A stretch of DNA of 55,232 nt, taken from Candidatus Planktophila sp. GTDB lineage: Bacteria > Actinomycetota > Actinomycetes > Nanopelagicales > Nanopelagicaceae. The notes under the pieces were generated by a model. It made no database searches, was not told the origin of the DNA, and saw only the letters and a program-made list of their open reading frames with translations. The translations under genes were made by a program, and so were the position numbers. Location: NCBI GenBank assembly GCA_017858325.1, contig JAFMBT010000010.1, forward strand, positions 1 through 55,232. Reading direction: 5' to 3'. Shown here piece after piece: positions 1-55,232 of this stretch (position 1 is its first letter; every line of letters starts with the position of its first letter).

Positions 1-32
1 TTGGTGGACACATCTACAGTTAAGTTTAAACT

Positions 33-55
33 CCGGCTTATAGGGCGACTCTTCT
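33..55 (+). repeat. 23-bp intergenic motif, copy 1
   Basis: First of four copies of a short motif: CCGGCTTATAGGGCGA, one variable base, then TCTTCT. The others are at 1963-1985, 2429-2451 and 2954-2977. All are intergenic and on the same strand. I do not recognise the motif. It has no strong internal dyad, so it is not itself a terminator. Confidence 0.6.
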
Positions 56-152
56 CTATTTTTCACCGGAAGTGACATATAGTGGAATAATGGCTGAGGA
101 AAGAGAATTGGGTACTGCTTCCAACTTCTGCAATACGCATGGGATATGAATA

Positions 153-308
153 GTGGTGGTTAAATTTCTTCAAGTGCTAGGTGCGAGCCTTGGTGCATTC
201 GCAATAATATTTGGCGAAGCAGACGATTCACCAGGGCTTCAAGGTATAGGTTTACTTCTAGTTCTTGCTGTTTTCTTCTCGCTCTTTAGGATTGTAAAGA
301 GAAATTAA
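153..308 (+). CDS. small membrane protein, hypothetical (51 aa)
   Basis: An open frame of 51 codons starts with two consecutive GTG codons and ends at TAA 306-308. The product has a hydrophobic stretch near residues 7-19, a short acidic loop (GEADDSPG), a second hydrophobic stretch near residues 30-46, and a basic end (RIVKRN). This looks like a two-segment inner-membrane microprotein. No convincing Shine-Dalgarno sequence precedes it, and I recognise no family. It lies between the first 23-bp motif and the SulP gene on the same strand. Spurious coding is possible; the hydrophobic pattern is the main support. Confidence 0.35.
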   Translation: MVVKFLQVLGASLGAFAIIFGEADDSPGLQGIGLLLVLAVFFSLFRIVKRN

Positions 309-467
309 GATGAATTTCTTCTTGATTATTGTGCGTTCATTGATGCGTTCCAATATCGCCTCCAAATTATAGGATGGCCATTCTTCCTCAATTAGGTCTA
401 CCAATTACAAGACGGTAAGTTAGGCCATCAATCTCATTCATATTGAATTTAGTCGGTCAGGAATCCC

Positions 468-1952
468 ATGCAGCGTAATAGCCCGTCAGTTCGAAGTGCC
501 CTCCGAGATCCAAAAATCCTTACCAAGGAGGTCCTAGCTGGATTGGTCGTTGCACTAGCGCTGATCCCTGAGGCAATCTCATTTAGTATCTTGGCAGGAG
601 TAGATCCACGCTTAGGTCTATTTTCAAGCTTCATCATGGCTGTAACCACAGCCGTTATTGGCGGACGACCTGCAATGATCAGCGCCGCTACTGGAGCAGT
701 AGCCATCATCATCGCTCCAGTTGCACGGGATCACGGTTTAGATTTCTTTCTTGCAACAGTTGTTCTTGCGGGTATTTTTCAGATCCTTTTAGCAGCACTG
801 GGTGTCGCAAAGTTGATGCGTTTTATTCCAAGAAGCGTCATGATCGGCTTTGTTAATGCACTTGCAATTATTATCTTTTTAGCGCAAATGCCTTATCTAA
901 TTGGGGTCAGTATCCCTGCTTATGCCTTAGTGGCAATAGGGCTTGTCGTCATGGTTGTAATGCCAAAGTTGACCTCTGTTATCCCTGCGCCTCTCATTGC
1001 AATTGTTATTGTTTCGGCAATTGTTATTTTCTGGGGGCTTAATGTTCAGACTGTAGGCGATGAAGGTGAGCTTCCACAGAGCCTTCCTGAGCTATTAATT
1101 CCAAATGTTGCTTTGAATATGACAACCTTCAGCATTATTGCTCCATATGCCTTAGCTATGGCACTTGTCGGACTACTCGAGTCATTGATGACTGCAAAAT
1201 TAGTCGATGAGATCACAGATACAAAGTCGGCAAAGACTCGTGAATCCTTTGCCCAGGGAATCGGCAATGTCATCTCTGGAATTTTTGGTGGTATGGGGGG
1301 ATGCGCCATGATTGGCCAGACCATGATCAACGTGAAGGGATCGGGTGCGAGGACAAGAATAAGTACCTTTACAGCAGGTGTTCTGCTTCTCTTCTTGGTT
1401 GTTGTGCTTGGTGACCTTGTTGCGACAATTCCAATGGCAGCACTAGTTGCTGTAATGATTATGGTTTCAGTTGGGACTTTCAACTGGCATAGCGTGCGGC
1501 CATCTACTTTAAAGCAGATGCCAAAGACTGAGACCTTCGTAATGGTCACTACAGTTGTAGTTGTTATTGTGACTCACAACCTTGCTATCGGAGTGATTGT
1601 TGGAATTGTCTTGGAGATGGTGATGTTTGCTCGACGTGTAGCACACTTCGCTGAAACAACTCGAACAGTGGGCGAGCAAGATGGAGTCGGCGCAGTCCTC
1701 TATACAGTTAAAGGCGAGCTCTTCTTTGCCTCTAGCAATGACCTGACTACGCAATTTGAGTACACGGATGATCCAGAAAATGTTGTTATTGATTTTTCAG
1801 AGGCCCACATATGGGATCCATCTACCGTTGCTGCCTTAGATAGCATCTTGGATAAATACCATCGCTTAGGAAAGAGTGTTGAAGTCAAGGGAATGAATGA
1901 CTACAGCTCGGGTCTTTATGGCCGTTTGGCGGGTCGATTGGGAAGTGAATAG
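468..1952 (+). CDS. SulP-family anion permease with STAS domain
   Basis: A 494-residue secondary anion transporter of the SulP (SLC26) type, which moves sulfate, bicarbonate or related anions across the inner membrane. The start ATG has AGGA six bases upstream. About ten to twelve hydrophobic segments fill residues 20-395, beginning with the family-typical stretch GLVVALALIPEAISFSILAG. A cytoplasmic STAS domain follows at about 405-490 (VVIDFSEAHIWDPSTVAALD). Length is at the short end for the family. The substrate cannot be told from sequence; bicarbonate and sulfate both fit. It stands alone, followed by a repeat-rich region. Confidence 0.9.
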   Translation: MQRNSPSVRSALRDPKILTKEVLAGLVVALALIPEAISFSILAGVDPRLGLFSSFIMAVTTAVIGGRPAMISAATGAVAIIIAPVARDHGLDFFLATVVLAGIFQILLAALGVAKLMRFIPRSVMIGFVNALAIIIFLAQMPYLIGVSIPAYALVAIGLVVMVVMPKLTSVIPAPLIAIVIVSAIVIFWGLNVQTVGDEGELPQSLPELLIPNVALNMTTFSIIAPYALAMALVGLLESLMTAKLVDEITDTKSAKTRESFAQGIGNVISGIFGGMGGCAMIGQTMINVKGSGARTRISTFTAGVLLLFLVVVLGDLVATIPMAALVAVMIMVSVGTFNWHSVRPSTLKQMPKTETFVMVTTVVVVIVTHNLAIGVIVGIVLEMVMFARRVAHFAETTRTVGEQDGVGAVLYTVKGELFFASSNDLTTQFEYTDDPENVVIDFSEAHIWDPSTVAALDSILDKYHRLGKSVEVKGMNDYSSGLYGRLAGRLGSE

Positions 1953-1962
1953 GTGAGCGATT

Positions 1963-1985
1963 CCGGTTGATAGGGCGGCTCTTCT
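1963..1985 (+). repeat. 23-bp intergenic motif, copy 2
   Basis: A variant copy (CCGGTTGATAGGGCGG then CTCTTCT) begins 11 bases after the SulP stop codon. Its flank to about 2085 also resembles the flank of copy 4 (2954-3078), so a longer unit was probably duplicated. Confidence 0.6.
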
Positions 1986-2051
1986 GACAATTAGTTACTC
2001 TGCGTAACATCAGTTTGTGCAATATTCGTCCACGATGGATTGGTAGTAAAA

Positions 2052-2085
2052 GGGACTTGGTTAATCACCAGGTCCCTTTTGCTTT
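2052..2085 (+). terminator. intrinsic terminator, repeat copy 1
   Basis: Stem GGGACTTGG pairs with CCAGGTCCC (one G-T pair) around a seven-base loop, then TTTTGCTTT. It is a well-formed rho-independent terminator on the + strand, and may end SulP transcription. Confidence 0.75.
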
Positions 2086-2140
2086 GCTGCGACTTCTATT
2101 TCTGTGCAATAATTCATTTAACAACGGATTGGTAGTAATT

Positions 2141-2176
2141 GGGACTTGGTTAATTGCCAAGTCCCTTTTGCTTTTT
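2141..2176 (+). terminator. intrinsic terminator, repeat copy 2
   Basis: A perfect nine-base-pair stem GGGACTTGG / CCAAGTCCC is followed by TTTTGCTTTTT. It repeats the previous terminator within 90 bases. Two strong terminators in tandem with no gene between suggest duplication or a short transcribed RNA in each unit. Confidence 0.8.
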
Positions 2177-2252
2177 GTATCCATTCTTATCCACAATTGC
2201 AACGACTGAATATTTCCTAAGGTTAAGAAAGCCGTAACTTCACTTTCGTGTT

Positions 2253-2327
2253 GGGGGCGTGTTGTAATTGGCAGCCTAACTGATTACCAATCCGTTGGAG
2301 CGGGTTCAAATCCCGTCGCCTCCACCA
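2253..2327 (+). tRNA. divergent tRNA-like gene, apparent anticodon ACC
   Basis: A 75-base sequence folds as a tRNA with encoded CCA. The acceptor stem GGGGGCG / CGCCTCC has seven pairs (one G-T), and the T arm GCGGG-TTCAAAT-CCCGT is good. The D loop AATTGGCA resembles bacterial tRNA-Gln genes, but only two of four D-stem pairs form. The anticodon arm ACTGA-TTACCAA-TCCGT has one T-C mismatch. The loop places ACC at positions 34-36 (2286-2288), which would read GGU glycine. Bacteria rarely encode such a tRNA-Gly, so this may be a decayed tRNA-Gln, a specialised tRNA or a pseudogene. A terminator follows at 2395. Confidence 0.55.
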
Positions 2328-2394
2328 CAGTCTTAACTGTTTTAGCTCGATCTATTGGTAATGGTCAAAAGAGCTGGATCATTTATGCGTGGGA

Positions 2395-2428
2395 GGGCCT
2401 CGAGAAATCGGGGCCCTTTCCTATTCTT
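2395..2428 (+). terminator. intrinsic terminator after tRNA-like gene
   Basis: Stem GGGCCTCGA pairs with TCGGGGCCC around a GAAA tetraloop, followed by TTTCCTATTCTTT. It lies 67 bases after the CCA end, in the right place to end the tRNA-like transcript. Its presence suggests that the locus is or was transcribed. Confidence 0.75.
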
Positions 2429-2451
2429 TCGGCTTATAGGGCGATTTTTCT
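2429..2451 (+). repeat. 23-bp intergenic motif, copy 3
   Basis: TCGGCTTATAGGGCGA followed by TTTTTCT lies directly after the terminator T-run and 10 bases beyond the end of the leftward gene 2461-2823. Confidence 0.6.
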
Positions 2452-2460
2452 TTAATTAGA

Positions 2461-2823
2461 TTATGAGATTAATTCAACTCTAAATCCAACTCCAGGGCCA
2501 GAAGAAAACTTGGGGGCTCCCACCGCATCAGAGAGATATCTCCAAGGCTTCGGGAGAGGATCTTGATCTTTTAATCTGAGGAACTTTTTAAAGAGGCCCT
2601 TTTGGCCTAAAACTTTTGAGCACGAGATTCCAAAAGCGTGTATTTGATAAATTCCCTTAGAAAATTCCTGCCCGGCAATAACTTGATTCTTGCTTACTTT
2701 ATGTGTTCCACATGGGGGTACCTGAGGACCAGCGGCGTGAGATGCTGCGTGAGATTGCGTTGGAATTAGAGAAAGCGCGAGCACAATAGCTATTGTTGAT
2801 TTTGCAACGACCGACTTTTTCAT
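2461..2823 (-). CDS. secreted hypothetical protein with two cysteines
   Basis: I place the start at the ATG at 2823 because GGGGAG sits just upstream; an in-frame ATG at 2838 lies beyond that Shine-Dalgarno sequence. The product is about 120 residues. A signal peptide (MKKSVVAKSTIAIVLALSLI... ending SHA-AS) precedes a roughly 95-residue mature part. That part holds one cysteine near its start (PPCGTHK) and one in GISCSKV, which could form a disulfide after export. A glycine-rich end (SSGPGVGFRVELIS) follows. I do not recognise the family. It stands alone among repeats; the nearest neighbour is the tRNA-like gene, in the opposite orientation. Confidence 0.65.
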   Translation of the reverse strand: MKKSVVAKSTIAIVLALSLIPTQSHAASHAAGPQVPPCGTHKVSKNQVIAGQEFSKGIYQIHAFGISCSKVLGQKGLFKKFLRLKDQDPLPKPWRYLSDAVGAPKFSSGPGVGFRVELIS

Positions 2824-2953
2824 TATCTCCCCAATCATCTTGACTCAAAACTTCTGCGTTCTATCGGAAATCTTCCATACCCCCTAAGAAGAAACAAGGC
2901 CTTTTGTTGTGAATAGTCGGAGAGTCTCATACAAGGTGTAGTAATAGCTTCCC

Positions 2954-3171
2954 TCCGGCTTATAAGAGGATTCTTCTTTAATTTTAGTCACTACGAGTAA
3001 TTGCATTAATATGCCATCATTCGCCTAACGATCGCTTGGTAGCAATTGGGACTTGGTAAATCACCGGGTCCCTTTTGATTTCCAAATTAATTTTTGTCCA
3101 CAGTTACCATCGCTCAATAATTTCCAAAGTTAGGAAGGCCGTAACTTCGCTCCCGTGTTGGGGGGCGTGTG
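2954..3171 (+). repeat. duplicated segment: 23-bp motif, terminator unit and tRNA 5' scar
   Basis: The segment starts with motif copy 4 (2954-2977) and continues through a third GGGACTTGG terminator. It then matches the tRNA-like upstream region (compare GTTAGGAAGGCCGTAACTTC with GTTAAGAAAGCCGTAACTTC at 2222-2241). It ends in GTGTTGGGGGGCGTGT, equivalent to the first ten or so bases of the tRNA-like gene, after which similarity stops. The tRNA body is missing. This is a diverged partial duplication of 1963-2262. Confidence 0.6.
3048..3078 (+). terminator. intrinsic terminator, repeat copy 3
   Basis: Stem GGGACTTGG / CCGGGTCCC (two G-T pairs) with loop TAAATCA, then TTTTGATTT. It is a homologue of the terminators at 2052 and 2141. 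No gene reads into it from the left, because the preceding gene is on the other strand. Confidence 0.65.
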
Positions 3172-3319
3172 ACTTATCCAAAGGCCGATCGTGCAGTATC
3201 TCCAATGGCTGTGCGATCAGACAAGGCAACTCTTGGAATATGGCCTAAAGTACAAAACTAGACGATAGTTTTTCTGCAAGAATCACGCGCATGATCACGG
3301 AATCTGGGCCACCTCTTTC
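3172..3319 (+). other. intergenic DNA before dipeptidase
   Basis: After the tRNA-like scar there is no clear gene. A 30-codon frame from GTG 3169 to TAG 3261 reads like a stretch of real protein (YPKADRAVSPMAVRSDK) and may be a remnant, but I cannot identify it. No strong Shine-Dalgarno sequence or consensus promoter was found for the downstream gene. Confidence 0.3.
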
Positions 3320-4345
3320 ATGATGCTCATTGATGGACATAATGATCTTGCTTGGGCGATGCGCCAACTTCATAACTACGACTTTGATGCTTTAGATCTG
3401 GCAGAGTATGTGCCAGCTTTTCATACAGATCTCTCAAGGCTACGCAAAGGTGGAGTCACGGGACAGTTTTGGTCTGTCTATGCTCCTTCAACATTGAGTG
3501 GTAGTCAGGCAGCAGTGGTCACGGTTGAACAGATTACTTTTATAAAGGACTTCATTGAGAGATTTCCTCATGACCTGGCCTTTGCGACCAGCGCCGATGA
3601 TGTGCTTACAGCTCATCAAAGTGGTCGGATCGCATCACTTCTTGGTGTTGAGGGCGGACATTGCATAGATGACTCGCTTACTATTTTAGAGATGTTCTAC
3701 GCCCTTGGCGCTCGATACATGACCTTGACTCATAACCACAACACTTCATGGGCGGATTCAGCAACAGATGCGCGCAATCTCGGGGGATTGAACTCGTTTG
3801 GAAAAGAAGTAGTCCAGAGAATGAATCAGTTGGGCATGCTTGTCGATTTATCGCATGTCTCTGAAGAGGTAATGACTGATGCGCTAGCAATAACGACCGC
3901 TCCTGCAATCTTTAGCCATTCGTGTGCAAGAGCGCTAGTGGATATTCCCCGCAATGTTCCCGATGACGTTCTCTCGCTCCTTACAAAAAATGGTGGTATT
4001 TGTATGGTGGCATTTGTTTCAGACTTTGTCTCAGTTGAGTTTGCTCACTGGTTTACTAATAAAGATGAAAAAAACCCAGGTGTGGCGCCAATTGTGACTG
4101 TTGAACATGTTGCCGATCACATTGAGCATATCCGTGAGGTTGCAGGGATCGACCACATTGGAATCGGTGCAGACTTTGATGGAGCTACTGATATGCCGAC
4201 GGGGTTAAGTGACGTCTCGGCATATCCATTGCTCATCGAGACACTCACCAAGCGTGGTTGGTCATTGCCAGAACTCGATAAATTGTGCTCTGGAAATATT
4301 CTTCGCGTTCTTCGTGGCGCAGAGGATGTTGCAGAGAAAAAGTAA
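3320..4345 (+). CDS. membrane-dipeptidase family (peptidase M19)
   Basis: A 341-residue zinc dipeptidase of the renal-dipeptidase type, which cleaves dipeptides, in some members with D-residues. It starts directly with the metal motif DGHNDLAW (residues 5-12). Further family blocks follow: GVEGGHCIDD, LTHNHNTSWADSA, LVDLSHVSEE, IFSHSCARAL and IGIGADFDGA. Length is typical for cytosolic bacterial M19 enzymes and there is no signal peptide. Two adjacent ATGs (3320, 3323) compete as the start and neither has a clear Shine-Dalgarno sequence. It converges with the amino-acid ABC transporter genes, which suggests peptide use, though no operon link exists. Confidence 0.9.
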   Translation: MMLIDGHNDLAWAMRQLHNYDFDALDLAEYVPAFHTDLSRLRKGGVTGQFWSVYAPSTLSGSQAAVVTVEQITFIKDFIERFPHDLAFATSADDVLTAHQSGRIASLLGVEGGHCIDDSLTILEMFYALGARYMTLTHNHNTSWADSATDARNLGGLNSFGKEVVQRMNQLGMLVDLSHVSEEVMTDALAITTAPAIFSHSCARALVDIPRNVPDDVLSLLTKNGGICMVAFVSDFVSVEFAHWFTNKDEKNPGVAPIVTVEHVADHIEHIREVAGIDHIGIGADFDGATDMPTGLSDVSAYPLLIETLTKRGWSLPELDKLCSGNILRVLRGAEDVAEKK

Positions 4346-4354
4346 GCTCGCTGC

Positions 4355-5119
4355 TTAGAGAACCTTTGAGAAGAACGATTTTGTGCGCTCGTTTTGCGGA
4401 TTATCCAGGAGCTCATCTGGGGGACCAGACTCCACAATAAGTCCTGCATCCATAAATGCGACTGTGTCTGCAACTTTGCGAGCAAATCCCATTTCGTGAG
4501 TGACTACGATCATTGTCATTCCTGAATTTGCTAGATCCTGCATAGCAGTGAGTACTTCGCCCACTAGCTCAGGATCGAGGGCAGAGGTTGGTTCATCAAA
4601 TAACATGAGCTTTGGTCTCATTGCTAAGGCACGAGTAATTGCTACACGCTGTTGCTGACCACCTGAAAGTTGTTTAGGCAAGCTATCTTCACGACCTGAA
4701 AGTCCTACCAACTCAAGGAGCTCACGCGCATGAATAACTGCCTCTTCCTTCGAGATTTTTAAGACTCTCGTAGGCGCTTCAATAATATTTTCAAGTACGG
4801 TCATGTGTTGGAAGAGATTGAAATTCTGAAAAACCATTCCAATTTCAGCACGCTTACGACACACTTCACGATCGGTGAGTTCGTATAATCGGCCCTTCTT
4901 CTCCCTATATCCAACTAGTTCGCCATGAACATATAAACGACCAGAATTAATCTTCTCCAAGTGATTGATGCAGCGAAGAAAAGTAGATTTTCCGGATCCG
5001 GATGGGCCAACCAGGCACGTCACTTCGCCTGGCTTTACCTGCATATTTATTCCCTTGAGGACTTCAACTTGCCCATATGACTTTCGGACACCTTCAACTC
5101 GCAGTGCAGGCTCAATCAT
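4355..5119 (-). CDS. polar amino-acid ABC transporter ATPase
   Basis: A 254-residue nucleotide-binding subunit of the GlnQ/HisP type. It has Walker [10 protein letters not shown] (about residue 40), Q-loop VFQNFNLF, signature LSGGQQQR, Walker [13 protein letters not shown] and switch histidine VVTHEMGFA. It is the last gene of a leftward three-gene unit, and its start overlaps the permease end by eight bases, implying translational coupling. It powers uptake of an amino acid delivered by the binding protein at 6104-7096. The substrate cannot be fixed from the ATPase. Confidence 0.95.
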
Positions 5120-6101
5120 TGTGGTTCACCTTTTCTGCTTTCACCAGTTGTGCATCATCCTTGCGCATTGAGATCCTGCCGGTAAATCGTTGGATAAATG
5201 AAATCTGCTCTCGCTTACCCTCTGAGAAGTGTCGCTCGAGAAAGAATTGTCCGAAAGTTAATACTGAAGTTATTACTAAGTACCATAAACTTGCCACCGT
5301 AAGTAATGGCATAGTTTCGAATGTGCGGGCATAAATTGTCTGCGCGGTATAGAGCAGATCTGCCAGCGCCAAAACGCTGACTAAGGATGTAGTTTTCAAC
5401 ATAAGAATGGTTTGGTTGCCTGTGGGAGGAATGATTACCTTCACCGCTTGAGGCAAGACCACTCGACGCAGAGTTTGCATATGCGTCATACCTAGAGCTT
5501 TGGCAGACTCTGATTGTCCTCGATCAATTCCGACTATACCGCCGCGAACAATCTCTGCCATATATGCACCTTCGTTAAGTGCTAATCCAAGAATTGCTAC
5601 CGCAAATGGGGTAATCAGCTCATTGGCATTGCCTTGCCAGAAAGTCATACCGAAGGGAATACCAATCGAAATCTCTGGATAGAGAGCTGAAATGTTGTAC
5701 CAAAAGATCAATTGAACGAGCAATGGCGTACCGCGGAAGAACCAGATGTAGATCCAGGCTGCACGAGCAAGCACGCGGTTAGATGACAAACGCATTATCG
5801 CCAAGATAATTCCAATAACGATTCCAAGGAATTGTGCGACTACGGTCAGAAGCAAAGTGAGGCGCAAACCATCCAGAATTGGCTCACTAATGATGTAATC
5901 ACCGACGATTCCCCATTGAAATCTAGGATTAGTTAGAAGTGATTTGACCATAACCGCCGCTACGAGAAGCAGGAAGACGGTTGCAATCCACCGGCCATAG
6001 TGTCGGATTGGGACTGCGTTGAGAATGGTCGCCTCAGATTTTTCTGGGGTAGGCGAGATTGGACCCTGCTCTTTATTAGAATCCAATCTCGTCACCTCCA
6101 T
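5112..6101 (-). CDS. polar amino-acid ABC transporter permease
   Basis: A 329-residue inner-membrane permease of the His/Glu/Gln/Arg family. A hydrophilic N-terminal extension of about 35 residues precedes a first membrane segment ([15 protein letters not shown]) and the permease core. The core has the family start [20 protein letters not shown] and the EAA-type coupling loop ([21 protein letters not shown]). It is longer than usual (220-280) because of the extension. Only two bases separate it from the upstream binding-protein gene. One permease gene suggests a homodimer. Confidence 0.93.
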
Positions 6102-6103
6102 AT

Positions 6104-7096
6104 TTATCTTGTACTTATGTTGATTTCTACCTTGTCACGCGCGAGCTTTTGGATATTCCACTTTGTGAAGATGGCTGTAAATGTTCCATCATCCATCAGT
6201 CGCTGGACTGCCTTCTGCATTACCTTTACAAGGCCTCCCTTGCGAACAACCATGCCGTTATAGTCGAGGCCCTGAGTTGGTCGTAAGAGTACTTCGAATT
6301 CGCCATTACCGTTCCGCTGAAGGTGAGACGAGACGCTTGCCGAGAGAATAGTCAGATCAGCGCGACCAGATCTCACAGCAAGAACAGTCGCTGCCTGATC
6401 AGGAAAGAGAGAATAGGCAATTGCAGCTTTTCCAGCGGTTGTGCAGTTTGTGCTTAGCCCCACAATTGCTGTTGCCATCGTTGTTCCTGAAGGAATTGCA
6501 ACTTTAAGCCCACAGAGATCTGTCTCATCCTTAATGTCAGGAAGTGTGTCTGTTCTGTATAGGAATGCTCTGGAAGAGTTGAAGTAGGTAACAAAATCAA
6601 CAATCTTCTGTCGAGCGGTAGTGCTAGCAAATGCTGAAACTGAGGCATCAAATCGTCCTGCTTCAACTCCAGGAATAATTGCTGAGAATCCAGATGAAAC
6701 AAACTCAACCTTTACACCAAGAATTTTGCCGACTGCATTTGCTAAATCAATTTCAGCGCCAATTAAATCATTGTCAGGATTGAAGTACTGAAATGGGGGA
6801 TCGGTAGGATCCGTTGCAAATGTCAACTTACCCTTTGCTTTAATATCTGCCGGAAGAGTTCTGTATAGGGCATGCTTCTTCTTTAAAGCAGTAAACCATG
6901 GTTCAGACCATTCACGCTTACCCTTAACGAGAATACATTGATAGGTTATTAGCCCCACTTTTGTGGTGGTAGCTAACCTCTTACAGGTATCGCCAACTTT
7001 TATATCAACTGCTGCTTGTGATGGGCTCGCGAATGTGAGACCCATTACAAGAATCGCGGCAGTGGAGATCGCAATCGATGAGAATTTTTTCTTCAT
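6104..7096 (-). CDS. amino-acid ABC transporter substrate-binding protein
   Basis: I choose the ATG at 7096 because AGAAAGGA lies seven bases upstream; an ATG at 7123 would put a hydrophilic leader before the signal peptide. Residues 1-28 are a Sec signal ending SPSQA-AV. A small cysteine-pair segment follows at about residues 30-60 (GDTCKRL ... TYQCILVKGKREW). Then comes a type-3 solute-binding domain (LTFATDPTDPPFQYF, AGRFDASVSAFASTTARQ, VAIPSGTTMATAI). The signal lacks a lipobox, so this Gram-positive protein needs another anchor; the N-terminal segment may provide it. It is the first gene of the transporter unit. Confidence 0.9.
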   Translation of the reverse strand: MKKKFSSIAISTAAILVMGLTFASPSQAAVDIKVGDTCKRLATTTKVGLITYQCILVKGKREWSEPWFTALKKKHALYRTLPADIKAKGKLTFATDPTDPPFQYFNPDNDLIGAEIDLANAVGKILGVKVEFVSSGFSAIIPGVEAGRFDASVSAFASTTARQKIVDFVTYFNSSRAFLYRTDTLPDIKDETDLCGLKVAIPSGTTMATAIVGLSTNCTTAGKAAIAYSLFPDQAATVLAVRSGRADLTILSASVSSHLQRNGNGEFEVLLRPTQGLDYNGMVVRKGGLVKVMQKAVQRLMDDGTFTAIFTKWNIQKLARDKVEINISTR

Positions 7097-7174
7097 AGGT
7101 AGTCCTTTCTTGCGTTTTGGCAATAAATGCCGAACAGCGGGCGAATAAGAAATCGCTCACAGTTCTTACGGTTT

Positions 7175-7224
7175 GTCGCACTCACACCCTCGTGGTGAGT
7201 GCGACCGTGGAATAATGGCACGGT
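7175..7224 (-). promoter_or_regulatory. two adjacent hairpins in ABC-transporter leader
   Basis: Between lysA and the binding-protein gene, arms GTCGCACTCAC (7175-7185) and GTGAGTGCGAC (7195-7205) form a perfect 11-bp stem with a nine-base centre. ACCGTG (7204-7209) and CACGGT (7219-7224) form a second stem. Neither is followed by a T-run on either strand, so they are not ordinary terminators. They could be an RNA leader or processing structure, or a DNA operator. I recognise no known riboswitch class. Confidence 0.45.
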
Positions 7225-7312
7225 AGAGCGCGAGTTACGCTGGGCGATTGGACTAAGAAGAAGGTTCGACCTTGTCCATTTGACCCAATGCCATTGCCTC
7301 AACCACTTTTAC

Positions 7313-8590
7313 TCAATTGATGTCTCTAGCCAGCAAATCTTCATAGGTTTCACGTCTGACTACAGGTCGAGCCACACCATCTCGACAAAATACAACTGCT
7401 GGACGACGTGCACCGTTGTAGTTATTTGCCATGGTTAAGCAATACGCCCCAGTAACAGGCACTGCGATGATGTCTCCGACCTTGGGATCCTGAAGTTTCA
7501 CACCATCAATCAAAATATCTCCTGATTCACAGTGACGACCAACGAGTGAATAGAGATCTCCTCCGCCTACGCGATTAGCAACCGTTGCTTCAAATCTCTG
7601 ACCATATAAAGAGACTTCCAAGTTATCGGCCATACCGCCATCAATGGCAACAAATGTTCGCAGAGAGCGCTTGATGGTAACTACTTGATAGAGAGTGACA
7701 GCGGTATCAGCGACCATAGAACGACCTGGTTCAATCAAAATCTTGGCAGTTGGGGGTAAATACTTGCGAGCAGTATCAATGAGCGCATCAAGATATTCTT
7801 CGATGCTGGGTGGATTGTCCTTATATGTGTATCGCACTCCCAGACCGCCACCTAAGTCATAGACTGCAAATTCTCCGAGTGAGGCTATGGCTTCTAGCGA
7901 TTTAATAAAAGGCTCTGTGGACATAATTTGTGAGCCAAGATGAAGGTGCAATCCATCAAGTCGAAGCTTTTTGCTTACCCTTAAACGCTCGATGGCATCC
8001 TTGGCGCTGCTGATAGATAAGCCGAATTTTGAATCATCTTGGCCAGTCGCATTGGCAAGATGAGTATCCGGCAAAATTCCAGGAATGATTCGGACTAATA
8101 CTGCTTGTTCGCCTGTGACAATTCTTTCCAATCGATCGATATCATCAAAGTTATCGATAACAATTGTGCCAACCCCGGCCTTGACCGCCATCTCAATCTC
8201 ATCATCGGTTTTTGCATTTCCATGCATCACAATTTTTGATGGATTGACCTCTGCTGCTAAGGCCATAACGAGCTCACCTCCACCAGCAACATCAATTCCA
8301 AGCCCTTCTTCACCAATGACGCGAAATACCGAGGTGAGTGGAAGTGATTTGGAGGCCCAGATAACGTCAGAGTTGGGCCATCTGCTTTGCAAACCATCTT
8401 GATAGCGTCGCGCACGTTCTCGCAACGCGGATTCATCAATAATGAATGTTGGAGTACCAAATGTAGATACCAATTCTGATGCTGAGCATCCTCCAAGGAG
8501 GAGTTCATTCTTCTCATTCAAAGAAGTTCCGGATGGGAAAAGAGAGATTATCTGCCCCTCAGGAGTGTTTTTTAGATGGAGGGGGCTCAT
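7313..8590 (-). CDS. lysA: diaminopimelate decarboxylase
   Basis: A 425-residue PLP enzyme of alanine-racemase fold that converts meso-diaminopimelate to lysine in the cytoplasm. Visible blocks are the N-terminal GGCSASELVSTFGTP, the PLP lysine region WASKSLPL (about residue 81), HLHLGSQI, the phosphate-binding DLGGGLGV, EPGRSMVADTA, the active-site VGRHCESGDIL and a C-terminal GAYCLTMANNYNG. The EPGR and CESGD blocks favour diaminopimelate over ornithine decarboxylases. Tryptophan before ASK, where Tyr is usual, and the cysteine in GAYC are mild departures. It lies upstream of the amino-acid transporter on the same strand with a 216-base gap. Another lysA may exist elsewhere. Confidence 0.88.
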   Translation of the reverse strand: MSPLHLKNTPEGQIISLFPSGTSLNEKNELLLGGCSASELVSTFGTPTFIIDESALRERARRYQDGLQSRWPNSDVIWASKSLPLTSVFRVIGEEGLGIDVAGGGELVMALAAEVNPSKIVMHGNAKTDDEIEMAVKAGVGTIVIDNFDDIDRLERIVTGEQAVLVRIIPGILPDTHLANATGQDDSKFGLSISSAKDAIERLRVSKKLRLDGLHLHLGSQIMSTEPFIKSLEAIASLGEFAVYDLGGGLGVRYTYKDNPPSIEEYLDALIDTARKYLPPTAKILIEPGRSMVADTAVTLYQVVTIKRSLRTFVAIDGGMADNLEVSLYGQRFEATVANRVGGGDLYSLVGRHCESGDILIDGVKLQDPKVGDIIAVPVTGAYCLTMANNYNGARRPAVVFCRDGVARPVVRRETYEDLLARDIN

Positions 8591-8638
8591 GCAACAATAG
8601 TGGACTAGTTTTCCATATCATTGTTGAGCCGATTGGCC

Positions 8639-8644
8639 TATGGT
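8639..8644 (+). promoter_or_regulatory. -10 box for leaderless PucR mRNA
   Basis: TATGGT ends exactly six bases before the GTG start at 8651, so transcription would begin at or next to the start codon. No Shine-Dalgarno sequence is present. The same geometry recurs at several other genes in this window. Confidence 0.5.
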
Positions 8645-8650
8645 TGATAG

Positions 8651-10219
8651 GTGCTCTTATCCGATTTGCTAAAGGCTTTCTCTGAGCGAAATACTGAAGA
8701 AATTCGAGTTCTCTTTAATCCAGAGAATTTGGCACGATCTATACGTGGAACTGTTTTGCATGACCCCATCGATGCGTTACCTAATGAGCCTGATTCAATC
8801 CTCATCTTGACTGGTGTGAGAGTAAATGAACCGATCACTATTGCCGCACTTCGGGCGGCCTCAGTAGTTGGGTACTCCGCAGTCATAGTTAAAGTGCGCG
8901 GAGAGGACCCAAGTCAACTCATCAGTGAAGCACAGATCCACAATATCGCTCTGCTTGCTGTCGTTGATGAAATTATCTGGCAACGCCTAGATGCGATTCT
9001 GCACACAATCTTGGGTTCGCAAGGATCATCTACTCAATCTGCAACTGGCCTTGGTGATGAGCTCTACACCCTTGCCAATTCCTTGGCATCAATTATTGGT
9101 GGCTCTGTTGCCATTGAAGATATGGACCGAAGAGTTTTGGCTTACTCCTCTTTACCGGATCAACGAATCGATGCACTCCGTGAACAGGGCATTTTGGGGC
9201 GCCATGTTCCCGATATGGAGAGAAACTTGGGTCAGTACCGAACAGTCTTAGTAAATCACGGTGTTACTCGATTCCCAGAGGCTAGCGATGAGTATGCTCG
9301 CGCAGCAATCGCCGTTAAAGCGGGAGAAAAGCCGCTCGGCACAATATGGGCGATTGAAGGAGTTGGTGGGATAACTCAAGAAGGTGAGCGTTTACTTCTT
9401 GAAGGTGGACGATTGGCTGCGCTGCATATTCTTGGAAATCAGATTAACAATAATTTAGAGTTCCAAGTTCGCGAAGGAACTTTACGTGCAGCGCTAGATG
9501 CTTCACTGAGCGGAAAAGAAATTTCCTATCGCTTAGCGCTCCCTGCAGGCACAGTGCTTTCACTAGTTGGGTTTGGGGCGATTCCTCACTCAGATGGCAC
9601 GGTTCCACTCATCACTCATCTAAGTCATGAGCTCTCGAAGTACCTTGCTGTATTTCGCCCCGATGCTGCCATAACGACTACTCCTCGAGCTATCTATGTT
9701 CTGTTACCTGGCGGTGAACCAGAAGCAGTAATGCGCCTTATCAATGGAGCACTTGCTGCAATTCACCTCGTCTTTAAGGATCAAGTCCGTGCAGCGATTG
9801 CTCGTACTTCGACTCAGCCCGACGATCTACCAAATATGCGTCGTGAAATTGATGATATTTTGCGCATAACCACAGCCAATTTAGACCTTCCTGCCGTTGC
9901 AAAACTTACTGATGTTCATGCACGAGTGTTACTAGCGCACGTTGCTGATGAACTCATCCGTGAACCAATGCTCAAACATCCTGGTATCGAAGCAATGCTT
10001 GCCTACGACCTCGAGAATAAAACCAACTATGCAGATTCAGTTACTGCATGGCTCGACGCCGTTGGTGATATTGCTTTAGCTGCAGAATCTCTCTTTATTC
10101 ACGCCAATACCCTGAGATATCGCCTTCGTAGAGTCAAGGATCTCTTTAATATCACTCTTGATAACCCGGATGACCGCCTAGCGGTATGGATGCAACTTCG
10201 ACTTGTAATGCGTGACTAA
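8651..10219 (+). CDS. PucR-family transcriptional regulator
   Basis: A 522-residue regulator with three visible parts. The N-terminal PucR-type domain covers about residues 1-125 (DPIDALPNEPDSILILTGV...). The middle is a GAF/GGDEF-like sensor region (YTLANSLASIIGGSVAIEDM...). The C-terminal helix-turn-helix of the PucR/CdaR class is at about 465-520 (AAESLFIHANTLRYRLRRVK). Family members control purine, amino-acid or sugar-acid catabolism. The GTG start is supported by the -10 box six bases upstream. It diverges from lysA and converges on glutamate dehydrogenase, so lysA and the amino-acid transporter are possible targets; that is inference. Confidence 0.88.
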   Translation: MLLSDLLKAFSERNTEEIRVLFNPENLARSIRGTVLHDPIDALPNEPDSILILTGVRVNEPITIAALRAASVVGYSAVIVKVRGEDPSQLISEAQIHNIALLAVVDEIIWQRLDAILHTILGSQGSSTQSATGLGDELYTLANSLASIIGGSVAIEDMDRRVLAYSSLPDQRIDALREQGILGRHVPDMERNLGQYRTVLVNHGVTRFPEASDEYARAAIAVKAGEKPLGTIWAIEGVGGITQEGERLLLEGGRLAALHILGNQINNNLEFQVREGTLRAALDASLSGKEISYRLALPAGTVLSLVGFGAIPHSDGTVPLITHLSHELSKYLAVFRPDAAITTTPRAIYVLLPGGEPEAVMRLINGALAAIHLVFKDQVRAAIARTSTQPDDLPNMRREIDDILRITTANLDLPAVAKLTDVHARVLLAHVADELIREPMLKHPGIEAMLAYDLENKTNYADSVTAWLDAVGDIALAAESLFIHANTLRYRLRRVKDLFNITLDNPDDRLAVWMQLRLVMRD

Positions 10220-10228
10220 ATCTCCTCT

Positions 10229-11467
10229 TTACGGATAGAGCCCACGTAGTTTGTGCGCCTCGGCTACCCGAGCTACTCCCAACATATGCGCAGCCTCGCG
10301 CCAGGTAACCTTTCGACTAGTTGCCATCTCTTCCACTTCGTGAAATGCCTTCATTAAAATACTATTGAGATTGGTCTTCACTTCATCGGCATTCCATGGA
10401 TAGTTCTGCTTATCCTGCACCCACTCAAAGTAAGAGACTATTACTCCACCTGAGTTAGCTAAAATATCGGGCACAACGAGAATTCCATTCTCATTCATAA
10501 TCGCATCACCCTCTGGAGTTGTTGGCGCGTTGGCACCCTCAACGACAATCTTCGCCTTTATTCCAGAAGCGCTCTGAGCTGTAATTGCATCAGAGAGAGC
10601 GGCCGGAATGAGAACATCGACATCTAAGTGTAAAAGCTCCATATTGCTTAATCGATCGGTGCCTGGTGCATCCAGATTCTTGTGTGCTAGAAAATGTGAC
10701 CATAGCGTATCTATATTTTGGAAACCAATGACGGCCCCATTGACATCGCTTACTGCAACGATCTTCATTCCCATGGCCTCTAGCGCAACTGCAGCCCAGT
10801 AACCAACTTTTCCAAATCCTTGAATTGCAACTGTTGCACCTATTGGATCAATACCGCGTACTCGAAGAGCTTCACGAGTTGAGATTGCAACTCCATCACC
10901 TGTTGCAGAGTTACGTCCAAGCGATCCACCAAGAACAATTGGCTTGCCGGTAACAACTCCAGGCACAGAGAAACCAGCATTCACCGAATACGTGTCCATC
11001 ATCCACGCCATATTTCTCTCATCGGTGCCGATATCAGGTGCCGGTATGTCACGTTCTGGTCCGATAATGGGCAGGATTTCAGAGGTATAGCGACGGGTTA
11101 ACCGCTCATTTTCGCGTTCTGACAAGGTGTGAGCATCAACTGCTATTCCACCCTTAGCTCCACCAAAGGGCAGATTCGTCAAGGCGCACTTCCAGGTCAT
11201 GAGCATCGCCAGAGCGATCGTCTCTTCTAAATCAATCTGCGGATGAAAGCGAACTCCACCTTTAGAGGGACCACGGGTCGTTGAGTATTGCACTCGGAAC
11301 CCTTTATACATTTCGACTTTGTCGTTATCGCGCCGTAAGGGGACAGCAACTTCCAAGATTCGTCGCGGTGTTGAAAGGGTCTGCCAATCATTTTCAGAAA
11401 GGCCTAATTGATCTACCGCTTTACGTAATTGCGCGCGCGCAGTTTCAAATGCTGACTCCGTTGTCAT
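10229..11467 (-). CDS. gdhA: glutamate dehydrogenase (Glu/Leu/Phe/Val family)
   Basis: A 412-residue catabolic-type glutamate dehydrogenase that interconverts glutamate with 2-oxoglutarate and ammonia using NAD(P). The substrate half has GPSKGGVRFHP, MTWKCALTNLPFGGAKGG with the catalytic lysine in GGAKGG, and PAPDIGT. The Rossmann half has VAIQGFGKVGYWAA at about residue 215. Length is typical of the short hexameric class. A -10 box TAGGTT six bases before the ATG suggests a leaderless message. It converges on the PucR gene with nine bases between stops, consistent with an amino-acid catabolism region. Confidence 0.93.
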   Translation of the reverse strand: MTTESAFETARAQLRKAVDQLGLSENDWQTLSTPRRILEVAVPLRRDNDKVEMYKGFRVQYSTTRGPSKGGVRFHPQIDLEETIALAMLMTWKCALTNLPFGGAKGGIAVDAHTLSERENERLTRRYTSEILPIIGPERDIPAPDIGTDERNMAWMMDTYSVNAGFSVPGVVTGKPIVLGGSLGRNSATGDGVAISTREALRVRGIDPIGATVAIQGFGKVGYWAAVALEAMGMKIVAVSDVNGAVIGFQNIDTLWSHFLAHKNLDAPGTDRLSNMELLHLDVDVLIPAALSDAITAQSASGIKAKIVVEGANAPTTPEGDAIMNENGILVVPDILANSGGVIVSYFEWVQDKQNYPWNADEVKTNLNSILMKAFHEVEEMATSRKVTWREAAHMLGVARVAEAHKLRGLYP

Positions 11468-11473
11468 GACCTG

Positions 11474-11479
11474 AACCTA
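11474..11479 (-). promoter_or_regulatory. -10 box for leaderless gdhA mRNA
   Basis: On the minus strand TAGGTT is followed by CAGGTC and then the ATG at 11467. The six-base spacing matches the other leaderless candidates here. Confidence 0.5.
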
Positions 11480-11566
11480 TTGCAGGTCGATAGAAAAGCC
11501 TAATTAACTGTCGAACCTGAGTGTTGCGCGTAAAACAAGTTCACATGTGCAAGTAGACAAAAATTA

Positions 11567-12784
11567 CTATTTCTTGGTACTTCCGATGAAACTTGCCTTG
11601 AAAGGCAGGAGTGGCAAAATGCATGCGTTAAATGCATGATAAACATCTGGCTTTCCTGACCAGGTAATTGTTGTAACCTCTTGGGCGGCATTTAATTCGT
11701 GGTGCCATGAACCGAATTTTTTATCAATGACATTATCTTCGATGTACTGCCACCAGGTGTAATAATCGTTCAAATACTGATCTTCTCCAGTGACTTTCCA
11801 TAAAGTAAAAGCGGCCATTACTGCTTCAGCAGCTACCCATTGCATACGGGATGTGACGACAGGCTTCTTTTGCCAATCAATGGTGTAGACAAATCCAGGC
11901 GATCCATCAACTGCCCAACCGTCTTTCTTTCCTATCTCGTATATAGCTCGAGCACCTTCGAGAACCCAGGAGCGGTCCTTGGAGGTTTCTGTCATACATA
12001 GATCGATCTGCAAGATCAGGCGAGACCACTCAAATAGATGTCCAATAGTGACTCCGAATGGGCGAAATGGATCTGCCGGGCTATCGATATTGAAATCTTG
12101 TTCCACATTCCACTGTGAATCAAAGTGCTCTGGGAGCATCCATTGATTCCCACGAGCAAAATCATCTACCGCTCGTTTACAAATGTTAAACGCTCGATCT
12201 CTGAAAATGACTCTTCCTGTTGCCTCATACGCTGCCGTGAGCGCTTCTACAGCGTGCATATTGGCATTAATGCCTCTGTATGAGTCCACAGATGAAAATT
12301 CTTGATCCCAATCATTTTTCATCATTGAGAAATCTTCATCCCAGTAGTACTTCTCGATAATCGATTCAGCATATTCAAAGAGTTCTTGAGCGCCCTCGAC
12401 GCCTACTTCTACCGCCGTTGTTGCAGCGAGCAGTACAAACATTTGATCGTAGGCAAATTTACGATCGCTTGCAGGTGAGTGATCCTGATTGACGGCGTTA
12501 TAAAAACCACCATGTTCTCGATCTCTAAAGATTGTGTTAAGTGATTTCACTCCATGTTCGACATACTCTTTGTAATCGCCATAACCCATTTGATGGCTTA
12601 ATCCAAACACTTGAATCTTTCGTGCTTGCAGATAGCACTCAAGAGGTTTCGAAGTGTCTACCTTGCCTTCGGTATCCATATACCCGAATCCACCAGATTT
12701 CATTACCGATCCGAAAGCGAATCTGAGCAGTGATTGTGCTTCATCGGCGAGAAAGTTCATATGCTCTGCGTTGAGTTTTCCCAT
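11567..12784 (-). CDS. AGE-family sugar isomerase/epimerase
   Basis: A 405-residue (alpha/alpha)6-barrel protein of the N-acylglucosamine 2-epimerase / mannose isomerase superfamily. Blocks include KIQVFGLSHQMGYGD, GGFYNAVNQDHSP, RKFAYDQMFVLLAA, RGINANMHAVEALTAAYEA (conserved HxxE), FGVTIGHLFEWSRLILQ and GYxxxW-type elements near the end. Length suits mannose/glucose isomerase or cellobiose epimerase as well as the GlcNAc enzyme; the sequence alone does not choose. Its start lies 12 bases after the GH116 gene, so the two are probably co-transcribed. A possible -10 (TATTGT) six bases before the ATG may add an internal promoter. Confidence 0.85.
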   Translation of the reverse strand: MGKLNAEHMNFLADEAQSLLRFAFGSVMKSGGFGYMDTEGKVDTSKPLECYLQARKIQVFGLSHQMGYGDYKEYVEHGVKSLNTIFRDREHGGFYNAVNQDHSPASDRKFAYDQMFVLLAATTAVEVGVEGAQELFEYAESIIEKYYWDEDFSMMKNDWDQEFSSVDSYRGINANMHAVEALTAAYEATGRVIFRDRAFNICKRAVDDFARGNQWMLPEHFDSQWNVEQDFNIDSPADPFRPFGVTIGHLFEWSRLILQIDLCMTETSKDRSWVLEGARAIYEIGKKDGWAVDGSPGFVYTIDWQKKPVVTSRMQWVAAEAVMAAFTLWKVTGEDQYLNDYYTWWQYIEDNVIDKKFGSWHHELNAAQEVTTITWSGKPDVYHAFNACILPLLPFKASFIGSTKK

Positions 12785-12796
12785 TGGATTACAATA

Positions 12797-15319
12797 CTAC
12801 CTTCCAAAATAACGTGTGCGTACACCTTCAACTGATTCATCGGGGGTGATTTTAGAATAGAGAGCACCCTGGAAATTTACTTCGTTGATTTCCACCTGAC
12901 CCTCAACAATCTCAATCTTTACTTGGCCATTGATTAAGGTTGCAGTACCCCATGAAGCTCCAGTGAACCAGGGAAGCATAGAGTTCTCTAAATCATCTCT
13001 AAACGAAAGTGACTTTCTCTTAGCGCTATATTTTTGTCCAGACCACGCCAAGAACAATCCCCAAGCGATCATCGCACGTGAATAATGTCTGCCGCACTCA
13101 GCTTCATCAAATGGATTTCTTGTCTTACCTGCAAATCTCTCTCTCACATGTGAGATTACTTTCAATCCTTTTTTGTGCTCTCCGCTGTAGATCAGATTAC
13201 CTGCCGCGGTGTATTCATAAGCTGTCATCATCTCGGTGAAATATGGAAATGGACGCTTGGGTCTATTTCCAAGGGGATAGGTAGCCATCAGCAAACCCTT
13301 TTCATCCCCCAGGGCGTAACTTCTCATATGGTTAAAGTGATCGAATAAATCAGTCTTCTCATTAAATTTCAGGATATTGCTTGCAGCAGTCCTTATATTC
13401 TCTGGATTTGCGAGCGAACCTAGATCTGTAATGTCAGCTAAAAATTGACCCACGAGTTGATCAACTAAACATCCCGCACCTAGCTGTAATTCAGGGTCCG
13501 ACGTATTTTGCGCCCCCATGGTTTCGTGGCGCAACCCTTGAGCAATAGTCTGGTTTTCAAGAAGTGGATAGATCTTATGCTCGTAGTAGAAACCATTGAA
13601 AAGATTGGCATCTATCCACTTACTTCCACTTTCAAAGAGTGTTCGACACTTGAGTGCAAAGTCTTTCTCCTCAAGTTCTATTGCCATCTCTTCCGCAGCC
13701 CTTAACGCTGCTAGGTACCAAAATCCCATCTGTGGATTGGGTCCGTAATACTCAACATCCATTGTGTTGTGCTGGACACCTTCCATCACACCATCTTGAT
13801 CGGCATCCCAACCTCCCGGGATCCACGCAAACTCGAGCGCTCTGCGCGCTGCCGGCCAAAGAGTGCGCAACCAGTGAGTATCTCCACTCAGCGCCCATTC
13901 CCGATACAACTTAACGATGCAGCCCATCTGTCCATCGGCAGCAGCAATCGGCCATGCTTGCAGACCATCAATCGGAAATGTCACGCGGAAAGACATAAAC
14001 CCTCGGTCATCTGTCGCATATTTGAATTCTGTCTCACGAAAGTCTTTAGCGATATTGCTAAAGAGGAAGGCGGTGGTTTGTTCGTAATTCCATACGTGGG
14101 AACAATTGCCAAAGCAAGAGCCAGCGTTATATCCAATTCCTTCCCAACCATAATACTTTCCATCACCTGATTGAAATAATGTCTGAGTTTTTAAGGTTGA
14201 AAGATTACTTAGAGCAGAGTCAATAAGTGATTCAGGAAATCCGGTGTGTATAACCGCATCAACAAACTTTAGCGTTCGTGATTCTAAACTTTGCATTTCG
14301 GGGATGAACTTTCCAATAACATCGAGAGAGTCAGCAAAGTGCGTCGTGTAGTAATTTCCGATTACCAGATCGCTATATTTTCCAATATTAGTTCCTGGGG
14401 GACTGGATCCATCTTCCCCTTCAATAGACCAGGCTCGTCGATTTGGGAAGTACCACGAGATAAGAAAGGTAAATTCCTCTGTTGCCCCAGCTTTAATTTC
14501 GCGCTTGTCACAGAGAGAACCAACCGGTTGGGGGCTCTTGGAATTTCGTTCGTCAAGATTTCCATCTTCTACAAAATCGTCCCACATATCCAATAATGAG
14601 TCTTTCCAGGTTAAATCCGCCCACGAAGTTCGATACGTAGGATTGTGTGGATCTAAGAGTGCAACTGAGAAGTTACCGTAGTTCTCATCCTTAGGGTCGT
14701 TCATCTCGGAAGAGTAAAACACGGCTGCGTAACTCTTATTCTCTACAAACTTATTGTGATTGAGGTGTGAAGAGCCTTCAAGATTCATCGGATATATGAA
14801 ATTAGAGAGATTGCCGGCAATTGAAACCGTTGCATTCTTTTCAGAGGAATTCTTTATCACACAACGAAATACCATTATTGGGTAACTGCTCGCCGTAGCA
14901 TCTGAAGGAATAATTGGATTGAATGATTGAAGAGTGACACTTACTGGGCAGGTTGTATCTTCTAGTTCTACTTGGCCAAATGGATAGGCAGATTTAAATG
15001 TTGCCTTTCGAAAACGTGGCATCCCATGGTTTCTTGTCTCAGCACCAAAAGGCCCGTCATAGAGTGATGAATCAAGAGGCCCTTCTAGAACTTTGGTGAA
15101 GAGAGGACGGTCTTCCTGTTCGACACGAATGAGAAATGCGTTTACATCAGGACTCTTTTTATAGGCCGGCCGATTCATAATTTCCCAGTTGATAAGGCCG
15201 CCATTTCCAGCCAAACCGATATCGCCAGTGCCTATACCTCCCACAGGCATTGAAATCTTTCGCAGATCATCTCCGGTGTAGGACTTCAGAGTCGGCCACG
15301 TCTTATCTGATTGAGTCAT
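12797..15319 (-). CDS. GH116-family glycoside hydrolase
   Basis: An 840-residue enzyme related to non-lysosomal glucosylceramidase and bacterial beta-glucosidase/xylosidase of GH116. The N-terminal beta domain opens with SMPVGGIGTGDIGLAGNGG (about residues 24-42). The C-terminal (alpha/alpha)6 domain holds GNCSHVWNYEQT (about 405-420), GWDADQDGVMEG and NTMDVEYYGPNPQMG (about 505-530). I do not assign the catalytic pair by number. There is no signal peptide, so it acts on sugars already taken up, presumably beta-glucosides or xylosides. It forms a leftward unit with the AGE-type isomerase and diverges from a sugar-oxidation set. Confidence 0.88.
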   Translation of the reverse strand: MTQSDKTWPTLKSYTGDDLRKISMPVGGIGTGDIGLAGNGGLINWEIMNRPAYKKSPDVNAFLIRVEQEDRPLFTKVLEGPLDSSLYDGPFGAETRNHGMPRFRKATFKSAYPFGQVELEDTTCPVSVTLQSFNPIIPSDATASSYPIMVFRCVIKNSSEKNATVSIAGNLSNFIYPMNLEGSSHLNHNKFVENKSYAAVFYSSEMNDPKDENYGNFSVALLDPHNPTYRTSWADLTWKDSLLDMWDDFVEDGNLDERNSKSPQPVGSLCDKREIKAGATEEFTFLISWYFPNRRAWSIEGEDGSSPPGTNIGKYSDLVIGNYYTTHFADSLDVIGKFIPEMQSLESRTLKFVDAVIHTGFPESLIDSALSNLSTLKTQTLFQSGDGKYYGWEGIGYNAGSCFGNCSHVWNYEQTTAFLFSNIAKDFRETEFKYATDDRGFMSFRVTFPIDGLQAWPIAAADGQMGCIVKLYREWALSGDTHWLRTLWPAARRALEFAWIPGGWDADQDGVMEGVQHNTMDVEYYGPNPQMGFWYLAALRAAEEMAIELEEKDFALKCRTLFESGSKWIDANLFNGFYYEHKIYPLLENQTIAQGLRHETMGAQNTSDPELQLGAGCLVDQLVGQFLADITDLGSLANPENIRTAASNILKFNEKTDLFDHFNHMRSYALGDEKGLLMATYPLGNRPKRPFPYFTEMMTAYEYTAAGNLIYSGEHKKGLKVISHVRERFAGKTRNPFDEAECGRHYSRAMIAWGLFLAWSGQKYSAKRKSLSFRDDLENSMLPWFTGASWGTATLINGQVKIEIVEGQVEINEVNFQGALYSKITPDESVEGVRTRYFGR

Positions 15320-15350
15320 GCTCGCCTAACTGTTGGTGGTGAGAACTGCC

Positions 15351-15379
15351 TTGACAATAGCTCATAGGCTCTTTATTTT
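15351..15379 (+). promoter_or_regulatory. sigma70-type promoter for the sugar oxidoreductase unit
   Basis: TTGACA (15351-15356) and TATTTT (15374-15379) are separated by exactly 17 bases, 42 bases before the TTG start. This is the clearest consensus promoter in the window. It lies in the 101-base divergent gap with the GH116 gene. Confidence 0.65.
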
Positions 15380-15420
15380 GCTCTGAGAGTAGAACGAAAT
15401 CCATCGATTGGGGAGGTACC

Positions 15421-16476
15421 TTGCCAAAAATTCGTGTCGGCGTCATCGGAGCAGGTAGCTGGGCGGTCGCCTCCCATCTACCAAATTTAGCTAAAGATAA
15501 AGATGTCGAATTTATTGGAGTCTCTCGCAAGGGAGCAGAGATGCTCGAAAAGATTAAGGGTGACTTTAACTTTCAGGTGGCTTCAGAGAACTACCAAGAT
15601 GTGCTCGATGCCGGTATTGATCTCTGCGTTATTGGTAGCCCTACCGGTCTACATCATGAGCATGCCATGGCTGCTCTTAAATCAGGTGCGCATGTGTTGT
15701 GTGAAAAGCCCGTCACGATCGAACCGAGTGAGGCTTGGGAGATTGATGAAACTGCCAAAAGTCTGAATCGACATCTTGTTATTGCCTTCGGCTGGAATTA
15801 CCTACCTATGCTGCAACGTGCAAAAGAGTTAGTGCTTGAACGAGGTATTGGCGAACTTGAGCAGATGTCGATCACGATGTCTTCGCAGTGTCGAGAACTG
15901 CTCTCAAATACCGGCGCATATCCCGACTCATCACCTGAATCTGTTCCAGAACAATCTACGTGGACAGATCCTCGCGTCTCAGGTGGAGGGTATGGTCAAG
16001 CACAACTTTCACATGCACTTGGTATGGGACTTTGGCTAACCGATAGCAGGATTGCATCAGGATTTGCAATGATGAGTGCCCCTATGGCTGCTCCTGTAGA
16101 ACTGCACGATGCGATTACGTACAAATTTGATAATGGTGCAATTGGAGTTGTATCCGGTGGATCAGCCCACGTAAAAGCTCACCGCGATGCACATGCACTT
16201 GAAGTGCGGGCGATTGGAAGTAAGGGGCAACTTCTTGTTGATATAGAGCGGGCTGCAGTATGGCTCTATGACGGTAAAGAGAATGTAGAAGTATCACTAG
16301 GTGAGAAAGATGGCCAGTACAACTGTGATGGACCTATTGATGCAATTCTCAAAGCTGCAAAAGGCGAGGAATTTATCAATCAATCACCAGGTCATCTTGG
16401 CGCCCGAACTGTAGAAGCACTAGATATCGCATATCGCAGCGCCGCGAGTGGAAAATTAGAGCATCGACAGAATTAA
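15421..16476 (+). CDS. Gfo/Idh/MocA-family oxidoreductase
   Basis: A 351-residue NAD(P)-dependent sugar or sugar-derivative dehydrogenase. The Rossmann start VGVIGAGSWAVASHLPNLA is followed by the family lysine block CEKPVTI (about residues 96-102) and an alpha/beta substrate domain. The TTG start is chosen because GGGGAGGT lies just upstream and the Rossmann fold begins at residue 4. It is first in a rightward set with an SGNH esterase and an arabinose/fucose-type isomerase. The likely role is oxidising a sugar released by the divergent glycosidase. Family members differ widely, so the substrate is unknown. Confidence 0.88.
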   Translation: MPKIRVGVIGAGSWAVASHLPNLAKDKDVEFIGVSRKGAEMLEKIKGDFNFQVASENYQDVLDAGIDLCVIGSPTGLHHEHAMAALKSGAHVLCEKPVTIEPSEAWEIDETAKSLNRHLVIAFGWNYLPMLQRAKELVLERGIGELEQMSITMSSQCRELLSNTGAYPDSSPESVPEQSTWTDPRVSGGGYGQAQLSHALGMGLWLTDSRIASGFAMMSAPMAAPVELHDAITYKFDNGAIGVVSGGSAHVKAHRDAHALEVRAIGSKGQLLVDIERAAVWLYDGKENVEVSLGEKDGQYNCDGPIDAILKAAKGEEFINQSPGHLGARTVEALDIAYRSAASGKLEHRQN

Positions 16477-16577
16477 TCGTGGAAGAGCTCTATCTTTCGC
16501 CTGATCCAATCTGACATAATGGGATTTGAAAATGTCCAACCCCAAATGAAAATCCTCAGCTTTGTCGGGAGCGCTAA

Positions 16578-17732
16578 ATGTTTACTTATTCAATCAAAGA
16601 TCGCCAGATTGAGGTTGTTGGAGCACTTGGCTTTCAAGAAGATAGCCCCGGTTGGTTAATTCCGCGTCGCCTTCCAGATTGGACAATAAAGCAGTTCGCA
16701 GATGATGCTATTGATCGATTTGTTAAATTTCCATCCGGTATTCGGTTGCGTTTTACTACTTCAGCCGATCTCATTACCCTTAAAGTGCGAGTTTCTCGCC
16801 TTGTGATTACTGGACTTGCCGAAAATGTTCGCCCCGCAGGATTTGATCTGCTGGTTAATGGTGTTGAAAACCAGAGCCAGGAAGCGCACAATGGAAATAT
16901 TCTTCGCCTGACATCGACAGCTCCATCAGTCTTCTCTGAAACCCTTGAAGAGGGCGAGAGCGATACCCTCACATTTTCTGGATTAGGTGATGAATCTAAA
17001 AATATTGAAATTTGGTTTCCGACCTCTGCGATAGTTGAGGTTAATGAAGTTGCGGCATCAAGTGAAATAACAGCGTCACCTGTGGATTTACGAAAGCGAT
17101 GGTTGCATTACGGAAGCTCAATTAGCCAAAGCGGTGAAGCGCTACGAGCAATGGATGCGTGGGTGATGCGAGCAGCACAACTTCTCAACCTCAACGTGAC
17201 AAATTTTGGACTTGCCGGACAGTGCCAACTCGATGGTTTTGTGGCACGAACAATGGCTGCACTCCCTGCAGATCTGATCACACTCAAACTTGGAATAAAT
17301 GTGATCAACGCCGATTCAATGCGCGAGCGAGCCTTCATCCCAGCGGTACATAACTTTTTAGATATTTTGCGAGAGAGCCAACCGCTGACGCCGATCCTTG
17401 TTATCTCTGCTATCTGGTGTCCTTTTCATGAAGAGACGCCAGGGCCAACCATGATTGAAGGTTCTGAGCTCTACGGGAAAGAACGTCCAACTGAATTAGC
17501 TACCGGTGCACTTACTCTTACCCGCACCCGCAAAATTCTAGAAGAAATTGTCGCTACACGTGCTGATGTAAATCTTCACTACATGAATGGCTTGACCTTA
17601 TTTAGCCAAAGCGATGAAGATAATTTGCCGGATAAACTCCACCCAAATAGCGCTGGCTACCGACTTATGGGTGAGCGATTCGCAGATTTACAGAAATCCT
17701 TTATTGATAAGATTCCACAAGCGGTTTCATAA
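16578..17732 (+). CDS. SGNH/GDSL hydrolase with N-terminal beta domain
   Basis: A 384-residue two-domain esterase. Residues 1-165 are a beta-rich accessory region. The catalytic domain begins with block I LHYGSSISQSG (nucleophile serine, about residue 178). It continues with the oxyanion glycine in NFGLAGQCQ, the block III LGINV asparagine and the DKLHPNSAGY Asp-x-x-His pair near residue 355. The layout matches carbohydrate-ester deacetylases with a jelly-roll N-terminus. GGGAG sits seven bases before the ATG. No signal peptide is seen, so it would act in the cytoplasm on acylated sugars. It lies between the oxidoreductase and the isomerase-like gene. Confidence 0.85.
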   Translation: MFTYSIKDRQIEVVGALGFQEDSPGWLIPRRLPDWTIKQFADDAIDRFVKFPSGIRLRFTTSADLITLKVRVSRLVITGLAENVRPAGFDLLVNGVENQSQEAHNGNILRLTSTAPSVFSETLEEGESDTLTFSGLGDESKNIEIWFPTSAIVEVNEVAASSEITASPVDLRKRWLHYGSSISQSGEALRAMDAWVMRAAQLLNLNVTNFGLAGQCQLDGFVARTMAALPADLITLKLGINVINADSMRERAFIPAVHNFLDILRESQPLTPILVISAIWCPFHEETPGPTMIEGSELYGKERPTELATGALTLTRTRKILEEIVATRADVNLHYMNGLTLFSQSDEDNLPDKLHPNSAGYRLMGERFADLQKSFIDKIPQAVS

Positions 17733-17746
17733 AAGAGAGGCCAATA

Positions 17747-19192
17747 ATGACGCTCAACCCAACACCCACATCACGACTTATTCCCTCACGTCGACCTGAG
17801 AAGGCAATCAAAGTTGGTTTGGTCGCCGGTGGTCTTGGCACATATTGGCCACAATTTCCACATCTACTTCCACAACTCCAAAGTTCAGCTCGATTTGTCT
17901 CTGAGCAGATCGGAAAGATGGATGTCGAACTTGTAGATGTTGGCTTTATCTCTGATGCACAGGAAGGTGCTATCGCTGCTGAGAAATTGCGCGCAGCGGG
18001 TTGCGATCTTATTGTCATGTTCCTTACGACCTATATGACATCATCGATGATTATTCCGATTGCACAGCGGGCTAATGCTCCGGTGCTACTCATTAATTTG
18101 CAGCCAACAGAGCAGATGGATCACGAAAACTTTGATACTGGCGCATGGCTGGCATACTGTGGAGCCTGCCCTCTTCCAGAGATGGCAAACGCATTTGAGC
18201 GCGCGGGAGTTCCATTCCGTTCAGTCTCTGGTTATCTTCGCGAAGAGCGAGCATGGAAGAAGATCTATTCTTGGATCCAGGCTGCCTCTGTAAAGAGCAT
18301 CCTGCGTAACTCACGTCATGGAATTATGGGTCACCTCTATCCTGGGATGCTCGATGTTTCTACCGATATGACAATGGTGACCACCTACTTTGGTGGGCAT
18401 ATGGAAGTTCTTGAATTTGATGACCTCCGCGTTCGTGTGGAGAAAGTCTCGGAAAAGGAAGTTGATAAGGTCCTTGACGAAGCGCGCTCAATTTTTGAGA
18501 TCGATAAGACAGTTGTCGAAGAAGATTTCCGTTGGGCTGGAAAAGTCGCTGTTGGTTTGAGACAACTCGTTGATGAATTCGACATCAATAGCCTTGCTTA
18601 TTACCACCGTGGACTTGAAGGCGAGATTCACGAGCGTCTTGGTGCTGGAATGATTCTTGGCTGCTCTCTTCTTACAGCCGAAGGAATTCCCGCCGTCGGT
18701 GAGTACGAGCTTCGAACATCCATTGGAATGCTCATGCTTGATCGCATGGGCGCCGGTGGATCATTTACAGAGTTCCAGGCGCTGAATTTCAATTTAGGTG
18801 TTGTTGAGATGGGCCATGATGGCCCTGCCCACCTTGCAATTAGTAATGGCAAACCAATTCTTCGAGGACTTGGTGTCTTCCATGGAAAACGCGGATATGG
18901 TGTTTCTGTTGAGTTCGATGTAACTCATGGACCGGTAACTGTTTTCGGTGTCACACAGCGACGTAACGGAACTTATCAATTTGTAGCTTCCGAAGGAAAG
19001 GTGGTTGATGGACCACGTCTTCGCATCGGAAATACAACATCACTTATTGATTTTGGAGTTAATCCAGGAGAGTGGTGTGATGCGTGGTCTGCAACCGGAG
19101 TTCCACATCACTGGGCTTTAGGAACTGGACACCGAATCGCAGATTTGAAGTCAATTGCAGAACTACTAGATATCGAAATGGTAGTTATCTAG
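17747..19192 (+). CDS. L-arabinose/L-fucose isomerase-family protein
   Basis: A 481-residue protein of the arabinose/fucose isomerase fold. The N-terminal segment has KVGLVAGGLGTYWPQFP. A Rossmann-like part (LIVMFLTTYMTSSMIIPIAQ) and the central EGEIHERLGAG region follow. Likely Mn ligands are the glutamate in AVGEYELRTSIGMLM, an acidic residue near SFTEFQALNF, and histidines in GHDGPAHLA and VPHHWALGTGH. It resembles AraA but diverges enough that the substrate could be another aldose or polyol. GAGAGG is six bases upstream of the ATG, 14 bases after the esterase. It ends overlapping the opposite-strand rhodanese gene by four bases. Confidence 0.82.
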   Translation: MTLNPTPTSRLIPSRRPEKAIKVGLVAGGLGTYWPQFPHLLPQLQSSARFVSEQIGKMDVELVDVGFISDAQEGAIAAEKLRAAGCDLIVMFLTTYMTSSMIIPIAQRANAPVLLINLQPTEQMDHENFDTGAWLAYCGACPLPEMANAFERAGVPFRSVSGYLREERAWKKIYSWIQAASVKSILRNSRHGIMGHLYPGMLDVSTDMTMVTTYFGGHMEVLEFDDLRVRVEKVSEKEVDKVLDEARSIFEIDKTVVEEDFRWAGKVAVGLRQLVDEFDINSLAYYHRGLEGEIHERLGAGMILGCSLLTAEGIPAVGEYELRTSIGMLMLDRMGAGGSFTEFQALNFNLGVVEMGHDGPAHLAISNGKPILRGLGVFHGKRGYGVSVEFDVTHGPVTVFGVTQRRNGTYQFVASEGKVVDGPRLRIGNTTSLIDFGVNPGEWCDAWSATGVPHHWALGTGHRIADLKSIAELLDIEMVVI

Positions 19193-19512
19193 GAAATCAG
19201 CGGCGTTCCGTTAGAGGCAACCATAGGTAACTGCAAGGTTTGCCACTCCAACATTCCGCCAGTCATGTTTGATGCTTCGACCCCATGCGCTTGCAGTAAA
19301 TCACATGCCTGAGCTGAGCGTTTGCCTGAACGACAAATAAAGATCACTGGCTTATCGGTTGAGATTTTACCTGCATCAAAAGTACTTAATGGGTGTAGCG
19401 TAAATAGATCGCTGTGGCCAGCATCCCATTCGTTCTCTTCTCTTACATCGATACCGTATGCCAAACCTGCGCTTACCAATTCAAACGCTTCTTGAGGAGA
19501 GATAGTTTTCAT
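19189..19512 (-). CDS. single-domain rhodanese
   Basis: A 107-residue cytoplasmic rhodanese with the active-site loop CRSGKRSAQ (Cys about residue 60) and the usual start IDVREENEWDAGH. It moves sulfane sulfur from thiosulfate or persulfides. GGAG is 10 bases before the ATG. It follows the MBL-rhodanese gene on the same strand with a 14-base gap. The pair forms a persulfide-handling operon behind the CsoR/CstR-type operator at 20968. Confidence 0.92.
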   Translation of the reverse strand: MKTISPQEAFELVSAGLAYGIDVREENEWDAGHSDLFTLHPLSTFDAGKISTDKPVIFICRSGKRSAQACDLLQAHGVEASNMTGGMLEWQTLQLPMVASNGTPLIS

Positions 19513-19526
19513 TTCTCGTTTACTCC

Positions 19527-20939
19527 TTAACTCTTTTTCGATTCTGCTGCATCAGATGGCGCAGCTGGTCCGTGATCCGTGACACCCTTTACTAATGGCA
19601 AGTCTGGCACAGTAAAAACTTTCTCGTAAGGCTCGTTGATCAGAACGACATTGAAACCTGCGTTCTGAATAATGCTTGCTGCAATTGAGGCACGATAAGC
19701 ACCAGCGCAGTGAACCCAAAAAGTCTTATCGGTAGGTAGCTCACTCATCCGTTCAGCGAGTTCGTGCAAGGGGATATGAGTGGAGTTGGCTATATGCGAG
19801 GCCTCTCGCTCGCTATTACGGCGCACGTCGAGCACACGAATACTGGAATCCGAAAGAATTGCAGGAACATCTTTGAACTGCACGAGTGGAGTAGGGACGA
19901 TGCCACCAATAGTTTTCACATCACCGAGAAAACTTGCCTTCGGGCGATCAATGCCAATTCTTACCAATTCGCGCTGTGCTAAGGCGATCTGCTCTGCTTG
20001 ATCAGAGATCAATACGAGCTCTTTCTCGTAGGGAAAGAGCCATCCCAGATAAGTGGCAAAAGAGCCTGAAACACCAAAGTTAACTGTTCCGGCAAGGTGT
20101 CCCTTTGCCCACTGCTCTTTATCTCGCAGATCAACTACCCAGGTATCGCTAGCAATTGTTTTTAGAAGTTCGTCGGTGCTTAGTCGAGAGAGCTCTGAGA
20201 GATCGATGGGAGCAGCACCCGCATGATTTCGCGGCCTCATGTGCTTGTAGTACGCAGGGAAGTCATCGAGGCCAGCCAAAGTCTGAGTTATAAATTGCTC
20301 AACAGGTAGAAGTAGCGCTGGATTTCTGAGCTTCTCATCTTTGACTGTAGAAGAAGTTCCAGAAGTAGATGTTGCAGCACAGAATGAACCGAAGCCATGC
20401 GTTGGATAAATTGGCGTGGATTCTTCTAACAACTCAGTAACTCGGTGAGCTGATCCATGTTGTAGTCGTGCTAATTCGGCGGCAAAACTATCGCCGAGCA
20501 AATCAGGGCGCCCCGTTGATCCGTGCAGAAGTGATCCTCCAGTGAAAATTCCTATGGGTTTTCCTGACTCATCATGCAAAACATATGAGAGGTGAGTAAA
20601 TGTGTGGCCCGGTGTGTGAAGAGCCTGAATACCAAAGTTACCGATTGCAAATTCATCGAGATCGTGCGCTGCAGTTCGTTTAAACGCAACTGGGTCTTCG
20701 GCGCTTGTTATATAGGTCGCTTGATAATTCTGAGAGAGAACTAACCCACCGCTGACGTAGTCGTTATGCATATGGGTTTCAACTACCGCTCCAAGGGTCA
20801 AGTTGTTTTCACTGAGCACCTGCTCGACCCGGTCGATATCGCGTTGCGGATCTACGACCAACGCTGTTTTTCCATCGTGGGCGATGTAGCCACGATCGCC
20901 AAGTGTGGGGGTATCTAGGCTAATTACGTTGAGTGACAC
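19527..20939 (-). CDS. MBL-fold/rhodanese fusion, persulfide dioxygenase-like
   Basis: A 470-residue fusion: metallo-beta-lactamase domain (about 1-255) plus two rhodanese domains (about 256-360 and 365-455). The GTG start has GGAG five bases upstream. In the MBL part the metal motif is HMHNDY rather than HxHxDH, HTPGHTFTH is present, and the loop reads FTGGSLLHGS where ETHE1-type enzymes have FTGD. The usual aspartate ligand is therefore glycine. The first rhodanese domain lacks a catalytic cysteine; the second has VHCAGAYRAS. It resembles CstB/BlhP-like sulfide detoxification proteins. Whether it is an active dioxygenase is uncertain. Confidence 0.85.
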   Translation of the reverse strand: MSLNVISLDTPTLGDRGYIAHDGKTALVVDPQRDIDRVEQVLSENNLTLGAVVETHMHNDYVSGGLVLSQNYQATYITSAEDPVAFKRTAAHDLDEFAIGNFGIQALHTPGHTFTHLSYVLHDESGKPIGIFTGGSLLHGSTGRPDLLGDSFAAELARLQHGSAHRVTELLEESTPIYPTHGFGSFCAATSTSGTSSTVKDEKLRNPALLLPVEQFITQTLAGLDDFPAYYKHMRPRNHAGAAPIDLSELSRLSTDELLKTIASDTWVVDLRDKEQWAKGHLAGTVNFGVSGSFATYLGWLFPYEKELVLISDQAEQIALAQRELVRIGIDRPKASFLGDVKTIGGIVPTPLVQFKDVPAILSDSSIRVLDVRRNSEREASHIANSTHIPLHELAERMSELPTDKTFWVHCAGAYRASIAASIIQNAGFNVVLINEPYEKVFTVPDLPLVKGVTDHGPAAPSDAAESKKS

Positions 20940-20967
20940 TTTTGCTCCAATTTTTCATAATCCTAGC

Positions 20968-20983
20968 ATACCCCTAGGGGTAT
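20968..20983. promoter_or_regulatory. CsoR/CstR-type operator, site 1
   Basis: A perfect 16-bp palindrome, ATACCCCTAGGGGTAT, lies between the leftward MBL-rhodanese gene and the rightward SDR gene. G/C-tract palindromes of this kind are the DNA sites of CsoR-family repressors. It shares the ATACCC-N4-GGGTAT core with the site at 29129-29146, next to a CsoR/CstR-family gene. Confidence 0.75.
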
Positions 20984-21030
20984 AGGTAATTAGGCTAGGT
21001 TATGCTCACCATCTTCGGAGAGGCTGGATT

Positions 21031-22083
21031 ATGAGAAAAGTACTTTTGACAGGTGCAGGCGGATATATCGGTAAGCATGTGGCGCTGCAGCTACTTAATA
21101 AAGGGTATGCAGTGCGCGCCTCTGTGCGTGATCTGAAAAGGTCGCAGGAGATTAAAGATGCTCTGATTCCTCATCTTGCTCCTGGAATCGACATTGAGAC
21201 AGCTCTCACCTTTGTGAAGTTGGATTTAGAGAAAGACGCTGGCTGGAGTGAGGCACTTACCGGTATCGATGTATTGCTACATACCGCATCACCTTTTCCA
21301 ATTGCTTCGCCCGAGGATGAAAATGATTTGATTCGCCCAGCCGTTGAAGGAACGCTGCGAGCATTACGGGCGGCCAAGAGCGCTGGAGTAAAACGCGTCG
21401 TCCTCACATCGTCTGTGGCTGCGATTTACGGACATGACCTCCCCGCAGGAGTCTCTGAGTTTGACGAGACTATGTGGACTGATGTTCTGCATCCTGTCGG
21501 CAAGAAGGCATATACAAAGTCAAAGACTTTGGCAGAGCAGGCTGCATGGGATTTCGTGAAGAACGAGGGAAGTGAAATCTCGCTTACAACAATTAACCCT
21601 GTCTTAGTTTTGGGTGTCCCGCTTGACTCAAACTTTGGTTCATCTATATCCATTGTTCAAAGAGTGTTAAAGGGCAAAGACCCAATGTTGCCAGATTTGC
21701 GATTTGCTATTGTTGATGTGAAAGACGTGGCAAAAATGCATGTGGATTGTATTGATGTAAAGGCAACATATGGTCAGCGCATCATCGCATCCGCTGACAC
21801 GCTTTCTTTTGTTGAGATTGCAAAGATCATCAAGTCAGCATTTCCAAAGAGCAATACAAAGACTGGTAAGGCGCCGAACTTCTTAATCAAATTTCTCGCA
21901 AATTTTGACGACGATATCAAGGCTGTTCTGCCCCTGCTTGGAAAACCCATGCTCGTCAGCAATAAGAAGGCCAAGTCACTGCTGGGAATTTCCTTTATTT
22001 CGGCGAAGACTTCGGTGGAAGAGTCGGCAGCTTTCTTAGTGAAGAATCGGATATTAACTTCATCAGATTCTTCAATCAATTAA
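21031..22083 (+). CDS. extended SDR, dihydroflavonol-reductase-like
   Basis: A 350-residue NAD(P)-dependent reductase of the extended short-chain dehydrogenase type. The Rossmann motif TGAGGYIGKH is at residues 7-16, followed by an HTASPF block, a serine-containing VLTSSVAAIYG and the catalytic pair in YTKSKTLAE. Similar proteins reduce aldehydes or ketones; the substrate is unknown. GGAGAGG lies upstream of the ATG. The CsoR/CstR-type operator is 47 bases upstream, so it may share the persulfide response. It could be an ordinary neighbour. Confidence 0.85.
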   Translation: MRKVLLTGAGGYIGKHVALQLLNKGYAVRASVRDLKRSQEIKDALIPHLAPGIDIETALTFVKLDLEKDAGWSEALTGIDVLLHTASPFPIASPEDENDLIRPAVEGTLRALRAAKSAGVKRVVLTSSVAAIYGHDLPAGVSEFDETMWTDVLHPVGKKAYTKSKTLAEQAAWDFVKNEGSEISLTTINPVLVLGVPLDSNFGSSISIVQRVLKGKDPMLPDLRFAIVDVKDVAKMHVDCIDVKATYGQRIIASADTLSFVEIAKIIKSAFPKSNTKTGKAPNFLIKFLANFDDDIKAVLPLLGKPMLVSNKKAKSLLGISFISAKTSVEESAAFLVKNRILTSSDSSIN

Positions 22084-22151
22084 TGTACTCTTTGGGCGTC
22101 CGTCAAGTCCTTTAAAGACATCCCGAGAGTAGAGAAAAGGTTCTCAAATAG

Positions 22152-23084
22152 ATGAGTACAGCGGTGTGGCAAGTCACGATTGTAGTTTTATTAGCAGTAT
22201 TAGCATTTGACTTGGTGTTAGCAATAATTAGACGAAATAAAGAAACCTCTATGAGAGAGGCTGCTATTTGGACAGCCATTTATGTTTCTTCTGCCATTAT
22301 TTTTGGATATTCACTTGGTGAGTGGAATACCACTCAATCTAGGAGTGAGTTTTTTGCTGGATGGATTACAGAGTATTCGCTCTCAGTGGATAATTTGTTT
22401 ATTTTTATTCTAATTCTTGCTCGATTTAAGGTTGATAAAACTAAGCAGCAACTAATTCTACTCATTGGAATTATCTTGGCATTAATTCTTCGCGGAATCT
22501 TCATCGCCCTAGGTGCCGCGGCAATTTCGCGCTATAGCTGGGTTTTCTATATTTTTGGTGCTTTTCTTCTCTATACCGCCTACAAACTCATCACTGAGTC
22601 TGGTGACAAAGAGTGGAAAGAAGGTCGAGTTATAACGTGGTTTAAAACTCGGGGAGCCTCTCCAATAATCATTGTTTTGATTGCAATTGCATTTACCGAT
22701 TTGGTGTTTGCGTTAGATTCAATCCCAGCAATTTTTGGGTTAACTCAAGATCCATATATTGTCTTTACTGCAAATGTCTTTGCGCTTATGGGACTCCGCC
22801 AACTCTACTTTTTACTGGGTGGCTTAATGGCTAAATTGATCTACTTGTCAAAGGGTTTAGCCATAATTTTAGGATTTATCGGATTTAAATTAATCATTGA
22901 GGCGATTCATGGTGGCGGAACCCACAAGATCATGGGTATTGAGATACCAGAGATTTCTACGGGATTCTCTCTTTCGGTGATTGTCGGGACTCTCGTTGTA
23001 ACAACAGTATTGAGTTTAGTAATGAGTGCTAAGCGAAATAACTCTCAAGACCCAAAGAAGTTAGCCAAAGAAAAGCCAGAATAG
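22152..23084 (+). CDS. TerC-family integral membrane protein
   Basis: A 310-residue membrane protein with about nine hydrophobic segments. The TerC signatures are EYSLSVDNLFIFILIL near residue 75, and FTDLVFALDSIPAIFGLTQD plus NVFALMGLRQLYFLLGG around 185-235. Family members are linked to tellurite resistance and to Mn or other metal export that supports exoenzyme metalation. No Mn riboswitch is visible; the upstream gap is only 68 bases. It is followed after six bases by the S51-type gene and probably co-transcribed with it. Confidence 0.92.
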   Translation: MSTAVWQVTIVVLLAVLAFDLVLAIIRRNKETSMREAAIWTAIYVSSAIIFGYSLGEWNTTQSRSEFFAGWITEYSLSVDNLFIFILILARFKVDKTKQQLILLIGIILALILRGIFIALGAAAISRYSWVFYIFGAFLLYTAYKLITESGDKEWKEGRVITWFKTRGASPIIIVLIAIAFTDLVFALDSIPAIFGLTQDPYIVFTANVFALMGLRQLYFLLGGLMAKLIYLSKGLAIILGFIGFKLIIEAIHGGGTHKIMGIEIPEISTGFSLSVIVGTLVVTTVLSLVMSAKRNNSQDPKKLAKEKPE

Positions 23085-23090
23085 AGTTAC

Positions 23091-23813
23091 ATGCGCGGAA
23101 CGCTAGCCCTCGTCGGATCCGGTGAGTATCTACCTGCAATGGCAGAGTTTGAGAAATCACTCATCGGAGACGGCGTAGCTAACGGTCATCGCCCTCGTTA
23201 CATTCAAATTCCTACCGCTGCTGGTCAAGAAAGTATTGAGAGAATTGAATTCTGGAGAGAGCTAGGCGCGGCTCAAGCGGGTCGGCTAGATGTTGAGCAA
23301 GAGTTTTTGCCCATCTATTCTCGGGAGGATGCATTTAATCCTGAGTTCGTAGAAAAAATCGCCGGTAGCGCACTGGTCTATATGTCAGGCGGGGACCCTC
23401 ACCATCTTTCGCAGACGCTCATAGATACACCTGTCTGGCAAGCAATCCTTAAGAATTGGCGCGAAGGTGGTTCACTGGCTGGCTGTAGCGCAGGTGCGAT
23501 GGTGATGAGTAGTCACATTCCAAACTTTAGATTTACAAAGAAACCACCAACTCAAGGTCTTGAAATAATTGATGGAATCAGAGTAATACCGCACTTTAAT
23601 AAATTCTTTAAGTGGATTCCTGATAGTGCTGCCAAGGTTTTGCTTCATGCACCAGATGGAACCATTCTTCTAGGAATCGATGAACTCACAGCGCTAGTAC
23701 AACGAACTGGAACAACTAGTTGGAAGGTGCAGGGAGAGCAATTAGTTCATATTGTCAGTGGCATGCCGCAGGCACAATTCAAAGATGGAGATGAACTTAC
23801 TTTATCTCTTTAA
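23091..23813 (+). CDS. peptidase S51 / class I GATase-like protein
   Basis: A 240-residue protein with the flavodoxin-like start LALVGSGEYLPAM, the nucleophile elbow GCSAGAMVM (Ser about residue 133) and YMSGGDPHHLSQTL. These are hallmarks of the dipeptidase E/cyanophycinase-like S51 family. Length fits dipeptidase E relatives more than full cyanophycinase. It likely cleaves acidic dipeptides or is a hydrolase of unknown substrate. It follows terC by six bases. Its 3' end overlaps the opposite gene by 17 bases. Confidence 0.82.
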   Translation: MRGTLALVGSGEYLPAMAEFEKSLIGDGVANGHRPRYIQIPTAAGQESIERIEFWRELGAAQAGRLDVEQEFLPIYSREDAFNPEFVEKIAGSALVYMSGGDPHHLSQTLIDTPVWQAILKNWREGGSLAGCSAGAMVMSSHIPNFRFTKKPPTQGLEIIDGIRVIPHFNKFFKWIPDSAAKVLLHAPDGTILLGIDELTALVQRTGTTSWKVQGEQLVHIVSGMPQAQFKDGDELTLSL

Positions 23814-24372
23814 GTCTGGCGGCAATCATTGATTGGATGAGCTTTGCATCGACTTCCCAGTCGTTAGGAATTGCGATCGTCTTCTTCGTCACTCTAACGC
23901 CTTCAAGTTTTTCAAATTTGGGGCCAAACGTTTTGAGCACATCACCCCATGGCGCAATGGATATGTGATTGGTGGAAACGGATGCTCCAAATACGTACTC
24001 TTTGCCACTTTTTAGCATCGGCTGATTCCACGCAATTACTAATTCGAGCTCTGGATACTTACTCGTGATCACCTTAAATATCTCACGCAACTTTTTAGCT
24101 TGCTTGGCATCGATACTCTTTAAGTAAGCCGCTGGCGAGTCATGTCTGGTTGAAGATTTTGATCCCCGTGAGTACATCACCAGAGCATTGGCATGAGACT
24201 GGCTAAATCCATAGTTTTCTCGCAAGAAAGCGATTTGTTCGGGGTATTTTTTGCCTTCAAGTTTTGCCATAATCGCAAACCAATATGCCATCTTCTCGCC
24301 ATACTTTTTCTCTATGGAAGGGAAGTGTTTCTCGCGATCACCTTCTGAAACGCTCACGAGGAGATAATACAT
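23797..24372 (-). CDS. DUF4287 and DUF1801 domain protein
   Basis: About 191 residues from ATG 24372 (GAGG lies just three bases upstream; TTG 24381 is an alternative). The N-terminal part (HFPSIEKKYGEKMAYWF ... NYGFSQSHANALVMY) looks like DUF4287. The C-terminal half (PELELVIAWNQPMLKSGKEY ... HISIAPWGD ... VTKKTIAIPNDWEVD) matches the YdhG/DUF1801 class, a small alpha/beta fold of unknown function. Two-domain versions are common in actinobacteria. It is divergent from katG across a 78-base gap; a functional link is not shown. Confidence 0.8.
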   Translation of the reverse strand: MYYLLVSVSEGDREKHFPSIEKKYGEKMAYWFAIMAKLEGKKYPEQIAFLRENYGFSQSHANALVMYSRGSKSSTRHDSPAAYLKSIDAKQAKKLREIFKVITSKYPELELVIAWNQPMLKSGKEYVFGASVSTNHISIAPWGDVLKTFGPKFEKLEGVRVTKKTIAIPNDWEVDAKLIQSMIAARLKEIK

Positions 24373-24435
24373 CAGCCTCAAATAGCGATTTTGGATTCGT
24401 GTAGTTAGACTTACGATCTCTTTACACGAGCCTAA

Positions 24436-27306
<2,871 letters not shown>

Positions 27307-27310
<4 letters not shown>

Positions 27311-27849
27311 TGAGAATCTCTTCTCATAAACCTCACTCCAAACAAGATTGAAAGTATGAGAAATATTGCGGCGGCAATAAGGAATCCAACATTTGAGTAG
27401 TACCTCTCTTGCTCTTCCTCTTGATACGTCACCTCAACGCTAAGATCAGAATCAATTGTGGTCGGGGAAATGGTAGAAAAAGTGATTTCACCGGTGATGG
27501 GATGACCATCGGCTGAGACCACTCGATATGTGAGCAGAAATTCTCCTGCCGGGTATTGCCCGCTTATTGCAGATACAGTGAGAACTTCTCCCAAAATCGT
27601 AACTTCAGATAAAGGATAATTACTACCCGCAGCATCTTCCAAGAAGATTGTATTGATCATCTCGCCTGCTATTGATATGAGCTCTTCGTTAAAGGTAAGA
27701 GAAAAACTCTCAGGTATCTGTTCAAGACTTGCCCCCGCCGCTGGATCCGAGGAAATCAAATCTGAGTGAGCTTGTGCAGAAGGAAAGAGCGAAAAGACCG
27801 AAAGAAGTAGAACGCCAGCAGTAACGATTGCCTTATTCAACAGATTCAA
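27307..27849 (-). CDS. CopC-domain copper-binding membrane protein
   Basis: I place the start at TTG 27849, preceded by GGAGAGAACG and followed directly by a signal peptide (LLNKAIVTAGVLLLSVFSLFPSAQA). Cleavage leaves an N-terminal histidine (HSDLISSDPAAG), the CopC copper ligand. The beta-sandwich has ESFSLTFNEEL and a second conserved histidine in SADGHPITGEITFS. A single C-terminal membrane helix (VGFLIAAAIFLILSILFGVRF) anchors it outside the cell. It overlaps the upstream MFS gene by 17 bases and the AlkD gene by four. Confidence 0.88.
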
Positions 27850-29083
27850 CGTTCTCTCCACTCTTGATTCTGCTTGACCAGACACCGAGTGCAACAACGG
27901 GAATAGAAGCAAAATAACAGAGCCAACCATAGTTAAGTAAACCGATAATCAAGCCCGCGACTGCGCCACCGGCAGCGCCCATCAAGTTCATAGTGAGATC
28001 ACTGGTTCCTTGTGAAGAAGGACGCATCTCATCACTGACTGACTCTGAAAGCAGCGTGGATCCAGCTATCAACGTGCACGACCAACCGATTCCAAGAAGG
28101 AATAGTCCGATACCAAGTTGAATTGCATTGTCTGCACTGGCTGTCCCAGATATAACTGCCGATGTGAGCAGAATTGCTACACCAAGCTGAATAACACGAA
28201 CCGGACCTAACTTGTCAGTGAGGTTTCCGACAATAGGAGAGAAGGCATACATTCCAAGTACGTGGATACTGATAACAAAACCGATTACCTGCAAAGTGAC
28301 ATCGACATGCTTCATATGAACAGGCGTCATCACCATCACAGCCACCATAACAAGGTGCCCAATAGCAATTGATGAGATTGCAAATAACGCCACTGGCTCT
28401 GACTTAATGTATGTGAAAGTTTCTCTAAAAGATTTCTTAATCACGGTGCCGGCAGCACGAGCATCCTTATGCGCAGTTAAATATGGATCGGGGCGGAGAA
28501 AAAGGTAGATAACAACAACGGCTAGTCCTAAGGTGGTGGCGCTGACGATGTATGGGCCAACAAGTGATGGCAATCCGAAGCTCTCTGCAATACGACCAGA
28601 TGGCTCCATTAAATTCGGCCCCGCCACAGCGCCAATAGTTGAACCCCACACGACAAGTGAGAGCTGCTTAGCTCTGTTATCAGGTGTTGCTAAATCAATG
28701 GCGGCAAACCTTGCCTGATAACCCGATGCCGATGCAGCTCCTACAAGAAAAGATCCAAGGAGCATGAGATAGATATTGGAAGTACTGCCACCAGTGATAG
28801 CTAGAAGAGAACCAATGAGTCCAGTGATGAGGCCGGCAGAAAGTGCCAAGCGACGTCCGCCGCGATTGGTGAGTCTGGCAAGTGGAAGTGCCATGGCGGC
28901 TGCACCCAGGACAGAAAATGTCTGTGCCAACCCAGCAAGAGTTTCAGAATCGGTAATCGATGCGACAAGTAACGAACCCGCTGCAACTGTGCCAGCAACA
29001 CCAACCCCGTTAAGAACCTGAGCTGCAACCAGGGTCTTAACGACGCGAGACTGGTGTGCGTCAGTATCGACCGAAGAGGACAT
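27833..29083 (-). CDS. MFS transporter
   Basis: A 416-residue major facilitator with about twelve hydrophobic segments. It has a typical loop 2-3 motif (LARLTNRGGRRLALSAG) and a central hydrophilic linker near residue 210 (LTAHKDARAAGTVIKK). The substrate is unknown; it could be a drug, metabolite or metal-complex exporter. TATGAT six bases before the ATG indicates a leaderless transcript. The CsoR/CstR-type operator is 46-63 bases upstream. It heads the MFS-CopC-AlkD unit. Confidence 0.85.
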   Translation of the reverse strand: MSSSVDTDAHQSRVVKTLVAAQVLNGVGVAGTVAAGSLLVASITDSETLAGLAQTFSVLGAAAMALPLARLTNRGGRRLALSAGLITGLIGSLLAITGGSTSNIYLMLLGSFLVGAASASGYQARFAAIDLATPDNRAKQLSLVVWGSTIGAVAGPNLMEPSGRIAESFGLPSLVGPYIVSATTLGLAVVVIYLFLRPDPYLTAHKDARAAGTVIKKSFRETFTYIKSEPVALFAISSIAIGHLVMVAVMVMTPVHMKHVDVTLQVIGFVISIHVLGMYAFSPIVGNLTDKLGPVRVIQLGVAILLTSAVISGTASADNAIQLGIGLFLLGIGWSCTLIAGSTLLSESVSDEMRPSSQGTSDLTMNLMGAAGGAVAGLIIGLLNYGWLCYFASIPVVALGVWSSRIKSGENVESVE

Positions 29084-29089
29084 GAACCC

Positions 29090-29095
29090 ATCATA
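29090..29095 (-). promoter_or_regulatory. -10 box for leaderless MFS mRNA
   Basis: On the minus strand TATGAT is followed by GGGTTC and then ATG 29083. The matching -35 zone (about 29113-29118) falls just inside the operator at 29129, so the site could influence this promoter as well. Confidence 0.5.
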
Positions 29096-29119
29096 GGGGC
29101 GGACTCGCCCAATTCTGGC

Positions 29120-29150
29120 TTGAACTTGTATACCCTAGGGGGTATATGAT
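29120..29150 (+). promoter_or_regulatory. candidate promoter of the Cys-rich/CstR-like operon
   Basis: TTGAAC (29120-29125) and TATGAT (29145-29150) are 19 bases apart, with the G/C-tract operator occupying the spacer. A repressor bound there would block RNA polymerase. The long spacer lowers confidence in the -35. Confidence 0.45.
29129..29146. promoter_or_regulatory. CsoR/CstR-type operator, site 2
   Basis: TATACCC, four central bases (TAGG), then GGGTATA: perfect seven-base arms. It shares the ATACCC-N4-GGGTAT core with the site at 20968. It sits between the divergent MFS and Cys-rich/regulator units, the expected place for autoregulation by the CsoR/CstR-family protein encoded at 29304. 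Confidence 0.78.
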
Positions 29151-29189
29151 AACTTGATCATAGAGTTTTTTCGACGAAAGGAAGAGTAA

Positions 29190-29303
29190 ATGTGCGCAAG
29201 AGTTACATGTAATAGTTGCAAGAAAGCTACTTGGGATGGATGCGGACAACATATAGAGGAAGCCCTCGCTGGCGTCCCTGAGCAAGATCGTTGCAGCTGC
29301 TAA
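29190..29303 (+). CDS. Cys-rich microprotein A (37 aa)
   Basis: A 37-residue protein with AAGGA seven bases before its ATG and its stop codon immediately followed by the ATG of the regulator gene. Cysteines are at 2, 7, 10, 18, 35 and 37, with a histidine at 21: MCARVTCNSCKK, then TWDGCGQH, then DRCSC. The CxxC and CG-x-H arrangement could bind zinc or another soft metal, or carry sulfur. A paralogue at 30049-30219 keeps the same register, strong evidence that both are real genes. I know of similar unnamed actinobacterial proteins but no assigned function. It is the first gene downstream of operator site 2. Confidence 0.8.
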   Translation: MCARVTCNSCKKATWDGCGQHIEEALAGVPEQDRCSC

Positions 29304-29603
29304 ATGAAGAGCAAGACAGCGATCACTAAAAACTCCCATGCTTTAGAGGATCAAGAGCAACTCGATGCTGTGATCAAGCGCATGAAGCGCGCACAGGGAC
29401 AGGTCGCAGCAGTGGTGCGCATGTTAGAAGAAGGCAGAAGTTGCGAAGAGGTAGTGCACCAGATGGCCGCCGTCGGTAAAGCGGTCAACACCGCTGCCTT
29501 CACGCTCATTTCTGCCAGCTTAAAGGAATGCCTTATTGAAGATGGCAGGGATTTACATCAAACAACAGAGAAACTACAGAAGCTCTTTTTGAGCTTGGCA
29601 TAG
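29304..29603 (+). CDS. CsoR/FrmR-family repressor, CstR-like
   Basis: A 99-residue all-helical repressor of the copper/persulfide-sensing CsoR superfamily (AVIKRMKRAQGQVAAVVRML; LQKLF end). Cysteines are C47 and C76, 29 apart, the same spacing as the ligand pair in CsoR and the dithiol pair in CstR. The copper-ligand histidine four residues before the second cysteine is replaced by serine (S72 in SLKEC). That favours a persulfide sensor (CstR) over a copper sensor, although a CopC gene is nearby. It directly abuts the Cys-rich gene upstream (TAA then ATG). Operator site 2 is 158 bases upstream. Confidence 0.88.
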   Translation: MKSKTAITKNSHALEDQEQLDAVIKRMKRAQGQVAAVVRMLEEGRSCEEVVHQMAAVGKAVNTAAFTLISASLKECLIEDGRDLHQTTEKLQKLFLSLA

Positions 29604-29611
29604 GGAGAGAA

Positions 29612-29995
29612 ATGAAAAAGGTAGTTGCAGCGTTATTTATATCGGCACTTTTCTTGACAGGTTGTTCGTCAACTAGTGCATCAGTGAGCAATCTGGGTGC
29701 CACCGAATTCCTAGAAAAGGCCTCTACCAAGGATGTTGTCCTGATTGACGTGCGCACACCCGGCGAATTTGCCGAGGGTAATATCGTGAATGCGCTTAAT
29801 ATCGATGTTCAATCTTCATCATTTGATTCACAAATCGCACAGCTAGATCCAACAAAGACCTATGCGCTTTATTGCCGAAGCGGCAATAGATCTGGCATCG
29901 CCGCCGAGAAAATGGCAGACGCCGGATTCACAAGTATTTACAACGCCACAGCTGGTTTCACAGAGTTAGCTGCAGCTGGCGCCCCAACCGCCTAA
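29612..29995 (+). CDS. rhodanese-domain lipoprotein
   Basis: A 127-residue exported rhodanese. The signal ends in the lipobox LTGC (lipidated Cys about residue 18), followed by a Ser/Thr linker. The rhodanese domain has VLIDVRTPGEFAEGNI and the active loop YCRSGNRSG (Cys about residue 88). It would handle sulfane sulfur on the outer face of the membrane. GGGAGA precedes the ATG, eight bases after the regulator stop. Confidence 0.93.
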   Translation: MKKVVAALFISALFLTGCSSTSASVSNLGATEFLEKASTKDVVLIDVRTPGEFAEGNIVNALNIDVQSSSFDSQIAQLDPTKTYALYCRSGNRSGIAAEKMADAGFTSIYNATAGFTELAAAGAPTA

Positions 29996-30048
29996 CTAAA
30001 TAACTTCAATTGACGAGAGCCAACCCAAAGAGATAACTGAGGAAAACT

Positions 30049-30219
30049 ATGTGTAGTAGAACTACTTGTCGTAAGTGCAGTAAGCCAACATGGTCAGGAT
30101 GTGGAAACCATGTCGAGATTGCGCTGAAGGGCGTTGCTAAGAAAGATCGTTGCCAGGGACATGCAAATGATCCTAAGGAGCCAGGATTACTTAGCAGACT
30201 CTTTGGTGGAAAGAAGTAG
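30049..30219 (+). CDS. Cys-rich microprotein B (56 aa), paralogue of A
   Basis: A 56-residue protein with TGAGGA six bases before the ATG. It aligns without gaps to microprotein A over residues 1-35. C2, R4, T6, C7, C10, K12, T14, W15, G17, C18, G19, H21, E23, A25, L26, G28, V29, D33, R34 and C35 are identical. It differs in a C-terminal extension with another histidine (QGHAND) and an amphipathic basic tail (LLSRLFGGKK) that may touch membrane or nucleic acid. It lies after the rhodanese lipoprotein gene. Function is unknown. Confidence 0.8.
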   Translation: MCSRTTCRKCSKPTWSGCGNHVEIALKGVAKKDRCQGHANDPKEPGLLSRLFGGKK

Positions 30220-30370
30220 CAGCCAAGTTACCGCTTTGGATATGGATCAGGTACGAAAAGAAATTTCTGCCGACCTGGGATAGCCTTAAGACATAGCAAT
30301 TACCGTTGATAGGAAAACAGGGATCCTTGTTGGGATTATTGCGGTTCTCGCATTAGGAATTGTCTTTCTC

Positions 30371-30877
30371 TTGGCTGGCAATTCAGGCGCACCGATGGAT
30401 CATTCAGGTCACGGCTCAACAAGTGAAGAGAAATCTTCTAGTCAGTATTCAGCGGATGAAATAATGTTTGCGCAGATGATGATTCCACACCATGAACAAG
30501 CCGTGACTATGTCAGAGCTCGCATTAACCAACACCACAACACCTGAAATTGTGGCACTTGCCATCGCTATTCGTGATGCGCAGGCCCCTGAAATTATCCA
30601 GATGCAAAGTTGGATTGATGGCAAGAGTGAGTCACATATGCACGATATGGAGATGGGCGGGATGCTGACTGCAGACGAACTCGAAACTCTCGCATCGCTC
30701 AAAGGTGCCGCATTTGATCAAATGTTTCTGACGGCCATGATTGCCCACCATGAAGGTGCTCTTGATATGGCCGACATGATTAATGATTCATCCAATAGCG
30801 AAGTAAAAACATTAGCCGCCAATATCGTTACGAGGCAGAGCGCTGAGATTGAGGCTATGAAAGCGCTGCTGAAGTAG
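30371..30877 (+). CDS. DUF305 protein
   Basis: From TTG 30371 the product is 168 residues: a His/Met-rich linker (DHSGHGSTSEEKSS), then DUF305 with MIPHHEQAVTMSELAL and MIAHHEGALDMADMI. DUF305 proteins are exported ferritin-like four-helix proteins, often near copper genes. The frame stays open upstream to a stop at 30287-30289. Codons 30320-30376 encode a membrane helix (GILVGIIAVLALGIVFLLAG) that a TTG 30371 start would cut off. No ATG, GTG or TTG lies in frame before it, so the real start is probably non-canonical (for example ATT 30299), or a base is wrong. Confidence 0.8.
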   Translation: MAGNSGAPMDHSGHGSTSEEKSSSQYSADEIMFAQMMIPHHEQAVTMSELALTNTTTPEIVALAIAIRDAQAPEIIQMQSWIDGKSESHMHDMEMGGMLTADELETLASLKGAAFDQMFLTAMIAHHEGALDMADMINDSSNSEVKTLAANIVTRQSAEIEAMKALLK

Positions 30878-30921
30878 CCTCGTTCGCCATTACTCAGGAT
30901 CTGGATTAAGATAAGCCTCAA

Positions 30922-31041
30922 GTTATCGGGGTCGGTGTAATTCCGAACCGGCGGTTAAAGTCCGCGACCCGTTGGCATCCAGCTAACGGTGGACTCAGTG
31001 TAATTCTGAGACCGACGGTTAAAGTCCGGATGAGAGATAAC
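30922..31041 (+). ncRNA. FMN riboswitch (RFN element)
   Basis: The conserved RFN core is present: ATCGGGGTCGGTGTAATTCC, CCGGCGGTTAAAGTCCGCGA, CAGTGTAATTCTGAGACCGA and GGTTAAAGTCCGGATGAGAG. Closing stem P1 is GTTATC (30922-30927) with GATAAC (31036-31041). It senses flavin mononucleotide and controls the rib operon 114 bases downstream. Confidence 0.95.
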
Positions 31042-31043
31042 TA

Positions 31044-31072
31044 ACGAACAGCGTTCTGCTCGTGTCATTTTT
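31044..31072 (+). terminator. riboswitch expression-platform terminator
   Basis: ACGAACAG pairs with CTGCTCGT (one A-C mismatch) around CGTT, followed by GTCATTTTT. It comes directly after P1, the expected place for FMN-dependent transcription termination. The short U-run makes it moderate in strength. Confidence 0.55.
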
Positions 31073-31154
31073 GGCATGCGGCGTGAACGTCTGTTGGCTA
31101 TTGCATACCCCGGTGACTTGCTACATAAAAAGTCGCAAATGAGGGGAGATGTAG

Positions 31155-32168
31155 ATGCAACCAGTAGAACTTATGCACCGCGCACTCTCCCTGTCGGAAA
31201 AAGGTCTTGGATTGACTTGTCCCAACCCGATTGTCGGTGCAGTCATCGTGAGCGCTTCCGGTGATTTCATTAGCGAAGGTTTCCACCAACGCGTTGCATC
31301 ACCTGACCATGCTGAAGTTGTTGCGATAAAGAGTGCACACGGTCCACTTGCAGGTTCAACTATGTATGTGACCCTAGAGCCTTGTAACCATACAGGCGTC
31401 ACGCCTCCATGCACAGCAGCCATTATTGATGCTGGGATATCTCGTGTTGTTGTTGCGCACAAGGATCCTCATGCTCTTGCATCGGGCGGAATTAAAAAAC
31501 TCTCTGATGCCGGAATAGATGTTGAAGTTGGTTTACTCAGCAAAGAAGTTGCCTTTTCAAATCGCAGTTGGTTACACAAGATTGCAACAGGACGGCCACG
31601 AATAATCTGGAAGATCGCACTTTCACAGGATGGAAAAATTCTTGAGGGAGAAGGATCTCCGTCATGGGTGAGCTCGGAAGAATCACGGGCCGATGTGCAG
31701 ATTCTTCGATCCCAATCCGATGCCATCGTCGTTGGTACCGGTACTGCACTGGTGGATAACCCGCATTTGAATCCACGACTTGAATCAATTGTGAAGAATC
31801 CTGACCGCATCGTTATTGGGATGCGAAATATTCCTGCGACCTTTAATCTGCATGACCAGAGCGCGACTACACACTTCATTAAAGAGCGAGATTTAGAGAA
31901 AGTCATATCAACGATCAGCGATCATGGATATAACCAGGTACTACTTGAATGCGGTCCCGAACTCGGTAACGCCTTTATTCAGGCTGGTTATCTCGACGAA
32001 CTGATTACGTATAGATCACCAAATGATCTAGGAACTACAGGCAGAGATGTATTTGTCGGTGGGGTCCAACTTCCAGAACCATCAGGGTTCTCGATTGAAA
32101 AAATTAGCGAGAGCGCTATCGGAGTCGATACTAAATCTCACTACCTACTTGAGCGAAAGGCGGGATAA
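31155..32168 (+). CDS. ribD: bifunctional riboflavin deaminase/reductase RibD
   Basis: A 337-residue cytoplasmic enzyme for the second and third steps of riboflavin synthesis. The N-terminal deaminase domain has the zinc motifs HAEVVAI and [12 protein letters not shown]. The C-terminal reductase domain begins at [16 protein letters not shown] and includes a [12 protein letters not shown] block. GGGGAG is six bases before the ATG. It is the first gene of ribD-ribE-ribBA-ribH, behind the FMN riboswitch. The C-terminal domain is on the short side. Confidence 0.95.
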
Positions 32169-32170
32169 GG

Positions 32171-32767
32171 ATGTTTACAGGCCTGATCACTGAAGTTGGT
32201 TCCATCTCTGCCATTACTCAAGGTTCTGACAGCGCTGTGTTAGAAATTACTGCACCAAAGACAGTCAAGGGCGTAGCTATTGGCGATTCAATTGCAGTCA
32301 ATGGTGTCTGCCTGACAGCAACATCGATATCAGATACAGGCTTCACGGCAGATGTGATGGTGCAAACTCTTAAGATGACTTCGCTCGCCTCTTATAACGT
32401 GGGAGATCGCGTTAATCTTGAGCTTGCGGCAAAGCTAGAAGCTCGCATGGGTGGTCACATGGTGCAAGGCCATGTTGATGGCGTTGCTACCGTAGTTTCA
32501 ATTGTTGATGGTCAAAAGTGGCAGGAATTTACGGTAACGATTCCGGCAAACCTATTGAAGTATGTAGTTGCACAAGGGTCGATCTGTCTAGAGGGAGTCT
32601 CGCTTACTGTCGGTGCACTCAATGATGCCAACAATGAAGTCACGGTCTGGCTCATTCCTGAGACGCTCGCAAAGACGAATTTATCTGTAAAGAAAATAGG
32701 CGATCCCCTCAACATTGAAGTTGATGTGCTTGCAAAATATGTCGAGAGATTGTTGGAGAAGCGATGA
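32171..32767 (+). CDS. ribE: riboflavin synthase alpha chain
   Basis: A 198-residue trimeric enzyme that dismutates two lumazines to riboflavin. The diagnostic start MFTGLITEVGSI and two tandem lumazine-binding barrels are clear (GDSIAVNGVCLTAT in the first, GSICLEGVSLTVG in the second). It follows ribD by two bases and overlaps ribBA by four (ATGA), so translation is coupled. Confidence 0.96.
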   Translation: MFTGLITEVGSISAITQGSDSAVLEITAPKTVKGVAIGDSIAVNGVCLTATSISDTGFTADVMVQTLKMTSLASYNVGDRVNLELAAKLEARMGGHMVQGHVDGVATVVSIVDGQKWQEFTVTIPANLLKYVVAQGSICLEGVSLTVGALNDANNEVTVWLIPETLAKTNLSVKKIGDPLNIEVDVLAKYVERLLEKR

Positions 32768-33981
32768 GCAAGCCAATAATTTCAATTCCTGAGGCAATCG
32801 AGCGATATAAGCGTGGTGAATTCCTGATCGTTGTAGATGATCTTGACCGCGAAAACGAGGGCGATCTCATGCTCTTGGCAGAAAAGGCAACGCCCGAAAA
32901 AGTGGCATTTATGGTCAGATATACAACGGGAATTCTCTGCGTTGCACTGACTCAATCACGTGCACGCGAACTCGAACTACCTTTAATGGTCGAAAATAAT
33001 GAAGACGTGCGCAGAACTGCATTTACAGTCGCCGTTGATTATGCACCAGGAATTACAACGGGAGTAAGTGCGACAGAGCGCGCTCGGACAATTAATGCAC
33101 TCAGCAACCTGAGTACATCTCCTCGAGACCTGATTCGCCCGGGGCACATTTATCCTCTTGTCGCACATGATCAGGTACTGCGCGGTCGACAGGGTCATAC
33201 CGAGGCAGGCGTAGCGCTTTCTCAGCTCAGCGGCAGTTCAGAACACGCCCTTCTTGCTGAAATTGTAAATTTTGATGGGTCGATGGCCCGTGGGGTAACT
33301 CTTGAAGCTTTCGCTGACCAACATCAGATCCCGATCATTGCAATTGCAGATTTGACTCAGTATTACGCTGAGAATTTCAAAGCCATTGAGAAGAAAGCGC
33401 TTGAGTTCGAATGGGCCGATCTACCTATCAATGATCAAATGTGGAAGGTCGCGACGTATTCAGCGCTGCGCCAACGCGAACATGTTTTGCTTGCTCTCCA
33501 CCCTGAAAGCAAAGCAACCCCTACTTATATTCGTATTCACTCAGAGTGCTTTACAGGTGATGTGCTTGGTTCACAACGCTGTGATTGCGGTGACCAACTA
33601 GCTCTTGCACAGCAGGTGATAGTTGAACATGGTTCGGGTTACATCATCTACCTACGAAATCATGAAGGTCGGGGCATCGGATTGTCTGAAAAGATCAAGG
33701 CTTACCGTCTACAAGATGAGGGCCTTGATACAGTCGATGCCAATCTTGCGCTAGGACACCAAGTTGATTCTCGCGAGTGGAGCGATGCAATTGAGATTAT
33801 CAGGGAACTTGGGCTGAGTAGCGTCATTGTGATGACTAATAACCCCGAGAAAATTCAGGCGCTCATTGATGCTGGGATAAGTACTCAGGTAATGAACTTG
33901 GATGTACAAGAAAATAAATTCAATCAAAAGTATCTTGATACGAAGGCGGTTAAACTTGGCCACCAACGGCCAGGGAGGTAG
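32764..33981 (+). CDS. ribBA: DHBP synthase / GTP cyclohydrolase II fusion
   Basis: A 405-residue fusion providing both precursors of lumazine. The N-terminal half is 3,4-dihydroxy-2-butanone-4-phosphate synthase (VVDDLDRENEGDLMLLAEKA; GHTEAGVALSQLSG). The C-terminal half is GTP cyclohydrolase II with the zinc cysteines in SECFTGDVLGSQRCDCG and the block NHEGRGIGLSEKIKAY. DDLDREN replaces the commoner DDEDREN; the acidic ExxxD core is kept. It is coupled to ribE by a four-base overlap and to ribH by a two-base gap. Confidence 0.96.
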   Translation: MSKPIISIPEAIERYKRGEFLIVVDDLDRENEGDLMLLAEKATPEKVAFMVRYTTGILCVALTQSRARELELPLMVENNEDVRRTAFTVAVDYAPGITTGVSATERARTINALSNLSTSPRDLIRPGHIYPLVAHDQVLRGRQGHTEAGVALSQLSGSSEHALLAEIVNFDGSMARGVTLEAFADQHQIPIIAIADLTQYYAENFKAIEKKALEFEWADLPINDQMWKVATYSALRQREHVLLALHPESKATPTYIRIHSECFTGDVLGSQRCDCGDQLALAQQVIVEHGSGYIIYLRNHEGRGIGLSEKIKAYRLQDEGLDTVDANLALGHQVDSREWSDAIEIIRELGLSSVIVMTNNPEKIQALIDAGISTQVMNLDVQENKFNQKYLDTKAVKLGHQRPGR

Positions 33982-33983
33982 AT

Positions 33984-34448
33984 ATGTCAGGAAGCGCACC
34001 GCAGGTAGCTTTGCCACAACTATCGCAAGCTCGAGTTGCGATTATTTCTTCGAGTTGGCACCTTGATATTTGCAATGATCTAATCGTTGGCGCATCACGT
34101 GCGCTCAAGGATGCGGGGATCACAGAGACCACCATCATTCACGTTCCGGGTTCCTTTGAAATTCCATTGGCTTCACAGATTACTTTTGAACAAGGATATG
34201 ACGCTGTGGTTGCAGTGGGTCTGGTTCTGAAGGGCGAGACCCCACACTTTGATTATGTCTGCCAAGGCGTGACTCAAGGAATTCTCGATGTCTCATTGAA
34301 ATTTAGTCGACCAATCGGTTTCGGAGTATTGATGTGCAACACTCTCGAACAAGCGATTGCTCGTTCTGGGCGGCCTGGAAGTATTGAAGATAAAGGCTTT
34401 GATAGCGCAGTTGCAGCGATCAGGCTGCTGGAACTTAAGAAGGACTAG
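33984..34448 (+). CDS. ribH: lumazine synthase
   Basis: A 154-residue enzyme that condenses the RibD product with the RibB product to 6,7-dimethyl-8-ribityllumazine. Motifs are the substrate-binding SSWHLDICNDL, PGSFEIPLASQ, VAVGLVLKGETPHFDYVC and GFGVLMCNTLEQA. GGGAGG is just upstream of the ATG. It is the last rib gene; the next gene starts 30 bases on and may be read by the same transcript. Confidence 0.95.
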   Translation: MSGSAPQVALPQLSQARVAIISSSWHLDICNDLIVGASRALKDAGITETTIIHVPGSFEIPLASQITFEQGYDAVVAVGLVLKGETPHFDYVCQGVTQGILDVSLKFSRPIGFGVLMCNTLEQAIARSGRPGSIEDKGFDSAVAAIRLLELKKD

Positions 34449-34477
34449 TATTAGCGGAAATTATTAAGGGGGTTTTG

Positions 34478-36121
34478 ATGGGCTTGTCTAAAGATTCCAA
34501 TTGGTGGCGTCAGGCTGCGATTTATCAGATTTATCCTCGCAGTTTTAAAGACTCCAACGGTGATGGAATAGGTGATCTCAAAGGAATAACCTCAGAAGTA
34601 AATTACTTAAAGTCACTCTCGCTCGACGCTGTTTGGCTCAGTCCATTTTATCCATCAGCCCTTGCAGATGGTGGATACGATGTTGACGATTATCGAAATG
34701 TAGATCCTAAACTTGGAACACTTGAAGATTTTGATGAGATGCTCGCAGCGCTCCATAACGTTGGAATTCGAGTATTTGTAGATATTGTTCCAAATCACTC
34801 TTCAAATCGGCACCAATGGTTTATTGATGCAGTTAACTCTGAACCCGGTTCACCTGAGCGTGCTCGTTACATCTTCCGAGATGGAAAGGGAGTCGCTGGA
34901 GAGCTTCCACCATCTGATTGGCCTTCACACTTCACGCCTTCAGCATGGACTCGTATTACCGAAAAGGATGGAAAGCCTGGTCAGTGGTACTGCCACTTGT
35001 TTGCCCCCGAACAACCAGATTTCAATTGGGATAACCCAGAGATTGAAGCTAATTTCATAGAAACATTACGTTTTTGGGCAGATCGTGGTGTTGATGGATT
35101 TCGCGTCGATGTAGCCCATGCGATGAAGAAAGATCTCTCTGAGCCACTTCGTAGCCAGGCAACCCTAGGATATGAAGATTCACGACTTGATGGCAACGGA
35201 GTTCTCTTTGATCGAACCGAGTTATTCGAAGTCTACAAACAGTGGCGCAAAGTCTTTAATGAATATGATCCTCCTCGAGTGGCAGTTGCTGAAGCTCATG
35301 TTCCGATCGAGCGACTACCGCTTTATGCAAGTGAAAAGACTTTAGGACAAGCATTTAACTTTGCTTTTCTCGATGCAAAGTTTGATCCGCTAGATTTTAG
35401 AGAAACTGTTCAGAAGTCCCTTGAGATTGCTGATAAGAATCATTCTTCTTCAACGTGGGTACTCTCCAATCACGACAAGATTCGCCATGCGACTCGCTAC
35501 GGACTTCACCCGGTCGTGGATGAGAAAAAATGGCTCTTAAGTAACGGGCTCAGTCACCCACTTGATCACCAGAGTGGAGCGCGTTCCGCACTTGCAGCGA
35601 CACTATTTATACTTGCCTTACCTGGATGTACATATATGTATCAAGGTGAAGAGTTAGCACTACATGAAGTTACCGATATTCCCCCTGATCAGATTCAAGA
35701 TCCCTCATATGTAGGAAATCTCTACACAGAGAAAGGAAGAGATGGATGTCGCGTGCCACTTCCTTGGTCTTCATCTGGCCCTTCCTATGGTTTCGGAACC
35801 GCTGGATCCCACCTTCCTCAGCCATCGTGGTTTGCTGAAGTGAATATTGCATCTCAAGATGGCGTTCCTGGCTCACCACTTGAGGTTTATCGTAAAGCGC
35901 TAGCACTTCGTAGAGAGTTACAAGGTGAAGAACAATTGACGTGGCACGAAACCAAAAATAGAGAAGTGCTTCATTTCTCTCGTCCTGGTGGCTGGAATTG
36001 TATGATTAATTTTCGTGCTCAATCTTATAAATTTAATGCAACAGAAATTCTGCATTCTTCAGCCCCATTTGATGGTGTAGTTTTACCGGCTGCAACGACA
36101 GTCTGGTTCAGGGTCAGTTGA
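34478..36121 (+). CDS. GH13 alpha-glucosidase
   Basis: A 547-residue cytoplasmic alpha-glucosidase / oligo-1,6-glucosidase type enzyme. The TIM barrel starts WWRQAAIYQIYPRSFKDSNG. Catalytic residues are nucleophile D211 (FRVDVAH), acid E272 (VAVAEAH) and D333 (LSNHDKIRHATR). AAGGGGG five bases before ATG 34478 fixes the start; the TTG one codon upstream is unlikely. The C-terminal beta domain is short. It hydrolyses maltose, isomaltose or related alpha-glucosides. No sugar transporter gene is adjacent. It follows ribH and overlaps the SDR gene by one base. Confidence 0.93.
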   Translation: MGLSKDSNWWRQAAIYQIYPRSFKDSNGDGIGDLKGITSEVNYLKSLSLDAVWLSPFYPSALADGGYDVDDYRNVDPKLGTLEDFDEMLAALHNVGIRVFVDIVPNHSSNRHQWFIDAVNSEPGSPERARYIFRDGKGVAGELPPSDWPSHFTPSAWTRITEKDGKPGQWYCHLFAPEQPDFNWDNPEIEANFIETLRFWADRGVDGFRVDVAHAMKKDLSEPLRSQATLGYEDSRLDGNGVLFDRTELFEVYKQWRKVFNEYDPPRVAVAEAHVPIERLPLYASEKTLGQAFNFAFLDAKFDPLDFRETVQKSLEIADKNHSSSTWVLSNHDKIRHATRYGLHPVVDEKKWLLSNGLSHPLDHQSGARSALAATLFILALPGCTYMYQGEELALHEVTDIPPDQIQDPSYVGNLYTEKGRDGCRVPLPWSSSGPSYGFGTAGSHLPQPSWFAEVNIASQDGVPGSPLEVYRKALALRRELQGEEQLTWHETKNREVLHFSRPGGWNCMINFRAQSYKFNATEILHSSAPFDGVVLPAATTVWFRVS

Positions 36122-36873
36122 TGAGTAAGCCACAGTGCGCAATCGTTACTGGAGCAAGTAGCGGTATCGGGGCAGCAACGGTGCGAGCTTTAGTTGCTAG
36201 CGGCGTAGAAGTGATTGCCTGTGCCAGACGTATGGATCGCCTGGAAGAACTTGCCCAAGAAAATAGCGCGATCACAGCGCATCATCTCGACATTACAGAT
36301 CAAAAGAGTGTCGATCAATTAGTGGATGATTGCCGCGATCGCGATGTGAATATCTTGATCAACTGTGCCGGTGGTGCCTTTGATTTCGTCTCCGTACTGG
36401 ATTCCAACCCAGAGATCTGGAGAAAAACATACGAGCTCAACGTGGTTGGTACGGTTCGAATGGTTAAAGCAATTGCACCAATGATGCAAGCAAATAGCCA
36501 GGGACACATTGTCATTATCTCTTCAACTGCCGGCCATGTGGCGTATGAAAATGGCGGTAGCTATGTCGCAGCAAAACATGCAGAAACTTCTCTCGCCCGT
36601 ACTTTGCGACTCGAGCTCAATGGGTTACCGATTCGTATCACTGAAATTGCCCCAGGTTTAGTAAAAACTGATGAGTTCTCAACCGTTCGCTTTGAAGGCG
36701 ATAGTCAACGGGCGGCAAAGGTGTATGAGGGTATTGAGAGCCCGCTGACCGCAGAGGATGTGGCTGAGGCCATTAGATGGAGCGTGATGCTTCCGGAGCA
36801 TTTCAATGTCGATTCCATGGTAATTCGGCCAATTGCACAAGCGGCAAACCATAAAATTCACCGCACAACATAA
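36121..36873 (+). CDS. classical SDR oxidoreductase (YdfG-like)
   Basis: A 250-residue NAD(P)-dependent short-chain dehydrogenase. The cofactor motif is TGASSGIGAATV, then NCAGG, the catalytic serine in IISSTAGHV (S134/S135) and Y148-x-x-x-K152 (YVAAKHAE). The C-terminal end (NVDSMVIRPIAQ) is typical of 3-hydroxy-acid dehydrogenases such as YdfG. AGGG lies seven bases before the ATG, which overlaps the GH13 stop by one base. Confidence 0.9.
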   Translation: MSKPQCAIVTGASSGIGAATVRALVASGVEVIACARRMDRLEELAQENSAITAHHLDITDQKSVDQLVDDCRDRDVNILINCAGGAFDFVSVLDSNPEIWRKTYELNVVGTVRMVKAIAPMMQANSQGHIVIISSTAGHVAYENGGSYVAAKHAETSLARTLRLELNGLPIRITEIAPGLVKTDEFSTVRFEGDSQRAAKVYEGIESPLTAEDVAEAIRWSVMLPEHFNVDSMVIRPIAQAANHKIHRTT

Positions 36874-36880
36874 AACGTAG

Positions 36881-38320
36881 TTACGAGATAACAACCCGGT
36901 ACTGATTCAAAGTGGGATCGGTTGCATATGCAATCCGCACACCTGCATCTTTAGATTGAGTAAGTCCACTCACTATTTGTTCTGTAAGAATTTCACCTGG
37001 TGCTACAACAGCAACACCTGGGGGATATGGTGCAATGAGGTCTGCGCTAATTCTGCCAATGGCATTCTGCCGCGAGACCATCTCTGTCTTGGCAAAGTAA
37101 GCATCACGCATTGAAATCTTTACCTCGGGGATCACCGACCAACTCAGAGCGGTTGCGCTAGGTCGGGCTGTGCCTTGCATCTTCTTTACTGTTTGAATAA
37201 CAATCTTTGCCAACCGATCAAAGTCGTCGGCAGAATCTGCCAGTGTGGCAAGGAAGACAACGGTGTCACTATCTGCCATCTCCACACGGATCCCATGGGT
37301 ACCTAAGGCCTCTTCAAGCTCAACCCCAGAAATACCTAATTGATTAGCGCGGAGAACTATTTTTGTGGGATCAAACCTTCCTTGCGGAAAATCGGATCCA
37401 TTGAGAAAAATCGGAAGTGCAAATTCTTGCTGCACCTGCGCTTTGAATCTTTTGATGTTTTCCAACAGATTACCTAAAAGACTTTCGCCTTGACTTTGCA
37501 GTAGCGCGCGCACCGCATCAATTGATGCTAACGGAGCACCGGCAGGGGATGTTGTATGTGTTGTCTCAAAACTTTGCTCAAGGCGATCTCCACTTAAGAG
37601 CGTTGTTTTTGCAAGAAGCAGAGCTGACGCGCTGTATCCAGGCAGAGCTTTGTGAACACTGGTAACAAGTGCATCTGCGCCCATCTGTAAAGCGTGGGCT
37701 GGTAGATCTGGATGGAAACCAAAGTGGGCTCCCCATGCCGCATCGATAATGACCGGAATCGAATGTGAATGCGCAGATTTCACCAGTGCACCAATATCAG
37801 AGAGTGTTCCGAGGTAACCAGGTTCTGTAAGCAAAAGTGCGATTGGCTTCTGGGGGAGTACGCGTTCAAATTCAGAGAGTGGAATTCCAAGCGGAACACC
37901 CGTCGCAGAATCAATTTCCGGTGTCAGCCAGAGCGGTTCCAGACCGGCGAGCACCAGCGCGCTTAATACTGATCGATGGGCGGTGCGACTTAGTGCAACT
38001 TTATCGCCAGGTTTTCCAAGCGCGAGAATTACTGCTTGATTAGCGTGTGTTGAGCCACCCGTTGAAAATCGTGAAAAGTCTGCGCCCCACAGTTTGCCGG
38101 CGAGCCCTTCGGCTTTTTCTAGAACTTTATTTGTTAATTTGATTTCATCTAAGCCGCCATAGAGAGGAATATCGAGATCAACGAGTGAACCAAGGCCTGC
38201 ATCAAGTCGTGCGGCCTTCTGCTTATGACCTGGAATCGTAAATGGCAGGCGAGTACCTTCAAAGTATGCGAGATAGGCATCCAAGAGAGGTGCGATGTTT
38301 CGAAGATCACCTGTACTCAT
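36881..38320 (-). CDS. Orn/Lys/Arg decarboxylase family protein
   Basis: A 479-residue fold-type I PLP enzyme of the short (Gram-positive) basic amino-acid decarboxylase group. Features are PFTIPGHKQ near the start, FSTGGSTHANQAVILAL, PVIIDAAWGAHFGF, the Schiff-base lysine in VTSVHKALPGYSASAL (about residue 222) and a C-terminal domain ending PPGVAVVAPGEILTEQ. It would make cadaverine, putrescine or agmatine; the substrate is not decidable by eye. A TAGGCT -10 seven bases before the ATG suggests a leaderless message. It is divergent from the GabT-type gene. Confidence 0.9.
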   Translation of the reverse strand: MSTGDLRNIAPLLDAYLAYFEGTRLPFTIPGHKQKAARLDAGLGSLVDLDIPLYGGLDEIKLTNKVLEKAEGLAGKLWGADFSRFSTGGSTHANQAVILALGKPGDKVALSRTAHRSVLSALVLAGLEPLWLTPEIDSATGVPLGIPLSEFERVLPQKPIALLLTEPGYLGTLSDIGALVKSAHSHSIPVIIDAAWGAHFGFHPDLPAHALQMGADALVTSVHKALPGYSASALLLAKTTLLSGDRLEQSFETTHTTSPAGAPLASIDAVRALLQSQGESLLGNLLENIKRFKAQVQQEFALPIFLNGSDFPQGRFDPTKIVLRANQLGISGVELEEALGTHGIRVEMADSDTVVFLATLADSADDFDRLAKIVIQTVKKMQGTARPSATALSWSVIPEVKISMRDAYFAKTEMVSRQNAIGRISADLIAPYPPGVAVVAPGEILTEQIVSGLTQSKDAGVRIAYATDPTLNQYRVVIS

Positions 38321-38365
38321 GTAGCTAAGCCTAACTTCTCGGCCTGCCTTATTAATCCAAGGCTC

Positions 38366-38371
38366 TATGAT
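38366..38371 (+). promoter_or_regulatory. -10 box for leaderless gabT mRNA
   Basis: TATGAT is followed by TACTCC and then ATG 38378, six bases on. No Shine-Dalgarno sequence is present. This supports the start at 38378 over longer in-frame extensions into the divergent gene. Confidence 0.55.
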
Positions 38372-38377
38372 TACTCC

Positions 38378-39730
38378 ATGACGATAAGCCTTCTAGGACA
38401 GGATTTCCTCCCACAATCGCGCCACATCGCCACTGCGATTCCAGGGCCCAAATCTGCTGAAGTTATTGCTCGTCGCAAAGAAGCTGTCTCAGGCGGAGTG
38501 GGAATGGCCTTTCCTGCAATTATTACTCGCGCAGAGGGTGCGATTATGGAAGATCTTGATGGTAACCGCATCATTGATCTCGGTTCTGGTATCGGCGTAG
38601 TGACTGTAGGTAATGCTAATCCACGCGTTGTTTCTCGCGTGCAAGAGGCAGTTGCGGCATTTACACATACAAACTTCACAACTGCGCCGTACCTTGGATA
38701 TATCGAGGTATGTGAAGCACTTAACGAGTTAACACCTGGAAAGTTTAAGAAAAAGTCTGTCTTGCAAAATTCTGGGGCAGAGGCAGTTGAAAATGCCATC
38801 AAGATTGCGCGCCATTACACTAAGCGTGCCGCAATCGTTGTCTTTGAACATGCCTATCACGGTCGCACCAATCTCACGATGGCACTTACTGCAAAGAACA
38901 TGCCATATAAAGAAGGATTTGGTCCTTTTGCCAACGAGATCTATCGCATGCCGATGCCATACCCATATCGCTGGGTCGGTGATGCATCAACTATGGCAAC
39001 AGATGCCCTTGAAGATGTTACGCATAATATTGAGAAAGAAATTGGCGCAAAGAATGTTGCTGCAATTATTATTGAACCAATTCAAGGCGAAGGTGGATTT
39101 ATTATTCCGCCAAAGGGATTCTTGCCTGGCTTAAGTAAGTTTGCCACCGAACACGGCATCGTCTTTATCGCTGATGAAGTACAGACAGGTTTTGCTCGTA
39201 CTGGAAATTACTTTGCATCTGAAGATGAAGGTGTCGAGCCAGATATGGTCGTCACGGCAAAAGGAATTGCCGGTGGACTTCCACTTGCTGCGGTGACAGC
39301 ACGTGCTGAGATTATGGATTCTTCTCATGTCGGTGGACTCGGCGGAACATATGGTGGAAATCCAATTGCTTGCGCTGCTGCCCTTGGTGCCATGGAAGCT
39401 ATTCGCGAAGAGAAACTTGTTGAACGCGCACGCGAAATAGGTGTCATCCTTCATTCCACACTCTCTGCCATGGCAGCGAAGTACCCAGTGATCGGAGATC
39501 TTCGCGGACGTGGTGCGATGCAGGCAATCGAACTTGTTGTGCCAGGAAGTAAAGAGCCAAACCCAGCTGCAATGGCGAGTGTGATTAAGTATTGCCAACA
39601 GCAAGGTGTTTTGATTTTGACCGCCGGAACGTATGGCAATGTGATTCGCTTCTTGCCTCCATTGGTCATCAGCGATGCACTGCTCAAAGATGCCCTTGGC
39701 GTTCTTGATCAGGCATTCGCTACGCTCTAA
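38378..39730 (+). CDS. gabT: 4-aminobutyrate aminotransferase-like, class III
   Basis: A 450-residue PLP aminotransferase. Blocks include IDLGSGIGVVTVGNANPRVV, QNSGAEAVENAIKIAR, FEHAYHGRTNLTMALT, IIEPIQGEGGFI, FIADEVQTGFARTG and the PLP lysine K295 in VTAKGIAGGLPLAAV. The set fits bacterial GabT, which converts 4-aminobutyrate to succinic semialdehyde; related enzymes use diamines or 5-aminovalerate. The frame is open back to 38225, but that would overlap the divergent gene. Facing a basic amino-acid decarboxylase, it could act on the decarboxylation product. Confidence 0.92.
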   Translation: MTISLLGQDFLPQSRHIATAIPGPKSAEVIARRKEAVSGGVGMAFPAIITRAEGAIMEDLDGNRIIDLGSGIGVVTVGNANPRVVSRVQEAVAAFTHTNFTTAPYLGYIEVCEALNELTPGKFKKKSVLQNSGAEAVENAIKIARHYTKRAAIVVFEHAYHGRTNLTMALTAKNMPYKEGFGPFANEIYRMPMPYPYRWVGDASTMATDALEDVTHNIEKEIGAKNVAAIIIEPIQGEGGFIIPPKGFLPGLSKFATEHGIVFIADEVQTGFARTGNYFASEDEGVEPDMVVTAKGIAGGLPLAAVTARAEIMDSSHVGGLGGTYGGNPIACAAALGAMEAIREEKLVERAREIGVILHSTLSAMAAKYPVIGDLRGRGAMQAIELVVPGSKEPNPAAMASVIKYCQQQGVLILTAGTYGNVIRFLPPLVISDALLKDALGVLDQAFATL

Positions 39731-39761
39731 GCAAAATTTTTAGTCTCCGATAAGCCCGTGG

Positions 39762-39767
39762 GATACT
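39762..39767 (+). promoter_or_regulatory. -10 box for leaderless pgl mRNA
   Basis: GATACT ends six bases before the ATG at 39774, with no Shine-Dalgarno sequence. It would start the pgl-gnd-zwf transcript at the first codon. Confidence 0.5.
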
Positions 39768-39773
39768 TGGCTC

Positions 39774-40502
39774 ATGGCTGAAGAACTAGATGAGTTTGAT
39801 GATTTCGATGACGATCTCGACCTCACTCTCTATGCCGACTCAGACGAGTTATTGGCCGAGGTCTTCACTCAACTCACTGAAATAATTGAGATTGGGTTGC
39901 GCATAAATGGCGTCTTTCACTTGGCGCTTACAGGTGGAACTCTCGGAACTGATCTCACCAGCGCCCTGGTCAAGAACTGGAATTCACATCCAGGTGCTTT
40001 CTTTGGATTACACATTTGGTGGAGTGATGAGCGCTTTGTCGAATCAGGAAGCCTCGAAAGAAACTGTGCGCCGGTTATTCAATCTCTAACAAATTCTGAG
40101 ATTCAGGTGCATGCCGTGAAGTCACGTGATGAGGTAGCAACTATCGATGATGCAGTTGCAGCTTATGCGCGCGAACTCGATGAAACCTTTATGGATCTCA
40201 CTATTCTTGGCCTTGGTCCTGATGGCCACGTCGCTTCACTTTTTCCCGATGCTGCGCAGATCGATAATCTTGAGAAAGTAATTGCAATTAAAGATTCGCC
40301 AAAACCGCCGGCTCTTCGCGCTTCATTTACCCTATCGATGATTAATGAATCCACCCTTGTATGGATCATTGCCGCAGGGGCCAGTAAGGCTGATGCAGTG
40401 ACAAAAATTATTGAAGGTGATCTCTCGATACCAGCGAGCTATATTCGGGCCGTTGATCACACACGCCTGATCGTTGATACCGATGCTCTTTTCACTGAAT
40501 AA
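39774..40502 (+). CDS. pgl: 6-phosphogluconolactonase
   Basis: A 242-residue SugarP_isomerase/NagB-fold lactonase, second step of the oxidative pentose phosphate pathway. After an unusual Asp/Glu-rich start (EELDEFDDFDDDLD) come the family blocks HLALTGGTLGTDL, FGLHIWWSDERFVESGSLERN and TILGLGPDGHVASLFPD. The acidic N-terminus of about 17 residues is an extension over typical family members. It is the first gene of pgl-gnd-zwf. Confidence 0.93.
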   Translation: MAEELDEFDDFDDDLDLTLYADSDELLAEVFTQLTEIIEIGLRINGVFHLALTGGTLGTDLTSALVKNWNSHPGAFFGLHIWWSDERFVESGSLERNCAPVIQSLTNSEIQVHAVKSRDEVATIDDAVAAYARELDETFMDLTILGLGPDGHVASLFPDAAQIDNLEKVIAIKDSPKPPALRASFTLSMINESTLVWIIAAGASKADAVTKIIEGDLSIPASYIRAVDHTRLIVDTDALFTE

Positions 40503-40547
40503 CTAGATTAGACTGTGCGCAAAGCGACGAAGAGAGGGTTCCAAGAG

Positions 40548-41540
40548 ATGAGTCAGAACGCTACCTTTGGAATGATCGGCCTTGGCAAAATGGGTGCCAA
40601 TATTGTTCGCCGTCTCGCCCAACACTCAATTCCATCAGCTGTTTATGATGTCAACGCAGATGCGATCGCCACATTGGCTGGCGAAGGTGCAATCGCTGCA
40701 AAAGATATGGCAGACCTTGCCGCAAAGCTGACGGCACCTCGAACTGTGTGGATTATGGTCCCGGCGTCGGTGACAGATTCAACAATTGCTGCGATGGCCG
40801 AGCACCTAGAAAAAGGTGACACCATTATTGATGGTGGGAATAGTTACTATAAAAATGATCTTACAAATGCAGCGCTCTTGGCAAAAAAAGGTATTAATTT
40901 TGTCGATGTTGGAACATCCGGTGGTGTCTATGGCTTAGAGCGGGGATATTCATTGATGATCGGAGGAGATGCCGCAGTTGTCGCCTCGCTCGATCCAATC
41001 TTTAGAGCACTCTGCCCAGGTTTTGAATCAGCTCAGCGCACACCAGGTCGCACCGGCGAGCCAGCCCAACCTGAATATGGATACCTCCATTGTGGTCCAG
41101 TTGGTGCCGGTCACTTTGTAAAGATGATTCATAACGGAATTGAGTACGGCATGATGGCAGCATTTGCCGAAGGCCTAGCAATTTTTGATGCCGCTGATGA
41201 GATGACTCCAGCTTATGATTTAGATATTTCTGCAATCACCGAAGTATGGCGCCGCGGTTCAGTCGTAGCTTCATGGTTGTTAGATCTGACTGCGCAAGCA
41301 CTTGTCGAATCAGAAGAACTCACCGAGTACTCAACTCAAGTCAGCGATAGCGGTGAGGGTCGCTGGACAGTGCAAGCCGCTATCGAGGCCGGAATTCCTG
41401 CGCACGTTCTTAGCGCATCGCTGTATTCACGTTTTGCATCAAGAAATAATGATGAGTTTGCAAACAGAGTATTAAGTGCGATGAGATATAAATTTGGTGG
41501 CCATAATGAAATGCCCCGTAGCGAAAAGCCCCAGGGTTAA
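40548..41540 (+). CDS. gnd: 6-phosphogluconate dehydrogenase, decarboxylating (short form)
   Basis: About 330 residues from ATG 40548; GTG 40515 is an alternative 11 codons upstream, with TAGATT five bases before it that could make it leaderless. I prefer 40548 because family members begin near GMIGLGKMGANIVRRL. Later blocks are IIDGGNSYYKND, VDVGTSGGVYGLERG, the catalytic GAGHFVKMIHNGIEYGMM and a short helical end (FASRNNDEFANRVLSAMR). This is the short, often NAD-linked class. It forms ribulose 5-phosphate and CO2. zwf starts three bases after its stop codon. Confidence 0.93.
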   Translation: MSQNATFGMIGLGKMGANIVRRLAQHSIPSAVYDVNADAIATLAGEGAIAAKDMADLAAKLTAPRTVWIMVPASVTDSTIAAMAEHLEKGDTIIDGGNSYYKNDLTNAALLAKKGINFVDVGTSGGVYGLERGYSLMIGGDAAVVASLDPIFRALCPGFESAQRTPGRTGEPAQPEYGYLHCGPVGAGHFVKMIHNGIEYGMMAAFAEGLAIFDAADEMTPAYDLDISAITEVWRRGSVVASWLLDLTAQALVESEELTEYSTQVSDSGEGRWTVQAAIEAGIPAHVLSASLYSRFASRNNDEFANRVLSAMRYKFGGHNEMPRSEKPQG

Positions 41541-41543
41541 CAA

Positions 41544-42914
41544 TTGAAAGCTGATGCTTTAGTTCTCTTTGGCGCTACCGGAGATTTAGCAAAGAAGAAG
41601 TTATTTCCCGCCCTCTATGACCTGCAAGAACTCAATGAGCTCGAGGTTAAAATATTTGGGGTTGCATCATCCAAATGGACACAAGAACAATTCAAATCGA
41701 ATGCGGAGACCGCCATTCGAGCTCGTAAACCCGATACAGATCCAAAGGTTCTCAATCGACTTCTCAGCGATATGCAGCTCTTGGTGGGCGATTATGAAGA
41801 CCCCGAAACATTTGTCAAACTTGCCGAGCTCATTAAAGATTTCAAATTACCGGTGATCTACCTGGCAATTGCCCCAGAGCACTTTGCAAAAATCACGCAG
41901 GGATTGGCCAGTGTTGGGATTACTAAGAAGGCACGCGTCGTTGTTGAAAAACCTTTCGGGCGCGATCTTGAATCAGCCATCGCACTCGATCGCGAACTCA
42001 AGCAAGCGTTGCCTGAAGATCAGATCTATCGCATCGACCACTATTTGGGTAAAGAGGCGGTGGAAGACCTCCTTGTATTCCGCTTTGCCAACACTCTCTT
42101 TGAGCCGGTCTGGAATCGAAATTATGTATCAAATATCCAGATCACGATGGCCGAAAGCTTTGGTATCGAAGGTCGCGGAAAGTTCTACGACGGTGTCGGT
42201 GCCACACGAGATGTCCTGCAGAACCATATTTTGCAGGTGCTCACTATGCTCACGATGGAGCCACCTATCAGTATCAGTTCAGAAGATATGCAGAACGAGA
42301 AAATCAAAGTTCTCTCAGCGATACGCGATATCAAGAGCGATGATGTAATTCGAGGCCAATACGTTGGCTATCTCGACGAAGATGGCGTTGCTAAACATTC
42401 TGATACCGAGACTTTCGTGGCCATGAAGATTTTCATCGATAACTGGCGCTGGGCTGGTGTACCTATCTATATGCGCACCGGTAAGAAGATGCCAGAGACA
42501 GTCCTGGAAGTTCTCGTTGAATTTAAAAAACCTCCGCGCGAGCTCTTTGGGCGTGGTAATCCCAACGCAGTGCGCTTTCGCCTAGGTGCCAAAGATGGCG
42601 TAGATATCTCACTCCTTGCAAAGAAGCCTGGCACCAAGTTAGCAACGGAAGAGATTGATCTGACCGTTGAGTTCTTCGCAGAATTCGGTGATCGCCAAGG
42701 ACCATACGAGCGTCTGTTGCGGGCTGCAATGCTCGGTGATCACTTCCGATTTACTCGTATCGATGCCGTGCTGCATTCGTGGAAGATTCTCGATGAGATC
42801 TTGAAATCACCTACTCGCGTGCACCCGTACTTTGAAGGAACATGGGGTCCAGATGAGGCCCAAGAGATGGTCCCCGGTGGTTGGAACCCAGTAGGAACAC
42901 AAGTTGAAGACTGA
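41544..42914 (+). CDS. zwf: glucose-6-phosphate 1-dehydrogenase
   Basis: A 456-residue dehydrogenase, entry enzyme of the oxidative pentose phosphate pathway. It starts at TTG with CAGGG seven bases upstream. Motifs are [17 protein letters not shown] for the cofactor, [10 protein letters not shown], and the active-site RIDHYLGKE around residue 170. Length is slightly under the usual 480-510. It overlaps the following MFS gene by 11 bases. Confidence 0.96.
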
Positions 42915-44160
42915 AAAGCTTGGTTCTGGATTTAACCGACTCTTTGGCGCGAGCGCTATTAGTAATCTCGCCGATGGTTTATTAGCTGTAGCTGCACCCC
43001 TGCTGGCAATCTCACTTACAAAGAATCCAGTTCTGATCTCAATGCTCAGTGCACTTGTGATGCTCCCATGGCTCCTCTTTGCGATTCCAATTGGTCTCAT
43101 TGTTGACCGATCCAATAAACGGCTCTCGTTAACGCTGACAAACTCGCTCCGGTTTGTCATCGCTGGGCTTTTGGCGCTTGCCATATCTACAGATTTCGTA
43201 ACTATCTACTGGTTATTTCTGGCGGCATTCCTGATTGGGATATGCGAGGTGGCCAGTGATACTGCTGCCCAATCACTCATTCCAGTGATCCTGCAGAAGA
43301 AACACTTTGAGCGGGCGAACTCACGGCTTAACATCGCTGAGACCGTGATTCAAAACTTTATCGGTGCGCCTCTGAGTGGCTTTCTCTATGCCTCAGCCAT
43401 CGTCCTGCCATTTATTCTCAATAGCGCCGGCTTTCTGATCGCAGCTATATTTGTCTTTCTTATTCCCGCACACCTGATCATTGAAGCCAGAGATAGCGAG
43501 AAGGAGCCGGCGGAGAAGAAGAGCTTCGTCGGTGATATCAAATTTGGATTAAAGTATTTGTGGAGCGATCCCGATCTCCGTGGCCTAGTAACAATTACAA
43601 CATCACTCGGATTCTTCTACGCGCTCTCTACCTCAACCCTCATTCTCTTTATTACCGAGACTCTAGCGTTGCCAGCTAAGTTCTTTGGTCTACTTATGGC
43701 TGGCGCGGGTTCGGGTGCAATTATTGGCGCCTTTGTTACGCCAATGCTCTCCAAACGATTTGGTCGCGGCAAAGTTCTCGCACTGGCAATCTTTATCTCA
43801 TCCGCCACCGTACTGATGCAAGCCCTCTCTCCTAACTATTGGTTCTTCGGCGTCATTGGATTCATCTCATCATTTTTCATCACCAACTGGAATATCTTGC
43901 TGATGTCGTGTTATCAAGTGCTTATCCCAACAGAGTTTTACGGGCGCATCCATGGCGCCCGACGTACTTTCGTCTGGGGCATGATGCCGCTCGGAGCATT
44001 CCTTGGTGGTGTCCTTGCACATACAGGATTGCGCGCGCCGCTTTTAGTCGGCGGCGTTGCCGCGACACTTATCTCGCTGGCCTCAATAAGGTTTATCAAC
44101 CGTATCGGTGAAGAGACAAGCCAAGGGGATCACACTGAAGAACTCCGCGTCCCAAGATAA
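42904..44160 (+). CDS. MFS transporter, EntS-like
   Basis: A 418-residue major facilitator with about twelve hydrophobic segments. It has the loop 2-3 motif [13 protein letters not shown] and the marker [20 protein letters not shown], typical of the DHA3/EntS exporter group. The start is TTG inside the end of zwf, so translation is coupled. Substrate unknown. It closes the pgl-gnd-zwf transcript. Confidence 0.85.
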
Positions 44161-44414
44161 ATAGGCCACCCCTTAGGGTGATTTTCGGCCGATCCGGCTA
44201 TCGTCCTTATGTACTTGGAATTTCTATGCCCAGGAGCACCCGGCGGTGACTTCCCGCACGCTCAGCCTCTGGTCGCACAGATAAAAGTGTCCAAATCGTT
44301 AACAAAGGGCAATTGCGAGGTGAACAGTGTTCAGGCAGACTATCGCTACTCGACGATGGCTTTGAGTGGTGATCGACCTCTCATGCCCATCTTAAATATC
44401 CTCAAGGAGGAAAT

Positions 44415-46262
44415 ATGAAGTTATCACCTAGGGCAAAATTTGCGCTTACAGTTGGAGCATCAGTTGCGTTAGCAATTTCACTGCTAGCACCAGCGCAAGC
44501 TGCGACTCGTTCAACTGTCGTTCTGCACCAAACAAATCCGCAGACAGGCCTCAATTGTTCACTATCAACTACTAACAGCACCGTCTGTACTGAAGCGGCA
44601 AGCTTGACTGGAATGGGATTTAATTACTACAACGATAAAAAAAAGCTCGTCAGAAACACGATTTTTGGCTCCTACCGAGTAGTAACGAACAAACCTAACG
44701 ATTTCCGTGTGCGGTACACGGTTGCTGAAGGTCGCGTCTGGTCTGACGGAACGCCAATCACTGGCGTAGATCTATTGCTTTCACACGTAACTGGAAGTGA
44801 TGAGTATTCCAAGGCCGCAGGTTTGGGTGATCCAGCAAGTGAGACTGAAAAGCCTGCTTTTAATGGGTTGCTATACACCTCGACATATGGAAAGAATATC
44901 GCTGGTGACCCAGTTCTCTCTTCAGATCAGATGTCTGTAACGTTGCGTTGGAAGACTCCAATCGCTGACTGGGATCTATACGGTCCAGGACCAAGCCCGG
45001 TTCATGCCCTAGTCCATTTGGCTGAAGGAAAAACATCACTTCAGTCAGCTTCGGCAAATCTTGCTGCAAAAGAACGTTTCCTCACGGCTTTCAAAGCCAA
45101 GGACTCAGTACTATTGAAGAAAATGGGTAAGGTTTGGTCTGAGGATTACTCGATCACTACGATCAACAAGGACACAAATCCTCTACTTCTGATCAGCAAT
45201 GGTGGATTCATAGTTGAAAGCGCAGTGCCTAGAACTTCAATGACTTTCAAGCTAAATCCTCGTTACAACTCAGGTCCAAAGATGGATGGCTCTATTGATA
45301 CAGTCGTTTTCAAGTTAATTACTGATGGAACTGCAGCAACCCAAGCATTGGCAAATGGCGAGCTTGATTTGTACGCCGGACAAGCAACTGCTGATGTTGT
45401 GGCAGCACTGAATAAGATTAGTTCTGTCAATGTTCTAGGTGGCGAAGTAGCTGTATACGAGCACTTTGATCTTCACCTAGATACAGTTGAGGGGGAATCT
45501 GCATATTCAGGTATTTTCTCAGTCAAAGGTGGAGCACGCGCCAAAGCACTTCGCCAAGCATTCCTTCTTGGTATTCCACGTGATGAGATCATGGAAAAAA
45601 TAATCGCCCCAATTAATGGAGTGAAGGAGCCAATGTGTACTACATGGGTCTCGCCAGGAACTGCTGAATACGACAAGATTTGTGCTTCTAATGGCTCTTC
45701 TTTCTACTCTCGTGGAACACAGGAGAGTCGTAACAAGAAAGCGCTTGCTCTTGTTAAAAGGTACTATCCGGATGCGGTGAAAAACCCTGTGAAGGTAAAT
45801 GTCCTAGTACCGGCGAATAACACCCGCCGTGCTGCGATGTTTGCTATCACAAAGGCAAACCTAGCCAAGGTTGGCTTTGACGCGGTTGGGGATGTTCAGT
45901 CCGGTTGGGGCGCATTGCTCGGAAATGGAAAGTACGATGCGTTCTTCTTTGGTTGGTCATCCGGTTCAATTACTCAGCGCCAGTCATGTGATGTCTTTGA
46001 AACCAATGGACAGGCAAACTACATTATGGGTCTTTCAATTAAGCGCATTGACTCAGCGTGCAATTCAATGTTCGTGCCTCTAAAGGAGAACATTCTTCTC
46101 ACAAAATACATCCTGGCAGACCGTGCCTTGTTTGCAGAAGCTGCAACCCTGCCGATCTTCGTGTTTCCAGCTGTCTACGCAGTGAATAAGGATCTAAAGG
46201 GAATCAAGCCAAACCCTCTAAGTCCAAACCTCACCTGGAACTATTGGGAGTGGAACTACTAG
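44415..46262 (+). CDS. family 5 ABC substrate-binding protein
   Basis: A 615-residue exported binding protein of the oligopeptide/dipeptide/nickel class. The signal peptide is residues 1-29, ending PAQA-ATRS; no lipobox is seen. The fold markers are FRVRYTVAEGRVWSDGTPIT, VTLRWKTPIADWD, MTFKLNPRYNSGPKMDGSID, ATQALANGELDLYAGQ and AKALRQAFLLGIPRDEI. AAGGAGG is five bases before the ATG. Cysteines near the N-terminus (NCSLSTTNSTVC) may form a disulfide. It is the first gene of the transporter set, separated from the permeases by a strong hairpin. Confidence 0.93.
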   Translation: MKLSPRAKFALTVGASVALAISLLAPAQAATRSTVVLHQTNPQTGLNCSLSTTNSTVCTEAASLTGMGFNYYNDKKKLVRNTIFGSYRVVTNKPNDFRVRYTVAEGRVWSDGTPITGVDLLLSHVTGSDEYSKAAGLGDPASETEKPAFNGLLYTSTYGKNIAGDPVLSSDQMSVTLRWKTPIADWDLYGPGPSPVHALVHLAEGKTSLQSASANLAAKERFLTAFKAKDSVLLKKMGKVWSEDYSITTINKDTNPLLLISNGGFIVESAVPRTSMTFKLNPRYNSGPKMDGSIDTVVFKLITDGTAATQALANGELDLYAGQATADVVAALNKISSVNVLGGEVAVYEHFDLHLDTVEGESAYSGIFSVKGGARAKALRQAFLLGIPRDEIMEKIIAPINGVKEPMCTTWVSPGTAEYDKICASNGSSFYSRGTQESRNKKALALVKRYYPDAVKNPVKVNVLVPANNTRRAAMFAITKANLAKVGFDAVGDVQSGWGALLGNGKYDAFFFGWSSGSITQRQSCDVFETNGQANYIMGLSIKRIDSACNSMFVPLKENILLTKYILADRALFAEAATLPIFVFPAVYAVNKDLKGIKPNPLSPNLTWNYWEWNY

Positions 46263-46302
46263 GGATTAAACTCCTTAGTTTTTCTAACTAGATCAGTCCT
46301 TT

Positions 46303-46335
46303 GGACGCTTGGAGAGTGATCTCCGAGCGTCCTTT
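46303..46335 (+). terminator. attenuating hairpin between binding protein and permeases
   Basis: GGACGCTTGGAGA pairs with TCTCCGAGCGTCC (13 pairs, one wobble) around GTGA, followed by TTTGGCT. With its short T-run it is likely a partial terminator or 3'-stabilising stem, giving more binding protein than permease. Confidence 0.65.
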
Positions 46336-46394
46336 GGCTGAATAGTCCGCTTAATTCTCAAAATATTTATCCACACGAAGGGAATTAATATTTC

Positions 46395-47939
46395 ATGGCA
46401 GCTTTCATTCTTAGGCGTCTAGGCGCATTGGGTGTGATCCTTTTCGGTTCAAGCTTTATCTTGTATAACCTTGCTGCCATCTCGGCGGATCCGCTCGAAG
46501 AGTTACGGCTCAGCTTGGATCCATCCAGAGATGCCCAAATTACCGCCTTAACTCGTGAACTCCAGTTAGATGTACCGCCGCCCCTTCGTTACTTTCTCTG
46601 GCTCAGAGGAGTTTTTGGCATTTTTGTCGGCCAGCCAAATTTTGGCACAGGCCGAGATGGTGCTGCAGTTATCGAGTCGTTATCGATTGCAATTCCTGTA
46701 ACTCTGCGTCTTGTCCTAGCAGCGACGATTCTGGCAGCGATACTAGGTATCATGATTGGGATCGTTACTGCTCTTCGTCAATATAGCCGCTTTGACTACT
46801 CAATGACCTTCGTTGCATTCCTGCTCTTTTCACTTCCAATTTTTTGGGTTGCGGTGCTTCTCAAGGAGTATCTAGCGATCTCATTCAATAACTTTCTACG
46901 AGACCCAATAATTCCGATTACTTGGATTATCGGAATTGGATTGGTAAGCGGGTTATTCTGGGCATCGATTATCGGACGCAACCGCAAGCTCTTTTGGACT
47001 ACGTACGCTGTGGCATTCATTTTGTCGAGTGGTCTCGTGACCTTCTTTGGAGTAACTGGTTGGCTTCTTAATCCATCGCTCGGCCCGATAGTTATCTTAG
47101 GGCTCTCGATCGGACTTGCATTTGGCGTTACACAACTCTCTGTTGGTTTGATCAATAAAGCAGCCCTGCGGGCATCATTAACGATGGCAGGATTATCAAT
47201 AGTCGCCTTTTACCCAGCGAACTGGGTCTTTGATAACTACCCTGGTCCACTCGGCATCTTTCTTATGATCTGCGGATTGATTACAACCGCAGTTTTTGTT
47301 GGGCTGGCTTTTTCAAAGATTGATCGTGTGCCAATTGTTCGAACGAGCATTATCACTGCAGTTCTCTCAGGTGGCCTGGTATTAGTTGATAAGTTTATGC
47401 AGACTTGGAAGCCTTACATGGAGACTGAAGCCATTAATCGTCGTCCTGTTCCAACCGTAGGTGAACGAAATGACTTACTAAACTCAACAGACTTTTGGAT
47501 TTCAAGCCTAGATATAGTTACTCATCTGTTCTTGCCGACATTGGCGTTAACCCTGATTGGCTTTGCCGGTTATATCCGTTTTGCGCGCGGCACACTTCTT
47601 GAGGTTCTTAATCAAGATTACATCCGTACCGCACGGGCCAAGGGTTTAACTGAGAGAACTGTGATCATGCGCCATGCATTTAGAAATACGATGATTCCAA
47701 TGACCACTATTTTAGTTGCAGATTTTGCCGGCGTTGTTGGTGGTGCTTTCATCACGGAAACTGTCTTTGCCTGGTCTGGTATGGGCACCTTGGCTCTTCA
47801 GGGGATTCGAAGTCAGGATCTGAATCTTTTGATGGGTGTCTTCTTTGTAACAGCCACCATGGCTGTTTTGGCGAACTTCGTGGCCGACCTGTTGTACTCG
47901 GTCTTAGATCCACGTATTCGCGCAGGAAGTGGTGAGTAG
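46395..47939 (+). CDS. DppB-type ABC permease, enlarged
   Basis: A 514-residue inner-membrane permease. Both ends match DppB/OppB: the N-terminus MAAFILRRLGALGVILFGSSFI, and the C-terminal domain with YIRTARAKGLTERTVIMRHAFRN (coupling loop) and TETVFAWSGMGTLALQGI. About 180 extra residues (roughly 170-350) hold five or so additional hydrophobic segments, making it much longer than the usual 305-340. The reading frame is clean, so this is an insertion rather than an assembly error. It pairs with the permease at 47942. Confidence 0.92.
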   Translation: MAAFILRRLGALGVILFGSSFILYNLAAISADPLEELRLSLDPSRDAQITALTRELQLDVPPPLRYFLWLRGVFGIFVGQPNFGTGRDGAAVIESLSIAIPVTLRLVLAATILAAILGIMIGIVTALRQYSRFDYSMTFVAFLLFSLPIFWVAVLLKEYLAISFNNFLRDPIIPITWIIGIGLVSGLFWASIIGRNRKLFWTTYAVAFILSSGLVTFFGVTGWLLNPSLGPIVILGLSIGLAFGVTQLSVGLINKAALRASLTMAGLSIVAFYPANWVFDNYPGPLGIFLMICGLITTAVFVGLAFSKIDRVPIVRTSIITAVLSGGLVLVDKFMQTWKPYMETEAINRRPVPTVGERNDLLNSTDFWISSLDIVTHLFLPTLALTLIGFAGYIRFARGTLLEVLNQDYIRTARAKGLTERTVIMRHAFRNTMIPMTTILVADFAGVVGGAFITETVFAWSGMGTLALQGIRSQDLNLLMGVFFVTATMAVLANFVADLLYSVLDPRIRAGSGE

Positions 47940-47941
47940 CA

Positions 47942-49030
47942 ATGGCCCGTAAATCAAAGGCAGATGTTGAGTCCACTGAAGTTCTTTCAGGCGAAAACGC
48001 TATTCAAAACAAGGAGATTGAGGGCCTAAGCCAGGGTCAAATTGTACGTAAGCGTTTCTTCCGTCACCGTGCCGCTGTTATTTCCCTCGGTACACTCACT
48101 TCCATCGTTATTCTTGCATTTACGGCGCTAGATTGGAAACTCTTTGGAGCAATTAGGGTCCCGGGTTGGTGGAGATGGACTCATGAAGAACTACTTGAAC
48201 TTCGTTACGGTGACTGCCCTGGCGGAACTGTCGGATGTCCAACGATCTCCCTTCTCCCGAAGTTTTTAGGTGGAGCTGGAATTGGATTGGGCACACACCC
48301 ATTTGGTCAGGATGACATTGGTCGTGATTACTTTGCCTTGGTGATGAAAGGTACCCAGCGTTCACTCTCAGTTATGGTGATTATTGGCAGTGTCGCAGCA
48401 ACTCTCGGCGTGGTTATTGGCTCAATCGCTGGTTTTTATCGTGGCCGTATTGATGCGATCTTGATGCGCTTTGTAGATTTTATGATCACAATTCCAGTAA
48501 TCATTATTGGATCAGTTGTTGGTTACCGTTATGGAAATCTGGGTGCTGCGTTTTTGGCTTTGCTTCTTGGACTCTTTGCATGGACAGGCCTTTCGCGCTT
48601 AGTCAGAGCTGAGTTCTTGACTCTGCGTGAGCGAGAGTTTGTCGATGCCGCACGTGTGGCAGGTGCTACAAACAGACGAATCATCTTCAAGCACATTTTG
48701 CCAAATGCGATCGGCGTGATTATTGTCTCAGTAACACTTTTGCTTTCTGGGGCAATTTTGCTTGAGACTGCTCTGAGTTTTATTGGCTTTGGAGTTGTTC
48801 CTCCAGATGTTTCTCTAGGGCTGCTGATTAGTCAGTATCAGGACTCTTTCACAACACGTCCTTGGCTCTTCTGGTACCCAGGTCTATTTATTATCTCTAT
48901 CGCTTTGAGTGTGAACTTTATTGGAGATGGTTTGCGTGATGCATTTGATCCACGTCAGCGTCGTCGCATCTCAAAGAAGGAACGCCAAGATTCAGCAACC
49001 GCCAGAAAGTTGGCACAAGCAAATGATTAA
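47942..49030 (+). CDS. DppC-type ABC permease
   Basis: A 362-residue inner-membrane permease with an N-terminal hydrophilic tail (about residues 1-45) and a first membrane segment near 50. It has the domain blocks HPFGQDDIGRDYFALVMKG and the coupling loop VDAARVAGATNRRIIFKHIL. An extracytoplasmic loop with two cysteines (GDCPGGTVGCPT) lies before the core. Two bases follow the first permease. It forms the pore with that protein. Confidence 0.93.
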   Translation: MARKSKADVESTEVLSGENAIQNKEIEGLSQGQIVRKRFFRHRAAVISLGTLTSIVILAFTALDWKLFGAIRVPGWWRWTHEELLELRYGDCPGGTVGCPTISLLPKFLGGAGIGLGTHPFGQDDIGRDYFALVMKGTQRSLSVMVIIGSVAATLGVVIGSIAGFYRGRIDAILMRFVDFMITIPVIIIGSVVGYRYGNLGAAFLALLLGLFAWTGLSRLVRAEFLTLREREFVDAARVAGATNRRIIFKHILPNAIGVIIVSVTLLLSGAILLETALSFIGFGVVPPDVSLGLLISQYQDSFTTRPWLFWYPGLFIISIALSVNFIGDGLRDAFDPRQRRRISKKERQDSATARKLAQAND

Positions 49031-49034
49031 TTCC

Positions 49035-49598
49035 TTAAATAAGAACAGCTACTGCCCCGAGCAGGATCAATGCTGCGAAGATGTACAAACCGGTGTTATC
49101 GCTGATGATCTCAAAATCACTAGCCTGTCCGCCACTAAAATCTTTTCTTCGAATCTTGGCCATGTAGGCGCAGACACCCGAATCACTCTGAAGAGAATCA
49201 CCTACTCGTCTCGGAGTGTCAGTTCCAGGACGCAGATCGGTTCTGTGCATTCTTCTACTGTGTCGACCACTCGGAGCTGGAGCGGCCCAGGCGTAATAAC
49301 TCTCACCTCTGATTTGGATCGACATGCTGTACTTGGTTTCGATCTCCTCAACCAGATCCCACGTAACGGTGATCTCTTTGGTTGGGTTAATAATTTTGAT
49401 ACCTTCATCAAAGAGAAGTACATATGGCTTCAAAAAGAGGAGATAAGAGCCGAAGGCGCCTGCACCACAGATACCGATGGTCAGCAAAACATCTCCATCG
49501 AAGAACAGGCTTTGAACTATAAAACCGGTAAAGAAGGCGATCAGAAACCAGCCGCTCGCAACTGCGCTTCCAGGTCTGAACTTTTCACTATTCGTCAT
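49035..49598 (-). CDS. PH-domain membrane protein (antisense in ABC operon)
   Basis: A 187-residue protein with two N-terminal hydrophobic segments (GWFLIAFFTGFIVQSLFF; TIGICGAGAFGSYLLFL). A bacterial PH-like domain follows (LLFDEGIKIINPTKEITVTW ... SYYAWAAPAPSGRHSRR). A C-terminal membrane segment (GLYIFAALILLGAVAVLI) ends it. The pattern is common in actinobacteria; function unknown. The gene occupies the gap between the DppC-type and ATPase genes on the opposite strand, so the operon transcript crosses it antisense. A 237-codon frame on the + strand there is a shadow. Confidence 0.82.
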   Translation of the reverse strand: MTNSEKFRPGSAVASGWFLIAFFTGFIVQSLFFDGDVLLTIGICGAGAFGSYLLFLKPYVLLFDEGIKIINPTKEITVTWDLVEEIETKYSMSIQIRGESYYAWAAPAPSGRHSRRMHRTDLRPGTDTPRRVGDSLQSDSGVCAYMAKIRRKDFSGGQASDFEIISDNTGLYIFAALILLGAVAVLI

Positions 49599-49630
49599 TT
49601 CGCAAGTTTCCCACAGAAGGAGTCAACCAA

Positions 49631-51277
49631 ATGAGTAAGCCAGTCTTAGAGATCCAGGATTTTAATGTTGATTTCTGGGTAGATGGAGTTTGGTACCCAG
49701 CTGTCATCGAAATGAACCTTACATTAAAGCCTGGGAAGGTAACGGCGATTGTTGGTGAATCAGGTTCAGGTAAGTCAACAACAGCACTTGGCTTGATGTC
49801 CTTGTTGGCATCAAATGCTCGTATGTCTGGATCCGTCAAAGTTAAAGATCAAGAGATGCTCAACACCAAAGCTATTACCCTTCAAAAGTTCCGCGGTAGA
49901 GAGGTCGCCTATATTTTCCAGGAGCCAATGACCGCACTCAACCCGATCTACACAGTCGGCTTCCAGATTATTGAAACTCTGCGCAATCACTTTGATATGG
50001 GTCCAAAAGAGGCTCGCGCTCGTGCAATCGAACTTATTACGATGGTTGAAATCCCAGATCCTGAGACATCGATTGATAAATATCCTCATCAGCTATCAGG
50101 TGGTCAGCGCCAGCGCGCCATGATCGCACAGGCACTTGCCTGCGACCCAGGGTTACTTGTTGCCGATGAACCGACGACGGCGCTAGATGTAACCGTGCAG
50201 GCTGAAGTATTGGATCTGATGCGTAACCTCAAAGATAAGCTCAATTCAGCGATTCTTTTGATCACTCACGATATGGGTGTTGTCGCTGATATGGCAGATG
50301 AGATTCTTGTAATGAAAGATGGCCACACCGTCGAACATGGAAGCGCCGATCAGATTTTTAATCGCCCGGCACATCCATATACTCAAGAGCTGCTTAAGGC
50401 TGTTCCAAAACTTGGAACATCAGTTCGCCGCGCACTTCCGTATAACGAGAATGCTAAGCCTCAGCCAGTTCTCAAATTAGAAAATGTCACGATCGCATAC
50501 CCTAAGCGCGGTCGTATCCCTGAGTTTGTGGCTGCAAAGAATGTCAGCCTTGAGATCTACCCAGGTGAAATCCTTGGCCTTGTTGGTGAATCAGGTTCAG
50601 GCAAGACCACAATCGGTCGCGCCGCAATCGGACTCTTGCCAATTAAGGAAGGAAAGCTAGAGATTGTTGGAAAAGATATTAGCCGTGCTAAATCTAAAGA
50701 ACTTTCTGCGATCCGTCGCCATACCGGCATCGTCTTTCAAGATCCGGCATCATCGCTGAACCCACGTCTTCCTATTGGTGAATCGATCGGTGAGCCGCTC
50801 TATCTTGCAGGAGAGGCTAAGGGTGAAGCACTTGCTCATCGCGTTGAAGATCTGCTTGATCAAGTTGAACTTCCACGCAGTTACCGCAACCGTTATCCGC
50901 ATGAGCTCTCAGGTGGTCAGCGCCAGCGCGTAGGAATTGCGCGCGCCCTTGCTCTTACCCCAGATCTGCTGATTGCAGATGAGCCAACATCGGCCCTCGA
51001 TGTGTCGGTACAGGCACGTTTCTTGGATCTCTTGCAAGAGCTACAGGGCAAGCTCAACTTTGCCTGTCTCTTCATCTCTCACGATTTAGCTGTCGTTGAC
51101 ATCTTGGCTCACCGCATTGCAGTTATGCAAAATGGTGAACTAGTCGAGGTCGGCGATCGCGATCAAATCTTGCAACATCCAAAGAGTGATTACACCCGCA
51201 GATTAATCTCAGCGATTCCAGTTCCAGATCCTGCCGAACAGCGTATTCGCCGTGAAGCTCGCCTGGCTGCTAAGTAA
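49631..51277 (+). CDS. fused DppD-DppF ABC ATPase
   Basis: A 548-residue protein with two complete nucleotide-binding domains. The first has GESGSGKSTTALG, YIFQEPMTALNP, LSGGQRQRAMIAQAL and LLVADEPTTALD. The second (from about residue 283) has GESGSGKTTIGRA, VFQDPASSLNP, LSGGQRQRVGIARAL and [12 protein letters not shown]. Both carry the peptide-transporter type C-terminal tail (HPYTQELLKAVP; SDYTRRLISAIP). One gene thus supplies both ATPases for the permease pair. AAGGAG is nine bases before the ATG. Confidence 0.95.
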   Translation: MSKPVLEIQDFNVDFWVDGVWYPAVIEMNLTLKPGKVTAIVGESGSGKSTTALGLMSLLASNARMSGSVKVKDQEMLNTKAITLQKFRGREVAYIFQEPMTALNPIYTVGFQIIETLRNHFDMGPKEARARAIELITMVEIPDPETSIDKYPHQLSGGQRQRAMIAQALACDPGLLVADEPTTALDVTVQAEVLDLMRNLKDKLNSAILLITHDMGVVADMADEILVMKDGHTVEHGSADQIFNRPAHPYTQELLKAVPKLGTSVRRALPYNENAKPQPVLKLENVTIAYPKRGRIPEFVAAKNVSLEIYPGEILGLVGESGSGKTTIGRAAIGLLPIKEGKLEIVGKDISRAKSKELSAIRRHTGIVFQDPASSLNPRLPIGESIGEPLYLAGEAKGEALAHRVEDLLDQVELPRSYRNRYPHELSGGQRQRVGIARALALTPDLLIADEPTSALDVSVQARFLDLLQELQGKLNFACLFISHDLAVVDILAHRIAVMQNGELVEVGDRDQILQHPKSDYTRRLISAIPVPDPAEQRIRREARLAAK

Positions 51278-51301
51278 TTCACTACTTACTTATCTAGCTA
51301 A

Positions 51302-52576
51302 TTAATCGCGCGCCTGACCAGAGAGATGTTTGTAACGTCCCATAAATTCGGCCTTGAGCTCTGGATAGTCACAGGCAATCAGCGCTGCGCGCATCTGGTC
51401 CACCAGGCGCACAATAAATCGTTCATTGTGAATTGTGGCCAGGGTTGCGGCGTTGATTTCTTTACCTCTAAATAAATGATGAACATATGCCTTGGTGTAA
51501 TGGGTGCAGGTGTAGCAATCACATTCTGAATCAATCGGTTCAAAGGCTCTGCGATAGGCGGCGTTAGATAAATTAAAGCGACCCTCCATGGTGTAGACCG
51601 CCGATGTACGGGCGATACGCGATGCCAGAACACAGTCGAAGGTATCGATGCCGTTATCGACACCGACAAAGAGATCTTCGGGGGCTCCGATGCCAAGTAA
51701 GTGGCGGGGTTTTTCTGCCGGCAATATCTCATTCATCCAGGTCAAAATTGTTCCGAGCGTTTTCTTATCGAGTGCGCCCCCTAATCCAAAACCATCAAAG
51801 GCGATTGGGTTCTCGGCATCCGTTGATCGCAAGGCCGCCATATCTGTCGCTGCCTTCTTACGCAGATCTTCGTATTGTGCACCTTGAATTACCCCGTAGA
51901 GGGCCTGATATGGCTTCTCGGAGCGTTCTGTGGTCAATTTCTGGTGCTCATCAAGACAACGTATTCCCCACGCCCGCGTGCGTTCTAGCGCCTTCTCTTG
52001 GTATTTGCGGGTGTTATGCAAGGTGGTGCATTCATCGAAAGCGAAGATGATGTCGGCGCCGATTTGGTGCTGCACGCGCATCGATACTTCGGGGGTAAAT
52101 CGGTGCATGCTGCCATCGATATGAGATTTAAAGGTCACGCCATCATCATCGACATGGGCCAGCCGCTCTTTATTTCCAGCTACTACCTCATCAGATCTAA
52201 AGGTCTGGGCATCCATCGCCAGAACTTTCTTAAAGCCGACGCCGAGTGAGAGAACTTGAAAGCCGCCGCTATCGGTAAAGGTCGGCCCGGGCCAATTCAT
52301 AAACCGTGAGAGACCACCTGCCTCATCGACTATGTCAGATCCGGGTTGCAGGTAGAGATGATAGGCATTGGCCAGAAGTGCTTGAGCACCCAGATCTTTC
52401 ATCGTTTCAGGGAGAACACTTTTTACAGTTGCCTTAGTGCCCACCGGAATAAAAGCTGGGGTTGCAATATCACCATGAGGAGTTGAGATAGTTCCTGCAC
52501 GTGCCAGAGATTTATCTAGGGCATGTGAAATATTAAAACTAAATCCGTTACCAGATGGCAACGCGTTGATCCTCAT
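51302..52576 (-). CDS. tgt: queuine tRNA-ribosyltransferase
   Basis: A 424-residue TIM-barrel enzyme that exchanges guanine-34 for preQ1/queuine in GUN-anticodon tRNAs. Blocks are GTKATVKSVLPE, ANAYHLYLQPG, TDSGGFQVLSLG (catalytic Asp), FDECTTLHNTR and the C-terminal zinc site CDCYTCTHYTKAYVHHL. The first 29 bases overlap the M13 gene. TTG 52561, preceded by GAGG, is an alternative start. No queuosine-biosynthesis gene is in this window, so queuine may be salvaged. Confidence 0.95.
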   Translation of the reverse strand: MRINALPSGNGFSFNISHALDKSLARAGTISTPHGDIATPAFIPVGTKATVKSVLPETMKDLGAQALLANAYHLYLQPGSDIVDEAGGLSRFMNWPGPTFTDSGGFQVLSLGVGFKKVLAMDAQTFRSDEVVAGNKERLAHVDDDGVTFKSHIDGSMHRFTPEVSMRVQHQIGADIIFAFDECTTLHNTRKYQEKALERTRAWGIRCLDEHQKLTTERSEKPYQALYGVIQGAQYEDLRKKAATDMAALRSTDAENPIAFDGFGLGGALDKKTLGTILTWMNEILPAEKPRHLLGIGAPEDLFVGVDNGIDTFDCVLASRIARTSAVYTMEGRFNLSNAAYRRAFEPIDSECDCYTCTHYTKAYVHHLFRGKEINAATLATIHNERFIVRLVDQMRAALIACDYPELKAEFMGRYKHLSGQARD

Positions 52577-54512
52577 CTAGCCAGAGCGCATCACTTTTGG
52601 TAATGCCAAAGGTTGTGTAGAAGGCAGGGATATTGCGAACAATTTGATTGCAGCGAAATTCTGCAGGTGAATGTGGATCCGTTGCAATGCGTCGACGCAT
52701 CTCTTCCGGGCGCACTTTGCCGCGCCAGGCTTGTGCCCAGGCAAGGAAGAGGCGTTGATAACCATTGAGGCCATCAATGACCGGTGATTCTTTTCCATCT
52801 AGGGCGATCTCATAAGCCTTGAGGGCAATTGATAGCCCACCAAGGTCACCAATATTTTCACCGACGGTTAGCGCGCCATTGACTGTGATGTCCGGGGTTT
52901 CCTCTGGAACAAGGGCGTTGTACTGGGCGATTAAAACATTGGCCCGCTTTTCGAATTCGACGCGGTCGATATCAACCCACCAATCAACCATGTTGCCATC
53001 ACCATCGAATTTGGATCCTTGATCATCAAAGCCATGGCCAATCTCATGGCCAATGACGGCGCCAATGGCTCCGTAATTAGCGGCATCATCAATATCAAGG
53101 CCAAAGAAAGGCGGCTGCAAAATTGCTGCAGGAAAGACGATCTCATTTCCGAGCGGGTTGTAATAAGCGTTGACCGTTTGTGGGGTCATATGCCATTCGT
53201 CGCGATCAACTGGCTTACCAATCTTGGCTAAGGCAAAGTCACGTTCGAATTTAGTCACGCGAGCGAGGTTTCCAAAGAGGTCATCTGATGTGATTGCCAG
53301 AGCTGAGTAATCGCGCCACTTATCTGGATAGCCAATCTTGGGGCGGAACTTTTCCAGTTTAACAATCGCCTTGGTCTTGGTCTCTTGGCTCATCCATTCG
53401 AGGCCATTGATGCTGCGCCGGTATGCCTCAATTAGATTTGCGACCAGGCCTTCCATCCGTGCTTTTGCAGCAGGTGGGAAATGGCGCTCGACATAAATCT
53501 TGCCGATAGCTTCACCGAGACTTCCTTCCACTAGCGCGACTCCGCGCTTCCAACGTTCACGCAATTGCGGAGTGCCAGAGAGGGTAGTGCCGTAGAAAGC
53601 GAAATTCTCATTAACGATCTCGGTGCTTAAATACGAGGCGCTGCTGGTGATGACATGCCAGGAGAGCCATGACTTCCACGCCGATTTCATTGCGGCATCA
53701 CTTTCAAAGGCTGCAACAAGCGGTGAGATTCCTTCGAAAAATGAAGGCTGGCCAATGACTACATGCTCAAAGGCAACAGCAGGGATTTCACCGGCGCTAA
53801 TCCAGACCGACCAGTTAAGTGCAGGGGAGAGCGCCATTAAATCTTTGCCTGTCATCTTGTTATAGGTCAGGCTGGCATCGCGGTTTCGGACCTGATCCCA
53901 ATGCAGGGCGGCAACTTTGGTTTCAAGTTCAAAGACTTCACGCGCCTTGGTTGCGCCATCTGCAATTCCGAGCAGGGTAAACATTTTCTCGACGTGAGCC
54001 AGGAATGCGACGCGAATGTTTTCGTACTGCTCTTCCTTGTAGTAACTCTCATCAGGCAGCGATAGCCCGCCCTGGTGGATATACAAAATATTTGCAGATG
54101 AATCCATCATGTCGGGATAGATCGCGGTCTCGGTGATGCCACTCGCACCACGGGCCTCCAGCCATGACATGGTCGAGATGAAATCATCCAATGAGTTAAT
54201 CGCAGCAACCTTGGCTAGATCGGCAGCAATTGGGGATGCCCCTAATTTTTCGATCTGCGCCTCATTCATAAAGGAGGCATACAAGTCGGTGATTTTCTGC
54301 GCCTCTGGACTTCCCGATGCGCTCTCGATAATCGCGCGTACCTGAGCTTCGGCCTCATTGCGCAAAACCATAAATGCGCCATCTGTTGCGCGGTCTTCTG
54401 GTATCACGCTCTCTTTCAGCCACTTGCCGTTGAAGTGACGGAAGAGGTCATCTTCTAATCTGACCGTAGGGTCTATAGATGAGGTATCGATTCCGCTCTT
54501 GAGCTCTGACAT
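52548..54512 (-). CDS. peptidase family M13 (neprilysin/PepO-like)
   Basis: A 654-residue zinc endopeptidase. The zinc motif is VIGHEIGHGFDDQG (about residue 485), and the third ligand is in VGENIGDLGG (ExxxD). The substrate-binding NAYYNP lies upstream, and an RCNQIVRNIPAFYTTFG end closes the fold. No signal peptide or membrane anchor is seen, so it is cytoplasmic as in PepO. AAGGAG lies about 11 bases before the ATG. It is divergent from the MarR regulator across a 65-base gap that contains a perfect inverted repeat. Co-transcription with tgt is implied by the 29-base overlap. Confidence 0.95.
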   Translation of the reverse strand: MSELKSGIDTSSIDPTVRLEDDLFRHFNGKWLKESVIPEDRATDGAFMVLRNEAEAQVRAIIESASGSPEAQKITDLYASFMNEAQIEKLGASPIAADLAKVAAINSLDDFISTMSWLEARGASGITETAIYPDMMDSSANILYIHQGGLSLPDESYYKEEQYENIRVAFLAHVEKMFTLLGIADGATKAREVFELETKVAALHWDQVRNRDASLTYNKMTGKDLMALSPALNWSVWISAGEIPAVAFEHVVIGQPSFFEGISPLVAAFESDAAMKSAWKSWLSWHVITSSASYLSTEIVNENFAFYGTTLSGTPQLRERWKRGVALVEGSLGEAIGKIYVERHFPPAAKARMEGLVANLIEAYRRSINGLEWMSQETKTKAIVKLEKFRPKIGYPDKWRDYSALAITSDDLFGNLARVTKFERDFALAKIGKPVDRDEWHMTPQTVNAYYNPLGNEIVFPAAILQPPFFGLDIDDAANYGAIGAVIGHEIGHGFDDQGSKFDGDGNMVDWWVDIDRVEFEKRANVLIAQYNALVPEETPDITVNGALTVGENIGDLGGLSIALKAYEIALDGKESPVIDGLNGYQRLFLAWAQAWRGKVRPEEMRRRIATDPHSPAEFRCNQIVRNIPAFYTTFGITKSDALWLDEDQRVAIW

Positions 54513-54541
54513 GATCGCTAGTACTCCTTGCTATTTCAAAG

Positions 54542-54559
54542 CAGTTGAAAGTTCAACTG
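54542..54559. promoter_or_regulatory. MarR-type operator
   Basis: CAGTTGAA-AG-TTCAACTG: perfect eight-base arms with a two-base centre. It lies between the divergent M13 peptidase and MarR genes, overlapping the -35 region expected for the MarR promoter. Placement and form fit autoregulation by the adjacent MarR protein, possibly with control of the peptidase. Confidence 0.7.
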
Positions 54560-54565
54560 TAGGCA

Positions 54566-54571
54566 TATAGT
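54566..54571 (+). promoter_or_regulatory. -10 box for leaderless MarR mRNA
   Basis: TATAGT is followed by TGGCCT and then ATG 54578, six bases on. The -35 zone falls inside the inverted repeat at 54542-54559. Confidence 0.6.
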
Positions 54572-54577
54572 TGGCCT

Positions 54578-55057
54578 ATGGCACGAGAAAACGCTACCCC
54601 ACCACGTTGGTTAAACCCAACAGAGATGGCTGCTTGGCGGCGATACATTGTTGCCAGCCGGCGCCTGCTTGAAGCCCTCGATAGCGATCTGGCTGACCAC
54701 GAACTTTCCATGCCTGACTATGAGATCTTGGCCCAGCTCAGTGATGCTCCTGAGCGCCGAATGCGTATGAGTGAATTGGCAGATGTTGCGATGCTCTCGC
54801 GCTCGCGCCTTTCACATCGAATGAAGGTAATGGAGAAAGCCGGATGGGTTCGCCGGGAAGCATGCCCGATTGATAAGAGAGGGTTTTTCGCGGTCATGAC
54901 CCCCAAGGGATGGAAGGCGATTGAGGCCGCGGCCCCAGACCATGTCGAAAGTGTGCGCCAACGTTTTGTTGATTTATTAAGTAAGGATGATCAGAAAGTT
55001 TTGGCGGAAATCTTTTCTCGCGTCACAGAAGAACTCCGAAAAAATCCATTGGATTGA
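54578..55057 (+). CDS. MarR-family regulator
   Basis: A 159-residue winged-helix repressor. N-terminal dimerisation helices (AWRRYIVASRRLLEALD) precede the HTH (MRMSELADVAMLSRSRLSHRM) and a wing (REACPIDKRGFFAVMTPKG). A C-terminal helix closes the dimer. The ligand is unknown. A terminator follows at once, so it is monocistronic. Confidence 0.93.
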   Translation: MARENATPPRWLNPTEMAAWRRYIVASRRLLEALDSDLADHELSMPDYEILAQLSDAPERRMRMSELADVAMLSRSRLSHRMKVMEKAGWVRREACPIDKRGFFAVMTPKGWKAIEAAAPDHVESVRQRFVDLLSKDDQKVLAEIFSRVTEELRKNPLD

Positions 55058-55060
55058 ATA

Positions 55061-55093
55061 AAAAACCCCCGACCATAAGGCCGGGGGTTTTTT
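55061..55093. terminator. bidirectional intrinsic terminator
   Basis: AAAAACCCCCGACC-ATAA-GGCCGGGGGTTTTTT: a GC-rich stem flanked by an A-run and a T-run, so it works on both strands. It separates the converging MarR gene and the basic-tail gene. Confidence 0.9.
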
Positions 55094-55105
55094 ATAAGTA
55101 ATAAA

Positions 55106-55232
55106 TTACTTTGCTGCTGCCTTCTTGCGACGGCGCTTCTTTGGAGCAGCTGCTTTAGCTGCTGCCTTCTTGCGACGCTTTGGAGCTGCCTTCTTAGCTG
55201 CTGCCTTCTTGCGACGCTTTGGAGCTGCCTTC
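55106..55232 (-). CDS. C-terminal Lys/Ala/Arg-rich tail, histone-like protein (partial)
   Basis: Only the last 41 codons and the TAA (55106-55108) are inside the window. The sequence is built of 13-residue units KKAAAKKAAPKRR, repeated with a 39-base period and ending PKKRRRKKAAAK. Such PAKK/KAAP tails occur on actinobacterial HU (HupB), and also on some Rho, RNase or ribosome-associated proteins. Without the N-terminal domain I cannot name it; a nucleic-acid-binding role is the safe reading. The exact repeat makes it prone to length change. Confidence 0.8.
   Translation of the reverse strand, partial: KAAPKRRKKAAAKKAAPKRRKKAAAKAAAPKKRRRKKAAAK

Follow-up and report, generated by a model that had tools for sequence, protein, structure and literature searches.

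Cysteine-rich microproteins in a candidate CstR-type persulfide regulon of Actinomycetota

Described persulfide regulons and the Planktophila locus

CstR, which serves the cst operon of Staphylococcus aureus and Enterococcus, is a sulfur sensor of the CsoR family that has two cysteines without the histidine. A CstR-type sensor is defined by two cysteines 29 residues apart and by having no copper-ligand histidine. We know of no microproteins in the S. aureus and Enterococcus cst operon. Accounts of persulfide regulons name a repressor, a rhodanese, a dioxygenase and a sulfite exporter (PMC7533328). In Streptomyces coelicolor, the circuit consists of four genes, encoding ScCsoR, ScPDO (SCO0618), a rhodanese and a sulfite transporter, and the same paper describes the type III persulfide dioxygenase (PDO) with its MBL–rhodanese make-up. 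The ScCsoR operator has the consensus ATACCN6GGTAT; the accessible part of the paper mentions no microprotein in this circuit (PMC7533328).

We analysed a contig of 55,232 nucleotides from a Candidatus Planktophila sp. (the window). An earlier note had described at 29129-30877 a rightward unit of two tiny Cys-rich proteins, a CsoR-family regulator, a rhodanese and a DUF305 protein behind a G/C-tract palindrome. The ORF list and Pfam agreed with this account in gene order and reading frames, and the palindrome was found in its place (Table 1). The window shares with the S. coelicolor circuit a CsoR-family repressor whose cysteines lie 29 residues apart (Cys37 and Cys66 in ScCsoR), ATACCN6GGTAT sites, a PDO–rhodanese and a rhodanese (PMC7533328). 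It differs in its lipoprotein-like rhodanese and in the absence of TauE from the unit, three TauE matches lying elsewhere in the genome. The regulator and the circuit are of a known kind, the CstR/ScCsoR-type persulfide regulon, to which the microprotein adds a new, conserved component; no description of the microprotein was found among the titles and abstract openings of the open-access papers searched.

Table 1 Features of the unit, the second operator and neighbouring genes in the window
Feature	Position	Strand	Description
CopC-domain protein, divergent	27307-27930		Pfam
CsoR/CstR-type operator ATACCCTAGGGGGTAT	29130-29145	+	Exact ATACCN6GGTAT match
Microprotein A (mpA)	29190-29303	+	37 aa, MC-x4-C-x2-C...GCGxH...RCSC
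CsoR-family repressor	29304-29603	+	99 aa; Pfam Trns_repr_metal 1.1e-20
Rhodanese, single-domain, likely lipoprotein	29612-29995	+	Pfam 4.3e-16
Microprotein B (mpB)	30049-30219	+	56 aa, same core plus C-terminal GLLSRLFG tail
Thioredoxin-like gene 3'-end remnant, 44 bp	30224-30267	+	blastn 90.9% over 44 bp versus L010
DUF305/CopM-like protein	30293-30877	+	Pfam 1.6e-39; ATA at start
Second operator, perfect palindrome ATACCCCTAGGGGTAT	20968-20983	n/a	Exact ATACCN6GGTAT match
MBL-rhodanese, persulfide dioxygenase-like, 470 aa	19527-20939	-	Pfam Lactamase_B 1.5e-6, Rhodanese 6.2e-18 (2 stretches)

The start codon of csoR abuts the mpA stop codon with zero gap, both in the window and in the near relative L010. 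The N-terminus of the rhodanese reads as a lipobox-like FLTGC, with LPAM_1 matching only at E 0.09. Judged by their sequences, mpA and mpB are paralogues (58% identity over 36 aa). Compared with L010, mpA shows 11 synonymous and 0 non-synonymous codon differences and mpB 17 and 2, respectively. Because synonymous differences predominate, both microproteins behave as real genes under strong purifying selection. No consensus promoter or terminator was found on the + strand in 28900-31200, where the numbers obtained stayed within the shuffle range.

Sensing residues and operators of the regulator

The window's regulator is a member of the CsoR/RcnR (DUF156) family, with 74.2 bits against PF02583 (gathering cut-off 22.8), and scores far below the NCBIfam cut-offs for FrmR, RcnR and RicR (34.6/133, 42.7/138 and 39.6/175 bits, respectively). 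It shares its Pfam family and a similar operator with the copper sensors CsoR and RicR, but lacks their histidine ligand and the preceding tyrosine. In place of the Cys–His–Cys set that binds Cu(I) in CsoR, it carries Cys47, Ser72 and Cys76; the earlier note had rightly given the 29-residue spacing and the serine at the copper-ligand position. This is the residue pattern of a CstR-type sensor, and its putative sites at 29130 and 20968 stand, as for that type, at rhodanese and sulfur-oxidation genes.

Regulators encoded near microproteins show the same loss of the histidine. Among 59 such proteins from the fetched loci (>25 bits, loci copying the window left out and the window's own regulator included, many of them closely related), this position holds Ser in 26, Ala in 19, Gly in 11, Asn in 2, Thr in 1 and His in none, and both cysteines are kept in all 59. 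For the 28 regulators linked to microproteins in the phylum sample, the counts are Gly 21, Ala 4, Ser 2, Asn 1 and His 0; the two sets overlap partly (G039, for example, is in both, and two microprotein sequences are common to them). By contrast, His is present in 30/30 control proteins, which are the top-scoring PF02583 proteins, a choice favouring the copper type. The microprotein motif occurs in 0/30 of these control loci.

A scan of the window for ATACCN6GGTAT, allowing one mismatch, gave two matches, both exact. The same number was reached by 8 of 100 shuffles of the window (shuffle mean 0.57), so that the count is not significant and was rejected as evidence by itself; with the match count alone being weak, the operator argument is carried by placement and by the phylum comparison. 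The site in front of the unit is separated by 44 bp from mpA and by 46 bp from a divergent MFS gene, and TATACCCTAGGGGGTAT is identical in L010, where the flanking sequence differs. The second site lies 28 bp upstream of the start of the minus-strand MBL-rhodanese gene. Its product combines an MBL fold with rhodanese domain(s), the domain make-up of a type III PDO, and can be called persulfide dioxygenase-like on that ground. The whole 1.34-Mb genome contains four exact ATACCN6GGTAT places, versus one for the backwards pattern, and C/G tracts are present only in the two upstream of the units, at 29130 and 20968. Given these two strong operators and a single PF02583 match in the genome, the window regulator itself, one CsoR-family regulator most likely controls both units.

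The operator alone does not establish which effector acts, because the ScCsoR site is itself reported to be similar to CsoR and RicR sites (PMC7533328). Persulfide rather than copper sensing, as the earlier note had proposed, is supported by the sensing-site residues, the second operator at a PDO-like gene, the sulfur neighbourhoods across the phylum and the match to the ScCsoR consensus as published there. We consider a persulfide-type regulon very likely. The effector of the repressor would be persulfide or polysulfide, and regulation would take the form of repression relieved by persulfide.

Operators also precede the microprotein genes of other genomes. With up to one mismatch, a site lies within 200 bp upstream of 25 of the 65 microprotein genes (21 of them exact), versus 0.11% of 1800 control segments. 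In 11 genes, an exact operator runs into the start codon, its final two bases serving as the A and T of the ATG; these genes fall in families f52, f61, f67 and f89, with none in the window's class, and for six of them the operator is the sole sign, the region having no recognised sulfur-set gene. Because the operator overlaps the ATG, these mRNAs are probably leaderless and their repression tight. We hold with high confidence that the microproteins are members of the regulon, probably under direct control.

Spread and neighbourhood of the microprotein family

Of 396 evenly sampled actinobacterial genomes, 64 (the window's own included) have the microprotein at E ≤ 1e-6, perhaps a lower bound given that at most 16 first-look candidates were scored per genome. 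It is present in 32 of 60 relatives, and a GTDB contig scan gave at least 570 stretches encoding it. A plasmid search by tblastn at E up to 10 returned 81 records, nearly all from actinobacterial genera; among the 30 listed, only two were non-actinobacterial (E 5 and 9). Of the plasmid copies listed, 38/40 had no annotated gene, in a gene table that is itself incomplete. Plasmid pRHL3 of Rhodococcus jostii RHA1 is among the carriers of a microprotein gene. One locus comes from a metagenome-assembled genome labelled Acidobacteria (L077; the label is as given, with misbinning possible). IMG/VR holds four loci with the microprotein, and it also matches one unannotated phage record (E 8e-11).

This is a tiny, very conserved family under one type of operator, present in about one in six of the sampled actinobacterial genomes. 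ORFs as short as 37-60 codons are often passed over by gene callers, which may be why the family has escaped notice. A further possible reason is that family f19, probably Streptomyces to judge by its genome sizes of 6-11 Mb and so the type of host in which the circuit has been studied, gave a microprotein match in 0/15 genomes, with nearly all candidates scored. A PDO match is present in 9 of these 15, all of them without the microprotein, which indicates that the persulfide pathway can run without it. In the full sample, PDO matches were found in 37 of the 64 genomes with the microprotein and in 91 of the 332 without (odds ratio 3.6, Fisher p 4e-6, kinship ignored). The PDO tally (128/396) is perhaps also a lower bound, with at most four candidates scored per genome, and the co-occurrence test inherits both limits. 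As 91 of the 128 PDO genomes have no microprotein match, the microprotein is not required for the pathway.

The earlier note had made conservation of the neighbourhood in related genomes a test of its proposal, and a conserved neighbourhood exists. We compared 63 microprotein regions (63 of the 64 genomes, the window's own left out, one place each, 3.3 to 10.2 kb) with 36 control regions from the same genomes, 35 kb away and hand-chosen where the contig allowed, although a few more would have fitted. Enriched near the microprotein were csoR (28/63 versus 0/36), PDO-like genes (13/63 versus 0/36), DUF302 (12/63 versus 0/36), FAD oxidoreductase (11/63 versus 0/36), TauE (11/63 versus 1/36) and the exact operator (38/63 versus 0/36). 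Any gene of the nine-query sulfur set occurred in 31/63 microprotein regions versus 1/36 controls. Of the 32 regions without a recognised sulfur-set gene, 13 have the operator, and both are missing in 19/63. In a Pfam tally of neighbouring ORFs (150 of 200, drawn at random), rhodanese ranked first (12/150) and PF02583 second (8/150); neither was among the 25 families listed, out of 105, for all 106 control ORFs.

The contig scan gave a similar view in 80 loci, many of them ended by the contig. Here, 46 have csoR, and in 22 it is followed, with no change of strand, by a rhodanese or the FAD oxidoreductase gene. In 32 of the 80, the FAD gene, or a rhodanese like its C-terminal part, lies directly 5' of the microprotein. 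The FAD protein, labelled FAD-dependent oxidoreductase in the records, would be kin to CoA-disulfide reductase. The FAD oxidoreductase and thioredoxin genes of the relatives' clusters are absent from the window, and its genome holds no good relative of the former (best 32% over ~130 residues).

The DUF305 gene adjoins the unit, as the earlier note had said, but its membership finds no support: DUF305 occurs in 0/63 phylum regions and 1/80 scan loci, and we rejected it as a general part of the unit. On these counts its position next to the unit looks incidental. Between mpB and DUF305, L010 has a thioredoxin-like gene (a phmmer match) and an isochorismatase-like gene (a label from reading the translation). 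At 30293, the window's DUF305 gene reads ATA in place of the ATG of L010, and a TTG lies inside it at 30371; no ATG, GTG or TTG stands at the proper start position, which corrects the earlier account.

Microprotein sequence, proposed role and competing explanations

The alignment comprises 204 rows (202 distinct), 193 of which (129/139 and 64/65) could be anchored by a pattern in which Cys2, Cys7 and Cys10 are already required. Gly17, Cys18, Gly19, His21 and Cys35 are present in 193/193 anchored rows. The last ligand is supplied by Cys37 or by His38, with both in one row and neither in another, which has His at 39 instead. Of the 11 non-fitting rows, one (L007) repeats the MC at its start and the other ten finish directly with RCxC. 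The MC...C..C start is present in all 143 + 65 matches. Exchange of Cys for His at one position is typical of a metal ligand, most often for zinc. With these conserved Cys and His positions, one of which makes this exchange, the microproteins are most likely metal-stabilised, probably zinc-binding, thiol proteins. Removal of the start Met, which methionine aminopeptidase usually carries out before Cys, would make Cys2 the N-terminal residue.

AlphaFold2 (103 rows) predicted two short strands and two short helices with moderate confidence (pLDDT 77.6, pTM 0.47; pLDDT 81-86 over residues 1-40). Foldseek and VIA-align gave no significant fold match for this moderately confident model. Since the prediction is of modest confidence and no fold matched, the case for metal binding comes from the sequence pattern. 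The microprotein has the CxxCGK knuckle and further Cys/His ligands in common with small zinc-ribbon, HMA-like and YyzF-like proteins; it differs from them in having no significant Pfam, NCBIfam or PDB match. Over 103 members, Pfam gave assorted families at a best E of 0.003 and NCBIfam likewise at 0.002; against PDB sequences, a profile search reached 0.17. HMA (PF00403) appears at E ≤ 0.1 in 7/103 members, with mpA itself at 15.2 bits (E 0.028) against a metallochaperone cut-off of 24.8.

Our best overall explanation, which we judge somewhat more probable than not, is a CstR-type sulfane-sulfur response regulon that includes the microproteins as acceptors or buffers of sulfane sulfur. In the unstressed cell, the Cys47/Ser72/Cys76 repressor would occupy the ATACCC-N4-GGGTAT operators at 29130 and 20968. 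Modification of Cys47, together with Cys76, by persulfide or polysulfide would release the repressor from the operators, allowing expression of the mpA-csoR-rhodanese-mpB unit and the MBL-rhodanese dioxygenase. With these enzymes the cell would transfer sulfane sulfur and oxidise it to sulfite, and the microproteins may accept or buffer it, perhaps on the conserved Cys2. Taken by itself, this last role of the microproteins is a tentative proposal, plausible without reaching even chances. If it is true that they carry or buffer sulfane sulfur, they would be a missing part of bacterial reactive-sulfur handling. Bolder still, and in our view doubtful, is a new class of carrier in Actinomycetota, a metal-stapled mini-domain that would shuttle persulfide on its conserved N-terminal Cys between rhodanese, CoA-disulfide-reductase-like and dioxygenase partners under a persulfide-sensing repressor.

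The roles that the earlier note had offered for the microproteins, as sulfur carriers or metal buffers, remain hypothetical. For their function, we favour the sulfane-sulfur acceptor or buffer over a plain metal buffer, and the latter over a regulatory partner. Within the same persulfide regulon, they could be metallothionein-like buffers of zinc or soft metals that guard metal sites under sulfide stress and carry no sulfur. The conserved C7/C10/C18/H21/C35 with the Cys37/His38 swap make a typical metal site, and weak zinc-finger and HMA matches (best E 0.03) point the same way, but the genomic context is one of sulfur enzymes, and we regard plain metal buffering as rather unlikely. The two roles are also not exclusive, as Cys-rich metal proteins can hold sulfane sulfur, which is reported for metallothionein-3 (PMC12618007). 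The abutting mpA stop and csoR start in the window and in L010 would suit a regulatory role, with the microproteins as adaptors or anti-repressors of the CsoR-family protein, or mpA as a leader coupled to csoR translation. However, mpA precedes csoR on one strand in only 8/80 scan loci (many ended by the contig), 35/63 regions have no recognised csoR, and conservation is at the level of amino acids, not codons, all of which makes this role improbable.

A copper response would replace the persulfide regulon altogether, with the CsoR-family repressor acting alongside the CopM-like DUF305 protein and the divergent CopC gene. Both genes adjoin the unit, DUF305 scores 89.9 against a CopM cut-off of 90, and CopC occurs in 3/80 scan loci, one of them that of the close relative L010. 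Against this stand the serine at the position where 30/30 controls have the ligand histidine, the second operator at the PDO-like gene and the rarity of the supposed copper genes elsewhere, with CopC in 0/63 phylum regions versus 1/36 controls and DUF305 as counted above. We rejected the copper response on residues and neighbourhoods, and consider it very improbable.

One further lead was left unused. In L102, a microprotein frame runs into a downstream gene that we take to be TusE/DsrC-like, as if in a fusion; a Shine-Dalgarno-like sequence precedes this gene itself, and a search for further members of the family returned that same genome only.

Genes flanking the operators and the sulfur unit

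The intergenic operator region is common to the operon and the divergent CopC-domain/MFS pair. Because the MFS transporter starts 46 bp from the operator, it may be co-regulated with the operon. A gap of 47 bp separates the second operator from the NAD-dependent epimerase-like gene, which might belong to the regulon. KatG lies near the sulfur-stress genes of the window.

The ATA of the DUF305/CopM-like gene is either a rare start codon, a sign that translation begins at the internal TTG (30371), or a mark of gene decay. The FMN riboswitch is not part of the sulfur unit; the genes downstream, the first starting at 31155, are putatively of riboflavin type, as judged by reading the sequence.

Features neighbouring the sulfur genes
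Feature	Position	Strand	Remark
NAD-dependent epimerase-like gene	21031-22083		divergent from dioxygenase gene
Catalase-peroxidase KatG	24451-26613		1188 bits
CopC-domain gene and MFS transporter	27307-29083	minus	divergent from operon
DUF305/CopM-like gene	30293-30877		ATA where the relative's start codon is ATG
FMN riboswitch	30918-31045		RF00050, 107 bits

Microprotein variants in other loci

In one scanned locus (L102:1501-2040), a near-exact operator precedes a microprotein frame that continues without a stop into a downstream gene, which we take to encode a TusE/DsrC-like sulfur carrier and which has its own Shine-Dalgarno-like sequence. In loci L012, L018, L029, L030, L034, L035 and L038, the mpB type is directly followed on its 3' side by an additional kind of microprotein that ends in a [DE]LSxWxP tail at its C terminus.
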